Source: Candidatus Roizmanbacteria bacterium (lineage in GTDB: Bacteria > Patescibacteriota > Microgenomatia > UBA1406 > GWC2-37-13). From it: a stretch of DNA of 64,000 bases. The position numbers and the translations under genes were made by a program. The DNA is taken from assembly GCA_016215445.1 (NCBI GenBank), contig JACRJL010000003.1:528924-592923 (forward strand). Direction: 5' to 3'. Shown piece after piece: positions 1 through 64,000 of the stretch (its first letter is position 1; each line of letters begins with the position of its first letter). The notes beneath the pieces are model-generated. The model was not told the origin of the DNA and made no database searches. It saw only the letters and a program-made list of their open reading frames with translations.

Positions 1-1029
1 ATAGAGATCTACTCCTTCTATCCAATCATGAAGTTTTCCTGTTTCTGGTGCATTTGGTAATCCTTTATAAAAGGTTAATCTACAAAAACCTTTTATTTTA
101 TCTCGGCAACGATGAGCGGGAAGCGCTTCCAATTCAGCTTCAAAGATTTTTAGTGATTGTTCTAGAGTTTGTGGTGCAAATTTTTGTATTAACAAAATAC
201 TATTTATTGGGTCTACTAAATGTGGTATTAAAGCTTCTTTTTCCATTGGAAATTCTTCAAGTGTTGAAAGAAATAGGTTTTCAAGAGGTCTCACGAGATT
301 ACCCTTTTTTTTTAATTGTTCATGCTCATTCCAGTCTTTTTTCCAATCAGCCATATCATCACCCCACTGCATAGCAGTATTCATTTGTCCAAATAATCGA
401 ATTCCAACTTCATCATCTATACCTAATATTTTGAATATAATTTCTATACCTATTTCACCTAATACTCCTGTAGTTTCTCTTTTAATATCCAAACACAGAT
501 CAAGCGGTAGAATATCAAAGTTGTTATATTTTGGATTATTAGCAACTTCTACTATTTGTTGCCTATAAAGCAATAATAGCTTAATTATTTCTTCTCTTTT
601 TCTGACTGATGATCTGTCTTCTCCAGGAATCAATTTACTCAATGATTCTAAAGCTATTTCTTTTGCTTCTTGGCCTGTTACTTCTCGGCCCATGTATTTA
701 TGAGACACTGGTGTCGTATCTAGTTGATCTTCGGTAACGTGACCTCCTTGTTTTTCGATAACCTCATCATAAGCTCTCCACATTAAGTTAAAAGCACTAA
801 TATACCTGAATAGCTCTTTTTTTTCTTTAATATCCTTTTCCCTTACTCCACCTACATCTAAGGCCATTACAGAAATTAAAGATTCCATTTTCCCCGCATA
901 TATGGGCTTTTCACTATTTTTTGAAGCAGGCAAGAAGCGTTTAAGATGGAGTTTAGCTGATCGGCCGATCAGAGATAAAGTATATATTAAAGCCTGACTT
1001 TGGTTTTGTACTTCTCCAAGAGAGTGCAT
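1..1029 (-). CDS. Edge-truncated protein (343 codons to window edge), possible isoprenoid-synthase-like fold
   Basis: Open minus-strand frame from ATG at 1029 to the left edge (not in the ORF track because no stop is in the window): MHSLGEVQNQSQALIYTLSLIGRSAKLHLKRFLPASKN...FNLMWRAYDEVIEKQGG...FGQMNTAMQWGDDMADWKKDWNEHEQ. Asp-rich QWGDDMADWKKD resembles trans-isoprenyl synthase motifs, weakly. Confidence 0.7.
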   Translation of the reverse strand, partial: MHSLGEVQNQSQALIYTLSLIGRSAKLHLKRFLPASKNSEKPIYAGKMESLISVMALDVGGVREKDIKEKKELFRYISAFNLMWRAYDEVIEKQGGHVTEDQLDTTPVSHKYMGREVTGQEAKEIALESLSKLIPGEDRSSVRKREEIIKLLLLYRQQIVEVANNPKYNNFDILPLDLCLDIKRETTGVLGEIGIEIIFKILGIDDEVGIRLFGQMNTAMQWGDDMADWKKDWNEHEQLKKKGNLVRPLENLFLSTLEEFPMEKEALIPHLVDPINSILLIQKFAPQTLEQSLKIFEAELEALPAHRCRDKIKGFCRLTFYKGLPNAPETGKLHDWIEGVDLY

Positions 1030-1087
1030 AGAGCGTTATTATAGTCTAAATTCAATAAATTTTCAACATTTTTGTTTGATTACAGAA

Positions 1088-1116
1088 TTGAAATTATTAG
1101 CTTTCTGTGATATTAT
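1088..1116 (+). promoter_or_regulatory. Predicted sigma70-type promoter (TTGAAA-N17-TATTAT)
   Basis: TTGAAA 1088-1093 and TATTAT 1111-1116, 17-nt spacer; ATG at 1127. Confidence 0.5.
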
Positions 1117-1126
1117 AGGATAAATT

Positions 1127-3235
1127 ATGTTTGCCGAAGTAAATCAAAGAAGAATAAAAGATTTTTTACCAAAGGAATTTAAGTTTCTTATGTCTAAAAT
1201 AGGTTTTGTGGAAATCTTGCCTGAGGAAAATTCTATCGCTCAAGGCATTACGTGGTCAGCTTATTTAGGAAGAAGTCTTTTCAGGTTGGGTGAAAAGGGT
1301 AAATTTCTATATGATCCCGATGATAGTCTTAGTAATTTTTTACCTAATACTGAAACCAGTTCTTTATATCGTCAGGCCATAAACAGAAGTCTTCATGGGG
1401 ATTTTGAAGGCCTAAACAATATTTTTACTAATCCTGATGCATTGGTATTAGCCAAGGGGACTTTAAGAAGAATTTTTTCAAACAGAGATTCAAAAAAAAT
1501 ATTGATGAGAGAACTTAAAGGTAAACCGAGAAATTCACAAAAACCAGATAACATTGATAGGTTATATGCAATAATCCAGAGGGAACATGAGAGATTAATA
1601 ATTGAAGAAACTGATAACGGTAAACCAAATATCCTTTTAGTGGCTCATTCGCGTTTAAGCCCAATTTCAATGTTATATGACGGCGGTGATGCTTTGAGAC
1701 CCGGCCAAGAAGAAGTAATTAATAGTGTTCAAAAAGCATCTATAGGTATCCCTGCAGTTCTTCAACGAGCCGTGGTTGCTTCAACAGTTCCGCATTTGGC
1801 AACCGCAGTCATTGATCAAGAGTTAAGGAAAACCGATTTGGTAGGAAGAATTAAAATGGTAGATTATAGCGATGTGTTGGACGGAAGTTGGAGAGAAAAG
1901 ATTGGGCCAAATTTTGATTTTAAACAAGTGATGATGGTTGGGGCAACGAGCTTTGACACCAAAACGATAATAGATTCATGTAAAGAACTTGAAAAAGAAG
2001 GGAAGCAAATATTAATTGGCGGGATACTTGCCGATCTTGATCCAGCCGTGCTAGCTCTAGAGACAAAGGCCGACATATTTTCAGGTGAGATTGAGGGTGC
2101 GGGAACCGCTTTAGTCAAAACTATTTTTGATAAAGATTCAAGTAAAAGACTTATGATTCATCGAGGCAGTTTCAGGCTCCAAAGAGATCCAAATGCACCT
2201 CCTACGGCCTTGGAAGAAAAATTTTTAGATTTAAGTCAATTTGTTGATATGGATAAATATTATTCTTATGATCAAGAGCAAATGAATTTAGCAGATAGAT
2301 TAAGATTTCTAAATAAATACCTACCCCCTGCACAGTTATTTGGCAAAAAATGGGATGCTCCGGCTTGGTTAAGGTTCAGTCAGATTGATGCTCGTCGTGG
2401 TTGTCCTTGGGGTTGCGAAATGTGTTCGACGGCAAAATCGCAGGGCCCGCATATGAGGAGTAAATCTGTAGAAGTACTAAATCTTGAAATGTTGGCGAGC
2501 GAGTCATGGGGTATGATAGCACTTGATCAAAATAGTGGAGGACAGGAAAGTAGTACAATAGAGCCAGATGATTATTGGTATAGGTGGATGGAAGGATTTT
2601 TCCAGTCAGCTTTGGATAATGAAAAAAAAGTATTTTTACAGACAGATTTAGATTTTTTTGGAAGTGTAATTAAATCAACTAAACTAACAAAATTGGTAAG
2701 AAAGACACTTCGAGGTTACCTTTCTGGTGTAGAAGCGCCTGTTGCTGTTAAAGGAAATCCAAAAAAAAATCTTGAACATCAAGAACAAATGATAAAAATT
2801 GCTAAACAATTTTCAGCGCTTGGGATAGCTACTGCAGTTTTCGGTCTACGTGACGAAAATAATAATTTACCAACATATGAAGATTGGAGAATTATGTTGG
2901 AAAAACTATCTCCTGATGTTTTGTTAGTATTTCCTAAATTAAAAATACCCGGTATTCCTGGAATACCTCAAACAGATTATGATGATGAAGATTCATTGAA
3001 AAGGTACCAAAAAAAATATGAAGATGGAGATGCTCAAGGCGCAATCGAAGTAGCAACAGAGTATTATACGTGGGATAAAATAATGAAAAGACTCATAGGC
3101 ATCTTGGAAAGCGAAAAAGGGGTTAGCTTATTAAGAATTGGCGAGTTTTTAGTTTTGAGTACGTTTGTAAAAGTTTTTTTAGATAGATATAAACAAGGAT
3201 ATTATGAATATTTATTCAAGATCAAATCAATTTAA
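1127..3235 (+). CDS. Radical SAM protein with B12-binding-like N-terminal domain
   Basis: CX3CX2C motif RRGCPWGCEMCS; upstream Rossmann-like segment (VMMVGATSFDTKTIIDSCKELEKEGKQILIGGILADLDP). Confidence 0.8.
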   Translation: MFAEVNQRRIKDFLPKEFKFLMSKIGFVEILPEENSIAQGITWSAYLGRSLFRLGEKGKFLYDPDDSLSNFLPNTETSSLYRQAINRSLHGDFEGLNNIFTNPDALVLAKGTLRRIFSNRDSKKILMRELKGKPRNSQKPDNIDRLYAIIQREHERLIIEETDNGKPNILLVAHSRLSPISMLYDGGDALRPGQEEVINSVQKASIGIPAVLQRAVVASTVPHLATAVIDQELRKTDLVGRIKMVDYSDVLDGSWREKIGPNFDFKQVMMVGATSFDTKTIIDSCKELEKEGKQILIGGILADLDPAVLALETKADIFSGEIEGAGTALVKTIFDKDSSKRLMIHRGSFRLQRDPNAPPTALEEKFLDLSQFVDMDKYYSYDQEQMNLADRLRFLNKYLPPAQLFGKKWDAPAWLRFSQIDARRGCPWGCEMCSTAKSQGPHMRSKSVEVLNLEMLASESWGMIALDQNSGGQESSTIEPDDYWYRWMEGFFQSALDNEKKVFLQTDLDFFGSVIKSTKLTKLVRKTLRGYLSGVEAPVAVKGNPKKNLEHQEQMIKIAKQFSALGIATAVFGLRDENNNLPTYEDWRIMLEKLSPDVLLVFPKLKIPGIPGIPQTDYDDEDSLKRYQKKYEDGDAQGAIEVATEYYTWDKIMKRLIGILESEKGVSLLRIGEFLVLSTFVKVFLDRYKQGYYEYLFKIKSI

Positions 3236-3403
3236 CAACGAGAGAAATTCATTTTAGAAAAGGATTTTTTAACAAAAAAACAATTGATATTCCTATCTAC
3301 AACAAAATTAAGATATAAGGGAGTATGCAAAAATTCTGGATTAATCTGGAGTTTAACAGTTGTTTAGATTGAATATCTAAAAATTTATGATATACTATGG
3401 GTT

Positions 3404-3820
3404 ATGACGAATCTTAGAGAAAGAATTTTTACTTCGGATAAATTTCAAAATGCCGTTTCCGTTCTGCCTATTTTAATGGGATTAATTCCGAAACAAAACA
3501 GTCAATTTTTTGAGGTAAGGGAAAGTATTATCAGAAAGATAAAAAAAGTAGCTATTGAATTATATCCAAGTAACCACAGAGGAGCAGACATAAAGATGGT
3601 TAAGGCTCAAAAAGAGTTAGATGAACTTGAATTTGATAAAAGGTGTCAATTATTAATTCCTTTTGCCCAAGCTGAAGTAACAGTAGAGTTACCGAAAGAG
3701 GAACCTATTAGACTAAGAAAAAAAGTAGAACTTATTTCAGCCGAGGACGCAGCCTTTAGAAAAGATATGGAAAGAGCTGAAGCCGAAATTTTAAACACCA
3801 TAAATAGTGATCTTCATTAA
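3404..3820 (+). CDS. Hypothetical protein
   Basis: 138-aa ORF with TATACT box 7 nt upstream of the ATG. Confidence 0.6.
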   Translation: MTNLRERIFTSDKFQNAVSVLPILMGLIPKQNSQFFEVRESIIRKIKKVAIELYPSNHRGADIKMVKAQKELDELEFDKRCQLLIPFAQAEVTVELPKEEPIRLRKKVELISAEDAAFRKDMERAEAEILNTINSDLH

Positions 3821-3878
3821 ATAAATGTAACCTTAGATATCGAATTTTTTAGACTGCTGGAATCTTCTAAAATTGTCC

Positions 3879-3935
3879 TTTTGTAGGTTATAGTCTATGG
3901 ACAACCCATAAGTCTTGTGAGTCTAATTAGACTAA
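3879..3935 (+). repeat. Dispersed intergenic repeat, copy 1
   Basis: TTTTGTAGGTTATAGTCTATGGACAA matches the reverse complement of 16951-16976 at 23/26 positions; followed by GAGTCTAATTA shared with copy 2. Confidence 0.65.
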
Positions 3936-3936
3936 T

Positions 3937-5004
3937 TTGAAAAGAATAATCATTTTATCGATAGTTCTAAGACTTCTCGGAATTTATCTGTTTCGAAACG
4001 TAGACAATTATGATGTTCAATCATATATTCAAGTCGGAACGCTGACACTCAAACATATCAATGTTTATCCGAAAGTTGCCAATCTTCATCATCCGTACTT
4101 TCCGGTTTTTCTATATATCGAAGCCTTTGCTTTCTGGTTGGGGAGATTGGGGGGATTAGGACGGTTAGGGATAATTATAATTTTAAAAGTTATAATCAAT
4201 TTGTTTGACTTTGGAAATCTTTATTTAGTTTATCTACTTTCAAATAGGAATCTTAAGTCAGCTTTGCTTTATGTGATTAACCCTGTTTCTTTTTTGATTT
4301 TTACGCTTCATGGACAGTTTGACGCTATTCCGCTGTTTTTGTTGCTTTTGGCGGTTTATTTAATTAAAACTAAAAAAACAGTAGCATCAATACTTGTTTT
4401 TTCAATGTCCGTTGCGATTAAAACCTGGCCGCTTTTATTTATTACTGGTTTTTATAAGAGGATTAAAAATAAGAAGCTAATTCTTTTAACTTCGGTTTTT
4501 CCGTTGATGTTTATAGTTATTTACTCAATACTCTTCAAATCATCAATTTTTTCAATATTAAAAACAATTTTAAATTATCAAGGATTATGGGGAATTTGGG
4601 GATTATCGTCAGTTTTAGAATTTTTTTTTAATTTTGGAAGATTTCAGCAAAAAATTATAACTGGAGTATTTTTAATTAGTTTTTTTGTTTTTTACTATTT
4701 TTTTAAGAAAATAAGCCATATTAAAGAAATTCTATTTTTTTTGCTTTTCTTTCTAATATTTACGACTAATTTTTCAATTCAATATTTTTCTTGGTTGATG
4801 CCGTTTTTAGTAATCGTTAAACCTAAAAACTATTGGTTGGTAACAATGGCTATAACAGAATACTTAGTTTTGTCATATTTATCCTGGAGATTCACTTCGA
4901 TTAATCAAAGTATATTGATTGTTTCCGGATTAATTCTCTGGCTTTACTTAGCTTCAATTTTCTGGATGGCATATCGGAAAAAATATTCTATCAGAACATT
5001 CTAA
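3937..5004 (+). CDS. Polytopic membrane protein, GT-C mannosyltransferase-like
   Basis: TTG start; many TM segments; INPVSFLIFTLHGQFDAIPLFLLLLAVYL resembles GPI-mannosyltransferase-like proteins. Confidence 0.65.
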   Translation: MKRIIILSIVLRLLGIYLFRNVDNYDVQSYIQVGTLTLKHINVYPKVANLHHPYFPVFLYIEAFAFWLGRLGGLGRLGIIIILKVIINLFDFGNLYLVYLLSNRNLKSALLYVINPVSFLIFTLHGQFDAIPLFLLLLAVYLIKTKKTVASILVFSMSVAIKTWPLLFITGFYKRIKNKKLILLTSVFPLMFIVIYSILFKSSIFSILKTILNYQGLWGIWGLSSVLEFFFNFGRFQQKIITGVFLISFFVFYYFFKKISHIKEILFFLLFFLIFTTNFSIQYFSWLMPFLVIVKPKNYWLVTMAITEYLVLSYLSWRFTSINQSILIVSGLILWLYLASIFWMAYRKKYSIRTF

Positions 5005-5022
5005 ATCTTCATAAATGTGCAA

Positions 5023-5062
5023 TATAGTCCGTTGATACAGAAAAGACTTATGAGTCTAATTA
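5023..5062 (+). repeat. Dispersed intergenic repeat, copy 2 (partial)
   Basis: TATAGTCCGTTGA matches copy 3; ACTTATGAGTCTAATTA resembles copy 1. Confidence 0.5.
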
Positions 5063-5069
5063 ATCTTAT

Positions 5070-7244
5070 ATGAAAAATTTTTTTATAATAACAATTCTTT
5101 TTTTTCTATTCGTCATTCCAGTCAAAGCATTTGAGTTTGCCAAAGACTCTCATAATCCTTTGAATATTAGTTATATCAACAATTACTCAAAACAACTTCA
5201 AGCACATATTTTCAAAAAAGATAACTTATATCAAGGTGTTTTGACTGTTAGAAAAGATTCTGAAGGTTATTTTTCGTTAGTACTTATAAAATCCAACGAC
5301 GGCTTCAACTGGGTTATGGATAAAGAAATTTTGAACTTAGGCGTTGAGCTGTCAAATGCCAGATATTCAAAGACAGTTGACGGAAAAAATAAACTTTTTG
5401 TCACTAAACAAGACAGCGATACAAAGTATCGTCTTTATTCGACTGAATGTGATGATAGTTTTAACTGTGATCATAATCTAATGCCTGTCCTAAATATTGA
5501 CCAAAATGATATAACAGAACAAAACGGTATGTTTGCCGGATTTCCATATCAGCAAAACAGTCGGACTTATTTGTTTTACGGTGCTTGGGGGATAGACGGT
5601 TTTAAAATCAGACTCGCCTATTCAGACGATTGGCAGAATTGGATAAAATGCCCCAATAAGAATAATCTGGTTTTTGGAGGAGACGGGCCATTTGTCTACC
5701 AAATCGAAAATAATCTTTATCTTTTTTATCACGAATCAGATAGTACGGGGCTTAAATTGGGCAAAACAAGTCTTCCTTTGACGTGTGATTCGCAATTTGA
5801 AGATCAAGGTTATATCCTAACAAAAACGGCCAGCTACGATAATCGACATATTATTTTTCCCTCATTGCTTGAAGAAAACTATAGCTTGTTTTTATATTAT
5901 TCTGGACTGGGAACAGATTCAATTTGGCGGTTAAATCTGGCGGAAGCAGGACTGATAAATCCGTCCCCGACAATAATTCCAACTCCGACATTGACTCCAA
6001 CTTTAATCCCCACATTAACCCTTATTCCGACTCCAACAGTGATTCAGCCAAAAACACCGATTATCATCATTCCGGGTTTTATGGCTTCCTGGAATAGACA
6101 AGCAATTTTGTTTAATCAGTATGTGCCTCAATCCGAATGGAACACGCCTTCTTTCATTAAAGAATATGATGGTTTGATAAAGTCCCTGAAAAATATAGGA
6201 TATGAAATAAACAAAGATTTATTTATTTTTAATTATGATTGGAGGAAGCCGGTTACCGATATTGCCGACGATTTAAATAATTTCTTAACTAATAATCCTT
6301 CGACCTCGCTTAGGACAGCCCAATTTTCGATAGTTGGTCATTCATTGGGAGGTCTAGTCGGCAGGATATATGAACAAAAATATCAAAATAATAACTTGAG
6401 TAAACTGATAACGGTCGGTTCACCTCATCAGGGAGTAACACAAACTTATAAAGTAGTTGAAGCCGGCGAAATAGATCGCTCAAATAGTTATTTTTGGATG
6501 GCGGTAAAAACCGTCCTAAATCTTCACAGAAATAAACTAGAGACTGATAGAGAAATAATCAATCGATTGTTTCCGGTTTTAAAAGATATATTTCCTGTTT
6601 ATAATTTTTTGAAAAAAGACGGAGTTGAGATCGATATTGCGTCGATGAATGTCAGGAATGAACTCTTATCCAATGAGACTCATGAGTCCAATTTGATTTC
6701 TATTGTTGGCGAAAAGGGTCCGACTTTAAAAGGATTTAACGTTGAGGAACCTTCCTTGGCCGATAGACTTTTAGGCAACTACCCTGACGGTCGCCCAACA
6801 TCATCGTTCAATGATATTGGAGATTATTTAGTTTTATCATCGAGCGCAGCGTTAAACACGCCAAGCGTATTAAGCTTAGACCATGGTGAGATTATTTACA
6901 GGAAAGAGGCAATCAAAAAGATTTTAGAATTATTAAATATTGATTACTCTGATTCACAAATCATTGAAGGAAAAAGCACTAGATTTGATCGTTCTTTAAT
7001 CATTTTTATAAAGTCAAAAGGAAAAATGGAAATGAAATTTAATAATCAAAAATACGACAGTAAAGACGGAGTAATCATTATTAGTGATGCAAAAAGAGGT
7101 GATTACGAATTAAAAGTTAAAGGATCAAAAAAGGAAAAAGACGAGATTGTTATCTGGAAAATAAATGAAAATTCAGACTCGTGGGAAGAATTGGGGAGAG
7201 AAACGTCTCCTGGTAGAATCAATTACTATAATATACATTATTAA
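5070..7244 (+). CDS. Secreted beta-propeller / alpha-beta hydrolase (PGAP1/lipase-like) fusion
   Basis: Signal peptide; N-terminal propeller-like repeats; Pro/Thr linker; C-terminal IIIIPGFMASW...FSIVGHSLGGLVGRIYEQ lipase nucleophile elbow. Confidence 0.75.
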   Translation: MKNFFIITILFFLFVIPVKAFEFAKDSHNPLNISYINNYSKQLQAHIFKKDNLYQGVLTVRKDSEGYFSLVLIKSNDGFNWVMDKEILNLGVELSNARYSKTVDGKNKLFVTKQDSDTKYRLYSTECDDSFNCDHNLMPVLNIDQNDITEQNGMFAGFPYQQNSRTYLFYGAWGIDGFKIRLAYSDDWQNWIKCPNKNNLVFGGDGPFVYQIENNLYLFYHESDSTGLKLGKTSLPLTCDSQFEDQGYILTKTASYDNRHIIFPSLLEENYSLFLYYSGLGTDSIWRLNLAEAGLINPSPTIIPTPTLTPTLIPTLTLIPTPTVIQPKTPIIIIPGFMASWNRQAILFNQYVPQSEWNTPSFIKEYDGLIKSLKNIGYEINKDLFIFNYDWRKPVTDIADDLNNFLTNNPSTSLRTAQFSIVGHSLGGLVGRIYEQKYQNNNLSKLITVGSPHQGVTQTYKVVEAGEIDRSNSYFWMAVKTVLNLHRNKLETDREIINRLFPVLKDIFPVYNFLKKDGVEIDIASMNVRNELLSNETHESNLISIVGEKGPTLKGFNVEEPSLADRLLGNYPDGRPTSSFNDIGDYLVLSSSAALNTPSVLSLDHGEIIYRKEAIKKILELLNIDYSDSQIIEGKSTRFDRSLIIFIKSKGKMEMKFNNQKYDSKDGVIIISDAKRGDYELKVKGSKKEKDEIVIWKINENSDSWEELGRETSPGRINYYNIHY

Positions 7245-7271
7245 AACTTCTTACTTTATTTTAACATTCTC

Positions 7272-7299
7272 TTGACAAACGGTTTTCTACTGATATAAT
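7272..7299 (+). promoter_or_regulatory. Predicted sigma70-type promoter of the giant surface-protein gene
   Basis: TTGACA 7272-7277, 16-nt spacer, TATAAT 7294-7299. Confidence 0.6.
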
Positions 7300-7381
7300 T
7301 TTGGTATTAGTTGAGTGACAGGTCCAGATAGCCTATAGGACTTGACTTTTGTAAGAATAGTATTAAAATAGCTTTAAATAA

Positions 7382-10300
7382 ATGAAACACAAATTAGGGG
7401 AAAGAATTTTATCACTGATTCTTTCTTTAAATTTAGTTTTCAACAACTTAGCTCCTTTTATATCTCTTGCCAGTGTTAGTGCTCAGGAAGTCACACCAGT
7501 TCCAACTGCAGAACCGACTGTTTCTCCAACCGGAGAACCAATTCCAACAATTGATGTCAGTCCAACAGAAGCAGTTTCACCCACAGTTGAACCAACCCAG
7601 GACGTCACCCCAACTCCAACAGTTGAGGTTTCACCTACAGTTGAAGTGACTCCTGTTGAAACAGCTACCCAGACAGAAGGGCCGACGTTAGCTCCCCAAG
7701 AGGCGCCATCTGTACCTTCGCCTCCTACAGATTCAAATACTTCTCCTACGCCTGAAATGAGCGTTGAACCTTCTCCCGAACCCACACCAACAATCACACC
7801 CCTAATGACTCCAGATGGCCACGTCGACACGACAGTCGTCGAATCATATTCTTGTCGGGCGGATTCTTTAAACGGATGTTTAACAACGGACAAAAACGAC
7901 TATGCTCCGGCTTCAGTGGCGATTATTTCCGGCTACGGTTTTGCTCCGAATACAGGATATTCTTTGGTTGTATCAACAGACGGTTTGAGCCAGTCTTTTA
8001 ATATAACTACAGACAATAACGGTGCTTTTACTTATAGTTATTCTTTATATGAAGAATATCATGCTTTATATTCAGTTCAACTATTTGATACAGCAGGATT
8101 TGTGGTTGCAACGACAAGTTTTACTGATACGCCAACACCTTCAATATCTGCAACAGCAATAGGTAATTACGATGAATGGATCGCAAACACAGGTACGAAA
8201 GTAAATGCGGTTTCTACTAATGATGGAGATACAACATATATAACCAATAGTACAAATGGACAAAGACAGTCTTTTACCTTTTCATCGAGCAGCATATCAG
8301 CAGGATCTTCTATTAACTCAGTTACATTAAATGTAATTGCTAAAGAAGGAGAAGGTGGTTCTAAATTAAAACTTTTAGTTGAAAAAGGATCTTTAGTCGC
8401 CGATAGAAGCGTTGGAAGCGATAATAATTTAACTGGTAGTTATGCAACTTATAGTCGCATAATGACTACAAATCCATTTACTTCAGCAGCGTGGACATTA
8501 TCGGAAGTTAATAGTTGGACAGTAAAATTTGGTGTAGAAAATGGAGCAAATAAGATAGCAAGGGTTACTCAGATTTATTTAATTGTTGACTATACGGATT
8601 CAGCGCCGACAAATACACCAACACCAACCTCAACGCCTACTCCAACCCCAATATCTACGTCATTTGGTCCTATTTCTGCGCAAAACATTGCTTGTATGGG
8701 TGATCAACCGACTGCGCCAGATCCAATAAACTGTACAGCAAATGATATTCAGTTAGCATCAGTGGATAATATTCAAATTATAGAAAAAAGTGACGATGGA
8801 GTTACTTTTAGTCCAGCAAGCGGCAACCAATGTGATTATCCCGGACAATATATTAAATTCACTGCGAGTTGGCATGTTGAGTCTACAGCACAAAGCCGCT
8901 ACAATGTCGGGCTTTGGTTCGCTAATCAAGGCCAGGCTAGTGCACTCCATGGAACCTGTTCCGCGTCAACATTACCAAGTTCACCTTCACCTTTCTTTGA
9001 GGATACTGATGATACCTGCGGTGACATAGATGCCGAATCAGTAGGGACAGTTAGTCCAGATATTACTGTAGTTGCTAGGTGTGTGGCAGCGCCTGGGACA
9101 AACAATCTTAGACTTCCATATTGTACAAGTTGGGATAATAATGAAGCTGCTGGAAATTCATGCAACGGTCCTGAAGATACTGTTGCCGGAACACCTTCCA
9201 AATGTAGCTGTAACAATGGGTTTACAATCCCAATAATCGTTCCTTTTACAGCAAATATTGAAGTTGTTAAAGATTTAAATCCAGGTACAGACCCAGGCAA
9301 ATTTAATTTACAGGTAAATGGCAATAATGAAGCTTCTTGTGTAGGAGACACAGGAACAACAGATCAAGTTACAGTTGGAGCCGGAACAAGTCAAAATCCG
9401 GGAGCCACTCATACGGTAGGAGAAACAGCGTGTACGAATCCAAGCACAAATCTAAGTGATTATGCAACTTCTATTTCCTGCGTTGATAGAGGATTGACAA
9501 CTTTTGACGGTGGAGCAGCCCTAACTCAAAGTGGAGCTGGTCCGTTAAATGTTGATGTCGATAAAGATGACGACATAGTATGTACGATTACAAATACGGT
9601 GAATAATGGAACTATGAGAGTTCACAAAGTAACAGATCCTTCAAGTGATACGACAACTCAATTTAGTGTTACCGCAACGGGATCAGGTACGATTTACGAC
9701 AACGCGACCCAATCTGTCACTGGTGGTTCTTACGTAGACTATGAGCTTCAACCCGGTACTTACGATGTTGCGGAAGCCTCTAAATCAGGCTGGAATGAAA
9801 CCGGTAATACGTGTAATGATGTAGTTGTTCCGCCGGGACAAACGGCAGAATGTACAATAACAAATACGCAAAGAGGTCATATCATAGTTGACAAAGTTAC
9901 TGATCCGAGCGGAGAAAGTCAAAGTTTTGATTTTACCGCGACAGGAACAGGATACTCAAATTTCAGTTTAACCGACCAAGCATCTCCTAATAATCAGGAA
10001 GTCGTTCCGGGATCATACACCGTTTCTGAAGGTGCGGTTGAAGGTTGGGATTCAGACGGAGGAGTCTGTGATAACGGTGAAGCTCCAAATAGCATCGATG
10101 TCGGTGCAGGTGAAACAATTACGTGTACATTCACCAATACTCAAAGAGGATCAATAAGCGGATATAAATATGAAGATCAAAGTGGTGACACTACAGATTC
10201 TGGCGATCAAAGTCCTGTTGAAGGGCTTTTGATTGAACTTTGGAGATTGGTAACCGGGACAACATACGAAGATACGGGATTATTTGATTACACAGACTCA

Positions 10301-13300
10301 AACGGATATTTTGAATTTTTGAATATTATTCCGGGTGTTTATCAATTAAGAGAAATACTTTCCTCTCTTGGCGCTGCTTGGACAAATGTAACTTCAACTG
10401 AAATTGAAGTCACTGTCGATCCAGGTGAATCTGACGAAGATAATAATTTTATTAATACCCAATATGGAACAATAGTTGTTGAAAAACAGACTGTTCCTGA
10501 TGGAGATCAAACTTCTTTTGATTTTGATTTAAGTTATGGTGATAATGACGCTGATCTAAGTGATGGTCAGCAGGACTCAACAGGTAATCTTTTGCCAGGT
10601 TCATACTCAGTATCTGAAAACACACCTGTTGGTTGGGATCTGACAAGCACAGTTTGTACTAGTTCAATTCAAGATACTGAAAGTGAAGGTGGTTTGGAAC
10701 TCGATTCAGGTGAAACAATCACATGTGTATTTACTAATACAAAAAGAGGTTCAATAATCGTTGAAAAACAAACGACACCTAATGGTGCAACAGGCAACTT
10801 TACATTTACAGGCGATGCAGCCGGTACGATTTCCGACGATGGACAAATAACTGTAAATAATCTAGTTCCGGGTCAATACACGTCTACTGAAAATGATCCT
10901 ACGCTAGCTTTTGATTTAACAAATATAACTTGTGATGATACAACAAATGGAGGCACAGCAAGTACGGGAGATGTAAATTCAAGAACAGCTACGTTTAATG
11001 TTGGACCAGGTGAAACAGTTAAATGTACGTTTACAAATACGCAAAGAGGGTCAATTTCCGGAGTTAAATACGAAGATGCTGATGGTAGCAATAGCACAAC
11101 TAATGATAGATCTGTACTTTCAGGATGGGTGATTGAACTTTGGAAATGGATCACTAACCAATTTGTTTACCAGACTGAAGACACAACTGATGTTAATGGA
11201 ATTTTCTCTTTTGAAAATTTATTGCCAGGCATTTATCAACTTCGTGAACAACTTTTAGCAGGATGGACAAAAATATTTCCTGTTGGAGACGGTATTGATG
11301 TTACAGTTGATCCAGGTGAAAGCGATGATGAAAATAACAATTTTGCAAATTTTGAAAATGTTTCTGTTACCGCCTGTAAACAAGCTGACGCAGACGGAAA
11401 CATTAATACGACTGATGATAGGACTAATGTTTCTGGTTGGCAAATTGATTTAATCAAGAATGGTCAAACCATTGATGACACACAAGTTACGGGAGTAAGA
11501 GGTGGTTGTTATACTTGGTCGAATTTAGGGCCAGGCAATTACAGCGTTTCAGAAGAAACTCAAATTGGTTGGACAAACCTTAATCCAACTACTCATAATT
11601 TTGGTGTTGTCCAAAGTGGAAATACTTACTCTCACACTTTTGTCAATACTCAATTCGGATCAATAAGAGTTGTCAAAGAAACTATACCTGACGGAAGCCT
11701 GGAAAATTTTGAATTTAACGCGAGCTATCATAATGAAAATTTCTTATTAACTGATGGATTTTCTGATCTTTCCGGAGACTTATTACCAGGAACTTATTCA
11801 GTTTCCGAGATTGCCGAAGATGGTTGGAATTTGACCAGCGCTATCTGTGACGATGGAAGTCCGGTAAACGCTATAAGTCTACAGGCTGGTGAAACAGTTG
11901 TCTGCACCTTCACCAACACCCAACGTGGTCACATAATTGTCGATAAAGTCACCAATCCAGCTGGTGCTGTTCAAAGCTTTAACTTTGACGCCACCGGTAG
12001 TAGTTATGTAGACTTTAATCTGACTGACCTTGCCACACCAAACGATCAAGAGTTAACCCCCGGAACGTATAGTGTTTCCGAAACTGTCCCGGCTGGATGG
12101 GATTTAACTAGTGCTACCTGTACAAGCTCTTTAAGAGATACAGAGACACCTGCCAACCTTGAACTCGATGCTGGTGAAACTATTAACTGTACATTCACTA
12201 ATACTGAACTAGGCAACGTTATCGTTATTAAATACAACGACCACAACGGAAATGGAATAAAAGATGAAGGCGATGAGGTACTCGGTGATACTGGAACTGG
12301 AGCGGAAGTTGAAGCCACTAGATGGGAAATACACCTTGTCGGTACGGACGTCAATTCTTATCAATGGACTGGAGCTCAAGTTGCCGGGCAAGTGACATTT
12401 TCTGACTTATTGCCTAATTCATTCACTCTTAGCGAACAAATTAAATCAGGTTGGGATCAAACCAACATCGCCTGCGAAGGTGAAGAGGCAATTGATGATG
12501 ATAACAATCATCCAGTGAATTTGGCGGCTGGACAAGATATTACTTGCTACATTGGTAACCAGGGTCGTGGCTCAATTACGGTTAATAAGAATCTAGATAC
12601 GGATGGAACTAATGGAGCAGACGTTTTTGGTTACACTAACATGTACTGGGAATTAGATAGCGCTGATCATGCCATGGGTTCAACCGTTGAGGTTGGTGCC
12701 GGATCATATGGTATTTCCGAAGTTCAGCTTTCCGACTATCATTTCACCAGTCTAGTCTGTAAAGATGTTGAAGTTGGCACCCAAACGACCACCGTTGATG
12801 TCGCCCCCGGAGAAGACGTTGTCTGCACTTACACCAATACTCGTGATACCGGGACAATTGTTGTTCACAAGATAATTGATGTTGATGGTGATCCATTGAC
12901 CACTGAAGATCAGTCTGACGGTGAAGGTTGGGAAATTGATGTTGACGGACAGGAGGGTGACACCTCTAATCCGGGAGCTCAACTTACGGAGGCAGGCGGT
13001 TTAACCACATTTCCATCTTTAAAAACAGGCAATTACAATGTTTCAGAACTTCTAGAAGATGGTTATGGATTTGTTGAAGCTTACTGTGATGGTCAGGATA
13101 TCGAAACTGGCGAAACAACTCTTCTAGACGTTGTTGTGGATAGCGGCGATCCTGTAAGTTGTACATTTATCAATACTCCAAACGGTTCAATCCACGGTCA
13201 AAAATGGAATGATTTAAACGGTGACGGAATTAGAGATTTTGATGAGCCAGTTTTAGGTGGTTGGAGAATTTTCCTAGATGAAAACGATAATCAGATTTGG

Positions 13301-15142
13301 GATGATGGTGAACAATATATGTTTACTGATAATGATCAAGAACTTGGTTGGTACTGGTTTGAGCACTTGTTTCCAGGGACTTATACTGTGTGTGAGGAAG
13401 CTCAAGCCGGATGGGTACAGACTTCAAGTCCCGCCTGTCATGTAATCGAAATTCCAGTATCAGAAAGAACCGCTTGTCCCGGACCAAACCAATTAAACTC
13501 GATTTCCGGTTTAACCTGCGACTTTGGTAATCAACAGGTTAATCCGACTCTACAAATTTCTAAGTCAAATGATGCATCTGGTGACAAGGGTATCGGCGAC
13601 CTGGTTATCTATACTTTGAAAGTAAAAGCTATTGATAGTCAAGTCTTGGGGGTTATTTTGAAAGATTTACTACCCAACGGCTTTAGCTTCCAGAGTGTCC
13701 TTTCCATAATCAGAAACGGATCTGATGATATTACTGCCTCGGTTGGCAATCCAAACTATGCCTCGCCTGGGACGTACAACTTGGGTGATATGAACCCAGA
13801 TGATGAAATTATCATTAAATATACGGCTAAGATTGGTTCATCGGTTGACCCAGGTCTTTACAAAGACGTTGCCTATGCTTTTGGCAAGGACGTTTTAGAC
13901 AATAGAGTTTTAGCTCTAGCCCAACCTGAAGGATTTGTTTCGACAAACTTTGTGGGAACCAGTGTTAACGTCAATGCTACCTTGACTCAAGGCGGAAATA
14001 TCGAAATTGGTGAAGTCTTAGGAGCATCAACATCGCTTCCAGCCACAGGTGGCAATGCTTTATGGGTAATTTTGGCCTCTATATTATCATTTTTTGGACT
14101 AATCTTTATGGTTCTAGGACTGCTTTTGAAAAAGAAAAATTTTAATTTTAAAATATTTGGGAAAGCACTGACTGTATTTATTGTCGGTTTGGCTTTTGTC
14201 CTGGTTGTCCCCACTTCTGCTAACGCGGCCAACCTTTCGGTCAGACTCGAGCAACCAAAGAGCCCAACTTCCAAAAACGACTTTAAAATCACCTATACAG
14301 TTCTTGATCTTACCGAATCACCAGCAGGAATCACCGTCAAATGTTTCAAAAAAGGACCATCTGATGGCGGATACAGCCAGTTTGGATCGGATATTGCCGT
14401 TGCAGCCGGTGGAAATTCGGGTGACTGTGCCAATGTTCCCAACTTTGTTAATACTAATGGTACATATCAGTTTTATGCGACCGCTAATAACGGTTCGGAA
14501 ACTGCTACAAGCGAAAGCGAGGGGATAATTTCCGTTGGGTACAATACTCAAGGCGATCCAACGCCTCCTTCAAACTACAAGAAAGAAAAAATATCTTCTT
14601 GCCAGTATAGAATTACCTTTAGAACAGCTGATGACGGTTTGACGACACGCGTTGAAATCTATAGATCCGAAAATACTTCGTTTAATCTTGATGGTGGAAC
14701 GAGAGTCGGTGATATCTCGATCGGCCCAAATCAGGACGGTACTTTTGAAGAAGCGGTTCCAGACTGCAACAAGACATATTATTATGTGATTCGATCATTC
14801 AACAGTTCTGGTAATCCATCAGGACCAGTTGGTGATTCAGCCGTGACAGTCGGTGCGAATACGACAACCGAAGGTGGAGCCATTCCGGTCGAAGGCGTAT
14901 CACTTCCAGGTGGAGGTACAGGCGGAGGAGAGGTTTTGGGAGAAGAAGCTAAAGAAGGGGAGACGACACCGACAACCAAACCAGAAGTAGTGGAAGTCAA
15001 AGACAAAGGAGTCACCGGAGTTGTCAAAGGAGCCGCTGACTTTGTCAAAAAGAATCCTTGGCCTTTGCTTATTTTGATCGTAGTTGTGGTAGGATTAGGG
15101 GTGTATGTCTATCTTAGAAGGAAAAACCAATCTTCTGTTTAA
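7382..15142 (+). CDS. Giant multi-domain surface protein with prealbumin/Cna-B-like repeats, internal LPATG signal and C-terminal TM
   Basis: 2586 aa; signal peptide; P/T-rich stalk; many repeats ending CTFTNTQRG...; LPATGGNALWVILASILSFFGLIFMVLGLLLKKK at 14036 onward; second hydrophobic segment ending PTSANA; terminal TM VKKNPWPLLILIVVVVGLGVYVYLRRKNQ. Confidence 0.9.
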   Translation: MKHKLGERILSLILSLNLVFNNLAPFISLASVSAQEVTPVPTAEPTVSPTGEPIPTIDVSPTEAVSPTVEPTQDVTPTPTVEVSPTVEVTPVETATQTEGPTLAPQEAPSVPSPPTDSNTSPTPEMSVEPSPEPTPTITPLMTPDGHVDTTVVESYSCRADSLNGCLTTDKNDYAPASVAIISGYGFAPNTGYSLVVSTDGLSQSFNITTDNNGAFTYSYSLYEEYHALYSVQLFDTAGFVVATTSFTDTPTPSISATAIGNYDEWIANTGTKVNAVSTNDGDTTYITNSTNGQRQSFTFSSSSISAGSSINSVTLNVIAKEGEGGSKLKLLVEKGSLVADRSVGSDNNLTGSYATYSRIMTTNPFTSAAWTLSEVNSWTVKFGVENGANKIARVTQIYLIVDYTDSAPTNTPTPTSTPTPTPISTSFGPISAQNIACMGDQPTAPDPINCTANDIQLASVDNIQIIEKSDDGVTFSPASGNQCDYPGQYIKFTASWHVESTAQSRYNVGLWFANQGQASALHGTCSASTLPSSPSPFFEDTDDTCGDIDAESVGTVSPDITVVARCVAAPGTNNLRLPYCTSWDNNEAAGNSCNGPEDTVAGTPSKCSCNNGFTIPIIVPFTANIEVVKDLNPGTDPGKFNLQVNGNNEASCVGDTGTTDQVTVGAGTSQNPGATHTVGETACTNPSTNLSDYATSISCVDRGLTTFDGGAALTQSGAGPLNVDVDKDDDIVCTITNTVNNGTMRVHKVTDPSSDTTTQFSVTATGSGTIYDNATQSVTGGSYVDYELQPGTYDVAEASKSGWNETGNTCNDVVVPPGQTAECTITNTQRGHIIVDKVTDPSGESQSFDFTATGTGYSNFSLTDQASPNNQEVVPGSYTVSEGAVEGWDSDGGVCDNGEAPNSIDVGAGETITCTFTNTQRGSISGYKYEDQSGDTTDSGDQSPVEGLLIELWRLVTGTTYEDTGLFDYTDSNGYFEFLNIIPGVYQLREILSSLGAAWTNVTSTEIEVTVDPGESDEDNNFINTQYGTIVVEKQTVPDGDQTSFDFDLSYGDNDADLSDGQQDSTGNLLPGSYSVSENTPVGWDLTSTVCTSSIQDTESEGGLELDSGETITCVFTNTKRGSIIVEKQTTPNGATGNFTFTGDAAGTISDDGQITVNNLVPGQYTSTENDPTLAFDLTNITCDDTTNGGTASTGDVNSRTATFNVGPGETVKCTFTNTQRGSISGVKYEDADGSNSTTNDRSVLSGWVIELWKWITNQFVYQTEDTTDVNGIFSFENLLPGIYQLREQLLAGWTKIFPVGDGIDVTVDPGESDDENNNFANFENVSVTACKQADADGNINTTDDRTNVSGWQIDLIKNGQTIDDTQVTGVRGGCYTWSNLGPGNYSVSEETQIGWTNLNPTTHNFGVVQSGNTYSHTFVNTQFGSIRVVKETIPDGSLENFEFNASYHNENFLLTDGFSDLSGDLLPGTYSVSEIAEDGWNLTSAICDDGSPVNAISLQAGETVVCTFTNTQRGHIIVDKVTNPAGAVQSFNFDATGSSYVDFNLTDLATPNDQELTPGTYSVSETVPAGWDLTSATCTSSLRDTETPANLELDAGETINCTFTNTELGNVIVIKYNDHNGNGIKDEGDEVLGDTGTGAEVEATRWEIHLVGTDVNSYQWTGAQVAGQVTFSDLLPNSFTLSEQIKSGWDQTNIACEGEEAIDDDNNHPVNLAAGQDITCYIGNQGRGSITVNKNLDTDGTNGADVFGYTNMYWELDSADHAMGSTVEVGAGSYGISEVQLSDYHFTSLVCKDVEVGTQTTTVDVAPGEDVVCTYTNTRDTGTIVVHKIIDVDGDPLTTEDQSDGEGWEIDVDGQEGDTSNPGAQLTEAGGLTTFPSLKTGNYNVSELLEDGYGFVEAYCDGQDIETGETTLLDVVVDSGDPVSCTFINTPNGSIHGQKWNDLNGDGIRDFDEPVLGGWRIFLDENDNQIWDDGEQYMFTDNDQELGWYWFEHLFPGTYTVCEEAQAGWVQTSSPACHVIEIPVSERTACPGPNQLNSISGLTCDFGNQQVNPTLQISKSNDASGDKGIGDLVIYTLKVKAIDSQVLGVILKDLLPNGFSFQSVLSIIRNGSDDITASVGNPNYASPGTYNLGDMNPDDEIIIKYTAKIGSSVDPGLYKDVAYAFGKDVLDNRVLALAQPEGFVSTNFVGTSVNVNATLTQGGNIEIGEVLGASTSLPATGGNALWVILASILSFFGLIFMVLGLLLKKKNFNFKIFGKALTVFIVGLAFVLVVPTSANAANLSVRLEQPKSPTSKNDFKITYTVLDLTESPAGITVKCFKKGPSDGGYSQFGSDIAVAAGGNSGDCANVPNFVNTNGTYQFYATANNGSETATSESEGIISVGYNTQGDPTPPSNYKKEKISSCQYRITFRTADDGLTTRVEIYRSENTSFNLDGGTRVGDISIGPNQDGTFEEAVPDCNKTYYYVIRSFNSSGNPSGPVGDSAVTVGANTTTEGGAIPVEGVSLPGGGTGGGEVLGEEAKEGETTPTTKPEVVEVKDKGVTGVVKGAADFVKKNPWPLLILIVVVVGLGVYVYLRRKNQSSV
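9570..13190 (+). repeat. Degenerate Cna-B/SpaA-like coding repeats
   Basis: Recurrent GxIxVxKxT.P.G...F.F......L..G.YsVsE....GWdlt...C.......l..GEtitCtFTNTqrG modules. Confidence 0.8.
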
Positions 15143-15701
15143 ATTAGGTTTAATTTTATTTAGTACTGGAATACTGCTTTTTTTCCTTAGTTTTTACCGT
15201 GTTCTTTGGCAGGAGACAAAATATATTGTTCTTCCAAAAAAACAAAATATCAAGCCGGTTGATGAAGAGTTTGGTATTGTTATACCGAAAATATCCGCAA
15301 ATGCTAAAGTAATTGAAAAGGTAGATCCCTTTAATCAGAAGGAATACCAATGGGCATTAACAAAAGGTGTCGCCCACGCCAAAGGGACAGCCTATCCAGG
15401 AAGCGCCGGTAATTCTTTTATCTTTGCCCACTCTTCAGTCGACTGGTATATCGCCAACCAGTATAACTCGGTGTTTTATCTACTTCATAAGCTGGAAAAA
15501 GGGGATAAGATCGAAATGTATTATAAAAAGAAAAAATATGTCTACGAAGTGACAGCCAAGAAGTATGTTGACGCTTCCGATGTTTCGTATCTAGACCCAA
15601 CTTCTCAATCAACATCTGTCTTAACCCTGATGACCTGTTGGCCTCCCGGAACAACCTATAAAAGATTGATAATCCAAGCAAAAATTAGCCTTGACAAATG
15701 A
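15105..15701 (+). CDS. Sortase family transpeptidase
   Basis: N-terminal TM; His in FIFAHSSVDW; TLMTCWPPGTTYKRLIIQ catalytic Cys/Arg region; overlaps the LPATG protein gene. Confidence 0.85.
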   Translation: MSILEGKTNLLFKLGLILFSTGILLFFLSFYRVLWQETKYIVLPKKQNIKPVDEEFGIVIPKISANAKVIEKVDPFNQKEYQWALTKGVAHAKGTAYPGSAGNSFIFAHSSVDWYIANQYNSVFYLLHKLEKGDKIEMYYKKKKYVYEVTAKKYVDASDVSYLDPTSQSTSVLTLMTCWPPGTTYKRLIIQAKISLDK

Positions 15702-15733
15702 TTTTTTAATATTTAAACTTATAGTAACAAAGT

Positions 15734-16480
15734 ATGAGTAAGAAATTGCTATTATTTTTAATTCTTGCTTTCGGATTTTTCATTTTACCGTTTGTTGTTT
15801 CTGCACAAAAACCTGAAGATTGGGAACCGCCGGAAAGAAATGGCGTCTATGACGTTCCTGGACGAAAGGATCTTAAAGTTAGAGTATTCGTTCATGAAAG
15901 GCCAAATCAGTCACCGGTTCTTATTGCTTGTGCGGTTGATAATAATTCAAATGCCGTTACAGGAGAGACTGGGTGGTATCTACCAACAAATTGGACCTAT
16001 TATGTCAACCCAAGCGTGCCTTCATCGATCTCAAGTAATTTGTCGACAATCGTTGAAAACTCTTTTAATGCCTGGCGAACTCCTTTGTCGGGTAAGGTAA
16101 ATTTCAACTATGCCGGGACAACCAATATAGGAGTAAAGAAACTTGATGGTAAAAACATTATTGCCTGGGGAAGAACATCAGGTTCAGCTCTTGGAGTCAC
16201 TTACACCTGGTATTATACTGCTAATCATCAAGCGGCTGAAACTGATACAATCATGAACAAGAAATTTGCTTGGGGATGGAATGAATTTCAATGTGACTCA
16301 AGCTATTATGACGCCCAGAATATTCTCACGCATGAATTAGGTCACTGGGTCGGTCTAAATGATCATTACACTGATGCCTATGTTGACAACACTATGTATG
16401 GTTATGGATCGAAGGGTGAGATTAAGAAAGACACGCTGACGACAGGCGACATAAACGGACTTTCCTCAATCTATCCTTAA
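15734..16480 (+). CDS. Secreted matrixin-like zinc metalloprotease
   Basis: Signal peptide; HELGHWVGLNDH (HExxHxxGxxH). Confidence 0.8.
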   Translation: MSKKLLLFLILAFGFFILPFVVSAQKPEDWEPPERNGVYDVPGRKDLKVRVFVHERPNQSPVLIACAVDNNSNAVTGETGWYLPTNWTYYVNPSVPSSISSNLSTIVENSFNAWRTPLSGKVNFNYAGTTNIGVKKLDGKNIIAWGRTSGSALGVTYTWYYTANHQAAETDTIMNKKFAWGWNEFQCDSSYYDAQNILTHELGHWVGLNDHYTDAYVDNTMYGYGSKGEIKKDTLTTGDINGLSSIYP

Positions 16481-16482
16481 AA

Positions 16483-16545
16483 TTTCTAATTTCTAATTTA
16501 CCTAATTGATCTAATCAAGTTCCAATTCCCAATGTCTAATTACTT
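16483..16545. repeat. Heptamer-periodic A/T-rich repeat, left of four-helix-bundle gene
   Basis: AATTTCT AATTTCT AATTTAC CTAATTG ATCTAAT ... AATGTCT AATTACT. Confidence 0.6.
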
Positions 16546-16899
16546 TACTTTTTGATAGATTTTATTAAATATTAGGTTTAGTTCTTTGGCTTCTTGCCAT
16601 AGAGGAATAGCTTCTTGTTTAAGATTGGGTATGGCATTAACTATCATTCTAATAAAATGCTTAGATTCTCGACATTCTTTTTTTACAATTCCAATTTTAT
16701 GCCTAAAATCATCTTTACTTTCAGCATCATCGGCTTCACAGTAATTGGCGCCAATTGAAGTTCCACATTTAACTAACTGAGTTATTAAAGGAATAGTTAT
16801 AGGATTTCTTGAAATTTTATTGCAAAATCTAATAATATTTTCTCCGAATTTAGCTGTCCTTTCTTCTAAATCGTATTTTGGACTTTGGTCATTGGTCAT
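16540..16899 (-). CDS. Four helix bundle protein (S23/IVP family)
   Basis: YDLEERTAKFGENIIRFCNKISRNPITIPLITQLVKCGTSIGANYCEADDAESKDDFRHKIGIVKKECRESKHFIRMI is characteristic of the family. Confidence 0.85.
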   Translation of the reverse strand: MTNDQSPKYDLEERTAKFGENIIRFCNKISRNPITIPLITQLVKCGTSIGANYCEADDAESKDDFRHKIGIVKKECRESKHFIRMIVNAIPNLKQEAIPLWQEAKELNLIFNKIYQKVK

Positions 16900-16945
16900 T
16901 TTTTAGGTCAATTAGAGTAATTAGGTTAATTAGATCAATTAATAT
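16880..16945. repeat. Heptamer-periodic repeat overlapping the start of the four-helix-bundle gene
   Basis: On the minus strand ATGACCA ATGACCA AAGTCCA; intergenic side ...TAGGTCAATTAGAGTAATTAGGTTAATTAGATCAATTA. Confidence 0.6.
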
Positions 16946-16950
16946 AGTTC

Positions 16951-16976
16951 TTGTCAACGGACTATAACCTACAAAA
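16951..16976 (-). repeat. Dispersed intergenic repeat, copy 3 (inverted relative to copies 1-2)
   Basis: TTGTCAACGGACTATAACCTACAAAA; reverse complement matches copy 1 at 23/26. Confidence 0.65.
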
Positions 16977-17039
16977 CTATTACTAAAAAGGTAATGCTTG
17001 AAATCTCCTTTTAAGCAAAGTACTATGTCCTCATATGTG

Positions 17040-17056
17040 GGTTATAACCTACAAAA
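17040..17056 (-). repeat. Dispersed intergenic repeat, copy 4 (partial, inverted)
   Basis: GGTTATAACCTACAAAAATAC shares TATAACCTACAAAA with copy 3. Confidence 0.5.
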
Positions 17057-17125
17057 ATACTTCAATTTCTACTTTAATCTCACTATTTTTTATTCAAATT
17101 TTTTCAGGAAAGGAGGTGAAAATAA

Positions 17126-18076
17126 ATGAAAAAAATAATAATAAGCATAATTCTATTAGTGGTTACACTTTTCTTTAAAGTGGGTCCTGCTAAAGCAGGT
17201 ATAACTTTATGGGATTTAACAGGTACGTATACAGTAGATTTTAATCTGGGTGGTGGTCATTATATTCATACAATGGATATCGATACAGTAGATTTATTTG
17301 CAGGTACATTCTCTGGCACTGGTTTTTATAACACGAATCCTGCTTATACGTGGAATGTTACGGGAACTATAAACGATGCAAATGTACTTTTTACAATTGT
17401 TTATACCGGATTGAATCCAGGCTATACCGTACATGCAACGGGAACGATTGCATCAGATGGAAGTATGTCTGGAACAGCAACAGGACCTGGACAAAACTTT
17501 ACTTGGATGACAACGTCAGGAACAGCTACTTTAACGGATGTGGGATTAGAATGGGGAAGTAAATTAACGCCTCCAAGTTGTGAAGCAAAGGGAAAACCTT
17601 TAGTTAATGTTACTTATAAAGTGCAAAATACGGTAGATTCAGGAGAGGGTGGTAATTATTGGGCTTATGATAATTTAAATCGTCATATTCAACTCTGGCA
17701 AACTGGAGAGTCAACATATTGCGCAGTAGTAAAATTCGAAGGGAAATATAATACTATTGCAGGGACATCACCAGGTAATACAGGAACAGTTCCAGATGAT
17801 TTGAAAGGTTCTTTCCAAGGTGGTTATAAAGCTATAATCACAGGATCATTTTTAAGTTCTCCGTTATGGAAAACGAACGGTAATCTAGGCACGATTGATT
17901 ATCAATGTGACGCGTCAGCTAATTGTCCAGGAGCTGTTGATTGGGTAGAGCAATATTTTAATCATGATTCAAATACTGGATTTAGCCAACCATGGTGGGG
18001 CTGGATTTATCATGGAGGGCATCATGGAACCTGGATTAATTCGAGCGATGGTAATCTAGGTGATATTACCGAGTAA
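17126..18076 (+). CDS. Secreted hypothetical protein
   Basis: 316 aa with signal peptide; AGGAGGTGA at 17111-17119 upstream; followed by a terminator. Confidence 0.8.
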   Translation: MKKIIISIILLVVTLFFKVGPAKAGITLWDLTGTYTVDFNLGGGHYIHTMDIDTVDLFAGTFSGTGFYNTNPAYTWNVTGTINDANVLFTIVYTGLNPGYTVHATGTIASDGSMSGTATGPGQNFTWMTTSGTATLTDVGLEWGSKLTPPSCEAKGKPLVNVTYKVQNTVDSGEGGNYWAYDNLNRHIQLWQTGESTYCAVVKFEGKYNTIAGTSPGNTGTVPDDLKGSFQGGYKAIITGSFLSSPLWKTNGNLGTIDYQCDASANCPGAVDWVEQYFNHDSNTGFSQPWWGWIYHGGHHGTWINSSDGNLGDITE

Positions 18077-18082
18077 GTATAC

Positions 18083-18118
18083 AAACAACCCATCGGGAAA
18101 CCGGTGGGTTGTTTTTTT
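18083..18118 (+). terminator. Rho-independent terminator
   Basis: AACAACCCATCGG GAAA CCGGTGGGTTGTT followed by T-run. Confidence 0.85.
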
Positions 18119-18142
18119 GTTTGAAAACGGTATCATTAATTA

Positions 18143-18868
18143 ATGAACCTTTTAGCAACTCCAAAAGTTCAATTGGCTTTGTTTCTCATTGCAATAATTC
18201 TGGCAAACTTATTCTTAAATTTCTCGCCTTATCTTCTAATTTACTTTGTTTTGACAATTAGTTTAGCACTTTTATCAGACCATATGTTTGTCTGGGCCAG
18301 GAAGATTAAGCCTTTTTTTCTTTCCGCGGCCATAGTGAGCGGTTTGATCATTGCTCTTTTAAATTCTCCAAGAAATTCCATTTTGGAAATGTTTTTAATG
18401 GTTGTTATAGCTATAGCTTCCAAGCATTTTCTTAAATATAAAGGTCGCCATATTTTCAACCCGGCAGCTTTCGGGTTGTTTTTTGGTAGCCTGTTTTTCA
18501 AAAACCAAGTTGCCTGGTGGGGGATATCTTCAAGTTCAGTTGTAGTATGGGTTTTGCTTATTTTAACAGGCTATGTAGCCATATTTCGCTCGAGAAAAAT
18601 CAGCTCAATACTTTCCTTTTTTATTGTCTATAATATATTGGCATTTGTTCTTACACGGCAGTTTAATATCTTTGATCCGACAGTCATCTTTTTCTCATTA
18701 GTGATGTTACCTGAGCCGATGACTTCTCCCAACCGGCCGTTTATACAGCTCAATTATGGAGTTACTGTGGCGGTTTTGACCTATTTTTTGGCGAAGGTGA
18801 ACTTTCTTCCCGACGTTTTATTAAGTTCTCTCCTTTTGTCGAATCTGTTATTTGCTAACAAAAAGTAG
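18143..18868 (+). CDS. NqrB/RnfD-family-like membrane protein
   Basis: Multi-TM; KYKGRHIFNPAAFGLFFGSLFF and MLPEPMTSPNRPFIQLNYG resemble NQR2/RnfD membrane proteins. Confidence 0.65.
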   Translation: MNLLATPKVQLALFLIAIILANLFLNFSPYLLIYFVLTISLALLSDHMFVWARKIKPFFLSAAIVSGLIIALLNSPRNSILEMFLMVVIAIASKHFLKYKGRHIFNPAAFGLFFGSLFFKNQVAWWGISSSSVVVWVLLILTGYVAIFRSRKISSILSFFIVYNILAFVLTRQFNIFDPTVIFFSLVMLPEPMTSPNRPFIQLNYGVTVAVLTYFLAKVNFLPDVLLSSLLLSNLLFANKK

Positions 18869-20059
18869 AACGTTTGGTAGATTGCGTCCCGGTCCGGTTT
18901 TATAGCCTCCGCTCCAAAGTGCAGTCGAACCTCCATCGTCAAGATTCAGGACATTTTGAATGCCTAGAGAATGGACAACGTAAGCGGCCTCGGCTACTGT
19001 GGCGTTAAAAACGACGCCAATATAAGCGGTCGAACCGGAGGCTCCGACAAAGCTTCTTGATCCTTTTGAGCCTCGTTTCGGTTCTCCATCACCGGTAAAA
19101 ACGATATTTCCTCCGGATACGAGCAAAGGTTGCATCGCCAGAACCGCGTCTACCCCGGTATCGCGACCCCATTCAAGCGACTGACCGACAAAACGGGCTG
19201 AACTACCGGAAAATATCACTGCGGGAACCGTACTATAGACATTATTGTCAGAATTAATGTATTTCTTATTTTTATTCATGAGTAGAGTATCGAAGGAATT
19301 TTTTTTGTCGGCGCAGGAAGGGTAGTCGGCCGGGCAGAAATAGGAGCCGTTGATTCCGGCAAATGCGCCGCTACGGGAAACATAGTCGGCCAGAGACATG
19401 ACCGGACAGTCGTTTTTACAGTCAGAATCTGACGCCGTATCAACAATGACCCGGGTAGAGTTCTGATCGGCGGCGACTATATAAACGAGAAATTCCCCTA
19501 GTTCGTTTTTGACCACCTGGCTTGAAAAACCCGAACCTGGAGGAGTATTGCTTTCTTTGACATTTGCCGGGATTTGGAAAGAGGCGACGATCTTTTGCCT
19601 TTCTTCATCTATTGCCTTGCTCAATATATCTAGATCGGCTTCGGCTGACGAATAGTTTCTTTCCGAAAGTAGTTTTAAAATATCGGCGAAAGATGCGTCA
19701 AATTTGGCGGTATTTTTGGTTTGGGCTTTCAGATCAAGGAGTTTTTCGTAAACTTTTACAGATTGATCGTAAGTATTCTCAATGCTTTTTATTTTTCCCT
19801 CGAGGTCTTTATTAATTTTGTACTGATCCTGAGATTTCAGATCTTTTAGTTCGGCTGACATTGAGGAAAGGGTTTTTTCTGTTTTCACTTTAATTAAATA
19901 AAGTGAGGTAATCTGGGTGGAGGTTTTTTTATAGTAATAGTAAGCGCCGTATAAAAGGCCGACAAAAGCCACTAAGCTGATAATGACTTCAACTACCTTT
20001 AGTGGTCCTTTAAAGCTTCTTTTAGCCATTAATAAAATTGTACCAAAATATAATATCAC
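18848..20059 (-). CDS. Phosphodiester glycosidase (NAGPA/DUF2233) family protein
   Basis: N-terminal TM and coiled coil; GINGSYFCPADY and LNLDDGGSTALWSGGYKTGPGRNLPNVLLF. Confidence 0.8.
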   Translation of the reverse strand: MILYFGTILLMAKRSFKGPLKVVEVIISLVAFVGLLYGAYYYYKKTSTQITSLYLIKVKTEKTLSSMSAELKDLKSQDQYKINKDLEGKIKSIENTYDQSVKVYEKLLDLKAQTKNTAKFDASFADILKLLSERNYSSAEADLDILSKAIDEERQKIVASFQIPANVKESNTPPGSGFSSQVVKNELGEFLVYIVAADQNSTRVIVDTASDSDCKNDCPVMSLADYVSRSGAFAGINGSYFCPADYPSCADKKNSFDTLLMNKNKKYINSDNNVYSTVPAVIFSGSSARFVGQSLEWGRDTGVDAVLAMQPLLVSGGNIVFTGDGEPKRGSKGSRSFVGASGSTAYIGVVFNATVAEAAYVVHSLGIQNVLNLDDGGSTALWSGGYKTGPGRNLPNVLLFVSK

Positions 20060-20523
20060 TGAGCAATTTCACTAGCATTAAAATATCCAGCTGCATATAG
20101 AACTTCCTTTGAAGGAAGAACCATTAAATTGAACCCACCCAAAGAGGCATGTTTGGGATCTAGTCGCACGAAGGATTTCCCTTCAAACTCATCTGGTCCT
20201 CTTCTAGGAATATTTAATGGTATTCCTCCTACCATACCTCCTATAGGTTCGCCTCCGATTGCTTTAACTAGTTCGGAATAAGCACCGATTTCGGTAAGAT
20301 GAAAAACATAAAGACCAGAGGTAGGAGATTTTGTAACTCCTGCGTAACATGAATAAGCGCCTCCTGTTAACTTCGGAATTCCTGTCAAAGGTACTACTGC
20401 GGGATATTCTAAGATAGATTCCTGTCCAAATTGACCGATAATTTCCTCTGCCATTTTTGTCCAACTTTTGATACCAACATCAAATTGTCGAAAACCTTCA
20501 AACCTAGTAAATCTTTCTGCCAT
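20056..20523 (-). CDS. Hypothetical protein
   Basis: 155-aa ORF; TATAAT box 9 nt upstream of ATG. Confidence 0.6.
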   Translation of the reverse strand: MAERFTRFEGFRQFDVGIKSWTKMAEEIIGQFGQESILEYPAVVPLTGIPKLTGGAYSCYAGVTKSPTSGLYVFHLTEIGAYSELVKAIGGEPIGGMVGGIPLNIPRRGPDEFEGKSFVRLDPKHASLGGFNLMVLPSKEVLYAAGYFNASEIAQ

Positions 20524-20600
20524 TTATAAGTAATTATACTGATTAAAAAATGGATTTTTTACTTTGTTAGGTTTGGAGTAAGCTTGATATAATATGGAGT

Positions 20601-21419
20601 ATGAAATCTTCGCTTTCTGTCCTTATTATCACAAAAAACAACGAGGAAACTATTGGGGGAACTCTTCAATCTGTCATGGATTTTGACGAAATTGTTGTTG
20701 TCGATAGTAATTCAAGTGATAAAACAATAAATATAATTCAAAAGTCAAAAGTCAAAAGTCAAAAATATAATTCAAAAGTCAAAATTTATCAAAAAGAATT
20801 TGAAGATATTGGAAGACAAAGAGCTTACGGGTTAAAAAATGTGACAGAAGAGTGGGTACTGATTCTTGATTCAGACGAAATAGTTTCCCAAAAATTAAAA
20901 GAAGAGATGTTAAAACGAATTCATGATGATAAAAATCGTTTTTCCGCCTATGAGATTCCTTTTCAGAATTATTTTCTGGGTCGACAACTAAACTATGGCG
21001 GGGAAAATTATAAAATGGTTAGACTTTTTAAAAAGAATGCTATAGAAATAAAGCCCTCGATGGTCCACAACAAAATGATTGTTAAATCCGGAAAAATTGG
21101 AAAGCTCAAGAGTAAAATCCACCATCACTCATATCGTTCTATAGTCCAGTTTTATAGGAAGTTTACAGATTACGCTATCAGAACAGCCCAGGTAAAATTA
21201 GAAGCTGGAGAAAAAAGTTCTTTGAAAAAAATCTTCCTTTATCCTCCTCACATGTTTTGGGCAAGATTTATAAAAGACCAAGGATATAAAGACGGAATGT
21301 TCAGAATACCTTTGGATTTTGGGTTTGCCTATATGGAATTTCTGACCTATTTTTTATTATTTATCTATAACCAATTATTAACCCCGGAGGTTGTATTTCG
21401 GGCTTTGAAAAGGCGCTAA
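20601..21419 (+). CDS. Glycosyltransferase family 2
   Basis: SVLIITKNNEETIGGTLQSV...VVVDSNSSD...WVLILDSDEIVS. Confidence 0.85.
   Translation: MKSSLSVLIITKNNEETIGGTLQSVMDFDEIVVVDSNSSDKTINIIQKSKVKSQKYNSKVKIYQKEFEDIGRQRAYGLKNVTEEWVLILDSDEIVSQKLKEEMLKRIHDDKNRFSAYEIPFQNYFLGRQLNYGGENYKMVRLFKKNAIEIKPSMVHNKMIVKSGKIGKLKSKIHHHSYRSIVQFYRKFTDYAIRTAQVKLEAGEKSSLKKIFLYPPHMFWARFIKDQGYKDGMFRIPLDFGFAYMEFLTYFLLFIYNQLLTPEVVFRALKRR
20739..20786 (+). repeat. In-frame (CAAAAGT)n heptamer tract
   Basis: CAAAAGT x3, spacer, CAAAAGT CAAAATT inside the GT2 gene (QKSKVKSQKYNSKVK). Confidence 0.75.
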
Positions 21420-21425
21420 ATATAT

Positions 21426-23342
21426 ATGAAAATAGCTTTTATTTTTGTCCTTTATAAAACTCCGATATCTGAAGTTGAAAGGTTAAAAAAAGAAATTAAA
21501 ACGTTACACGTTACACGTTATAAGTCATACTTCATAGACAATACTATTCTTAATAGGGGTTATGCAGCGGGCGTCAATGCCGGTCTTAAAAAAGCTCTTA
21601 AAGACGGTTGCGATTTATTTATTATTGCCAATCCAGACATTTCTTTAAATCGTCTAAATGAAATGAACCTTCTTGAAGCTAAAAAGCATTTTGATATCTG
21701 GGGTTTTGCCATGAATCAAGATGGTAAAACATATTTCGGGGGAGAAATAGACCGGTGGAGAATGAGCGGAGGATTAATAGTTAAAAAGCCAAGAAAAAGA
21801 TTTCAACCTGTAGATTTTGTATCAGGATCTTTAATGGTCATAAAAAAGAGTGTGATTGATAAGATCGGATTTCTGGACACAACCTATTTTTTATACTACG
21901 AAGAAGTAGACTATTGTTACAGAGCAAGACTGGCCGAACTCAAGGTAGGAATCGATTCAAACATCAGTTACGATCATTTCGAGGTCTCTAAAACCAATTC
22001 GTCCAAAAACTATTATTTATTTAAAAATAGAGTAAAGTTTTTACTCAAATACGGAACTATAAAACAAAAATTTCGTGAATTCTTAAGACTACCAAAAACT
22101 ATTTACGAAGAGATTCTTAAACGTCCTTTTTACTTGAATTTTTTCAGCCTTAATTTTTCGTCTCTAGTCAATAAAGTGCTTCACTTTTTTCTTTTTCTGA
22201 TGCTGATCAGATATTTTCGGCCGGAAGACTATGCCATCTATACTTTGGCTTGGACTCATATCGGATTGCTGCTGCCTCTTTTGGACTTTGGAACAACTTC
22301 TTACGGCCTGGTCAATCTTGTCAACCAAAACGACAGGCAGTCTTCGACACTTTTTTCTTTCCGAGCAGTTTTGTCTCTTCTTACATGTCTGTTAACTATC
22401 GGATTGGCTTTCTTATTCAACTATCAAACCGAACTAATCCTTCCCATTATTCTTACTTCATTTGTTATTTTTGCCAATATGTTTTCAGGGTCGTTTTTAA
22501 TTTTTGCCTCAGTCGCCCAGAAATCGTATCTCGTATCGCTTGTATCGATGATCTTTCAAATCATTCTCGTAATTTCCCTGATTCTCGGCATAGTTTTTTC
22601 AAAAAAACTGATGATTGTTTTTTGGCTGATTTTCATACTTTATAATCTTTATTCAGTAGTAAACTTCTATCTATTAAAAAAACAGGTAAAAAATCTAAAA
22701 TTCGTTTTCGATCCGCGTTCATGGTTCAGGATCGGCGCTAAATCTATAGTTTTTCTAATTATAAGTTTATTGGCTGGTTTTTATTCCAAAGTTGACGTTT
22801 TGCTATTAAATTTTATCAAGGGAGAAAAGGCTGTTGGCATCTATTCGGCGGGTTACCGTTTTCTGGATGCTTTGATGTTTATTGTCAGTGCGTACAATGT
22901 TTCGTCGATGACGCTCCTATCTAAACTTGCTAAAACCAGTAAAAGCGAATTTTTGGCCAAAATCAAAAGGGATTTGGTTTTAGTTTTAGCGATCGGAGGT
23001 TTAACGGCTTTAGGCCTTTATTTTCTCTCGCCGATAATTTTACCGAGGTTTTTAAAAGGCGACTACTCTCTTTCCATCCAAGTACTCAGGATCATTATTT
23101 TCTCCCTTCCCTTGATACTTTTGACTTCGATTGCGTTAAATGGCCTCTATGGTTTGAAGAAAGCCAAATGGGTGATTGGTTTGTTTATTTTTCAACTTAT
23201 TTTTAATACGGTGGGTAATTTGATTTTTATCCCGCTTTACAGTTATTTTGCATCGGCGTATGTGAGTTTGATCGGCGAAACTATCAACGTGTTAGTATCT
23301 TTTATAATTTTAAGAAAAGCAATCAATGAAAATTTCCGTTGA
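21426..23342 (+). CDS. GT2 glycosyltransferase - Wzx-like flippase fusion
   Basis: N-terminal GT2 (DLFIIANPDISLNRL, FVSGSLMVIKKSVIDKIGFLDTTYFLYYEEVDYCYRARLAE); C-terminal multi-TM polysaccharide flippase. Confidence 0.8.
   Translation: MKIAFIFVLYKTPISEVERLKKEIKTLHVTRYKSYFIDNTILNRGYAAGVNAGLKKALKDGCDLFIIANPDISLNRLNEMNLLEAKKHFDIWGFAMNQDGKTYFGGEIDRWRMSGGLIVKKPRKRFQPVDFVSGSLMVIKKSVIDKIGFLDTTYFLYYEEVDYCYRARLAELKVGIDSNISYDHFEVSKTNSSKNYYLFKNRVKFLLKYGTIKQKFREFLRLPKTIYEEILKRPFYLNFFSLNFSSLVNKVLHFFLFLMLIRYFRPEDYAIYTLAWTHIGLLLPLLDFGTTSYGLVNLVNQNDRQSSTLFSFRAVLSLLTCLLTIGLAFLFNYQTELILPIILTSFVIFANMFSGSFLIFASVAQKSYLVSLVSMIFQIILVISLILGIVFSKKLMIVFWLIFILYNLYSVVNFYLLKKQVKNLKFVFDPRSWFRIGAKSIVFLIISLLAGFYSKVDVLLLNFIKGEKAVGIYSAGYRFLDALMFIVSAYNVSSMTLLSKLAKTSKSEFLAKIKRDLVLVLAIGGLTALGLYFLSPIILPRFLKGDYSLSIQVLRIIIFSLPLILLTSIALNGLYGLKKAKWVIGLFIFQLIFNTVGNLIFIPLYSYFASAYVSLIGETINVLVSFIILRKAINENFR
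21502..21519 (+). repeat. In-frame (CGTTACA)n heptamer tract
   Basis: CGTTACA CGTTACA CGTT within the GT2-flippase gene (TLHVTRYK). Confidence 0.7.
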
Positions 23343-24264
23343 CGGTGGGGGACTGGGAGCAAAAAAAGGGGAGAGATATGGCAACTATGTTTTTTCGGAA
23401 AATTTAATAAAAGCCTTGACAAGGTTTGATAAATCAAACCACTACGTTATTTACACTTTAGATAAATTAAAACCGCGTTTTGCCTGGTCAAAAATCAGAT
23501 TGAGCTTGGAAGAATTGAAAGAAAAAAAAGATGTTTTTCTTGCTTTAAATCAGGCGGTTCCTCTTTATGTTTCCGGAAAAATTGTCACTTTTTGTCACGG
23601 TTTCTCCTACTATTTTTTTCCTAAAAACTATTCATTGAGAGATAATATTCGTCTTAGAAATCAATTGGATGAAATGATTTTCAAGTCTGACACTATTATC
23701 GTCTCATCGCTTAAAGTGAAAAAAGAATTAGAATCTATTGCTATCAAGTATTCAAAAAAAAATAAAGTAAAAGTAATTCCCTTTGGGATACCATTTGATA
23801 TGGCACCTCATACGTTACACGTTAAACGCAACACCCTCAAAGATTATTTTCTCTATGTCGGTATGGATCATCCGATAAAAAATATTGAGCTCTTGAAAAA
23901 AGCGTTTGGGGAAATAAAAAAATTGGAGAAGTTTAAGAGGTATAAACTGATTATGGCGACCGAAAATGTTGCCAGGTCTAAGTTGATACGACTTTACCAA
24001 GGCGCTTCCGCTTTGTTGACCGCTTCGTATTATGAAAGCTTCAATCTACCGGTCCTCGAGGCACTTTCCCAGGGAACTCCGGTTATTGGTTTAGAATCGG
24101 CCATAATTCCGGAGTTTAAACCGTACGTTCAAACTGCCCATAATTTAAAGGGTTTCATAAATCAGATGAAAAACATCAGGCCTCTCAATTTACAGATTGT
24201 CAATAAATTAAGAAAAGAATTCAACTGGAAGAATTACGTTGAAAAATTGGTAAAATTGTACTAA
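23326..24264 (+). CDS. Glycosyltransferase family 4/1
   Basis: KVIPFGIPFD...YVGMDHPIKNIELLKKAF...ASALLTASYYESFNLPVLEALSQGTPVIG. Confidence 0.85.
   Translation: MKISVDGGGLGAKKGERYGNYVFSENLIKALTRFDKSNHYVIYTLDKLKPRFAWSKIRLSLEELKEKKDVFLALNQAVPLYVSGKIVTFCHGFSYYFFPKNYSLRDNIRLRNQLDEMIFKSDTIIVSSLKVKKELESIAIKYSKKNKVKVIPFGIPFDMAPHTLHVKRNTLKDYFLYVGMDHPIKNIELLKKAFGEIKKLEKFKRYKLIMATENVARSKLIRLYQGASALLTASYYESFNLPVLEALSQGTPVIGLESAIIPEFKPYVQTAHNLKGFINQMKNIRPLNLQIVNKLRKEFNWKNYVEKLVKLY
23813..23833 (+). repeat. In-frame degenerate (CGTTACA)3 heptamer tract
   Basis: CGTTACA CGTTAAA CGCAACA in the GT4 gene, same reading phase as 21502. Confidence 0.6.
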
Positions 24265-24268
24265 GAAT

Positions 24269-25042
24269 ATGAAGCTATCGGCAGTTATCTTAACCAAAAA
24301 CGAAGATAAAAACATCGAAAGGTGCCTTAAATCATTGGATTTCGTGGACGAGGTAATAATTGTCGACGATTATTCTGACGATAAAACGTTAGAGATTATT
24401 CAGAAAATAGATGTAGGGGTCGGTCATGACCGACCCGTTTTTAAAGTCATTCAAAGAAAACTTAACGGAGATTTTGCAGGACAGAGAAACTTTGGAATCT
24501 CTAAAGCGAACAGCGATTGGGTCTTGTTTATTGATGCCGACGAAGAAGTCACAAAAGAATTGAGAAATGAAATTCTTGAACATCTTCAAGTTGATAAAGA
24601 AGCTTTCTATTTAAAAAGGCGCGATTTTTTTTGGGGCAAAGAGCTGAAGTACGGTGAGCTCAAACAAATAAGACAGCTAGGATTTATTAGACTTATCCGA
24701 AAGAATTCAGGCCAGTGGCTGGGTAATGTCCACGAAGTTTTCCATACGGCAAAAAAAACCGGTCAATTAAATGGATTTATTAATCATTACCCTCATCCTA
24801 ATCTTAAAGAATTCATAAAAGATATAAATTATTATTCGTCTTTAAGGGCAGAAGAACTTAATCGTTTGAACATAAAAGTTAACATTTTAGAAATAATATT
24901 TGTTCCGGCATTAAAGTTTATCTTTAACTATCTAATAAATTTTGGTTTCCTCGATGGCGTACAAGGGTTTACCTACGCCTTTATGATGAGTTTTCACTCG
25001 TTTCTGGTCAGGTCAAAGCTTTATCAATTACAAAATCTGTGA
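24269..25042 (+). CDS. Glycosyltransferase family 2
   Basis: LSAVILTKNEDKNIERCLKSLDFVDEVIIVDDYSDDKT...NSDWVLFIDADEEV. Confidence 0.85.
   Translation: MKLSAVILTKNEDKNIERCLKSLDFVDEVIIVDDYSDDKTLEIIQKIDVGVGHDRPVFKVIQRKLNGDFAGQRNFGISKANSDWVLFIDADEEVTKELRNEILEHLQVDKEAFYLKRRDFFWGKELKYGELKQIRQLGFIRLIRKNSGQWLGNVHEVFHTAKKTGQLNGFINHYPHPNLKEFIKDINYYSSLRAEELNRLNIKVNILEIIFVPALKFIFNYLINFGFLDGVQGFTYAFMMSFHSFLVRSKLYQLQNL
24417..24436 (+). repeat. 20-bp perfect palindrome inside a GT2 gene
   Basis: GGGTCGGTCATGACCGACCC, translated VGVGHDRPV. Confidence 0.8.
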
Positions 25043-26121
25043 GTATTATTTTTTACTTTCTTGCTTTCTCGTTTTCTCTTGGACAGCTAGGCAGAGTTTC
25101 GCTTTTTAACAATCAAATCAATTTTTACTTGTATGAAGCTTTTTTGGCGATTTTTATATTAGGATTATTTTTTAAATATCGTTTTCACCCATTAATTGAA
25201 TTCCAAAAGAAATATAATCCTTTTTTTGTTTTTTTAGGAATCCTTCTGATTTCGCTTTTTAATGGAATGGCAAATTATCCTATTTTTGTTAACGTCGTTG
25301 GTTTGCTTTATTTATTGAGGCTTTGCTTATATGGGACTTATTGGGCCTATTTGGCTTATTGGATAAGAAAAGATCTAATAGCAAAAATCGCTTTAAAAAA
25401 AGCCTTCTGGACAATAGTGATATTAACAGTCGCTTCTACAATTACGCAATATTTTTTATATCCAGATCTACGCAATTTATTTTATCTGGGTTGGGATCCT
25501 CATTTATATAGGACTTTTGGCGTTTTTTTTGATACAGCAGTTGCTGGAACATTTTTTGGAATGCTTTTTTTATATAACGGAAAACCAATCATAAAAATAA
25601 CTTATTTGATTTTTACGATTTTAAGTTTTTCAAGAAGTATCTATTTAGCTTTGGGTATTTCTTTCTTTTACATATTTTTTATAAATAAAGATTTTAAGAA
25701 ATTTATTCTTTATTTACTGGTTGGTTTAACTTTAATTTTTATCGCTCCTAAACCGAGCGGTGAGGGAGTTAATCTTTTTAGAACTTTTTCTATATCCTCA
25801 AGGCTCGAGGATTACAAGGAGGGTTTAAATCTTTTTATCAAAAAACCAATCCTCGGTTACGGTTATAATCGTTTAAGATATGTGAGGCAGATTCCAAAAT
25901 CAAATGCCGGAGGAGCCTTTAGTTCAAGTTACCTTACAATATTAGTTAGTTCTGGATTGATGGGTTTCATTGGACTAATAAGTCTTCTGAGTTTAATTTG
26001 GAAAAACAATATCTCAAAAAGGCAGATTTTAGTTTTTGTCGGAATAGCATCACTTTTCGATAATGTATTCCTTCATCCTTTCGTATTATTTTTACTTTTT
26101 ACTCTTCTTTCTGATAAGTAA
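25039..26121 (+). CDS. O-antigen ligase/polymerase-like membrane protein
   Basis: GTG start; multi-TM; ILSFSRSIYLALGISFFYI and LNLFIKKPILGYGYNRL typical of Wzy/WaaL-like proteins. Confidence 0.75.
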   Translation: MSIIFYFLAFSFSLGQLGRVSLFNNQINFYLYEAFLAIFILGLFFKYRFHPLIEFQKKYNPFFVFLGILLISLFNGMANYPIFVNVVGLLYLLRLCLYGTYWAYLAYWIRKDLIAKIALKKAFWTIVILTVASTITQYFLYPDLRNLFYLGWDPHLYRTFGVFFDTAVAGTFFGMLFLYNGKPIIKITYLIFTILSFSRSIYLALGISFFYIFFINKDFKKFILYLLVGLTLIFIAPKPSGEGVNLFRTFSISSRLEDYKEGLNLFIKKPILGYGYNRLRYVRQIPKSNAGGAFSSSYLTILVSSGLMGFIGLISLLSLIWKNNISKRQILVFVGIASLFDNVFLHPFVLFLLFTLLSDK

Positions 26122-26809
26122 TTTTTAAAGTTTTAGTCTCTATATTTTCTGCTTGATCTGTAGCAAGAATCTCGATGATGTTTTCTCCTTCTTTCAATCT
26201 CAAATTGGATTGGAAATTACCATTGGCGTCGACCGTAATAGGCAAGCCGTTCACTTTAACAAAAACTTCTTTATCAGTTGATCCGATTATATTAATTTCT
26301 GATTTTGAAGTTTTATCTCCGTCTTTTGGCTCGGAAATTTCGAGTTTTGGTTTTTCTTTTTTGAAAAAGACCGTATAAACGTCGGTTTTTTTGCTGTTTT
26401 TACCGTCCTTACTCAATACTTTTATGTAAACCCTATTTTCCCCTTCTGTCAGATCGCCTATTTCTTCGGAAAAAGAATCGTTGGAAAGAGAATCAATTTC
26501 TTTGACTTTTTCACTATTGATAAAAAACTGTATTTTTTCATAATTTACGACAGAGCCACTAATAATAAAAGTAGCGCTATTAGTAGCGGTGGGGATATTG
26601 TCTATACTAATTAATCCATAAACGTCAACTGTTTTATTCAATGAAGAAGGCTTATTCTTGGAAAAGAAGTTAGCTATAAAGACAGAATAGTTGAGGAGAA
26701 TTTTTAGACCGACAGTGGAGACTAAAATAATTGTCGTCAATAGAAGGACAATGAAAATGACTATAGTTTTAGATAAGGTTGTTCTTTGAAATATCGGTGA
26801 CTTTCTCAT
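26099..26809 (-). CDS. Membrane-anchored protein with Ig-like domains
   Basis: N-terminal TM; repeats VFVKVNGLPITVDANGNFQSNLRLKEGENIIEILATDQAEN. Confidence 0.7.
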   Translation of the reverse strand: MRKSPIFQRTTLSKTIVIFIVLLLTTIILVSTVGLKILLNYSVFIANFFSKNKPSSLNKTVDVYGLISIDNIPTATNSATFIISGSVVNYEKIQFFINSEKVKEIDSLSNDSFSEEIGDLTEGENRVYIKVLSKDGKNSKKTDVYTVFFKKEKPKLEISEPKDGDKTSKSEINIIGSTDKEVFVKVNGLPITVDANGNFQSNLRLKEGENIIEILATDQAENIETKTLKITYQKEE

Positions 26810-26810
26810 G

Positions 26811-26882
26811 AGCCGATGATCGGACTTGAACCGATAACCTGCTGTTTACGATACAGCTGCTCTGCCATTGAGCTACATCGGC
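26811..26882 (-). tRNA. tRNA-Thr (CGT)
   Basis: Acceptor GCCGATG/CATCGGC; anticodon loop ATCGTAA; T loop TTCAAGT. Confidence 0.9.
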
Positions 26883-26889
26883 ATATCAG

Positions 26890-26960
26890 AGCGGGATACG
26901 GGAGTTGAACCCGTTTCTCTACCTTGGGAAGGTAGCATTAGGCCGCTTAACTAATCCCGC
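26890..26960 (-). tRNA. tRNA-Gly (CCC)
   Basis: Acceptor GCGGGAT/ATCCCGC; anticodon loop TTCCCAA; T loop TTCAACT. Confidence 0.9.
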
Positions 26961-27046
26961 TATAATCAATATTTTACTATATTATATCTTGATAGTTTAA
27001 GTTGATTGATCTTGAAATATTTCTAATATAGAATTAGTATTAGTTT

Positions 27047-27418
27047 ATGAAGTTAAATAAATTAACGCCCGAAGAAAGTGATGTGATTCTTCATAAAGCA
27101 ACAGAGACTCCATTTACTGGCGAGTACGACGATTTTTTTAAGGAAGGCGTATATGTTTGTCGTCAGTGTAACAATCCTCTTTACCAATCGACGGCAAAAT
27201 TCCACTCAGGCTGTGGTTGGCCAAGTTTTGATCAAGAGCTACCTGGAGCGGTGAAAAAAATTCCGGACAGCGACGGATTGAGAACAGAAATTGTCTGTAA
27301 TGCCTGCGGAGGCCACCTTGGCCATGTTTTTACTGGTGAGAAATATACTTCGAAAAACACACGTCATTGTGTCAATTCAATCTCTTTAAAGTTTATCCAG
27401 AAAAATGAAAAAAGTTGA
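27047..27418 (+). CDS. msrB: Peptide-methionine (R)-S-oxide reductase
   Basis: [41 protein letters not shown]. Confidence 0.95.
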
Positions 27419-27947
27419 GACGGCAGTACTTGGAGGTGGTTGTTTTTGGTGTACAGAAGCTGTCTTTCAAAGGTTAAAGGGCGTTTTAAAAGTTACACCA
27501 GGTTATTCAGGAGGCAAAATAGAAAACCCAAGTTATTATGAAGTCGTTGAAAAAGATACAGGACACGCCGAAGTCATTCAAATTGAATTTAACCCGGACA
27601 TTATTTCCTATAACGATTTGCTCGACGCTTTCTGGCAAGTCCACAATCCTACTTCCTTAAACAGACAGGGCAATGATGTGGGAACTCAATATAGGTCTGT
27701 CATTTTATATACTTCAAATGCTCAAAAGTTGGAAGCAGAGGATTCTCTAAAAAAACTGAAAGAATCCGGCCAATACGAAGGTCAGATAGTGACAGAAATC
27801 AGACCCTTGGTCAAGTTCTTTAAAGCCGAAGACTACCATAAAAACTATTACAACAGAAATAAAGAAGAACCCTATTGTCAGATAGTTATTAATCCGAAGT
27901 TGGAGAAGCTAAAACAGAAGTTTTCTAATTTAATTAGCGCGGAATAG
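27405..27947 (+). CDS. msrA: Peptide-methionine (S)-S-oxide reductase
   Basis: [19 protein letters not shown]...DTGHAEV...[21 protein letters not shown]. Confidence 0.95.
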
Positions 27948-28518
27948 TCAAAACCATTCCGACTTCAATTCTATCGGGATTAAGAAATCCATTAGCCTGT
28001 AGAAGTCTTGGCCAAGCATAGAGATCACCGTAGACTTTCTGAGCAATCAAAGAAAGAGAATCTCCTGGTTGAACGACGTATTTTCCTTCTGTATAGGTAA
28101 CTTGCGAAGTAGACGCGGCAGAAATTTCACCGACAGTCGGTTCTCTTGGCGTAACTTTGGGAATAATTATTTTTTGGCCAGCTACCAGAAGTGAAGGATC
28201 AACGATCTTATTTGCCAAAGAGATATCATAAGAATTAAAACCTGATCCGTAAAATTTTTCGCCAATTCGCCATAGGTCGTCACCTTGCTGAATAATATAT
28301 GTTTTAACAACCTCTTTTTTTACAGGTGGTTTTTCTATGTTTTTTTTAAAACTAATTGTCGGAAAAACCAAATTCAAGTGGACATTTTTCAGTAAAAGTT
28401 TATAGCTGATTGATGATATTAGATAAGCGACAATAATCCCCAAAGATAGATTGAAATATTTCTTTTCAAGAATGTCGAAAAAAAGTTGTTGATAGTTAAT
28501 ATTAGATTTTTTTGGCAT
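27934..28518 (-). CDS. LysM domain membrane protein
   Basis: TM plus two LysM motifs (YIIQQGDDLWRIGEKFYG; YVVQPGDSLSLIAQKVYGD). Confidence 0.85.
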   Translation of the reverse strand: MPKKSNINYQQLFFDILEKKYFNLSLGIIVAYLISSISYKLLLKNVHLNLVFPTISFKKNIEKPPVKKEVVKTYIIQQGDDLWRIGEKFYGSGFNSYDISLANKIVDPSLLVAGQKIIIPKVTPREPTVGEISAASTSQVTYTEGKYVVQPGDSLSLIAQKVYGDLYAWPRLLQANGFLNPDRIEVGMVLTIPR

Positions 28519-28548
28519 TGTGACGCTATTATATATTAGAGAAGATAA

Positions 28549-28893
28549 TTATTTCAACTTAATGTGGTTTCTTATAAACCATTGTTTTTCTATCGGTAAA
28601 AGTTGATCGTGTATTACTGGTTTAGATTCGACCGTTGTGGGTTCCAAAATAGGTTCTTTTTTAGGGATTAAAGATGCGCAGTGCTGTTCTAATGCCTGAC
28701 ACGGACCATAATGTTTGAATAAGCCGAACAGTCCCTTATGTAGTAATGCGATGCAAACAAATCTTTTTGTTCCTCCTTCGTCTAATTCGATCTCGTAAGC
28801 GCAATTTTGTGAACGTGGTTCACTTGAAGAACTGGTAAATATAGAATAGGTAGCTTTTAAACTAAACGAGGGCGAGATTCTGTTTTCACCCAT
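28549..28893 (-). CDS. Hypothetical protein
   Basis: 114-aa ORF in an otherwise unassigned interval. Confidence 0.5.
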   Translation of the reverse strand: MGENRISPSFSLKATYSIFTSSSSEPRSQNCAYEIELDEGGTKRFVCIALLHKGLFGLFKHYGPCQALEQHCASLIPKKEPILEPTTVESKPVIHDQLLPIEKQWFIRNHIKLK

Positions 28894-28938
28894 TATTGTA
28901 AATAATATATAAAATTGCTAAAATAGACTGTAAGAAAT

Positions 28939-28953
28939 AAGGAGTCATAGCTC
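28939..28953 (+). repeat. Partial 5' copy of tRNA-Asp
   Basis: AAGGAGTCATAGCTC, identical to 29261-29275 (2 nt upstream plus tRNA nt 1-13). Confidence 0.9.
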
Positions 28954-29016
28954 CCGTCGTCGAGAGTTCGTCACGACTGACGGGCTCGCCAGTCCTACTT
29001 TAGTTGGACGGCGAGC
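28953..29016 (+). other. Tandem twin hairpins
   Basis: CCCGTC-GTCG/CGAC-T-GACGGG (28953-28984) and GCTCGCC-A-GTCC/GGAC-GGCGAGC (28984-29016). Confidence 0.85.
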
Positions 29017-29024
29017 AATGTAAT

Positions 29025-29261
29025 ATGTTTTATACTTATGTTTTAAAAAGCATAAAAGATGATAAACTTTACGTTGGGTCGACTAGCGATTTGAAAACTA
29101 GGATAAAGTTTCATGACCAAGGAAGAGTTACAGCAACAAAAGGTAGGAGACCGCTGAAGCTTATCTATTATGAGGCATGTTTAACTAAAGATAAAGCAGA
29201 GGAAAGAGAAAGATATTTTAAAACGGGTTTTGGTAGGGGTTTCTTGAAAAATAGGATATAA
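29025..29261 (+). CDS. GIY-YIG nuclease domain protein
   Basis: MFYTYVLKSIKDDKLYVGSTSDLKTRIKFHDQGRVTATKGRRPLKLIYYEACLTKDKAEERERYFKTGFGRGFLKNRI. Confidence 0.9.
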   Translation: MFYTYVLKSIKDDKLYVGSTSDLKTRIKFHDQGRVTATKGRRPLKLIYYEACLTKDKAEERERYFKTGFGRGFLKNRI

Positions 29262-29262
29262 A

Positions 29263-29336
29263 GGAGTCATAGCTCAATTGGCTAGAGCACTTCCCTGTCA
29301 CGGAAGGGGTTGGGGGTTCGAGTCCCCTTGGCTCCG
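29263..29336 (+). tRNA. tRNA-Asp (GTC)
   Basis: Acceptor GGAGTCA/TGGCTCC; anticodon loop CTGTCAC; T loop TTCGAGT. Confidence 0.95.
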
Positions 29337-29400
29337 CAAATTATTCATGAAACTTCTAAAATCGATAGGATAAAATATTTTTTTGAGCAAAATAAGAACA

Positions 29401-30776
29401 TGACTAAATTAGTATCCACGAATCCTGCAGAAAATTATTCAATAGTTGGGGAAGTTGATATATCAACTGATAAAGAAATTGCCGATAAAGTCATGCAGGC
29501 AAATCAAGCTAAGACATTTTGGAAAGAACTAGGAGTTAAAGGTCGCATAGAACTGTTAGAACCGATTCGTGATGAATTTAAGGATCGCACCGAAGAAATC
29601 GCCAATCTTATCAGTAAAGAAACAGGGAAAGTGATTTCTGAGAGTAAATCGGAAGTAGTAAGATATATAGAAGAACTAACATGGTTTTTGGATAACGGAC
29701 CAAGAGCTCTGAAGGATACTGTTACACTTGACGATGAAACATCCTTTCACCGTATAGTATACGAACCTTACGGAGTTGCCGCTAGCATCGCCCCTTGGAA
29801 TTTTCCTTTTGGAATGTCAATTTGGGGAATTTTCCCGAATTTAATTGCTGGAAACCCAGTAGTATTTAAAATTTCCAAAGAATGCGTGCTTGTAGGAAAA
29901 TTAATAGAAAAAATAATACTCAACCATAGTTTACCCACGGGTGTTTTTTCTGAGGTTTATGGCGCAGGAGATGTTGGAAAAAAATTGACTGAAAGTGACA
30001 TCGATCTTATTTGGTTTACAGGAAGTACCGAAGTTGGTAAATCACTATATAAAACCGCAGCGGATAAATTTATAAAAGTTGTGCTTGAAATGGGCGGGTC
30101 TAACCCATGTGTAGTTTTTGACGATATTGATATTGAAAAAGCTGCGCTCGTAATATTCGGAGGCCGTTTCAGACATTGCGGACAAGTATGTAGTGCATTA
30201 AAGCGCTTGATCGTACACGAAAAGGTTGTAGATAAACTAACACTGGCTCTCAGGAAAATAGTAGAAAGACAAAAAGTCGGAAATCCATTAGATACCAAAT
30301 CAGACTTAGGTAGTCTGATAAACAAACATCAACAAATAGTTATAAAAAGCCAGTTGCAGGATGCTTTGGATAAAGGTGCTGAAATAGTTGCTCAAACCAA
30401 GTTATCAAAGGATTTAAAAGGGGCATTTTTTCCTCCAACTTTATTGTCACATATTACTCCTGATATGAAAGTATGGCATGAAGAAGTTTTCGGTCCTATT
30501 TTCCCCATAATAACCTTTAAAACTGAAAGGGAAGCAATAGATTTAGCCAATGATACAGATTATGGTTTAGGAGCAAGAGTAATGTCGGAAGATATCAAAA
30601 GGGCTGAACGGGTCGCTTCAAAAATAGATGCCGGATCAATAACTCTCAATTATGAAGCTAACTTTTTAGCATGCGATCCATTTGGTGGATATAAAAACTC
30701 AGGAATCGGTCGTGAACGAGGAATTCACGGTTTGCAGGAACTTTGCCAGGTAAAAGTGATTCAAAACTCAAAATAA
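29401..30776 (+). CDS. Aldehyde dehydrogenase (succinate-semialdehyde dehydrogenase-like)
   Basis: IAPWNFPFGMSIWGIFPNLIAGNPVVFK, FTGSTEVGKSLYK, EMGGSNPCVVFDD, RHCGQVCSALKR. Start set at MTKLVSTNPAE; the ORF-track start lies inside the tRNA. Confidence 0.9.
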
Positions 30777-30881
30777 ATGTTGCCCTTAACTCTTGAATTT
30801 AGGTAAAGTTGACTATTATTGTTGAAGGAATTTAAGCCTATAAAACGCTCGCTCCTTCAGCTGAATAAATTTACAACTTTG

Positions 30882-31421
30882 TTAAACCTTGCGCATTTTT
30901 AGCAGATCTTCGAAGGCTTTTCTTAAATGATCATGTTTTATATAAGCTCCGGCATTATCAAAAAATTCTGTTAAATCTTTACCTTGTTCTTTTTCATATT
31001 CATAAGCTTGTATAGCCATTTCCAATTTATCGATCTCCCAAAAAACGGCGGCTTCGGGAGACTTTCTTTCGATCATTTCTTGGAATAATTTCGCATAGTC
31101 TTCTTCGTAACCGAAAAGAATTTGTCTGATAGCTTCCTTTTCGATTTTTTCTTTCTTTTTCCTTTTATCTTTATCTAATTTGCTTCCTCTTTCAACTACT
31201 AAATCACCTGTAGCAGTTTCACCCAGATCATGGATAATCGCCATCTTAATTAATTTCTCTTGATTCACACCTAGATAAGAGGCCAATGTCATTGCCAGAA
31301 CTGTGACTCGGAAACCGTGTTCCGCGACGCTTTCCGGTTCTTTGATAGAATTCATTACCCAACCGGTTCTTTTGAGTTTTTTAGAAAGCCCTACTTGAAA
31401 AGCCAGATGGAGAATATTCAT
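30882..31421 (-). CDS. HD-domain phosphohydrolase (YfbR-like)
   Basis: PESVAEHGFRVTVLAMTLASYL...IHDLGETATGD; start at MNILHLAFQ, 6 nt from a TATAAT box. Confidence 0.8.
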   Translation of the reverse strand: MNILHLAFQVGLSKKLKRTGWVMNSIKEPESVAEHGFRVTVLAMTLASYLGVNQEKLIKMAIIHDLGETATGDLVVERGSKLDKDKRKKKEKIEKEAIRQILFGYEEDYAKLFQEMIERKSPEAAVFWEIDKLEMAIQAYEYEKEQGKDLTEFFDNAGAYIKHDHLRKAFEDLLKMRKV

Positions 31422-31428
31422 GAATGAA

Positions 31429-32037
31429 TTATAACATTTTCTCGAAGACAAGAACAACGTCTTGCCAGTCTTCGAAAATTTTAGTTGGTTTTTTGAAGTG
31501 GTGTTTTGCCATAAAACGGAATAGTTTCCCTTGATTATATCGGTTTAGATAGTAGCCGTCTGGGTGTAATTTGATTTTGTCGCCGAGAAAAAAAGACGGT
31601 TTAATAAACATAGAAAGTATTAAATATTTTTTTGTTACTCTTGCCAGTTCTGTAAGAATCTTTACATAGTACTGCTCGTGTTCTAGAACGTCTTTTATTA
31701 AAATTATGTCAAAAGTATCCTTTTTAAAATTAAGCTTGGAAAGATCTTCTATAAAAAATTGACAATTCGTATTACCTTTGAGATTCTTCTTGGCAAATTT
31801 AACTGCTTTACTATTGCTGTCAACTCCAAAATACTTTCCCTTAAATCCAGCCTTATAGAGTCTGACAGCTTCGACTCCAGTATTGCAACCAGCGTCCAAG
31901 AGTAATGTGGTTTTTTTGCTGTGTTGAGTGATAAATTTCTCAAAACAAGTTCTGGTTTCTTTTTGACCTATTTTGTCAAAATCCGAAATCTCTGCCGGGC
32001 CGACAATGTCTTTTATTTTTTGCCAATATGTTTTCAT
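31429..32037 (-). CDS. Class I SAM-dependent methyltransferase
   Basis: LLLDAGCNTGVEAVRLYKAGFKGKYFGVDSN...FDIILIKDVLEH; start set at MKTYWQKI. Confidence 0.8.
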   Translation of the reverse strand: MKTYWQKIKDIVGPAEISDFDKIGQKETRTCFEKFITQHSKKTTLLLDAGCNTGVEAVRLYKAGFKGKYFGVDSNSKAVKFAKKNLKGNTNCQFFIEDLSKLNFKKDTFDIILIKDVLEHEQYYVKILTELARVTKKYLILSMFIKPSFFLGDKIKLHPDGYYLNRYNQGKLFRFMAKHHFKKPTKIFEDWQDVVLVFEKML

Positions 32038-32091
32038 TGTTACAGATTTATTGTATAATATTTTTATTAGCAATTATAAATAGAAAAATCT

Positions 32092-32637
32092 ATGATTTTC
32101 ATAATAGGAATTTTAATCGTTTTAGTTCTTTATTTAATAGCACAGTATAACGGCTTTGTTGTCTTGAAAACGAGAATTAAGGAAGCACTCTCAGGAATCG
32201 ATGTCCAACTCAAAAGACGCGCAGATTTGATTCCTAATTTAGTGGAAACAGTTAAGGGTTATGCTAAACATGAAAAAAGCGTCTTCACCGAGGTTACCAA
32301 AGCCAGGTCTTCATTGTTGAAAGCTGGAAACCTCGAAGAAAAAGCTAAGGCTAATGATATGTTAAGCGGGGCGTTGAAGTCCTTATTTGCTGTTGCAGAA
32401 GCTTATCCTGAACTCAAAGCCAGTGAGAATTTCCAGGATCTGCAAAGACAGCTTGAGGACACGGAAGATAAAGTCGCTTATTCGAGACAGTTTTACAATG
32501 CTAACGTATTGGATTTTAATACAAAGGTACAGGTGTTTCCATCGAATATGATTGCCAATATGTTTGGTTTTAGCGCTTTTGAATTTTTTGCCGCGACAGA
32601 AGAAGAAAGAAAAAAGATTAACGTAAAATTCGAGTAA
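32092..32637 (+). CDS. lemA: LemA family protein
   Basis: N-terminal [45 protein letters not shown]. Confidence 0.9.
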
Positions 32638-32638
32638 A

Positions 32639-33529
32639 ATGACAGTCTATTCGCAAATTTCTCAAAATAAAGGCAAAACCTTTTTTATTTTTTTTCTATT
32701 TATTATCTTATTTAGCGGTTTTTTTTACTTAATCGGTCAGTATTTCCATTCGGGTAACAGCTATATTATTTTAGGTTTGTTTTTATCAATTATTTCTTCT
32801 GTAGGTAGTTACTTTTATTCGGATAAAATAGTACTTTTTACATCAGGGGCAAGACCTGCGTCAAAAAAAGAATTCTTTGATTTTTATACAACGACTGAGA
32901 ATTTAGCCTTGGCAGCCGGTTTGCCAATGCCCAAACTTTATGTAATTGATGACGTTTCACCCAATGCTTTTGCAACAGGCCGAGACCCTAAACATGCCGT
33001 AGTTTGTGCGACAACGGGTCTTCTACAAAAACTAGACCGTTCAGATATAGAAGGTGTCATATCTCACGAACTTTCCCACGTAAAAAACCACGATATTCTA
33101 ATTTCATCTGTAGTTGCCGTACTTGTCGGAACCTTGGCGATTGCCTCTGATTGGATTATGAGAAGTCTATGGTGGGGAAGGTCCGACGACAACGATAACC
33201 GGAATAGAAGCCCTATTTTTGCGATTTTTTTTATCGTTGCTTTGATTATTACGCCAATCGTCGCTACCTTGATTCAACTGGCTATTTCAAGGCGGAGAGA
33301 ATTCCTTGCCGATGCATCGGGGGTACTAATCACCAGAAATCCTGATGGTTTGGTTTCCGCACTGGAAAAAATTTCCTCTTATCCACCGCTTAGAAGAGCT
33401 TCGCCTTCTACCGCCCATCTTTTTATTGCCAATCCTTTGGGTAAAAAATCCCGCTCTTCTTGGTTTGTCAATCTTTTCTCGACCCATCCGCCGATTGAAG
33501 AAAGAATTAAAATATTAAGAAGCATGTAA
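32639..33529 (+). CDS. htpX: M48 family zinc metalloprotease
   Basis: HELSHVKNHDIL; SRRREFLADASG; NLFSTHPPIEERIKIL. Confidence 0.9.
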   Translation: MTVYSQISQNKGKTFFIFFLFIILFSGFFYLIGQYFHSGNSYIILGLFLSIISSVGSYFYSDKIVLFTSGARPASKKEFFDFYTTTENLALAAGLPMPKLYVIDDVSPNAFATGRDPKHAVVCATTGLLQKLDRSDIEGVISHELSHVKNHDILISSVVAVLVGTLAIASDWIMRSLWWGRSDDNDNRNRSPIFAIFFIVALIITPIVATLIQLAISRRREFLADASGVLITRNPDGLVSALEKISSYPPLRRASPSTAHLFIANPLGKKSRSSWFVNLFSTHPPIEERIKILRSM

Positions 33530-33539
33530 TTTTAACTAT

Positions 33540-34847
33540 ATGATTTTCCTTATCTTCCTATCTAAAATGGTTTTATTTTTCAGCCGAGTTTTTAGACTTG
33601 GTTCAGGTTCTACTTGGCCTGGCCACATGACTTTGAGGATAGATCCGGAAATAATCGAAAAAATCATCGATTTAAACAAAGACCTTAAGATCATTGTTGT
33701 CGCCGGCACAAATGGAAAAACTACTACGACTTCTCTTATTAAGCACGCTTTAAATAAATTAGGATATAAAGTCTTTTCCAATAGCGAAGGAGCTAATCTT
33801 ATTAACGGAATTGCCTCAGCGTTTCTTAAAAACTCAAATCTTGCTGGTTGGCTGGACTATGATTACGCAGTATTGGAAAGTGACGAATTCACTCTTCCTC
33901 TTTTATTAAAAAAAGTAACTCCAAGAGTCGTTTTCATCTTAAATCTTTTCCGAGATCAGCTAGATCGTTATGGTGAAGTCAACACAATTGCTTTAAAGTG
34001 GCAAAACTGTTTAAAAGCTTTACCCAAAGAGACTCTTATAATACTAAATGGAGATGATCCCCAGCTTTATTTCATAGGGAAGAATCTTCGTCAAAAAAAA
34101 GAGTTTTTTGGTGTAAAAAACGATTTGATGAAAATAAAAAAAATTCCTCACGACGTAGATTTCAACTACTGCCCTTCCTGTTTTTCTCTTCTTGATTATA
34201 AATCAATCTCTTATGCTCATCTAGGCGATTTTATTTGCAAAAAATGCGGATTCACTCGGTCGAGTGTTAATGATTTTGCTGAAGATATGATTAACTATCC
34301 ATTGGAAGGGTTATACAACATTTATAATACGAATTCGGTCTACTTATTTATCAAAAAACTTTTTAAGGTAAAAGCGCAAAGATTTAATCAGCTGATGAAG
34401 GATTTTCAACCATCTTTTGGACGACAGGAAGAAATCATTTATAAAAAGCGAAAAGTTTTCCTTCTTCTGTCAAAAAATCCAGCTGGTTTTAATCAATCTA
34501 TTAAAACAGTCATTAATATTCTCAAGGGTCAAAAAGCCAATTTTCTAATTTCGCTAAATGACAGAATTCCTGATGGTCAAGACGTTTCTTGGATTTGGGA
34601 CGTTGATTTTAGACCAATATTGGAAAAAGCAAAAAGCGTCTTTGTTTCAGGTGACAGACTCTATGATATGGTTTTAAGACTAGAATACGAAAGTGCCAAA
34701 AAAAATCTTATCCCGATTGAAAACCTAAAAATGGCAGTGGAAAGCTCTATCAGTCGACTAGATGCTAAGGAAAAATTATTTGTTTTAACAACCTATTCGG
34801 CGATGTTGGAAGTTAGGAAAATTCTTGTAGGAAGGAAATTATTATGA
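33540..34847 (+). CDS. murT: Mur ligase family protein, MurT-like
   Basis: VVAGTNGKTTTTSLIKHAL; Cys4 insertion CPSC...CKKC; C-terminal DUF1727-like; followed by GatD. Confidence 0.85.
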   Translation: MIFLIFLSKMVLFFSRVFRLGSGSTWPGHMTLRIDPEIIEKIIDLNKDLKIIVVAGTNGKTTTTSLIKHALNKLGYKVFSNSEGANLINGIASAFLKNSNLAGWLDYDYAVLESDEFTLPLLLKKVTPRVVFILNLFRDQLDRYGEVNTIALKWQNCLKALPKETLIILNGDDPQLYFIGKNLRQKKEFFGVKNDLMKIKKIPHDVDFNYCPSCFSLLDYKSISYAHLGDFICKKCGFTRSSVNDFAEDMINYPLEGLYNIYNTNSVYLFIKKLFKVKAQRFNQLMKDFQPSFGRQEEIIYKKRKVFLLLSKNPAGFNQSIKTVINILKGQKANFLISLNDRIPDGQDVSWIWDVDFRPILEKAKSVFVSGDRLYDMVLRLEYESAKKNLIPIENLKMAVESSISRLDAKEKLFVLTTYSAMLEVRKILVGRKLL

Positions 34848-35584
34848 ATTTGAATATTGGTTGGCTCTATCCTGATTTAATGAGTACATATGGGGACAGA
34901 GGTAACATCATTACTCTCAACTTTCGGTCTCAAAAACGGCGAATTGAAACGAAAATACACAAGATCTCTCTCTTGGAACCAGGAGAGTCAATTTTGCAGA
35001 TGGACCTTCTATTTATGGGAGGCGCCCAAGACAAACAACAGGAAATAGTTAACCAAGATCTCCAGAAAAATAAAGGCGGCTATTTGGAAAAAGCTATCTT
35101 TGCTGGGACTCCATCTTTAAACGTCTGCGGAGCATATCAATTTCTTGGAAATTATTATTTGGCTGCTGATGAAACCAGAATTAAAGGATTAGGTATCTTC
35201 GATCTTTATACAAAAAGCCCTGGTCTTAACTTTCCTCGTTGTATAGGCAATTTAATTGTCGAATCTTATATCTTACCTGGTGTAAAATTGGTAGGTTTTG
35301 AAAATCATGGAGGCCGAACGTACGTCAACGATAGAAACTTAATTTTTGCCAAGGTATTAAAAGGATTTGGAAATAACGGAGAAGATGGTCAAGAGGGTTT
35401 TATTTTTAAAAACGCCATCGGTACATATTTACACGGACCCATCCTTCCTAAAAATCCGGAATTGGCAGATTGGCTTATTGAAAAAGCTTTAGAAAGAAAA
35501 TACGGGAAGAAGATAAAACTGGCAAAATTGGATAATTATTTTGAAAATAAAGCCAAAGAAACGATAATTAAAAGGTATACTTAA
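34844..35584 (+). CDS. gatD: GatD-like glutamine amidotransferase
   Basis: LYPDLMSTYGDRGNIITL, FMGGAQDKQQ, NVCGAYQFLGNYY, GTYLHGPILPKNPELADWLI. Confidence 0.85.
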   Translation: MNLNIGWLYPDLMSTYGDRGNIITLNFRSQKRRIETKIHKISLLEPGESILQMDLLFMGGAQDKQQEIVNQDLQKNKGGYLEKAIFAGTPSLNVCGAYQFLGNYYLAADETRIKGLGIFDLYTKSPGLNFPRCIGNLIVESYILPGVKLVGFENHGGRTYVNDRNLIFAKVLKGFGNNGEDGQEGFIFKNAIGTYLHGPILPKNPELADWLIEKALERKYGKKIKLAKLDNYFENKAKETIIKRYT

Positions 35585-35588
35585 GAAT

Positions 35589-38500
35589 ATGAGTTTCGTC
35601 CATTTGCATCTTCACACCGGTTACTCTCTCTTAGATGGAATGTGCCGTATAGATGATGTTATTGAAAAAGCCAAACAGTTAAACATGCCAGCCGTCGCTA
35701 TTACTGACCACGGCGCTTTGTATGGAGCGTTCAAATTTTATACAAAGGCAATCGAGTCGGGTATCAAACCAATTATAGGAGTCGAAGCCTATAAAGCAAA
35801 AAATTCCCGTTTAGACAAAAAAAACGGTGTCGATCGCGACCAATATCATTTGACTCTTTTGAGTAAAAATCTCACCGGTTATAAAAATCTTATTAAACTG
35901 GTTACCGCCGCTCATTTGGAAGGCTATTATTATAAACCCCGAATCGATTTTGAACTACTGGAAAAGTACCATGAAGGCTTAATCGTCCTTTCCGGCTGTC
36001 TCAACGGAGAAATTTCCAGTTTGCTAAGGGAGAATCAAACAAACCAAGCGGAAATAATCCTACAGAAGTATCTATCGATTTTCAAAGACGATTTTTATCT
36101 TGAGATCCAAAGGCATCCTAATTCACCTGATTTGGATAAAGTTAATATTCAACTAATCAAACTTTCCAGAAAGTTTGGAGTTCCCCTTGTTGCCACAAAT
36201 GATGTTCATTATCTAGACGAAGAGGATGCATACGCACAGGAGATTTTGCTTTGCATTCAAACCCAACATACGATCGTTGAGAAAAACCGTCCGATGTCGA
36301 TGATTGATATTCCAGACTATTATTTTAAATCAATTGCAGAAATGAAAGGGTTGTTCATCGATTTACCCGAAGCCGTTGAGAATACGGTGAAAATTGCGGA
36401 AAAATGCCAGTTGGAAATCCCTTTGGGGAAATGGATTTTGCCAGACTTTAAAACACCGAAAGACGAATCAGTTAATTCTTATTTAGGAGAATTGGTTAAA
36501 TCTAGGATCGGTCGAGTTGCTTCCTACGACCAAAAAATGGTCGAAAAAAGAATCGACTATGAACTTAAAATTATCACATCAAAAGGCTATTCCACTTATT
36601 TTTTGATCGTGCAGGACTTTGTCAATTGGGCGAAAAAACAAGGCGTGGCAGTTGGACCGGGCAGAGGTTCAGTCGCCGGTAGTTTGGTAGCTTATATACT
36701 GGGAATTACCGACATCAATCCGATAGACTATAATCTACCGTTTGAACGTTTTTTAAACCCGGAAAGACCCACTCCCCCTGATATTGACATTGATTTTGCC
36801 GATATAAGGCGCGACGAAGTGTTAAATTATGTCACTAAAAAATACGGAGAGGATAAAGTGGCTCAGATAATTACGTTCGGACGTATGGAAGCCCGTCTGG
36901 CTGCTCGTGACGTGGCACGCGCTTTAGGACTATCCTACAGCCAAGGTGACAGAATTGCTAAAATGATTCCTTTTGGAAAACAAGGTTTTGCTATGACTAT
37001 ATCCGCAGCGCTTGAAGAGTCAGCTCAGCTTAAGTTTGCTTACCAAACTGAACCCGAAGTCAAAAAAGTCCTCGACGTTGCTCGTAGGATTGAAGGTTTA
37101 CCTCGTCATTCATCTGTCCACGCCGCCGGCGTCGTTATTTCCGACAAACCTATGACAGAATATGTTCCTTTACAAAGAGACTCAAAGGAAGGCAAGATTA
37201 TCACCCAGTATGACATGTACTGTCTTGATCTGAATGCTGTTTCCAACCAAAAAGCAGTTGGTCTACTTAAAGTAGATTTTCTTGGTTTGAGAAATCTGAC
37301 TATTATTGAAGAAGCCTTAAAATATGTCAGCAGAATAACTGGAAAAAAAATTGACATTCACCAGGTACCTTTGGATGACAAACGGGCTTATGAACTAATA
37401 GCCCAAGGAAACACCGTTGGAATTTTCCAACTTGAATCCGGAGGCATGAAGCGACTTGCCAAGGATCTAAAACCTAATAAAATTTCCGACATTTCCGCTA
37501 TGGTCGCTTTATACAGGCCTGGTCCAATGGACCTTATTCCCTTATTTTTAGAAGGTAAAAAAAACTCAAAAAAAGTCAAATATGCTCATCAAGATCTGAA
37601 ATCTATTCTCGAGGAAACCTATGGAGTACTCGTATATCAGGAACAGGTGATGGAAATCGCCAACAAGTTAGCCGGATACACAATGTCCGAGGCCGACAAT
37701 CTAAGAATGGCAATGGGTAAGAAAAAGAAAGACTTGATGAAAAAGGAGCGAGAAAAATTTTTCCAGGGCTGCTTTAAAAAGGGTTATAAAAAGACCATGG
37801 TGGAGAACATCTGGAACTTTATGGAAAAGTTTGCCGCCTATGGTTTTAACAAACCACATTCGGCATCTTATGCCCTTATTGCCTACTGGACAGCCTATAT
37901 AAAAGCTAACTATCCAGTTGAATTTATGACAGCTTTACTTACAGCCGAGCTTCAGGGTATGGCCGGCCCGATGAGGGAAATAAAAATGTCCCAAGCGATA
38001 GAGGAATGTCGACGAATGAATATAGTCGTTCTCCCACCTGATATAAATAAATCAGAACACAACTTTCTTATAGAAGCCGGGTCTATCAGATTTGGGTTGT
38101 CCGCAATCAAAAATGTTGGAGAATCGGCAATAGAAGCTATCATAGAGGCAAGAAAAGCAGGAAATTTCTTAAGTTTTAGGGATTTTCTCGCCAGAGTAGA
38201 TCTAAGGCGTGTCAATAAAAAAACCGTGGAAAGTTTGGTTAAAGCCGGTTCTTTTCAAATGTTTGGAAATAAAGCCACCTTACTGACTCACTATCCAAAT
38301 CTTGTTTCCGATGCCCAGTCGTTTAAGAGCAAAGTCGAAAAAGGCCAATTTGATCTTTTCGAAGACATTACTTCAGTAAAATCCAAGCCAGATAACCTAA
38401 AGATAATTCCTGAATTTACAGAAGAGGAGTTATTTTCGATGGAAAGAGACGTGATAGGCTTCTTGATTGGAAAAAACCCCTTGTCAAAATTTAAAAACAT

Positions 38501-38828
38501 TATCGAAAAGAAAACAACAAAGAAAATCGGCGATATTGATCAAACCGACGTTGATAAAACAGTAATTCTTGCTGGGATAGTCAGTGGAAAAAAAGCCCTC
38601 AAGACTAGAAAGGACAATCATGAGATGGCAGTCATTCAGGTTTTCGACGAAACAGGCAATATAGAAGTGGTAGTGTTTCCAAAGTCATTTGCGAAACTTA
38701 AAACAATATTATTGATAAACAAAATCATTATGTTTAAAGGCAAGATTAATGATAGAGAGGGAAGGATGAACGTCATTATGGAAAACGCTGTCGACTTGGA
38801 AAGTATTAATTCAAGTCAGTCATCATGA
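35589..38828 (+). CDS. dnaE: DNA polymerase III subunit alpha
   Basis: PHP start FVHLHLHTGYSLLDGMCRI; VGPGRGSVAGSLVAYILGITDINPI; PDIDIDFAD. Confidence 0.97.
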   Translation: MSFVHLHLHTGYSLLDGMCRIDDVIEKAKQLNMPAVAITDHGALYGAFKFYTKAIESGIKPIIGVEAYKAKNSRLDKKNGVDRDQYHLTLLSKNLTGYKNLIKLVTAAHLEGYYYKPRIDFELLEKYHEGLIVLSGCLNGEISSLLRENQTNQAEIILQKYLSIFKDDFYLEIQRHPNSPDLDKVNIQLIKLSRKFGVPLVATNDVHYLDEEDAYAQEILLCIQTQHTIVEKNRPMSMIDIPDYYFKSIAEMKGLFIDLPEAVENTVKIAEKCQLEIPLGKWILPDFKTPKDESVNSYLGELVKSRIGRVASYDQKMVEKRIDYELKIITSKGYSTYFLIVQDFVNWAKKQGVAVGPGRGSVAGSLVAYILGITDINPIDYNLPFERFLNPERPTPPDIDIDFADIRRDEVLNYVTKKYGEDKVAQIITFGRMEARLAARDVARALGLSYSQGDRIAKMIPFGKQGFAMTISAALEESAQLKFAYQTEPEVKKVLDVARRIEGLPRHSSVHAAGVVISDKPMTEYVPLQRDSKEGKIITQYDMYCLDLNAVSNQKAVGLLKVDFLGLRNLTIIEEALKYVSRITGKKIDIHQVPLDDKRAYELIAQGNTVGIFQLESGGMKRLAKDLKPNKISDISAMVALYRPGPMDLIPLFLEGKKNSKKVKYAHQDLKSILEETYGVLVYQEQVMEIANKLAGYTMSEADNLRMAMGKKKKDLMKKEREKFFQGCFKKGYKKTMVENIWNFMEKFAAYGFNKPHSASYALIAYWTAYIKANYPVEFMTALLTAELQGMAGPMREIKMSQAIEECRRMNIVVLPPDINKSEHNFLIEAGSIRFGLSAIKNVGESAIEAIIEARKAGNFLSFRDFLARVDLRRVNKKTVESLVKAGSFQMFGNKATLLTHYPNLVSDAQSFKSKVEKGQFDLFEDITSVKSKPDNLKIIPEFTEEELFSMERDVIGFLIGKNPLSKFKNIIEKKTTKKIGDIDQTDVDKTVILAGIVSGKKALKTRKDNHEMAVIQVFDETGNIEVVVFPKSFAKLKTILLINKIIMFKGKINDREGRMNVIMENAVDLESINSSQSS

Positions 38829-39100
38829 TAAAAAAGTATTTTACTTTCGACAAAAATCTTAATTTGACTCCGAGTAATAGTCTAAAAAACAAAAAAAAAC
38901 TTTTTAAAAACAGTAAATCAAAGTATTTTGACCTTGCAAATTATACAAATATTGGTTATTATTTAGTAACTCCTTTACTTTTTGGAGTTCTTTTAGGTTT
39001 ATATTTAGATAAGAATTTCAAAACAGGTACCTTTGTCAAATTAGGAGTTTTCGTAGGCGCAGCAGGCGCCCTTTATAATTTATTTCGATTGATAAAATAG
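38825..39100 (+). CDS. AtpI/AtpZ-like small membrane protein
   Basis: 91 aa, two TMs at the 5' end of the atp operon; LLGLYLDKNFKTGTFVKLGVFVGAAGALYNLFRLIK. Confidence 0.7.
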   Translation: MIKKYFTFDKNLNLTPSNSLKNKKKLFKNSKSKYFDLANYTNIGYYLVTPLLFGVLLGLYLDKNFKTGTFVKLGVFVGAAGALYNLFRLIK

Positions 39101-39104
39101 GCAA

Positions 39105-39842
39105 ATGCCCAAAATTAGCATCAAGCCGGAGACAGTTTTTCACATTCTGAACTTCCCTATTACTAACTCACTATTTTTATCAGTAATCGTAGTCTTGCTT
39201 TTTTTTCTTCTTGCCTTAAAATACAACAAAGAATCAAAATCAGAGATAAAATCAAAATTTTACTATTTTTTTCAGTTTATTATTAAAGCAATCTATTCGT
39301 TATTTGAATCTGTTCTGGGAGAAAAAACAAAGTATTTTTTTCCGCTTCTTTTTTCATTTTTCATGTTTATCATCCTGCAAAACTGGTTTGGACTTCTTCC
39401 TGGCATTGGTAGCGTTCTTATAAAAGTTCAAGAACACGGCGAGGAAATATTCATTCCGCTTTTTAGAGGCGGTAATGCCGACCTAAATACTACCTTTGTT
39501 TTGGCTCTCGCTTCTGTTGTAATGATTCAAGCGTTCGGAATAAAATTTTTAGGATTTAAGGGTTATTTGAAAAAATTCGTCAATTTGACAAATCCTATTA
39601 ACTTTTTTTTAGGTATCCTCGAAATTATTTCTGAGTTTTCGAAAGTACTGTCTTTTTCTTTCCGACTTTTTGGAAATATCTTTGCCGGAGAGGTATTATT
39701 GACTATTGTTGCTTTTTTGGTCCCTGTCTTGGCTTCTTTTCCGTTTATAATACTTGAAGTGTTTGTCGGTTTTATCCAAGCTTTGGTTTTCAGTATGTTA
39801 ACAGCAGTATTTATTAGTGGAGCAATAGCGAAACACCACTAA
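39105..39842 (+). CDS. atpB: ATP synthase subunit a
   Basis: SFSFRLFGNIFAGEVLL...LEVFVGFIQALVFSMLTAVFI. Confidence 0.95.
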   Translation: MPKISIKPETVFHILNFPITNSLFLSVIVVLLFFLLALKYNKESKSEIKSKFYYFFQFIIKAIYSLFESVLGEKTKYFFPLLFSFFMFIILQNWFGLLPGIGSVLIKVQEHGEEIFIPLFRGGNADLNTTFVLALASVVMIQAFGIKFLGFKGYLKKFVNLTNPINFFLGILEIISEFSKVLSFSFRLFGNIFAGEVLLTIVAFLVPVLASFPFIILEVFVGFIQALVFSMLTAVFISGAIAKHH

Positions 39843-39877
39843 AATTATTAGTTAGTTTAAAATTAGATTAAAAATTC

Positions 39878-39960
39878 ATCGCAGCGTGCTAATAAAATGT
39901 GAATAGCTGCGATACAATTTAGGAAAATCGTTGGGAAAAAACCAATAGGTTTTGTCCCAA
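39878..39960 (+). promoter_or_regulatory. Two hairpins in the atpB-atpE leader
   Basis: ATCGCAGC-N20-GCTGCGAT (39878-39913); TTGGGAAAAAACC-AATA-GGTTTTGTCCCAA (39931-39960, one mismatch) just upstream of GGGAGGTGA. Confidence 0.7.
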
Positions 39961-39981
39961 GAGAAGGGAGGTGAAAAATAA

Positions 39982-40212
<231 letters not shown>

Positions 40213-40213
40213 T

Positions 40214-40699
40214 ATGGAAAATCTAGGAATTGATTTTAAAATCATGATTGCTCAAGCAATCAACTTTGTTCTGTTTTTTATAATTGTTAAAAAGTTTATT
40301 GCCAAACCTTTTAATTCTTTTTTAGAGGATGAACATGATAAAGAAAGAGAGAAACAAAGACTGCTGGAAAGTGCCAAGAAAATCGAAGAAGATCTCAAAG
40401 TAAAAGAACAGAAAATGAAAGCTCAGGCCCAGAAAGAAATGAAAGATATAATCGAAGAAACGAAGAAAAACAGTCAAGACCTAAGAGAAACTCTTCTTGA
40501 TGAAGCCAAAAAAGAGGCCGAAGAGATCAAAGAAAAAATGAGAGGGCAGCTTAACGAAGAAAAGGAAGATCTTTATAAAGAAGTCAAAAAAAAGGTCGCT
40601 GAACTAAGTTTCGATATTGTCAATAAAGGATTGAAAGATTCTTTAGACGAAGAGACTCAAAAAAGGATTACCCAAAGAATACTTAAGAATTTAAATTAA
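40214..40699 (+). CDS. atpF: ATP synthase subunit b
   Basis: N-terminal TM plus long charged helix in operon context. Confidence 0.9.
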   Translation: MENLGIDFKIMIAQAINFVLFFIIVKKFIAKPFNSFLEDEHDKEREKQRLLESAKKIEEDLKVKEQKMKAQAQKEMKDIIEETKKNSQDLRETLLDEAKKEAEEIKEKMRGQLNEEKEDLYKEVKKKVAELSFDIVNKGLKDSLDEETQKRITQRILKNLN

Positions 40700-40704
40700 A
40701 AGAC

Positions 40705-40989
40705 GTGAAAATAAAACCACATCTAAAAGAAGAGCTAAAAAAATATTTATCCGAAAGGGTAAAGAAAGAAGAGCAAAAGATCAAGGTCTTTAGTGCTGGT
40801 AAGTTGAATGACGATGATAAGACCTTAATCAAAAAAAAACTCAAAGCTTTTGACTGGCAGGATGTGGATTATTTCGTAGATCCGTCTCTCCTTGCCGGAG
40901 TAGTAGTGAAGAAAGGTTCGAAGATGATCGATCTTTCCTTGAAAGGAACATTATCAAATTTAAAAAAAATAGTTTATGAAAGTGATTGA
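40705..40989 (+). CDS. atpH: ATP synthase subunit delta, short form
   Basis: GTG start; [31 protein letters not shown] resembles the C-terminal part of delta/OSCP; 94 aa only. Confidence 0.8.
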
Positions 40990-42469
40990 CGAGTATATTA
41001 AAACAATCGAAAAGGAGCTGTCAAGGTCCCAAGTTAAAATAAAGACTGAGGAGCTAGGAATAGTCAGTGAAGTAAAAGATGGAGTAGTTATTTTACAGGG
41101 TCTAGATAATGTTTCTTATGGAGAGCTGATCGAATTCAAAAACGGTGTTGTTGGTTATGTCATTGATCTGACAGAAGATGAAGTGGGAACGATAGTTCTA
41201 GGAGACTACCTTGGTATTAAAGCAGGAGATCAGGCTCGAGCTCTCTCGATTACTTTGTCTGTTCCTGTTTCAGAATCTATTCTGGGAAGGGTAGTTGATG
41301 CTTTAGGAAATCCAATAGACGGTAGTGGAAAAATAAAATCTGATAAACGTTATCCTATTGAAAAAATAGCTGCTGGAGTTGTAAAAAGACAACAGGTCAA
41401 TCAGCCTGTTCAGACTGGAATTAAATCAATTGATGCCCTTATTCCAATCGGTCGGGGACAACGAGAATTAATAATAGGAGATCGTGGTACAGGAAAAACT
41501 ACATTAGCAATCGATACGATTTTGAACCAAAAAAATGAAAACATGATCTGTATCTACTGTGCTATCGGACAAAAGACTTCAAAGATTGCTTCTCTTGTCC
41601 ACCTGTTAAAAACGCGTGGAGCTATAGACTACACTGTTGTTGTTAGCGCTTTTGCTTCAGACCCAGCTTCGATGCAATATCTTGCCCCTTATTCGGCCAC
41701 TGCCATTGCTGAATATTTTATGGACAAAGGAAAAGACGTTTTAGTCATCTATGACGATTTAACTAAACATGCTTGGGCTTATAGACAGATATCTTTGATT
41801 TTACGTCGCCCAGCAGGTCGTGAAGCTTATCCAGGAGATGTTTTTTACCTTCATTCAAGACTTCTTGAGAGATCCTGCCGCTTAAATGAAAAAAATGGAG
41901 GAGGCTCAATTACAGCCTTGCCTGTAATAGAAACTTTGGAAGGAGATCTTTCTACTTATATTCCTACAAACGTTATTTCTATTACAGATGGTCAAATTTT
42001 CCTTGAAACAGACTTATTTAATGCCGGAATCAGGCCAGCCATCAACGTCGGGCTGTCTGTTTCTCGTGTCGGAGGAACCGCCCAAACCAAAGCAATGAAA
42101 AAAGTAGCAGGTAGATTGAAATTGGATCTAGCTCAGTATAATGCTTTAGCAGCTTTTTCCCAGTTCGAAGGTGAGCTTGACGAGGAAACGAAAAAATTGT
42201 TAAATCGAGGATCAAAAGTTACTCAGGTTTTAAAGCAAAAAAAAGGTCTTCCTCTTACTTTGTCACAGCAGATTGCCATAATTTGGGCTGCCACTAATGG
42301 TTATTTAGACCAGATAGATAACGAAAAAATATCTGAATTTGAAGAAAAGCTTTTGGATATGGTGAAAATCAAAGGCAAAAAATGGTCAGCCAGAATTGAA
42401 AAAACAAAATTGTTAAGTGATGAAGACGAAAAAGAACTGAAGAAATTTATAGAATCGGTAAATATATGA
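40976..42469 (+). CDS. atpA: ATP synthase subunit alpha
   Basis: [57 protein letters not shown]. Confidence 0.97.
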
Positions 42470-43323
42470 ATCTAAGACAAACTAGGAAAAAAATTAAATC
42501 TGTCACTAACGTAAAAAAAATTACTAAAGCAATGCAGATGATATCTGCTATCAAGATGAAAAAAGCCCAAACAGCAGCTTTAGAAGGTCGGCCTTATGAC
42601 GAGGAATTGAAAAAAATAATTTATAGAGTTATGCCTAAAGTAAGTGAAAAATATTCTCCGCTACTGGTAAATAACGATAGTTTAAATACGAAGAAATTGG
42701 GAATCGTAATTGCTTCTAACAAAGGACTTTGCGGTGGATTCAACATGAACCTTTTCCGATTTATTTCTAAAAACATTGATTTTAAAAAGACGGACATGGT
42801 CATCTTAGGAAAAAAAGCGACTTTTTTGGGAAGGGCTGGAGGAAATATAACCGCTGATTTTTCTTCTGTCAATCCTCTAAATAATATTTCAGCAGTTTTT
42901 AACTTTGTCCTTGAAAAGTTTCTCAAACAAGAATACAAGGAAATCATACTGTTTTACAACAAGTTCATTTCTATTTTAAAGATTGAACCTGTTATGGTCA
43001 AAATCTTACCCGTAAAAATAGATTTGAATAAGGAAGAAACGAATATAAAAACTAAACAAGTTGAATACTTAATTGAACCATCGCCAGATATTATCATAGA
43101 TCAGCTTTTAAGAAGTTATGTTCAGGAATCAATAAAAAATGCCATTATTGAATCGGAAGCCAGCGAGCATTCATCGCGCATGATAGCCATGAAAAACGCG
43201 ACAGACAATGCCACTGATGTTATCTATAATTTGACAATGTTAAGAAATAAAATTAGACAAGCAAATATCACCAATGAACTTTTGGATATGGTAAGCGCAA
43301 AAACCTCAGTAGAAGGAAATTAA
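42466..43323 (+). CDS. atpG: ATP synthase subunit gamma
   Basis: [47 protein letters not shown]. Confidence 0.96.
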
Positions 43324-43338
43324 AAATTGAAAATTTAA

Positions 43339-44712
<1,374 letters not shown>

Positions 44713-44714
44713 AT

Positions 44715-45131
44715 ATGCTTCATCTGAAAATCATTACACCTAGAAAGGTAGTTTTAGACGAAGAAGTTAATTCTGTTTCTGTCCCTTCGTCAGAAGGAGA
44801 AATTACAATTCTTTCCCATCATGAAAATCTTTTTTCTCTTCTTGTGGAGGGAATTATTAAGATAATAAAAGGAGAGGCAGAGAACTATTTGTCAATCGGC
44901 GGCGGTTATATAGAAACCGACGGTGAAACCGTCATGATTCTCGTTTCAAAAGCTTATGGTCAGTCTGAAATAGACAAGGGTTTGACTGAAAAGGCACTGG
45001 ATGAGGCAAGGAAAATATTGTCTGAGGCGAAAGACGAAAAACAAAGAAGCGAAGCTCTTGCTATGATGCGCCGCGCTATCATTGATACAAAACTTCTTAA
45101 AAAGAGAAAAGCGCCTCGCTCGATGGTTTAA
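44715..45131 (+). CDS. atpC: ATP synthase subunit epsilon
   Basis: LHLKIITPRKVVLDEEVNSVSVPSSEGEITILSHHENLFSLL. Confidence 0.93.
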   Translation: MLHLKIITPRKVVLDEEVNSVSVPSSEGEITILSHHENLFSLLVEGIIKIIKGEAENYLSIGGGYIETDGETVMILVSKAYGQSEIDKGLTEKALDEARKILSEAKDEKQRSEALAMMRRAIIDTKLLKKRKAPRSMV

Positions 45132-45149
45132 TGTGTATAATAAACGAAT

Positions 45150-47162
45150 ATGTCTTTAATAATTGTTGAATCTCCGACCAAAGCAAGAACATTTAACCGT
45201 ATTTTAGACCCGAAAAAATACTTTGTCTATGCAACAATGGGTCATATTAGAGATCTTCCTGGTAATAAAACCTCAATAGATTACAAAAAATCGTTTAAAC
45301 CAGACTACGCCATTATAAAAAATAAAGAAAAAGTCGTCGAAAAGTTAAAAAAGCTTGCTTCGGAAAACAAAGAGATTATTTTGGCAACAGATCCTGATCG
45401 AGAAGGTGAATCTATTGCCTATCATGCCGCTTTTCTTCTCGGAAAAATAAAAGAAGAGTGGCCGGAAATAAAAATACTCGATCCAGATTTAAAAAGAATA
45501 GTTTTTCATGAAATCACTTCGTCTGCTCTTAAAGAAGCTCTTGAACACCCCTCAACTCTTAGATTGAGTCTTGTTAAAGGCCAGCAATCGAGAAGAATTC
45601 TCGACCGGATAGTCGGTTATGAACTTTCGCCTCTTCTTTGGAAAAAAACAGGAAAAAATTGGCTTTCCGCCGGACGCGTCCAAACTGTAGCTTTAAGATT
45701 AATTGTCGAGAGGGAAAAAGAAATTAAAAATTTCAAGATAGAAGATTATTATCAAATTTACGGAAATTTCGATAATATCAAAGCGAAACTTATATCTAAA
45801 AATGACCTGCCCTATGAACAAAAAACCACTTTGGAACTTTTTAGCGGCAATTACACCTTTACCAAAACTACCATCAACAAAGATAACGTCGATACGGTTA
45901 AGTCGGATTTAGAGACAGATAATTACAGCGTCACGAATATTGAAGAAACGATTCAAAACCGTTTCCCACCCCCTCCTTTTACTACTTCGCTTCTGCAACA
46001 GGATGCTTTTTATAAATTTGGTTTCTCGTCAAAAATGACAATGAGTCTTGCCCAAGGCTTATATGAAAGAGGTTTGATTACTTATCATAGAACAGATTCT
46101 TTTAATCTTTCCTCGTCATTTGTTTTCAAGGCTAAAGATTATATAACAGCCACATACGGTGAAAAATATTCTCTCGAAAAACCACGGGGATTTAAAACCA
46201 GGTCTAAAATGGCCCAAGAAGCCCATGAAGCGATTCGTCCTACTAAACTCGCCCCAAATATCAAAACCACGGAAAAGGTGACAATTAACCACCGCCGTCT
46301 CTACGGCCTGATATTCAACCGAGCCGTCGCCTGTCAGATGAAGGAAGCGGAAATTAAGATGATAAAGATAAATATAACTGGAGCCAAGAAATATCTATTC
46401 GTCAGTGAGGTTGAACAGGTTCTTTTTGACGGTTTTTTTAAGCTTCTCAATCCCAAGTTTGTCCAAGCCAATAATACCAAACCTAATGTCATTCTTAATC
46501 AGGCATTAACTTTGAAAACAGTTGAGAGTGAAGCTTTGCAAACAAAGCCACCTCCTCGATTTAACGAAGCTTCACTCATTAGAATTCTCGAGGAAAAAGG
46601 AATCGGTAGACCATCGACTTACGCACCAATCATTTCATTGATCCAGATGAAAAACTATGTTGAAAAAGACGGCCGTTATTTTGCTCCGACCAATCTCGGT
46701 TCGACTATTTGCGACTATCTTTCTTCTTCTTTTCCTGTCCTTTTTGACTTGAATTTCACAGCAGGAATGGAAGATGATTTAGACAAGATTGCCAACGACG
46801 AAAAAAACTTCATAAACGTTTTGAACGAGTTTTACCAGCCGTTTAAGAACACTTTAGAAACAAGTAAAAAAGATACTTCATTGATTGAAATAGAAAATAA
46901 AGTTGAAGGAATCTGTCCATTGGACGGTGGAAATCTTATCAGCCGATTTTCTCGTTTTGGTAAGTTTATTGCTTGTTCCAACTATCCAAAATGTAAGTAC
47001 ACAAAATCTATTCTTAAGACAGTAAAAGGTAAAAAATGCCCCAAAGACGGTGGGGAAATTGTGGTAAGATATAGTAAGAATAAGAAAAGATTTTATGGTT
47101 GTTCCAATTACCCTAAGTGCGATTTTTCTAGTTGGACAATAGCAGGAACGGCAAATGTTTAA
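45150..47162 (+). CDS. topA: DNA topoisomerase I
   Basis: LIIVESPTKARTF, DPDREGESIAYH, SAGRVQTVALRLIVEREKEI; two C-terminal zinc-finger modules. Confidence 0.97.
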   Translation: MSLIIVESPTKARTFNRILDPKKYFVYATMGHIRDLPGNKTSIDYKKSFKPDYAIIKNKEKVVEKLKKLASENKEIILATDPDREGESIAYHAAFLLGKIKEEWPEIKILDPDLKRIVFHEITSSALKEALEHPSTLRLSLVKGQQSRRILDRIVGYELSPLLWKKTGKNWLSAGRVQTVALRLIVEREKEIKNFKIEDYYQIYGNFDNIKAKLISKNDLPYEQKTTLELFSGNYTFTKTTINKDNVDTVKSDLETDNYSVTNIEETIQNRFPPPPFTTSLLQQDAFYKFGFSSKMTMSLAQGLYERGLITYHRTDSFNLSSSFVFKAKDYITATYGEKYSLEKPRGFKTRSKMAQEAHEAIRPTKLAPNIKTTEKVTINHRRLYGLIFNRAVACQMKEAEIKMIKINITGAKKYLFVSEVEQVLFDGFFKLLNPKFVQANNTKPNVILNQALTLKTVESEALQTKPPPRFNEASLIRILEEKGIGRPSTYAPIISLIQMKNYVEKDGRYFAPTNLGSTICDYLSSSFPVLFDLNFTAGMEDDLDKIANDEKNFINVLNEFYQPFKNTLETSKKDTSLIEIENKVEGICPLDGGNLISRFSRFGKFIACSNYPKCKYTKSILKTVKGKKCPKDGGEIVVRYSKNKKRFYGCSNYPKCDFSSWTIAGTANV

Positions 47163-47167
47163 ATAAT

Positions 47168-48790
47168 ATGAAATATATATTTATTTCTGGTGGTGTGATT
47201 TCCGGAATTGGCAAGGGTATTACAGCTGCTTCCATCTCCCTTCTACTTAAGCAAGCGGGTTACAAAGTAGTCCCTCTTAAATTTGAAAATTACCTAAATA
47301 TTGACGCGGGTACAATTAACCCGATCGAACACGGCGATCCATTTTTGTGTGAAGACGGTACTGAAGCTGATATGGATATAGGCACTTATGAAAAATTTTT
47401 GAACGAAGAAATGGGTAAGGATAATTTCGTCACCATGGGCCAGATTTATAAAACAGTTATAGAAAAGGAGAGGCGTTTTGAATATGACGGCGAGGATGTC
47501 GAAGCCATTCCTCACGTTACAAGTGAAATAATTAAACGAATAAACGACCTTGGAAGGAGTAAAAAAGCTGACATAGTAGTCATAGAATTGGGAGGAACAG
47601 CAGGTGAGTACCAAAATGTTTTCTATTACGAAGCCTCTCGGCTCTTAACGCTGAAGCAACCCGAAGACGTCATACATGTCCACGTTTCCTACGTTCCGAC
47701 ACCAAAACATCTCGGTGAACCGAAAACAAAACCGACCCAACTTTCTGTAAAAACTTTGAATTCAATGGGGATCCAACCCGATTTCATCGTCGCGCGAAGC
47801 GAGAAGTATATTGATAAAAGACGTCGGGATCGTTTTGCCCTTTTTTGTAACGTCCAATCAGAGAATATCATTTCCAACCCAGATTTAGAAAATCCTTATG
47901 AAGTGCCAATGGTTCTTGAAGAACAACAGCTTGGTGATAAAATTTTAACAAAACTTCATCTATCTGTCCGCAAATCTGATCTTTCGGAGTGGAAAAAATT
48001 TGTCGATTCAGTCAATAAAAAAAAGCTAAAAACCATTAACCTGGCTATAGTCGGTAAATATTTCGGTACAGGCGACTATCAGTTAAGAGATTCCTACGCC
48101 GCTTTGTTTGACGCTTTAGACCACGCCGCTTGGAGAACCGGCATTGATTTGAAAACACACTGGATCAACGCAGAAAAAGTAGAAAAAGAGGGAACAGGTA
48201 TAATTGGCAACCCCGACGGTCTAATTGTACCAATTGGCTGGGGAGAAAGAGGCGCTGAGGGTATGATAGCTGCGGCAGGTTATTCAAGAGATAAGAAAAT
48301 TCCTTATCTTGGTCTTTGCTACGGAATGCAACTTGCAGTTGTTTCTTTTGCTCGTGACATACTCGGTTGGAAAGATGCTAACACGGCTGAAAATGACGTT
48401 AAAACATCTCATCCTGTAATCCAAATGATGCCTCACCAAGCTAAATATATGGATAAACGAGCTTACGGTGGTACTATGCGTTTAGGAGGTTGGGAAGCTA
48501 CAGTCAAAAAAGGAACCATGGCTCATCAAATCTATAAAACAACCGATACTTCAGAAAGACACAGACATCGATGGGAATTTAACAATAAATATAAAGAATT
48601 TTTTGAAAAAAAAGGATTAATAATAAGTGCAATTTCCAAAGAAGAAGGACTTTGTGAAATTATTGAACTCGACCAAAAAGTTCATCCATTTTATTTAGGA
48701 ACTCAGGGTCACCCGGAATATAAAAGCCGCCCGCTTAATCCGCACCCCATCTTTGTCGCTTTCTTAGAAGCTTGTAAAAAAGGGCGTTAA
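47168..48790 (+). CDS. pyrG: CTP synthase
   Basis: MKYIFISGGVISGIGKGITAASISLLLKQAGY; PYLGLCYGMQLAVVSFARD. Start trimmed from the ORF track. Confidence 0.97.
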   Translation: MKYIFISGGVISGIGKGITAASISLLLKQAGYKVVPLKFENYLNIDAGTINPIEHGDPFLCEDGTEADMDIGTYEKFLNEEMGKDNFVTMGQIYKTVIEKERRFEYDGEDVEAIPHVTSEIIKRINDLGRSKKADIVVIELGGTAGEYQNVFYYEASRLLTLKQPEDVIHVHVSYVPTPKHLGEPKTKPTQLSVKTLNSMGIQPDFIVARSEKYIDKRRRDRFALFCNVQSENIISNPDLENPYEVPMVLEEQQLGDKILTKLHLSVRKSDLSEWKKFVDSVNKKKLKTINLAIVGKYFGTGDYQLRDSYAALFDALDHAAWRTGIDLKTHWINAEKVEKEGTGIIGNPDGLIVPIGWGERGAEGMIAAAGYSRDKKIPYLGLCYGMQLAVVSFARDILGWKDANTAENDVKTSHPVIQMMPHQAKYMDKRAYGGTMRLGGWEATVKKGTMAHQIYKTTDTSERHRHRWEFNNKYKEFFEKKGLIISAISKEEGLCEIIELDQKVHPFYLGTQGHPEYKSRPLNPHPIFVAFLEACKKGR

Positions 48791-48810
48791 CTGTTAAAAT
48801 ATAAAATTCT

Positions 48811-49158
48811 ATGGCTAACTCAATGATATATAAAGATAAGAAATTTAAGGTTGGAGATACCCTTTCGATCCATTATAAAATTAAAGAAGGGGATAAAGAA
48901 AGAATCCAGGTCTTCAAAGGAATTTTGATAAAAATTAAAGGGGACTCAATCGCTAACAGGATGATAACTGTCAGAAAACTCACTAAGACAGGAATTGGAG
49001 TAGAAAGAATCATTCCCTTGTCATCGCCCTATATTGCTGAAATGCTGTCTTTAAAAAAATCTTCATACCAAAAAGCCAAAGCTTATTTCATCAGAAATTT
49101 ATCTGATCAGGAACTGAGAAATAAGTTATACAGAACAAAAACGATTGCTAAAAAATGA
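48811..49158 (+). CDS. rplS: 50S ribosomal protein L19
   Basis: KFKVGDTLSIHYKIKEGDKERIQVFKGILI...ITVRKLTKTGIGVERIIPLSSPYI. Confidence 0.95.
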   Translation: MANSMIYKDKKFKVGDTLSIHYKIKEGDKERIQVFKGILIKIKGDSIANRMITVRKLTKTGIGVERIIPLSSPYIAEMLSLKKSSYQKAKAYFIRNLSDQELRNKLYRTKTIAKK

Positions 49159-49511
49159 GTTTTTACCAAAAGAATATCGGTAAACTAGGTGAACAAAAAG
49201 CCCTTCTTTTCTTAAAGGACAATGGATTTACTATCCTGAAAACAAACTTCCGCTCCAGACAAGGCGAGATTGACTTGATTGCAAAAAAAGATAGAACAGT
49301 CTATTTTATTGAAGTTAAAACCAGAACCTCTCTAAACAAAGGTTATCCATATGAAGCTGTCAATAAAACTAAAATTTTTCGCTTGAAAAAGACTGCTAAT
49401 TATTTTTTGTTGAAATCGAACTACAAAGACTATAAACTAAAGTTAGGAGTGATATCATTAGTTTTAGATAAAGAGAAAGATAGTTTAAAATTTTATGACG
49501 ATCTTGAGTAA
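49155..49511 (+). CDS. yraN: YraN family (UPF0102) nuclease-like protein
   Basis: GKLGEQKALLFLKDNGFTILKTNFRSRQGEIDLIAKKDRTVYFIEVKTRT. Confidence 0.93.
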   Translation: MSFYQKNIGKLGEQKALLFLKDNGFTILKTNFRSRQGEIDLIAKKDRTVYFIEVKTRTSLNKGYPYEAVNKTKIFRLKKTANYFLLKSNYKDYKLKLGVISLVLDKEKDSLKFYDDLE

Positions 49512-49529
49512 GGAGGTGAAAAAAATATT

Positions 49530-50183
49530 ATGGTCGATTTAGTAAATCTTGTGTTAGTAGACTTTTTTAAAAGCTTAGGGTCATTTTTACCTAATCTAAT
49601 CGGTGGCTTTTTAATATTGTTGGTTGGATTTTTAATCGGAAGCATAGTCAAACACTTAATATTGACTGTCTTCTCCTTTTTAAAACTGGATAATCTTTTC
49701 CAGAAAACCAAACTCTTGGGTAAAGGACAGTTGAAAATATGGGTAGAGGTTTTAACGGAAATTTTTAAATGGATGCTCATAATAGTCTTTTTGATTCCTA
49801 CCCTCGAAGTTTGGGGTCTTTCAAGAGCCACTGAAGTCTTAAATCAGTTCCTTTTTTATCTGCCAAACGTTATCGTTGCCGTTGTCATTGCTTTCGTGGG
49901 TTTCTTGGCTGCGAATTTGGGAGCCGACCTGGTTCGCCATAGTGTCAAAACAATGGGAGCTTCTTCAGCAAGCGGTTTAGCCGTATTCACAAAATGGGCG
50001 ATCTCATTTTTTACGGTTCTAGTCGTTCTTAATCAGCTTGGAGTAGCCCAAGACCTAGTAAGAATTCTTTTTACAGGAATAGTTGTTATGTTGGCATTAG
50101 CCGGAGGTTTAGCTTTCGGTCTAGGTGGCAAGGACGTTGCTAGAGAGCTATTGGAGGAACTGAAAAAGAAATTAGAAGGTTGA
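49530..50183 (+). CDS. Mechanosensitive channel-like TM protein
   Basis: FLPNLIGGFLILLVGFLIGSIVKHLILTVFSFLKLDNLFQKT repeats with several TMs; AGGAGGTGA upstream. Confidence 0.75.
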   Translation: MVDLVNLVLVDFFKSLGSFLPNLIGGFLILLVGFLIGSIVKHLILTVFSFLKLDNLFQKTKLLGKGQLKIWVEVLTEIFKWMLIIVFLIPTLEVWGLSRATEVLNQFLFYLPNVIVAVVIAFVGFLAANLGADLVRHSVKTMGASSASGLAVFTKWAISFFTVLVVLNQLGVAQDLVRILFTGIVVMLALAGGLAFGLGGKDVARELLEELKKKLEG

Positions 50184-50216
50184 GTAAAAATTAGGAGATA
50201 TCTCGTATTCTTTAAA

Positions 50217-50256
50217 AGAAAAACCTATCTGATTGGTTTAGTGGGTAGGTTTTTCT
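50217..50256 (+). terminator. Rho-independent terminator-like hairpin
   Basis: AGAAAAACCTA...TAGGTTTTTCT, 11-bp stem. Confidence 0.7.
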
Positions 50257-50284
50257 TGTATTTTGTTGTATAATATTTTCCGAA

Positions 50285-50358
50285 GGTCCCGTCGTCTAGC
50301 GGCCTAGGACATCTGGTTTTCAGCCAGAGAATCAGGGGTTCGAATCCCCTCGGGATCA
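50285..50358 (+). tRNA. tRNA-Glu (TTC)
   Basis: Acceptor GGTCCCG/CGGGATC; anticodon loop TTTTCAG; T loop TTCGAAT. Confidence 0.93.
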
Positions 50359-51207
50359 CTAAATCTTATTTAATTTTCGCATTTTACCTACGGCTAAGTT
50401 AAATTCTGTCATAACAGTTCTTATTTTTTCATCATACTCTTGAGGAAGTATCCGAACAATAACTGCACCTGTCGGGTGAGTTCTAACTGAACCTGCTCTT
50501 ACAACAGATACTCCAAGCCATTCAGGTCTCATTTTTAATTTTTCAAATAATCGGTTTAATAAGTAGGCTTGCGGAATAGGATTTGCTAAGTTTTCATTTG
50601 TCAATCGAGTAGTTGAAAGAATAAAAAGAGGTTTGTCAGGAGCATTTGATCCCCAGTCTACCAATGATAATGCAATTCTAGCTAAACTGATAACATCGGC
50701 GCCGTGACTTAGCTTTGTGTCACTTCTACCAATACCTGCCATTATTGCAACGTTTTGTTCATGAATTTCTCCGACGGTTTTCAATCTATTAATTGCTCCC
50801 ATAAAGAGACGGCTTGGTTCGTCATTATCTTTTGGTTCTCGATAATAACAATAAGGAGGATAATCAAAAAAGTATATAGAACTCGAAACTCCATATTCTC
50901 TAACGATAGAATCAAACCCATCTCGTTCTATACTGGTAATCATCCTCGCGATATATGCTGGTTTACCATTACTTGAGGGATGTATTAATGTTATAAAATA
51001 ATGTGGCACATCTGATTTCATTTTTGCTCCGAGAATCAAAGATAATTGATCCGCTACATTGTTTACTTGATCTGGTCGAGTTGGAATTGAAATAAGTGCT
51101 CTTTTAATATGAAAACCAAGTTTTTTTAGCTTGTTTAAATTATTATGAGCGTGGGATAAATATCCTGAAGTTTTTAATCTATTTACACTTTGGGCTTCTA
51201 TGACCAT
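50359..51207 (-). CDS. Hypothetical protein
   Basis: Start set at MVIEAQSVN because a TATAAT box (51217-51222) lies 9 nt upstream; the ORF-track start overlaps this box. Confidence 0.7.
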   Translation of the reverse strand: MVIEAQSVNRLKTSGYLSHAHNNLNKLKKLGFHIKRALISIPTRPDQVNNVADQLSLILGAKMKSDVPHYFITLIHPSSNGKPAYIARMITSIERDGFDSIVREYGVSSSIYFFDYPPYCYYREPKDNDEPSRLFMGAINRLKTVGEIHEQNVAIMAGIGRSDTKLSHGADVISLARIALSLVDWGSNAPDKPLFILSTTRLTNENLANPIPQAYLLNRLFEKLKMRPEWLGVSVVRAGSVRTHPTGAVIVRILPQEYDEKIRTVMTEFNLAVGKMRKLNKI

Positions 51208-51287
51208 CTCAAAGTTATTATATAACAAATAAAAATATTATAAGTCCGGAAGATACTATCTTAATTCCGAATCCTTAGGACCACAAA

Positions 51288-51611
51288 TTATCCTTCGGCG
51301 AGCCATTTCTTATATAAAGCGAGATTTCTTGGCACTGAGCAAGCCCTATATGTCGTATCACTTTGTTTGTCACACTTCGTCTCTTCAGGTATTTCATCTG
51401 GGAAACGGTCCTTGACTTTTAGTTTTAACGCACATAAAGGTTTTCCATCTGCGCTTACAGTTGAGATTGTCCTTGCCATAGTACTAGCATAGTTAGCTAG
51501 TTCTACCAGTTTTTCAAATGTCAGATCTCCCCCTACCAATCTATAAAGTTCTGATTGATTTCCGGTATAGGCAGTGCAGGCGAAACAGGCTTTGCTTCCA
51601 CGTTCACTCAT
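51288..51611 (-). CDS. Hypothetical Cys-containing protein
   Basis: 107-aa ORF, five Cys. Confidence 0.55.
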   Translation of the reverse strand: MSERGSKACFACTAYTGNQSELYRLVGGDLTFEKLVELANYASTMARTISTVSADGKPLCALKLKVKDRFPDEIPEETKCDKQSDTTYRACSVPRNLALYKKWLAEG

Positions 51612-51647
51612 ACCCTATAGTATAGCATTTTCTGTTATAATACTCAA

Positions 51648-51857
51648 ATGGCAAACGATCCAGAAAATAGACCAAGGATTAACTACGAAAAACTTAGATC
51701 TCCTGTCGGAGGTATTATTGAAAAGAAAAACCTACGTTATAAAACCGCTATGGAATTTGAGAAAAGGAGAAATATAGTCTTAGGAATTATTGCCGGAGCC
51801 ATCGTAACTTGCTTTGCAACTGGAATAGTTTCATACGAGATCTTTAAACCTCGTTAA
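51648..51857 (+). CDS. Small single-TM hypothetical protein
   Basis: 69 aa; TATAAT at 51636-51641. Confidence 0.6.
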   Translation: MANDPENRPRINYEKLRSPVGGIIEKKNLRYKTAMEFEKRRNIVLGIIAGAIVTCFATGIVSYEIFKPR

Positions 51858-51892
51858 CTAAGGCTCTTATTGGTATAATATTAATAATAATC

Positions 51893-51907
51893 GCCGCGGT
51901 GGTGGAA
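51893..51907 (+). repeat. Partial 5' copy of tRNA-Leu
   Basis: GCCGCGGTGGTGGAA, identical to 52019-52033 (tRNA nt 1-15). Confidence 0.9.
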
Positions 51908-51914
51908 GTGTTAT

Positions 51915-51971
51915 CTGTCTGTTCACGACAAAAGTCGTGATTACAGACAGTTCATCCCGCCTCAGGCGGGA
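51915..51971 (+). other. Tandem twin hairpins
   Basis: CTGTCTGT-TCACGAC AAAA GTCGTGA-TT-ACAGACAG (51915-51950); TCCCGCC TCA GGCGGGA (51955-51971). Confidence 0.9.
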
Positions 51972-52018
51972 GTATACAAGAAAGCAACTTAACAATAAGG
52001 GTATCAAAATTATAAGAA

Positions 52019-52102
52019 GCCGCGGTGGTGGAATGGTATACACGCAGGACTTAAAATCCTGTGATCGAATAGATCGTGAGCGTTCGAGTCGCTCCCGCGG
52101 CA
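52019..52102 (+). tRNA. tRNA-Leu (TAA)
   Basis: Acceptor GCCGCGG/CCGCGGC; anticodon loop CTTAAAA; long variable arm; T loop TTCGAGT. Confidence 0.95.
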
Positions 52103-52111
52103 CTTTGAGTT

Positions 52112-52183
52112 GCCCACTTAGCTCAGCGGTAGAGCAGCTGTTTTGTAAACAGCAGGTCGTCAGTTCAAATCTGACAGTGGGCT
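52112..52183 (+). tRNA. tRNA-Thr (TGT)
   Basis: Acceptor GCCCACT/AGTGGGC; anticodon loop TTTGTAA; T loop TTCAAAT. Confidence 0.95.
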
Positions 52184-52186
52184 CCA

Positions 52187-52258
52187 GAGCTCATAGTTCA
52201 ACGGATAGAATAAATCCCTTCTAAGGATTAGATGGCAGTTCGATTCTGCCTGAGCTCA
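52187..52258 (+). tRNA. tRNA-Arg (TCT)
   Basis: Acceptor GAGCTCA/TGAGCTC; anticodon loop CTTCTAA; T loop TTCGATT. Confidence 0.95.
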
Positions 52259-52263
52259 CTTAA

Positions 52264-52304
52264 TGACAGCCCCGAAGGGGAGCCTTCGGCTTTCGATTCT
52301 GTCA
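52264..52304. other. Compact twin-hairpin structure with outer stem
   Basis: TGACAG [CCCC-GAA-GGGG][AGCC-TTC-GGCT] ... CTGTCA; alternative CCGAAGG-GGAG-CCTTCGG. Confidence 0.75.
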
Positions 52305-52308
52305 AGCC

Positions 52309-53253
52309 TCACACTTTTGAGATTATGGATTTTAATTGTTTGAGGGAGTTTTCATTGTAAATTGAGATCTCCAAAATACGGGTTTTAAGAGTTCTAAGTT
52401 CATCACCCTTCTTTTTTATTTCCTTTTCACCGACCAAATCAATTTTTGTCAACAATATTATTGATTTTTTCTGTAAAAGTTTTTCGTTATAGCTTTTTAG
52501 TTCATTAATAACAGTGTTGTAATCGCCTAAAATGTCTTTTGACTCAACTGATATACAGTGGAGTATTAAATCTACCTTTTCAATATGTTTTAAGAACTTT
52601 ATTCCCAGACCGCGCCCAATAGATGCTCCTTCAATTAAACCAGGAACGTCTGCTATGATCTTTCCTTCATAAACACCGAGGTTTGGTTCAAGAGTGGTGA
52701 ATGGATAGTTGGCTGTCCTGACATTGGCGGCAGTCAGTTTATTAAGCAAACTACTCTTTCCCGCATTGGGAAGTCCAATTAAGCCGAAGTTAGCGATTAG
52801 TTTCAAAATCAGTTTAATTTTCCTTTCTTCACCCTCTTCTCCTGGCTCAGCGTATTTGGGAGTCCGATTAGTAGAAGATTTAAAAGCAACATTTCCTTGT
52901 CCTCCGGCTCCGCCCCGGCAAAGCAATACCCTCGAGCCATCTTCACTTATAGTTGCTTCTTCTTTTGTCGAAACATCAATAATTGTTGTTCCAATCGGTA
53001 CCTTAAGAATTAGCTCCTTTCCGTTCAAACCTGATCTTTTGTTTTGTCCGCCTTGTTCTCCATTTTCCCCTATAAATTTATTTACTTCGACAAATGCTTT
53101 AAGATGAGTGACATTTGAAGTGGCCATTACCCAAACATCGCCCCCATTTCCTCCATTACCGCCAGAAGCTCCTCTTCTATTTCTAAAAAAAGCCACTCTA
53201 CCTGATCCGCCGTGGCCGCCTTTCACTTTTATTTCCGCCTCATCTATGAACAT
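52309..53253 (-). CDS. obgE: GTPase ObgE
   Basis: Gly-rich Obg fold; GLPNAGKSSLLNKLTAANVRTANYPFTTLEPNLGVY. Confidence 0.96.
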   Translation of the reverse strand: MFIDEAEIKVKGGHGGSGRVAFFRNRRGASGGNGGNGGDVWVMATSNVTHLKAFVEVNKFIGENGEQGGQNKRSGLNGKELILKVPIGTTIIDVSTKEEATISEDGSRVLLCRGGAGGQGNVAFKSSTNRTPKYAEPGEEGEERKIKLILKLIANFGLIGLPNAGKSSLLNKLTAANVRTANYPFTTLEPNLGVYEGKIIADVPGLIEGASIGRGLGIKFLKHIEKVDLILHCISVESKDILGDYNTVINELKSYNEKLLQKKSIILLTKIDLVGEKEIKKKGDELRTLKTRILEISIYNENSLKQLKSIISKV

Positions 53254-53355
53254 ATTTGATTCAATTATACAGTTAATATGGCTTTATAAACTTAAAAACT
53301 TTCTTCTGTACTTCTTTCTTACAGATTTTTATTAAGACTTATAGTATAATAACTC

Positions 53356-53838
53356 ATGTCTGAAGAAAATTCTCCAAAAAAGAACGGAATGACTTGGCAA
53401 GCCAAAACAGTTATGTGGACAGTAATAATCGGAACTTGTGCCTTATTGGTCAGTCCGCCGGAAGTTAAACTAACTGCTTTATCATTAGCTTGCGCAGTTC
53501 CAGCTGTTTGGGGTCTATGGCAGTTAGGTAAAGCAGCAAAACAAACCAAAGAACAAAATGCAGTTCTTTTTGCCGAAAACCCTCAAGAAGCACCGGCGTT
53601 TAAAAAAGCTGCCAGATTAGCAAAAAAAACCGCCGAAAAGAGGGAAAAGCGTATAAAAAAGAGAGAAGAAGAAACCCAAAAAAAAATTATTTCCATCGCT
53701 GAAAAAGGTCCCGTGCTTTTAAGAGACGAAAGCGTACCACATCATAAACCAGGTCCAATGGTTTATAACAGGATAACTGGATCTTTTCAGAGTCTTGACA
53801 GATATATTGAGTGGATGAAACAGTATGAAAAAAAATAG
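53356..53838 (+). CDS. Hypothetical membrane protein
   Basis: 160 aa, two TMs; TATAAT 5 nt upstream of ATG. Confidence 0.7.
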   Translation: MSEENSPKKNGMTWQAKTVMWTVIIGTCALLVSPPEVKLTALSLACAVPAVWGLWQLGKAAKQTKEQNAVLFAENPQEAPAFKKAARLAKKTAEKREKRIKKREEETQKKIISIAEKGPVLLRDESVPHHKPGPMVYNRITGSFQSLDRYIEWMKQYEKK

Positions 53839-53845
53839 AAAACTT

Positions 53846-54820
53846 TTAAAGAAGGCTCTTTTGTACCAATTTATTTATTTTCAAATGCGCTAGAGCTTTT
53901 GAAGTCAAAGATCTTCCTCTCGAGGTTTTTTTGATAAAACCTATCTGTAAAAGGTAAGGTTCAATAAACTCCTCGACTGTTCGCACGTCTTCAGACAGAG
54001 CAGAGGCAATTGTCTCCACTCCAACAGGCTGATTATTAAACTTTTCACCTAGGATTTTAAGATAAGACATATCAATATCTATCAAGCCGGCTTCGTCTAT
54101 CTCAAGAAGACTAAAAAGTTTCTCCAAGAGTTTTTCGTCAACTTGAATGTGTTTGTCGACCTCGAGAATGTCACGAGCTCTTTTAAGAATCCTGTTAGCG
54201 AGTCGGGGAGTACGACGGGATCGCATGGCAATCTGCTTGGCAGCTTCTTTTGTGATGGGCATTTCCAGAATTTTTGACGACCTGACGATAATTTCCTCTA
54301 TTTCCGGATTCGTATAGTAATCAACTCTTAATAATAAACCGAAGCGATCCCGGAGAGGTGCGGACAAAAGGGCTAGTTTAGTCGTCGCGCCGATTATGGA
54401 AATTCTTGGCACAGGTAGCCTGACTGTCCGGGCTGATGGACCCTTTCCAATAATAATGTCCAGTGAATACTCTTCCATTACAGGATAGAGCATCTCTTCA
54501 ACCGGTTTTGGAAGGCGGTGAATCTCATCTATAAATAAGACGTCGTTGTCTTTTAGATTGGTCAAAATTGCTGCCAGATCGCCCGTCTTGGTGATAGTAG
54601 CACCTGAGGTGACCTTTATATCACCTTTTAGTTCATTGGCAACAATGTAAGCCAAAGTAGTCTTTCCTATTCCTGGCGGACCATAAAAAAGAATGTGTTC
54701 TGAAGGTTTGCCTCTTTTTATAACCGCGTCTATAAAAAGCTTTAGAGTTTTAACGACATTTTCTTGGCCGATATAATCTTTCAGTAATTTAGGCCTTAAA
54801 TTTTCTACATTACTTTTCAT
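53846..54820 (-). CDS. ruvB: Holliday junction branch migration helicase RuvB
   Basis: LRPKLLKDYIGQENV, ILFYGPPGIGKTTLAYIVANEL, FIDEIHRLPKPVEEMLYPVMEEY. Confidence 0.97.
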   Translation of the reverse strand: MKSNVENLRPKLLKDYIGQENVVKTLKLFIDAVIKRGKPSEHILFYGPPGIGKTTLAYIVANELKGDIKVTSGATITKTGDLAAILTNLKDNDVLFIDEIHRLPKPVEEMLYPVMEEYSLDIIIGKGPSARTVRLPVPRISIIGATTKLALLSAPLRDRFGLLLRVDYYTNPEIEEIIVRSSKILEMPITKEAAKQIAMRSRRTPRLANRILKRARDILEVDKHIQVDEKLLEKLFSLLEIDEAGLIDIDMSYLKILGEKFNNQPVGVETIASALSEDVRTVEEFIEPYLLQIGFIKKTSRGRSLTSKALAHLKINKLVQKSLL

Positions 54821-56177
54821 TTACTTCTGCTTTGGGAAGGGAAATAATAAATGCTGTGCCTTCGTTTTTTTCCGACATTACGTCAATCCTTCCATTGTGC
54901 AATTCTATCAGCTGCTTGGAAATATATAAACCCAATCCTGTTCCTTTAACTGGCGCCTTGTCGCTTTGTTTGGTTTCGATTCTTCTGAATTTTTCAAATA
55001 GTTTGTTCTTGTCGTCAGGATCTATAAAAGAACCTGTATTAAATACTTCAATTGTTTGAAAACTGCCTTTTTCGGAAACTATAATGTTCACTTCCCCTTG
55101 ATCAGATGTAAACTTGATTGCATTCCCTAAGATATTTTGGATGACCTCTCTAAGTTTTTCTTTATCACCTTTTGTAAAACGGATTTTTTCACCCAAATCC
55201 ATTTTCAGCTTTATTTTTCGTTCAGTGGCGTTGACTGAAAATTCGTCAAAAACAGACTTGACAAGGTCATTAAGATTGACTGACTCCATTTGTAAAACTA
55301 ATCGTTTACCTTCGATCCTGGAAACCGTTAACATGTCCTCAACAAGATTTAATAATCTCTCCGAAGAACTATAACCAATATTCAAATAATTTTTAGTTTC
55401 TTCATCGGATATTTTGCCTTTGCTCATTGCCAACCAAAGGTAATTTTTTATTGCTGTTATTGGTGTACGAAGTTCATGCGAAGCTACAGAGACGAACTCA
55501 TCTTTTAACTTATCAAGTTCCCTTAGCTTGTCATTTGACTCTTCAATCTGTTGATACAGAATAGCGTTATTTATGGCAATACTTATTACCTCGGGAAGCC
55601 TAAATATAAAGTCTTTCCAGTATTCAAAGGTAAATTCAGCCTCTCCCAAACCAAAAACTATTGCTCCAGCGGATTCTTTTCGAATAAAAAAAGGGTATAT
55701 TAAGTACTCTTTTATATTTATTTGCCTTTGAATTTTATCAACCTCATCACTGTCTAACTGACTAAATAATCGACTCATTTTTTTTTCGTTAATTATCTTT
55801 TTGCTCCTTATAGATTCAATCAAAGGATGGCTTTCTTCATTTAAGGAAATCTTTTCATTGTAATAAATATGGAGGACATCATCGCTGACAGTCGGAGGTT
55901 CTTCACTGAAAGCTATAGAAAGCGGATAAAGAACGTTATTTTTGTGATCCATAAAATAAATGAAGATTGACCTTATTTTTGAGCTTTTGATAATCTCATG
56001 CGTCACCTGATCGGCGATTTGATCTACTTTTGTTAAGGAACCGAGAATAATATGGTCTATTTTTCTAAGAAGGGCGAGCATTTTGTTGCGCTCGTTTAGT
56101 TCGAGGTTTTTCTTATACATTTCCTCGTTAATATGAGCCAGTTCATCGTCCTTGCTTTTGACTGTATTATCGGCCAT
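54810..56177 (-). CDS. Histidine kinase (GAF-like, HisKA, HATPase)
   Basis: FVSVASHELRTPITAIKNYLWLA; NILGNAIKFTSDQG; GTGLGLYISKQLIELHNGRI. Confidence 0.9.
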   Translation of the reverse strand: MADNTVKSKDDELAHINEEMYKKNLELNERNKMLALLRKIDHIILGSLTKVDQIADQVTHEIIKSSKIRSIFIYFMDHKNNVLYPLSIAFSEEPPTVSDDVLHIYYNEKISLNEESHPLIESIRSKKIINEKKMSRLFSQLDSDEVDKIQRQINIKEYLIYPFFIRKESAGAIVFGLGEAEFTFEYWKDFIFRLPEVISIAINNAILYQQIEESNDKLRELDKLKDEFVSVASHELRTPITAIKNYLWLAMSKGKISDEETKNYLNIGYSSSERLLNLVEDMLTVSRIEGKRLVLQMESVNLNDLVKSVFDEFSVNATERKIKLKMDLGEKIRFTKGDKEKLREVIQNILGNAIKFTSDQGEVNIIVSEKGSFQTIEVFNTGSFIDPDDKNKLFEKFRRIETKQSDKAPVKGTGLGLYISKQLIELHNGRIDVMSEKNEGTAFIISLPKAEVNEK

Positions 56178-56189
56178 ATAAATATATTA

Positions 56190-56447
56190 TCACGTAGCGA
56201 GGTCAATCTTCATCGAATTGATCACTCCGAGACAGACTTCAACCGAAGCCTGGCCAAAGATTTTTTCGTACTGACTTATCAGGTTTTTGACAATTTTCTT
56301 TTCGTCTCCGGTTATGACAATTTTCCTCTCAAGCCAGTCGATCTTCAAACCTTTGATTTTTTTAGCCTGTTCGACAGCCAAAGGACCGATTATATTTTCC
56401 TGTTCACCGATTATCTTCATGATTAATTGACTGAATACGCTATTCAT
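56190..56447 (-). CDS. Hypothetical small protein
   Basis: 85 aa, between histidine kinase and membrane protein, 4-nt overlap with upstream gene. Confidence 0.6.
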   Translation of the reverse strand: MNSVFSQLIMKIIGEQENIIGPLAVEQAKKIKGLKIDWLERKIVITGDEKKIVKNLISQYEKIFGQASVEVCLGVINSMKIDLAT

Positions 56448-57265
56448 TGCAGTTTCTTGATTTCATAATAAACATTTAAAAGCTCAAACAAACTAATCGA
56501 CATAAAATAATAGGCAAAAGCATAGACTATGTCGTTCCAACCAGCCGGGTGAAGACTGCCATAATAGCTAAAATAAAGGAAGCTGTAGTCTGCTAAAAAG
56601 TAGATAAAAAAAGCAAAAAGGATTAAAACTATCTTTGACTTCATGATGCCTCCCAGTATTCCCCTGGAAAGAATAAAAATGAGCAATGCCAAAGAAATAT
56701 AGATTGTTTCCCCCAAGGGATACCCGAAATCCAAAATTACTTTTAACGGATTTGTCCAATCAAATTCGTAGCCTTTCAAAAATAGGAAATAAGAAAGAGT
56801 CAACATTACGAGTGGAATCAAAAGTGCCAGGAAAATTTTGGAAACGTTTTTTAAGCTTAGTATCGCTCCTGTTGCTTTTGCTAAATATAAAAGGCCAATG
56901 ATATAAAAAATAAGACTGCTGATAAAACCGATGTCACCAAAAGAAGGGTAAGGAATTTCTACTTTAAAAAAGAAGGTATAAAGCGAATAAGAAACCTGAC
57001 CAAAAACCTGACCCAATAATCCAAAGGAAAGAAATGTGATTGCCTTTCCCATAACGCTACCTAATCCACCCCATTTACGAGAAATGTATAAACCGCTTAA
57101 ACCACCACATAAAGCCAGCAACCAATAAGTTCCTCCGAAAATTTGATTTTGTACACTAAAATCATCAGTCTTGAAAATTTGAAGATATGACCACCAAAAA
57201 AAAATAAAAATAAATAAATACAATGTAATCCTTGCCCCAAAAAAATCTTTCTCTTTTTTTGCCAT
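56444..57265 (-). CDS. Polytopic membrane protein, possible sensor
   Basis: 273 aa with about 8 TMs, co-oriented with the histidine kinase. Confidence 0.65.
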   Translation of the reverse strand: MAKKEKDFFGARITLYLFIFIFFWWSYLQIFKTDDFSVQNQIFGGTYWLLALCGGLSGLYISRKWGGLGSVMGKAITFLSFGLLGQVFGQVSYSLYTFFFKVEIPYPSFGDIGFISSLIFYIIGLLYLAKATGAILSLKNVSKIFLALLIPLVMLTLSYFLFLKGYEFDWTNPLKVILDFGYPLGETIYISLALLIFILSRGILGGIMKSKIVLILFAFFIYFLADYSFLYFSYYGSLHPAGWNDIVYAFAYYFMSISLFELLNVYYEIKKLQ

Positions 57266-57313
57266 AAATCTATTCTATAATTATTTCTTAGGGTGAGTCA
57301 AGTATTTTAAAAT

Positions 57314-58219
57314 ATGATACCTAAATATCCTCTTTTTAAGAAAATAGATTTTAAAGACCTGAATGAAATAAATAAAATAACCAAAAAAAACCTTCCTTAC
57401 AGCGACTTCAATTTTAGCGTTCTTTGGAGCTATAATACAAAAAAAGATCTTAAACTTTCGCTTTTAAATGGAAATCTTATCGTCCGATTTACTGACGCCT
57501 TGGATTTAAAACCGTATTATTCTTTTTATGGGGGCAACAAATTTGAGGAAACATCCTTAACATTATTAAAGTTAACAAAAACAAAAAAAGATAACTCCTT
57601 ACTTAAATATATTCCGGAAATATTTGCAAAAAACCAAAAAACGAACCGAATTGTTATCAAAGAAAGCCGGGATAATTTTGACTACGTATTTTCTGTTGAT
57701 AAATTAAGTTCTTTGAAAGGGCACGATTTGGAAAAGAAAAGGTGGCGCTTTAGTAAATTCTGCCGAACCTATCAAAACCATCAGGTAAGATTACTTGATT
57801 TAAAAGACAAAACAGTCCATTCTATGATCTTAATATTTTTCAAAAATTGGGCTTTGAATAAAAATAAAAGTTCTAAGGAAACTATAAATGAATTTAAAGC
57901 AATAAAAAACCTCTTTGATTTAGCCGATAAACTAGAATTTATCTGTCTTGGAATTTTCGACAAAAACAAACTCATCGCATTTTCTATTAATGAGAAATTA
58001 AGAAATAAATATGCTCTTGGTCATTTCGCCAAAACCAATCCTTTATTTTTCGGAGTCCATGAAGCACTTTATAAATATTCTGCCGATTCATTAAAAAAGA
58101 AAGGTTGTGTTTTATTTAATATGGAAGAAGATATGGGTCTAGAAAATTTACGAGCTGCCAAAATGTCTTGGCGACCTGACTTTTTTTTAAAAAAATTTAA
58201 CATAACATTAAATAATTAA
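57314..58219 (+). CDS. DUF2156-like (GNAT-fold) protein
   Basis: IDFKDLNEINKITKKNLPYSDFNFSVLWSYN...YYSFYGGNKFEETSLTLL. Confidence 0.65.
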   Translation: MIPKYPLFKKIDFKDLNEINKITKKNLPYSDFNFSVLWSYNTKKDLKLSLLNGNLIVRFTDALDLKPYYSFYGGNKFEETSLTLLKLTKTKKDNSLLKYIPEIFAKNQKTNRIVIKESRDNFDYVFSVDKLSSLKGHDLEKKRWRFSKFCRTYQNHQVRLLDLKDKTVHSMILIFFKNWALNKNKSSKETINEFKAIKNLFDLADKLEFICLGIFDKNKLIAFSINEKLRNKYALGHFAKTNPLFFGVHEALYKYSADSLKKKGCVLFNMEEDMGLENLRAAKMSWRPDFFLKKFNITLNN

Positions 58220-58220
58220 A

Positions 58221-59363
58221 ATGGATAAAAGACTTAAATCAACTATTGATAAATTTTTTCATAAAAATTTTAACAAAAAAATAAAGACGCCTCAGATAGT
58301 TTTTGATTTAAATATTCTTAAAGATAATTATCATCTGATTAAAAGTAGTCTTGCGAACGGAAAATGTGAAATTAGATACGCAATCAAAGCAAATAATGAG
58401 GAAAGAACAATCAAAGTCTTAAAATCTTTGGGAAGCGGGTTTGAAATCGCTTCGCTCGGGGAGTTAAATATTCTCAAGAATAATTTTATTAATCCAAAAA
58501 AAATATTATTCAGCTCTCCTGTAAAAATTGACAGTCACATAAGAGCAGCTTACAACTACGGAATTAGGTATTTTGCATTTGATTCTTTTGAAGAGCTTAA
58601 AAAAATAGCCAAAAACGCTCCAAATTCAAATGTTTATTTACGAATTGACGTTAGCAATTCGGGTTCCATTTGGAAACTCGACAGTAAATTCGGGGCTCCA
58701 AAAAAAGACTGGATTAAACTGTTAATTGAGGCTAAAAGAAAAAATTTGAACCCGGTTGGTATTACTTTTCTTGTCGGCTGGAACAACACAAATAATTCAA
58801 CTTGGAAAAAAGCCGTAGATGAAGCCTCTCAACTTATTAAAAACGCCATTGACTCTGGCATAAAAATAAAGTTTCTTAACCTCGGAGGTGGATTTCCTGC
58901 CCACCTAGTCGACCAAGAAAAACATTTAAAACAAATAGTATCTACAATCAATCCAATTTTAAATAAATTAATCAAAAATTACTCTGTAAATATAATCGCC
59001 GAACCAGGTACTTTTTTGGTCGCCAACTGTGGGGCAATGTTTACACGAGTTTATGCAAAGTTAAAAAGAAAAAGTGGAAACTGGCTTTTTATAGACTCAT
59101 CCATAATGGGAGGATTTTACGAGATTTTCAAAGATATAAAGTTTAATCTTTACCTACCTTCTAAAAAGAATAAATTAGACTTTGATGTTAATTATACTAT
59201 TACAGGTCCCACCTGTGACAGCTACGATGTTTTTTTTAAAGATATTAAGCTTCCAAAGGAAGTTTCCGTAGGGGAGTTGCTTGTAATTTTACCCGCTGGC
59301 GCTTATATTTCTTCACGCCGCGAATATAACGGTTTTCCTTACCCTGAAACTACTTATTTATAA
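58221..59363 (+). CDS. Fold type III PLP-dependent decarboxylase (Orn/DAP/Arg decarboxylase 2 family)
   Basis: IRYAIKANNEERTIKVLKSLGSGFEIASLGEL; FLNLGGGFPAH; IIAEPGTFLVANCGAMFTRV; GPTCDSYDVFF. Confidence 0.85.
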   Translation: MDKRLKSTIDKFFHKNFNKKIKTPQIVFDLNILKDNYHLIKSSLANGKCEIRYAIKANNEERTIKVLKSLGSGFEIASLGELNILKNNFINPKKILFSSPVKIDSHIRAAYNYGIRYFAFDSFEELKKIAKNAPNSNVYLRIDVSNSGSIWKLDSKFGAPKKDWIKLLIEAKRKNLNPVGITFLVGWNNTNNSTWKKAVDEASQLIKNAIDSGIKIKFLNLGGGFPAHLVDQEKHLKQIVSTINPILNKLIKNYSVNIIAEPGTFLVANCGAMFTRVYAKLKRKSGNWLFIDSSIMGGFYEIFKDIKFNLYLPSKKNKLDFDVNYTITGPTCDSYDVFFKDIKLPKEVSVGELLVILPAGAYISSRREYNGFPYPETTYL

Positions 59364-59723
59364 AAAGGACTTTATCTTCGCTACAAACTGTTCAGGGTTA
59401 AACTGACTTTTAAAGAGAATTTCAAAATTATATCCTTTGAGGTCCGCTAACATTCTAGAATCGTCAAGATTAGTGATAATCACAATCTTCTGTTTTAATT
59501 TTTCCGGGCGATTTTTTTTAATTTTAGCCAAGATATCAATGGCATTCATTTTTGGCAGTAATGTATCAAGTAGAATTAGATCCCAGTCTTCCTCGATAAT
59601 TTTAGTATAGGCAACTTCACCGTCCTCAACAAAAGTTACTTGGTATTCTTTATCCTGATTCAAAAAGTCAAAATAAAGTTTTCCCATCAGCTGGTCATCT
59701 TCAATAAGAAGAATCCGTTTCAT
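59358..59723 (-). CDS. Response regulator receiver protein
   Basis: ILLIEDDQLMGKLYFDFL...WDLILLDTLLPKMNAIDIL; stand-alone REC. Confidence 0.88.
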   Translation of the reverse strand: MKRILLIEDDQLMGKLYFDFLNQDKEYQVTFVEDGEVAYTKIIEEDWDLILLDTLLPKMNAIDILAKIKKNRPEKLKQKIVIITNLDDSRMLADLKGYNFEILFKSQFNPEQFVAKIKSFL

Positions 59724-59742
59724 AATCTTATGATATCACAAA

Positions 59743-59766
59743 AAAACCCCGCCTTGCGGCGGGGTT
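59743..59766 (-). terminator. Terminator of pilin gene
   Basis: Minus strand AACCCCGCC GCAA GGCGGGGTT followed by T-run. Confidence 0.85.
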
Positions 59767-59785
59767 ATATTTAACGAAAAGTTAC

Positions 59786-60259
59786 TTATCTTGTTACTGT
59801 TATTGCAACACCATTTACATCATTTCCTCCTGATACTGTGATTCTGTCTGCAGCATCACGTGATATTGAATAACCTGTACTTCCCCATACTCCATCATCT
59901 GCTGGTCCGTCGCAATCAGTGATATTAGGCGTATTTAATGTCGGGATCACTGGTAATGCCGGTAAATAATTTGTCACCAACTGAGCACAAAGTGGCGATA
60001 AAGCCGTTGTATTAGCTAAAAGTGTTGGCGTATCAACAGCTAAACCAGCAACAGTTGCCGGTAGTTGACCATTATTCTCGGCGACAAATTGATGGATTCC
60101 ATTAAGAATCTGCAAAACATCAGATCTTTGTCTTGTATCATTTGCCTGACCAAACTGTCGGGCAGGATTGATGGCAATTAATGTAATAGCCAATAGGATA
60201 GCCAATATTCCTATGACCACCAAAAGCTCGATAAGAGTAAAACCTTTTCTATTTATCAT
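59786..60259 (-). CDS. Type IV pilin-like protein
   Basis: Class III signal RKG|FTLIELLVVIGILAILLAITLIAINPARQF. Confidence 0.92.
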   Translation of the reverse strand: MINRKGFTLIELLVVIGILAILLAITLIAINPARQFGQANDTRQRSDVLQILNGIHQFVAENNGQLPATVAGLAVDTPTLLANTTALSPLCAQLVTNYLPALPVIPTLNTPNITDCDGPADDGVWGSTGYSISRDAADRITVSGGNDVNGVAITVTR

Positions 60260-60341
60260 ATTTGAGATTTAAAATTTTAACTATTATTATAAAAGTAGAT
60301 GATTTGCTATTTGATTACAAGAGGTAATTACTATAAGTATA

Positions 60342-61166
60342 TTATAGGGTTGGTTCGATTAATGGGAAGGCAGACTTTGAAGAATTGGGAGGCTCTGATA
60401 TCGAAGGTGAAACATTTGAAGATGGAAAGTTTGTTGGTGTTGGAATTATGATTGTTGTTGGTGTTGGTGAAGTCAAGGGTTGTCTCAATGCAGGCGTTTT
60501 AAGAGAGTTAAAAATCATAAAGGCTAAAATCAAAATTAAAATAAGAAATACCGGCAGTATAATAGGCAACGTTGATTTTTCCTGGTTTTTTGGTTGGCTA
60601 TCAACTACCAACAGTTCACCCGCTTCATTTTCTTGAGCGCTTACCATCGATTCATTTTTTAAGGAATCAGCTTTCTTTAAAATCAAAATCGCGCTTTGTA
60701 TATCAAACTTTGTCTGACCGACATATGAATATGGTAAAACTAATTTTATTTGACAACCGTGTTTCACCCAAACCGTATTGATTAGTTGGTAGAAAACCGC
60801 ATTGAAACAGGAAACCAAGACTGATTTTTGCATAACTTTTTTTTTAGAAAATACCATTTCATAAGGAACAACCTCTATAAACTGATTTACTAAGTCATCG
60901 CGGCCACTGACAAATTCTTTTTCAAGTAAAGCCTCGCTGGCAATAATAAAATATGTATCAAGAAAATTAAGACTATTTTGAGTCATAAAAAGTTCAAGTT
61001 GATTTAGAAACTTTTCTTCTTCAACAACGTCAAAATACTTCACTGACTCCGGAGAAAAATTGAAAGATAATAGTGCTTTTTGCCCGTTAATGTAAAGCTG
61101 GAAACCTTGACGTGTAAGCCAAAGTACAGCTGATCTTCTTGATTGGTTCATAAAATGTCCTGCCAA
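60342..61166 (-). CDS. Pilus-cluster membrane protein, function unknown
   Basis: 274 aa; single TM STLPIILPVFLILILILAFMIFNSL; Pro/Thr/Ser tail; within pilin operon. Confidence 0.65.
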   Translation of the reverse strand: MAGHFMNQSRRSAVLWLTRQGFQLYINGQKALLSFNFSPESVKYFDVVEEEKFLNQLELFMTQNSLNFLDTYFIIASEALLEKEFVSGRDDLVNQFIEVVPYEMVFSKKKVMQKSVLVSCFNAVFYQLINTVWVKHGCQIKLVLPYSYVGQTKFDIQSAILILKKADSLKNESMVSAQENEAGELLVVDSQPKNQEKSTLPIILPVFLILILILAFMIFNSLKTPALRQPLTSPTPTTIIIPTPTNFPSSNVSPSISEPPNSSKSAFPLIEPTL

Positions 61167-61525
61167 AAAATAACTTTCAATATATTATCATTATAAGTGA
61201 TTTTCGCTTTGATTTTTCTTTGAAAATTATTGGAGGTGGCGGTTGAAACTATAGTTTTATTTAAGTCGTCGCCTGTTACGGAAACAACCGTATTAAAAGC
61301 ATTAACAGAATCAGGAATTGTTTCACCGCTATAGGTCGGATCACGTAATAATCTAAGTAGGGCATTCTCAATACCGTTTTCAGCTGCCTCCCTAACCAAA
61401 AGGGACTGTTGAGTAGTCGAAGCGGCTTCGCTGTTAACTGCAATCATAGTCACGGTTGCCGAGATTATGACCATGGCTATGGCAATAAATACTATCAATG
61501 TAATCAAGGCTTGGGCTTTTTTCAT
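61148..61525 (-). CDS. Pseudopilin/PilX-like protein
   Basis: N-terminal hydrophobic KKAQALITLIVFIAIAMVIISATVTMIAV; LLVREAAENGIENALLRLLRD. Confidence 0.7.
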   Translation of the reverse strand: MKKAQALITLIVFIAIAMVIISATVTMIAVNSEAASTTQQSLLVREAAENGIENALLRLLRDPTYSGETIPDSVNAFNTVVSVTGDDLNKTIVSTATSNNFQRKIKAKITYNDNILKVIFWQDIL

Positions 61526-62004
61526 CTTAGTCCGACTGTTGTTTCCAAACTGATAATTTCAGGATTTTTATTGACAACAGCACTGCTTTGTAATGTTAAA
61601 TTTATCCTAATTGTGTTTTTTCCAAGGTCGTTGCCCAATCTTGTAAAAGCTAAGTTCGTAATACGGGAATTAATCCCATTCAAAACATAGGTCGTACCAC
61701 CTGTTATCAATTCAATATTATTGTTATTTAAACGGATAGTCTCGGGAATTCCGTAGAGAATTAAATCAAGTGTCGAAGAACTGACTCCAAGATCAGGCGA
61801 AATAATAGAATTTGCATTGTTAATATCACTTGTTAATTTGGCAAAAATAAATCTAGCGTCCTGATTGATGGCGGCACTCGACTCTGAAGAAGTCTTGGTT
61901 TTTAGAGAACTAATAAAAATATCAGTAAGGATAAAAATCAATATGGAAAAAATTCCCATAAAAATAATTAGCTCAATTAAAGTAAAGGCTTTTTTTATTT
62001 TCAT
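61522..62004 (-). CDS. Prepilin-like protein
   Basis: KKAFTLIELIIFMGIFSILIFILTDIFISS. Confidence 0.85.
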   Translation of the reverse strand: MKIKKAFTLIELIIFMGIFSILIFILTDIFISSLKTKTSSESSAAINQDARFIFAKLTSDINNANSIISPDLGVSSSTLDLILYGIPETIRLNNNNIELITGGTTYVLNGINSRITNLAFTRLGNDLGKNTIRINLTLQSSAVVNKNPEIISLETTVGLR

Positions 62005-64000
62005 GGTGAATAGTTAAGTGTTAAATCATGGAAAATTGGTGATTCATTATTGTCTGTAGTATCAAAATACAGTTTGTAACAAAAATAACGGCCAGGATTG
62101 GTATAAAATGGGTTTACTGTTTTATAGGGAATTATTCCATTAAAAACTCCGTTGGTTAAAATATATCTCGAACCAGTAGGATTATCCTGATCAGGTCCTA
62201 TATAAGTATAGTCACCCGTACTACAGGAAGAGTCAGTGTCAGAAACTGCTATTTGCATTTCCAGGACAGTATTTGCTGAAGGGATATAAACATTTCCCGA
62301 AAAACGATTGAAGGCGGTACTTAATCCGGCATCGAAAACAGCTGAAGTATAGGTACCGGAAGAAGCATAGTTTCCACCGCCTTGTCCACCTCCGAGAATA
62401 ATCTTCAATTCGGCATCGGCATCACCGGTAATGATATAAGAATAGGCATAACCATTATTCTGTAAAACAGAGGATACGCCGCGAATACCACTGGAATACT
62501 GCAAACCACCGCAGCTTGTCATCGTATCCAATCTAACTACTTGATATTGGTTTATGCCGCCGGATCCAACAATAATACCTATATTTCCCGTAACTACGGT
62601 AACACCAGCGGGTGACATGCCATCTGTGTTATAACTTCCTTGCCCGCTTATTGTCGGTGAGTTGATATTTGAAATGTCAACGGCGTAAAAGTTACTCTGT
62701 CCTGAAACGTAATTTGTAACTAGGTAGGCTTTATTCGGTGTTGAAATTACTGTATTCACATAGACGTCTATGCCTGATTGACCCGTTCCAATATTTAGTT
62801 TCCCTGCGAAGGCAGGAATAGAAGAGTTTGAGATGTCAATGATTTCAAACTGGTAGGTTGTCGAAGTAGTGGCTACATAAGCATAATTACCCGTGACAAG
62901 AACCTTCTTCCCCTGACCGTCCAAGCTGAATCCACCAGAATTTAAAAGTGATGGTGACGAATGATTGCTAACATCATAGATATAAAGCTTACTGTTGCTG
63001 GCAGTTACGTATGCCTTGTTGTTGGATACATAAATACTATTGGCATTGATATTTCCAGGTAAATTTATAGTTCCAACTTCTAAAAATTTGGAATTAGTTG
63101 GTGGATCAGAATATTGATTTAAATCCATGATTACAACCTCTTTGGCATTGTTATCGGTTGCCAGATATCCGTAGTCGACCTCGCCAAAAACGGCATTGGT
63201 TTTATAACCGTCAAATGTCGGATAAGGTGTCGGCGTGACAATAGGTGGGTCTTGATCTGTAGTCAGAGAAACTTTTGCGAAAGAAACGCCTGAAGCGTTT
63301 TCCCCAGTGCCGGTAAAAACTATTCCTTCAATTGCCGAAATAGCATTCGCCACACCGCTTTTGGGAAGGTCGACTTGCGTAATCGACTTATTAGGATCAC
63401 ACCAATCTCCTCCACCTCCACCGGCGGCCAACTGTATCTGGGCGTCATTCGGAATGGAAGTCCCGGTTGTGTCACTGACAGCTGTCCCGCTTGTTTCTCC
63501 TGGATCAAAATCAGGATGGGAAGTATAGACTTTAGAATCGTTATCAAGACGAACGAGATAAAGAGTCGATTTAATTTCTGACTGAAAAGGAGTTGGCCAG
63601 GAGATATTGATCGTTACAGCCTTAGTCGAAGGATCAACTATGGCGTCGGGTGTAGAGGCAGTTACCAATATTCCTTCCTTTCTGTAAGCAGATTCGATAG
63701 TAATCAGTTCATTCAATCCATTGATATTGGCACCTGGAGCAGAAACAGAAACCAATTCCCAAGAAGACCCTGAAGGTTGAGCATAGTAGTTTCCATTTGT
63801 AGGAATGTTATTCCAACCCGACTCTCTGACAGTTCTGACTGCTTCTTCTGCTTCTTTTAACAAAGCCGTCGCCTGGAGCCTTTGTTGCTGCTGTGCTTTA
63901 CCTGATCGTGAAGATGTAAAACCAACCAAAAGAACCGGAAGAAGAATCGCCAAAAGCGCCATAACAATCATTAGTTCTAAGATTGACTGACCTTTTTTAA
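62001..64000 (-). CDS. Pilin-like protein with C-terminal propeller-like repeats, 5' end beyond window
   Basis: Reading past the ORF-track ATG gives KKGQSILELMIVMALLAILLPVLLVGF, a prepilin signal with the frame open at the window edge; body has LVIVD-like repeats (YLATDNNAKEVVIMDLNQYSDPP; NNKAYVTASNSKLYIYDVSNHSSPSLL). Confidence 0.85.
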   Translation of the reverse strand, partial: KKGQSILELMIVMALLAILLPVLLVGFTSSRSGKAQQQQRLQATALLKEAEEAVRTVRESGWNNIPTNGNYYAQPSGSSWELVSVSAPGANINGLNELITIESAYRKEGILVTASTPDAIVDPSTKAVTINISWPTPFQSEIKSTLYLVRLDNDSKVYTSHPDFDPGETSGTAVSDTTGTSIPNDAQIQLAAGGGGGDWCDPNKSITQVDLPKSGVANAISAIEGIVFTGTGENASGVSFAKVSLTTDQDPPIVTPTPYPTFDGYKTNAVFGEVDYGYLATDNNAKEVVIMDLNQYSDPPTNSKFLEVGTINLPGNINANSIYVSNNKAYVTASNSKLYIYDVSNHSSPSLLNSGGFSLDGQGKKVLVTGNYAYVATTSTTYQFEIIDISNSSIPAFAGKLNIGTGQSGIDVYVNTVISTPNKAYLVTNYVSGQSNFYAVDISNINSPTISGQGSYNTDGMSPAGVTVVTGNIGIIVGSGGINQYQVVRLDTMTSCGGLQYSSGIRGVSSVLQNNGYAYSYIITGDADAELKIILGGGQGGGNYASSGTYTSAVFDAGLSTAFNRFSGNVYIPSANTVLEMQIAVSDTDSSCSTGDYTYIGPDQDNPTGSRYILTNGVFNGIIPYKTVNPFYTNPGRYFCYKLYFDTTDNNESPIFHDLTLNYSP

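Follow-up and report, generated by a model that had tools for sequence, protein, structure and literature searches.

The tRNA-Asp gene of this Candidatus Roizmanbacteria genome raises the question of why its 5′ end occurs twice, with hairpins and a small nuclease gene between the copies. The window, the whole 64,000-nucleotide stretch of DNA that was analysed, sits in a 604-kb contig. The 15-nt sequence AAGGAGTCATAGCTC, comprising two A residues and nucleotides (nt) 1-13 of tRNA-Asp, occurs at 28939-28953 and at 29261-29275 of the window. An earlier note had read this pair as the trace of a mobile element; both of its positions were confirmed, and the second copy opens the intact tRNA-Asp (29263-29337). 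No other direct repeats of at least 12 nt were found in 28700-30000. The locus contains the following features.

28893-28940, + strand: native tRNA-Asp promoter and leader region, now 5′ of the left fragment; near-identical to the region upstream of tRNA-Asp in genome G017.
28941-28953, + strand: left copy, tRNA-Asp nt 1-13; exact repeat of 29263-29275, present as a single copy in the empty sites.
28954-28983, + strand: hairpin 1, with one bulged base and one A-A mismatch; from folding, recurrence beside GIY-YIG genes of one clade at further tRNAs, and pair counts.
28984-29016, + strand: hairpin 2, with one bulged A; from folding and pair counts.
29017-29019, + strand: resumed tRNA-Asp nt 14-16 (AAT); from direct reading.
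29025-29261, + strand: GIY-YIG nuclease gene, 78 aa; PF01541, E 3e-17, every strongly conserved residue present.
29263-29337, + strand: intact tRNA-Asp(GTC); from ARAGORN and Rfam.
28954-29275 (equivalently 28941-29262), + strand: net insert of 322 bp, measured against the empty sites of G017 and G004.

The insertion is seen by comparison with relatives. Genomes G017 and G004, of the same genus, contain an identical tRNA-Asp that is uninterrupted, without the hairpins and without the GIY-YIG gene. The 70 bases 5′ of the G017 tRNA-Asp align with the stretch of the window that precedes the 5′ fragment (score 92 versus 35 ± 4.5 for shuffles), whereas they show no match to the sequence upstream of the intact tRNA-Asp (score 24). 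As the promoter region of G017 corresponds to the upstream of the left fragment only, the net insertion is 322 bp, with the GIY-YIG gene as its sole gene. A 15-nt repeat older than the insertion was also looked for, and no empty site has one. The proposal that an element entered near tRNA nt 13 and restored the tRNA by duplicating its 5′ part is thus supported by the empty sites of G017 and G004, together with recurrence in other tRNAs. In this genome tRNA-Phe and tRNA-Lys are occupied as well; identical, empty versions of these two genes are found in G003 and G004, respectively. No second tRNA-Asp was found by a search of the genome, which is 97% complete, and the intact copy is therefore presumably functional.

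The two adjacent bulged hairpins described previously were borne out by folding, with the boundaries refined to 28954-28983 and 28984-29016. The 96-nt hairpin region folds at -38.2 kcal/mol versus -23.95 ± 3.31 for shuffles (z -4.3), and is more stable than 200 of 200 shuffled sequences. Across four elements, a small sample, 5 of 22 pairs in the twin hairpin changed on both sides and 97.7% of the cells pair, far above slid controls; hairpin 2 accounts for 4 changes in its 11 pairs. Hairpin 1 occurs only once in the genome, with no further copy found at up to 3 mismatches. The AAT resumption at 29017-29019 is by itself too short for judgement; other twin-hairpin elements resume in the same manner, with longer segments at further loci.

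The same twin hairpin is found at tRNAs of other isotypes: at tRNA-Val in loci L107 and L110, tRNA-His in L108 and tRNA-Lys in L219. L107 is from another Candidatus Roizmanbacteria sequence and encodes a protein 82% identical to that of the window. At the Val, His and Lys loci the twin hairpin begins exactly after nt 13 of the respective tRNA. Among 373 genomes of the class there were three occurrences, namely the window, L219 and L218, the last having the same sequence as L110. In the protein tree, the GIY-YIG proteins accompanied by the twin hairpin form one supported clade across Asp, Val and His. The idea that the hairpins mark the left end of the element therefore holds, as they accompany the gene and invariably follow nt 13. 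At each isotype the two tRNA-end copies match each other, meaning that it is the 5′ end of the local tRNA which is doubled. From the sequences, as the duplicated end is always local, it appears to be made at insertion and not carried. A carried foreign tRNA end is disfavoured, both copies being identical at each isotype.

The GIY-YIG protein of roughly 78 aa proposed earlier was verified as the product of the open reading frame at 29025-29261, the stop codon of which ends one base ahead of tRNA-Asp nt 1. The conserved residues Y5, Y16, G18, R26, H30, E62 and K66 are present. An AlphaFold model predicts a single compact domain (pLDDT 95.8), and in this model the protein consists of the catalytic domain alone, lacking a separate DNA-binding region of the I-TevI type. 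The nearest solved folds are the UPF0213 protein BH0048 and Slx1, with I-TevI more distant. Slx1 processes branched DNA, has the partner Slx4 and contains further domains. The modelled similarity to Slx1 is a lead towards structure-directed cutting, short of proof. To our knowledge, no mobile context has been described for UPF0213 proteins or Slx1.

The association with tRNA genes extends well beyond the window. The 0.94-Mb genome contains seven GIY-YIG domains, one of which lies in a 431-aa open frame and is taken to be UvrC. Five of the remaining six small genes are within 150 bp of a same-strand tRNA, where random placement gave a mean of 0.04 and a maximum of two in 200,000 trials. Matches to GIY-YIG were present in 56 of the 57 genomes searched, which are mostly metagenome assemblies (G026 and G053 are single contigs). 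Loci pooled from relatives and from named genome contigs yielded 166 distinct GIY-YIG units. A tRNA or tmRNA lies within 150 bp of 71 of these, on the same strand in 70 of the 71 and downstream in 48. The 250 bases upstream of each gene were searched for tRNA copies, with tRNAs swapped among loci as the control. Exact copies of 9 nt or longer, starting from tRNA nt 1-2, were present in 25 of the 48 downstream units (0.09% with swapped tRNAs), and copies of at least 15 nt in 17 of the 48 (0.3% with swapped tRNAs). The arrangement of 5′ fragment, hairpins, GIY-YIG gene and tRNA is consequently genuine and far above chance. In the other 23 downstream units no 5′ copy from nt 1 was detected, reflecting decay or another route.

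The duplication follows a consistent rule. The copy starts at tRNA nt 1, with identity extending no more than 2 bases further upstream in 20 of 25 cases. A hairpin sits cleanly within the copy, mostly in the D-arm, with break points at 15/16, 20/21, 21/22, 13/14, 12/13 and others. Resumed tRNA segments of at least 7 nt follow in 72% of cases, compared with 7% in shuffles. A mirror form also exists in which the tRNA is upstream. Several such loci copy the 3′ part of the tRNA, ending at its 3′ end, and in L004 (tRNA-Phe) and L006 (tRNA-Lys) the 3′ copy has a hairpin inside. The remark that this element duplicates the 5′ end, where classical integrases usually duplicate the 3′ end, is correct for the window and needs widening to include this sister arrangement. 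By sequence comparison, then, the insertion, the duplication, the strand rule and the joint movement of hairpins and gene into several isotypes are demonstrated.

Several other arrangements were recorded around tRNA genes. In L039, L109 and L153 a single tRNA lies between two GIY-YIG genes; in L039 the 5′ part of the tRNA is copied on one flank and the 3′ part on the opposite flank. L037 (G023 contig 2, 1-6500) contains twelve identical 357-bp tandem units reaching the contig end, each consisting of a tRNA-Ser 5′ copy with a hairpin and a GIY-YIG gene; L124 has a tRNA-Lys repeat resembling this array. These arrays are either real amplification or an assembly loop. At approximately 1400-1640 of L103, hairpin-bearing tRNA-like copies lie on both sides of tRNA-Val, and no GIY-YIG gene was found in the locus. 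Palindromes (often TTCG) begin at a tRNA or tmRNA 3′ end, or close to it, in L005, L008, L035, L063, L067, L071, L079, L096 and L100; a GIY-YIG gene lies beyond the palindrome in some of these and none in others.

The position of the gene suggests how it may be expressed. A -10-like TAAAAT, by consensus match only, lies at 28919-28924, upstream of the left copy. Of 25 loci, 20 have a TATAAT-like box ahead of the left copy and 5 have one ahead of the intact tRNA, at a score that 36% of shuffles reach. The GIY-YIG gene ends at -21 to +30 bases from tRNA nt 1 in 43 of 48 downstream units, and in about nine of the 48 its stop codon coincides with tRNA nt 8-10, the conserved TAG. With the nuclease gene placed between the promoter and the intact tRNA and reading in the same direction, a single transcript from the tRNA promoter probably yields both nuclease and tRNA.

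Relatives away from tRNAs have ends of a different kind. Inverted repeats of at least 10 nt flank 38 of 92 non-tRNA units versus 2 of 92 in a reversed control, and only 3 of 69 tRNA-linked units. The repeats are of two types, ACCCTGTTAAATAA/TTATTTAACAGGGT or ATCCCGTTAGAGAT with its complement; flanks of the ACCCTGTTAAATAA or ATCCCGTTAGAGAT type are seen in L139, L140, L144, L160, L174, L183 and others. From these repeats, the wider GIY-YIG family may travel like an insertion sequence. A search of 20 non-tRNA loci with Rfam returned no match. Homologous genes without tRNA fragments and hairpins had been named by the earlier note as a finding that would speak against its reading. The near relatives of the window gene retain both; many of the distant ones lack tRNAs, though a good part of these have inverted-repeat ends instead. 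In L132, L152, L173 and L186, a 23S-IVP-like gene, of the four-helix bundle type, is interrupted by GIY-YIG units of 277-286 bp, all close to the same conserved motif. A 23S_rRNA_IVP family match is located beyond the right repeat in L173 and L186, and joining the flanks of the four insertions gives a long open frame in only two. In L125, L156 and L178 the GIY-YIG gene has one arm of a REP-like palindrome on each side, which looks as though the common palindromes were the element without its gene. This suggests a wider GIY-YIG mobile family, the ends of which may have spawned palindromic repeats.

Known systems were compared with the window element. A group I or II intron with an endonuclease gene was rejected, as no intron RNA was found around the gene and Rfam identified only tRNAs in the window. 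The insert has no integrase gene, and the window duplicates the 5′ end, the 3′ end being copied only in the mirror form elsewhere, which speaks against a tyrosine-integrase element. It also fails the test for an inverted-repeat insertion sequence, as no repeat of at least 10 nt flanks the window gene. A phage or plasmid vector was likewise set aside, there being only one weak phage record, two plasmids and one viral contig. RAYT transposases are Y1 HUH enzymes. The REP/REPIN and RAYT system is similar in combining short palindromes, single or paired, with one small nuclease gene; it was rejected because the linked gene here encodes a GIY-YIG protein, not a Y1 HUH transposase, and the palindrome is single-copy in the genome. 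Fungal mitochondrial endonuclease elements, such as those of Allomyces atp6, bring a replacement gene end, and double-hairpin elements are also known. The Allomyces elements are alike in that an endonuclease gene is inserted in a gene and the element supplies the lost end; they differ in occupying mitochondrial protein genes and supplying a foreign end, where the window element has the local tRNA's own end.

The nearest working analogue is SegB, one of the free-standing GIY-YIG homing endonucleases of T-even phages, which cuts tRNA genes and drives tandem amplification of the locus (PMC13096335). Both are GIY-YIG nucleases encoded outside introns, beside tRNA genes. SegB differs in being a phage gene located between tRNAs, and the available part of that source reports no hairpins and no regenerating duplication of a tRNA end (PMC13096335). 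In CPR bacteria, rRNA genes contain inserts with GIY-YIG that correspond to no intron of group I or group II (PMC11270868). These resemble the present element in bacterial group and in placing GIY-YIG in structured RNA genes; they differ in having been described only in rRNA genes, and the main text of that paper refers to neither tRNA nor hairpins (PMC11270868). Beyond SegB and the CPR rRNA inserts, no published description of a tRNA-linked GIY-YIG element was found in a partial coverage of the literature. Among the hallmarks of homing endonucleases, a catalytic domain with conserved residues and both occupied and unoccupied alleles are present; a separate DNA-binding region is not. As the element fails the intron, integrase, insertion sequence and RAYT tests and lacks this region, it is described by analogy and filed in none of these classes.

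The most probable account of the locus is a minimal GIY-YIG mobile element which enters the D-arm, restores the tRNA and relies on the tRNA promoter for its transcription. Such an element of approximately 320 bp would comprise the hairpin pair, the nuclease gene as its only gene, and a restored 5′ end of the tRNA. Entry would occur in the D-arm, here between tRNA-Asp nt 13 and 14, at the widely shared motif TAGCTC^A. The part of the local tRNA between its mature 5′ terminus and the insertion point would be duplicated, leaving a complete tRNA downstream of the element, and the left copy, interrupted by the hairpins, would retain the tRNA promoter. The tRNA would be released from the joint transcript by RNase P cleavage. 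The nuclease is the putative mobiliser; it may cut unoccupied tRNA genes in the D-arm, and perhaps also at the acceptor-stem base, with the subsequent repair installing the element. The hairpins could be the recognised end or could protect the element.

Strict intronless homing among alleles of one tRNA gene, with jumps to other tRNAs as rare accidents, is an improbable rival. By this route an element-free allele would be cut and homologous recombination would copy in the element with its replacement tRNA end, in the manner of SegB. Occupied and empty alleles do coexist in the genus, and SegB is a GIY-YIG homing endonuclease that cuts within tRNA genes (PMC13096335). However, closely related units are located at different isotypes, both copies of the tRNA end are local, although a replacement end brought along in a jump would be foreign, and the protein has no separate DNA-binding domain. 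There is very little probability that the locus is a degenerate remnant of a tyrosine-integrase tRNA element or of REP-type repeats, with GIY-YIG as a passenger. Although tRNA genes are favourite integrase targets and the hairpins of other subfamilies resemble REP repeats, the 322-bp unit has one gene only and repeats the 5′ rather than the 3′ end of the tRNA. The same complete unit also recurs in other genomes, and its hairpin is single-copy in this one.

An equally slight chance is given to a non-mobile UPF0213-like host gene placed beside tRNAs for co-transcription, with tandem tRNA duplication as a side effect. The UPF0213 protein BH0048 is the nearest solved relative and the same-strand rule is strict, yet such a gene would be expected to keep to one orthologous tRNA in neighbouring species, and the opposite is seen. 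Empty sites exist in the genus, near-identical units occur at different tRNAs, hairpins sit at fixed tRNA positions, and other members have inverted-repeat flanks. A broader and more speculative reading, which is possible though doubtful, is a separate transposon-like class. Its sole protein would be a structure-selective GIY-YIG nuclease of 80 residues, inserting at hairpins and tRNA cloverleaf junctions, and the REP-like palindromes of Patescibacteria would be its gene-less derivatives. Insertion at such sites would explain why duplications start with the mature 5′ end or run no further than the 3′ end.

Taken as a minimal mobile element, the locus apparently represents a widespread and undescribed kind of mobile DNA, present, to judge from the genomes compared, in many different tRNA genes of a large group of very small bacteria. 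It would rank among the smallest known autonomous mobile DNAs, and would live within an essential single-copy tRNA gene, sparing it while exploiting its promoter. Such an element could account for the abundance of small GIY-YIG genes next to Patescibacteria tRNAs. It also makes two ideas testable, namely that mobility can be driven by nothing more than a GIY-YIG domain, and that palindromic repeats descend from such elements.

Follow-up and report, generated by a model that had tools for sequence, protein, structure and literature searches.

Just upstream of a tRNA-Leu gene in a Patescibacterium, positions 51908-51971 appear, with a probability that we place at about two in three, to be a copy of an ORF-less mobile element of ~60-100 nt that is composed of two hairpins and inserts into the loops of tRNA genes. 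Coordinates refer to the 64,000-nt window, i.e., the whole stretch of DNA that was analysed, unless a contig is named, and all features given below lie on its forward strand. The element has a defined anatomy and belongs to a family that is specific to tRNA loops, shows covariation, is patchily present at orthologous genes and occurs in tandem arrays. The sequence comparisons described here lend good support to its classification as a non-autonomous hairpin element that targets tRNAs.

The gene concerned, an intact tRNA-Leu(TAA), was located at 52019-52103 by ARAGORN and by a match to Rfam RF00005. An earlier note on this DNA had equated 51893-51907 with nt 1-15 of the tRNA, and the identity is exact to the base: GCCGCGGTGGTGGAA forms a 5' remnant that extends up to the D-loop, and the 15-mer has only two sites in the 940-kb genome, the remnant and the intact gene. 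Considering that ~2e-5 such 15-nt matches are expected by chance within 500 bp upstream of any of the 45 tRNAs, a chance origin of the copy is excluded. The remnant is absent in three related genomes (G013, G003, and G008). It is followed by the inserted element, E (51908-51971), which a covariance model, R1, matched over 51910-51971 with 57.7 bits. Folding of the locus (z -7.3; 0/200 shuffles) returned the twin hairpins that the note had described. Hairpin 1 (51915-51952; fold and covariation) has a 15-bp stem with a conserved 2-nt bulge on its 3' side (ATTAC opposite GTT), and hairpin 2 (51955-51971; TCCCGCC TCA GGCGGGA) has a 7-bp stem with a 3-nt loop and holds the same position in relatives. 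Since GTATACA, directly after hairpin 2 (51972-51978), equals tRNA-Leu nt 18-24, i.e., the tRNA sequence picks up again, the hairpins interrupt the D-loop of what is a partial tRNA copy. G004 (GTATACACG) and G012 (TGGCAT) show this resumption as well. The termini of E are not inverted repeats of one another, and joining the flanks, as in GGAATG-E-GCATA, restores the tRNA without duplicated bases, i.e., there is no target site duplication at the ends of E.

From hairpin 2 to the intact tRNA the spacer measures 47 nt (51972-52018), the length that had been estimated. Beyond the resumed tRNA sequence, 51979-52018 is in part a decayed copy of the leader/promoter region that precedes the remnant; the spacer aligned to the left flank with 51 identities over 75. 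Because of this resemblance, the duplicated piece probably held the leader as well as the tRNA. The spacer occupies the place of the GIY-YIG ORF in ORF-bearing relatives, and three-frame translation revealed neither an ORF nor an ORF relic in it, in keeping with the element having been called ORF-less. A self-splicing intron was considered and rejected, as a complete, uninterrupted tRNA-Leu follows and a search of ten element loci, among them L333 and L328, gave no match to an Rfam intron. A second ORF-less remnant lies nearby at 52265-52312, 5 nt downstream of the intact tRNA-Arg. It corresponds to the 3' portion of tRNA-Arg(TCT), the T-arm, whose loop a hairpin (CCGAAGGGGAGCCTTCGG) divides, and is a mirror image of the Leu structure. 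Elsewhere in the same genome (G000 C2:90490-90770; L027, L046), nt 26-84 of tRNA-Leu(CAG) recur in degenerate form just downstream of the intact gene.

The genome-wide scan that had been proposed, for tRNA 5' fragments accompanied by twin hairpins, uncovered a recurrent family; a scan for exact fragments catches the best cases only, and decayed remnants need alignment. Starting from seven aligned elements, we built R1 as a covariance model of the Leu-type hairpin 1. In the seven-element alignment, six pairs of the stem show compensatory changes, and both the ends (AACT/AGTT, within CTCAACT...AGTTAGT) and the 2-nt bulge are conserved. Across 64 distinct copies, 97.9% of pair cells were standard and 142 cells held double changes, compared to 34.3 ± 5.0 in shuffles, in an alignment (A4) that was fitted to the model, so that these pair counts lean towards R1. 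A small MAFFT alignment gave 17 double changes as opposed to 6.3 ± 1.9. From these alignments and the model searches, we consider the Leu-type hairpin to be a sequence family of its own. Copy number ranges from one R1 element in the genome under study, where (as in the window) the Leu element is the only strong match, to eight in G035. In G012, the 47-nt hairpin 1 is identical in tRNA-Leu(TAA) and tRNA-Leu(TAG) and follows nt 15 of both genes, which could reflect gene conversion between similar tRNA 5' halves. Hairpins of any kind were modestly enriched near tRNAs (34 of 290 flanks vs. 9 of 400 controls, at a score of 20), and hairpins alone are therefore not diagnostic. Weaker R1 matches (~22-34 bits; at ~1501 of L335, L334, L348, L347, L336, and L351) were also observed directly 3' of Rho-independent terminators. 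The genes downstream include purF, one for a DAHP synthase and a GreA-like gene, and each match is followed by a larger hairpin; it may be that a related repeat, or a leader RNA not yet recognised, is involved.

R1 elements were present in 38 of the 72 genomes and 19 of the 34 genera of the bacterial family, and were rare elsewhere in the class. Within the genus, strong copies were found only at tRNAs, namely Leu (TAA, TAG, CAG, CAA, and GAG), Thr-Arg, Arg-Ala and Val. Among 46 further copies, 36 lay within 200 bp of a called tRNA and most of the remainder were still inside tRNA remnants. The position is nearly always a D-, anticodon or T-loop next to an intact tRNA: antisense copies occupy T-loops (Val, Pro, Leu, Ala, Arg, and others), the T-loop of tRNA-Tyr is occupied in the sense orientation, and anticodon-loop insertions occur at tRNA-Thr (anticodon-loop cases include L418 and L419). 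Nearly all copies have TG or CG as the last two bases of the left flank, e.g., GGAATG, GACTTG, or GGTTCG immediately before the insertion. About half of the copies run antisense to their tRNA and keep the strand-specific bulge. Orientation is set by the target sequence and not by transcription, which points to recognition at the DNA rather than the RNA level.

The Leu-Thr-Arg tRNA cluster is conserved, and filled and empty forms of its tRNA-Leu gene occur within one genus. The Leu element is present in the genome under study (G000), G012, G004, and G002, and the filled sites have a spacer in common. It is absent from G013, G003, G008, G019, and others, which carry the same cluster without an insert. 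In G013, the best sequence match to this cluster, the promoter-like TGGTATAATATTAAT is kept and stands directly before the tRNA. These comparisons, all of them between species, suggest that the Leu-type element has been mobile. In G035 (L381-L385), the unit E + tRNA[18-24] + leader + tRNA[1-17] is repeated in tandem arrays, with a leader specific to each locus: at tRNA-Leu(CAA) the array has a period of 157 nt and three copies, and at tRNA-Leu TAG, CAG, and TAA there are two or more.

A locus of similar layout within the window surrounds tRNA-Asp. It comprises a 5' remnant of the tRNA (AA plus nt 1-13; 28939-28953), twin hairpins (28954-29015), a GIY-YIG ORF of ~78 aa with the catalytic residues kept (29025-29261; PF01541, 3.3e-17; alignment), and the intact tRNA-Asp (29263-29337; ARAGORN). 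The Leu order is alike minus the ORF, and the coordinates of both loci bear out the common order that had been noted. The further likeness that had been noted, CGAC/GTCG in the upper stem of both first hairpins, did not hold up as homology: the upper part of the Leu-type hairpin is not conserved, the motif changes arms between the Leu and Asp loci, and a search of the Asp locus with R1 returned nothing. A single sequence family for the Asp and Leu hairpins was thus ruled out.

The genome under study (940 kb in three contigs, 97% complete) has seven GIY-YIG genes, one of them UvrC-like by length; of the remaining six, five have a tRNA within ~150 bp. At tRNA-Phe (C3:295394-295800; L050) and tRNA-Lys (C2:41550-42030; L052), the intact tRNA is followed by the GIY-YIG ORF and then by a 3' tRNA remnant in which a short hairpin takes the place of the middle, a portion of the anticodon/D region. 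Hairpins separate the tRNA from the ORF at tRNA-Asn and tRNA-Ser. Among 20 genomes of the genus, 36 of 79 short GIY-YIG ORFs were within 300 bp of a tRNA (~4.6% expected), and all 36 were on the strand of that tRNA. In the upstream class of these elements, the remnant begins with tRNA nt 1 and is interrupted in a loop by a hairpin, the tRNA resumes, and an ORF then runs into the 5' end of the intact tRNA, its stop codon often lying inside the tRNA. A search of named genomes with the Asp protein gave 80 loci, of which 31, from many Patescibacteria lineages, adjoin a tRNA; 29 of these are co-oriented with the tRNA and just upstream of it. One locus in Beckwithbacteria (L270) has an ORF-bearing element at tRNA-Leu(TAA). 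At the tRNA-Asn of G013 (L216), an ORF-less remnant has a spacer that still encodes the 20 C-terminal residues of a GIY-YIG protein (QLKSYQGRKFIRELLKSIPL*), with the stop codon inside the intact tRNA-Asn and the same hairpin as an ORF-bearing locus in G002; this comparison indicates clearly that an ORF-bearing element decayed to an ORF-less one at that site. A Leu-type hairpin was clearly seen beside a GIY-YIG gene only in L365 (1344-1960), where tRNA-Tyr is followed by an R1-type hairpin in a T-loop remnant and then by a GIY-YIG ORF, 125 nt from the R1 element. The GIY-YIG hairpins themselves were observed to have common cores. One, like CCTGCCCGCAACGCT...AGCGTTGCAGGCGGG, recurs in various Patescibacteria lineages whichever tRNA is host (L251, L253, L262, L267, L276, L281, L306, and others), and a second, CGTCGAGACTTTGTCACGAC, with small changes, is common to our Asp locus and to Val and His loci elsewhere.

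These distributions bear on how the Leu structure is to be explained. That it is a decayed tandem tRNA duplicate without any insertion, or a product of chance, is scarcely credible. A partial tRNA copy does exist at Leu, and partial tandem duplication is part of the structure, but in many genera unrelated tRNAs carry homologues of the hairpin pair, and the expected number of chance matches is, as given above, ~2e-5. The earlier note's simplest reading, a MITE-like derivative mobilised in trans, fared better in part: an ORF-less, recurring insertion with a distribution of the non-autonomous type stands, while descent from the GIY-YIG element at Asp is not supported, as the hairpin sequence differs. 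The same difference makes it improbable that the Leu structure is a solo remnant, i.e., an Asp-like GIY-YIG element from which an internal deletion removed the ORF. Such loss does occur, as the relic in the G013 tRNA-Asn spacer attests, the overall order is alike, and L270 has an ORF-bearing element at the same Leu(TAA) isoacceptor; however, the Leu spacer gave no relic in three frames, the Asp hairpins give no R1 match, and dozens of ORF-less copies make up a distinct Leu-type hairpin family.

It is likewise improbable that the hairpins are vertically inherited leader or trailer RNA structures of tRNA operons, which would have arisen by tandem duplication and decay and been kept for processing or transcription control. 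Compensatory changes do imply selection on pairing, the elements are located between promoter and tRNA, and similar hairpins follow terminators upstream of purF and other genes. A role in the transcript is, however, hard to reconcile with the half of the copies that are antisense while retaining the same strand-specific bulge, with patchy presence at orthologous genes, and with a location nearly always inside a tRNA loop copy. A somewhat better candidate, though still an unlikely one, is a repeat of the REP/REPIN kind, moved by a Y1 transposase (RAYT, IS200/IS605-type) acting on single-stranded hairpins, for which tRNA loops would be single-stranded targets. Short bulged palindromes, the lack of a target duplication, and insertion after a short motif in hairpin loops would all fit, and Y1-domain proteins of ~220 aa occur in 15 of the 20 genus genomes, including the one under study. 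Nevertheless, no R1 match was found within ~1 kb of the 16 Y1 genes checked, which weakens Y1/RAYT as the obvious mobiliser; no Y1 gene was found in G004 (81% complete), which has two strong elements; and the element ends, CTCAACT and AGTTAGT, have no GTAG or CGTC tag.

We therefore return to a mobile element that targets tRNA loops, for which the following course of events may be envisaged. The conserved ends of hairpin 1 and its 3' bulge would form a putative protein recognition site. Insertions stand 3' of a TG or CG, in the D-loop of tRNA-Leu, in a T-loop on either strand or in an anticodon loop, and the element is not bordered by a target duplication. A partial duplication of the tRNA, from the gene end to the inserted loop, accompanies each insertion that survives and leaves one of the two tRNA copies as an interrupted remnant and the other intact; at Leu, the unit E + tRNA[18-24] + leader + tRNA[1-17] sits between nt 17 and 18 and rebuilds the tRNA. 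To our knowledge, no nameable transposition reaction accounts for the origin of the partial duplication. An enzyme acting in trans presumably moves the Leu-type element. A GIY-YIG endonuclease is our leading guess, at a little under even odds, because the two kinds of element have the same order and use the same loops, an ORF stands beside R1 in L365, and ORF decay is seen at the tRNA-Asn of G013. Such an enzyme would most likely cut the tRNA loop, and repair would copy the unit in. Since the intact tRNA keeps the target site, repeated rounds of insertion would give tandem arrays such as those in G035. Against GIY-YIG, Leu-type hairpins almost never have such an ORF as a neighbour, and the hairpins of GIY-YIG elements differ in sequence.

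Patescibacteria have small genomes with about one copy of each tRNA, and a parasite of tRNA genes that leaves a working tRNA is therefore a striking solution. The system could be used to test GIY-YIG homing outside phages and introns, and may account for the many small GIY-YIG genes beside tRNAs in Patescibacteria. Annotators should be alert to partial tRNAs and to ORFs whose reading frame continues across the end of a tRNA. The open-access papers searched described neither a hairpin family of tRNA loops nor the order remnant-hairpin-GIY-YIG-tRNA. The family appears to be previously unlabelled; parts of its anatomy are known from REP/REPIN sequences, mitochondrial double-hairpin elements, SegB-like nucleases, and tRNA-integrating elements.

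REP/REPIN sequences with their RAYTs and CGTC repeats, e.g., the Rickettsia palindromic elements, are likewise short, non-autonomous, bulged or paired hairpins (PMC3733652), present in many copies and patchy between species. A GTAG or CGTC tag is their mark (PMC3733652); in contrast, the Leu-type element is almost wholly confined to tRNA-gene loops, has no such tag, does not lie beside Y1 genes, and arrives with a partial tRNA duplication. Mitochondrial double-hairpin elements (DHEs) have two adjacent hairpins, no ORF, and inferred mobility, and the Leu element is alike in all three respects. Unlike DHEs, it resides in a bacterial chromosome, targets tRNA loops, and keeps the tRNA intact by duplication. 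DHEs and repetitive hairpin-forming elements of mitochondrial DNA are mentioned in PMC2800124 and PMC4478555. Phage T4 SegB is a free-standing GIY-YIG homing endonuclease near tRNA genes that cuts within tRNA-containing DNA and drives tandem amplification (PMC2988022, PMC13096335). SegB-like genes and those of Patescibacteria are both small ORFs in a tRNA region with a hairpin upstream of the start codon; however, the Patescibacteria ORFs encode ~80 aa and lie between a tRNA remnant and an intact tRNA, and an ORF is lacking from the Leu element. Like the Leu element, integrative elements with attachment sites in tRNA genes leave behind both a fragment and an intact copy of the tRNA. Unlike them, the Leu element has no integrase, is ~100 nt long, holds its hairpin within the fragment, and uses several tRNA loops. 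Fragments of tRNA that stem from integration are treated in PMC9897764. UPF0213 GIY-YIG proteins (PDB 1zg2) represent the fold family of the Asp-locus ORF (phmmer, 6.7e-5), a likeness that concerns the ORF-bearing relatives only. With MITEs, the Leu-type element shares short size, the lack of an ORF, and multiple dispersed copies, but a long partial tRNA duplication takes the place of a target site duplication, and the family search found no full-length element bearing R1, bar the one GIY-YIG neighbour in L365. Another parallel in layout is the tRNA-targeted GIY-YIG element defined at Asp, with which the Leu element shares a tRNA remnant and a loop hairpin beside an intact tRNA, but neither the intervening ORF nor a homologous hairpin sequence. 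More tentatively, the two might together constitute a distinct class of bacterial element, one that targets tRNA loops, restores the tRNA by partial duplication, exists in ORF-less twin-hairpin and GIY-YIG-bearing forms, and builds arrays as nuclease-driven homing re-targets the rebuilt tRNA.
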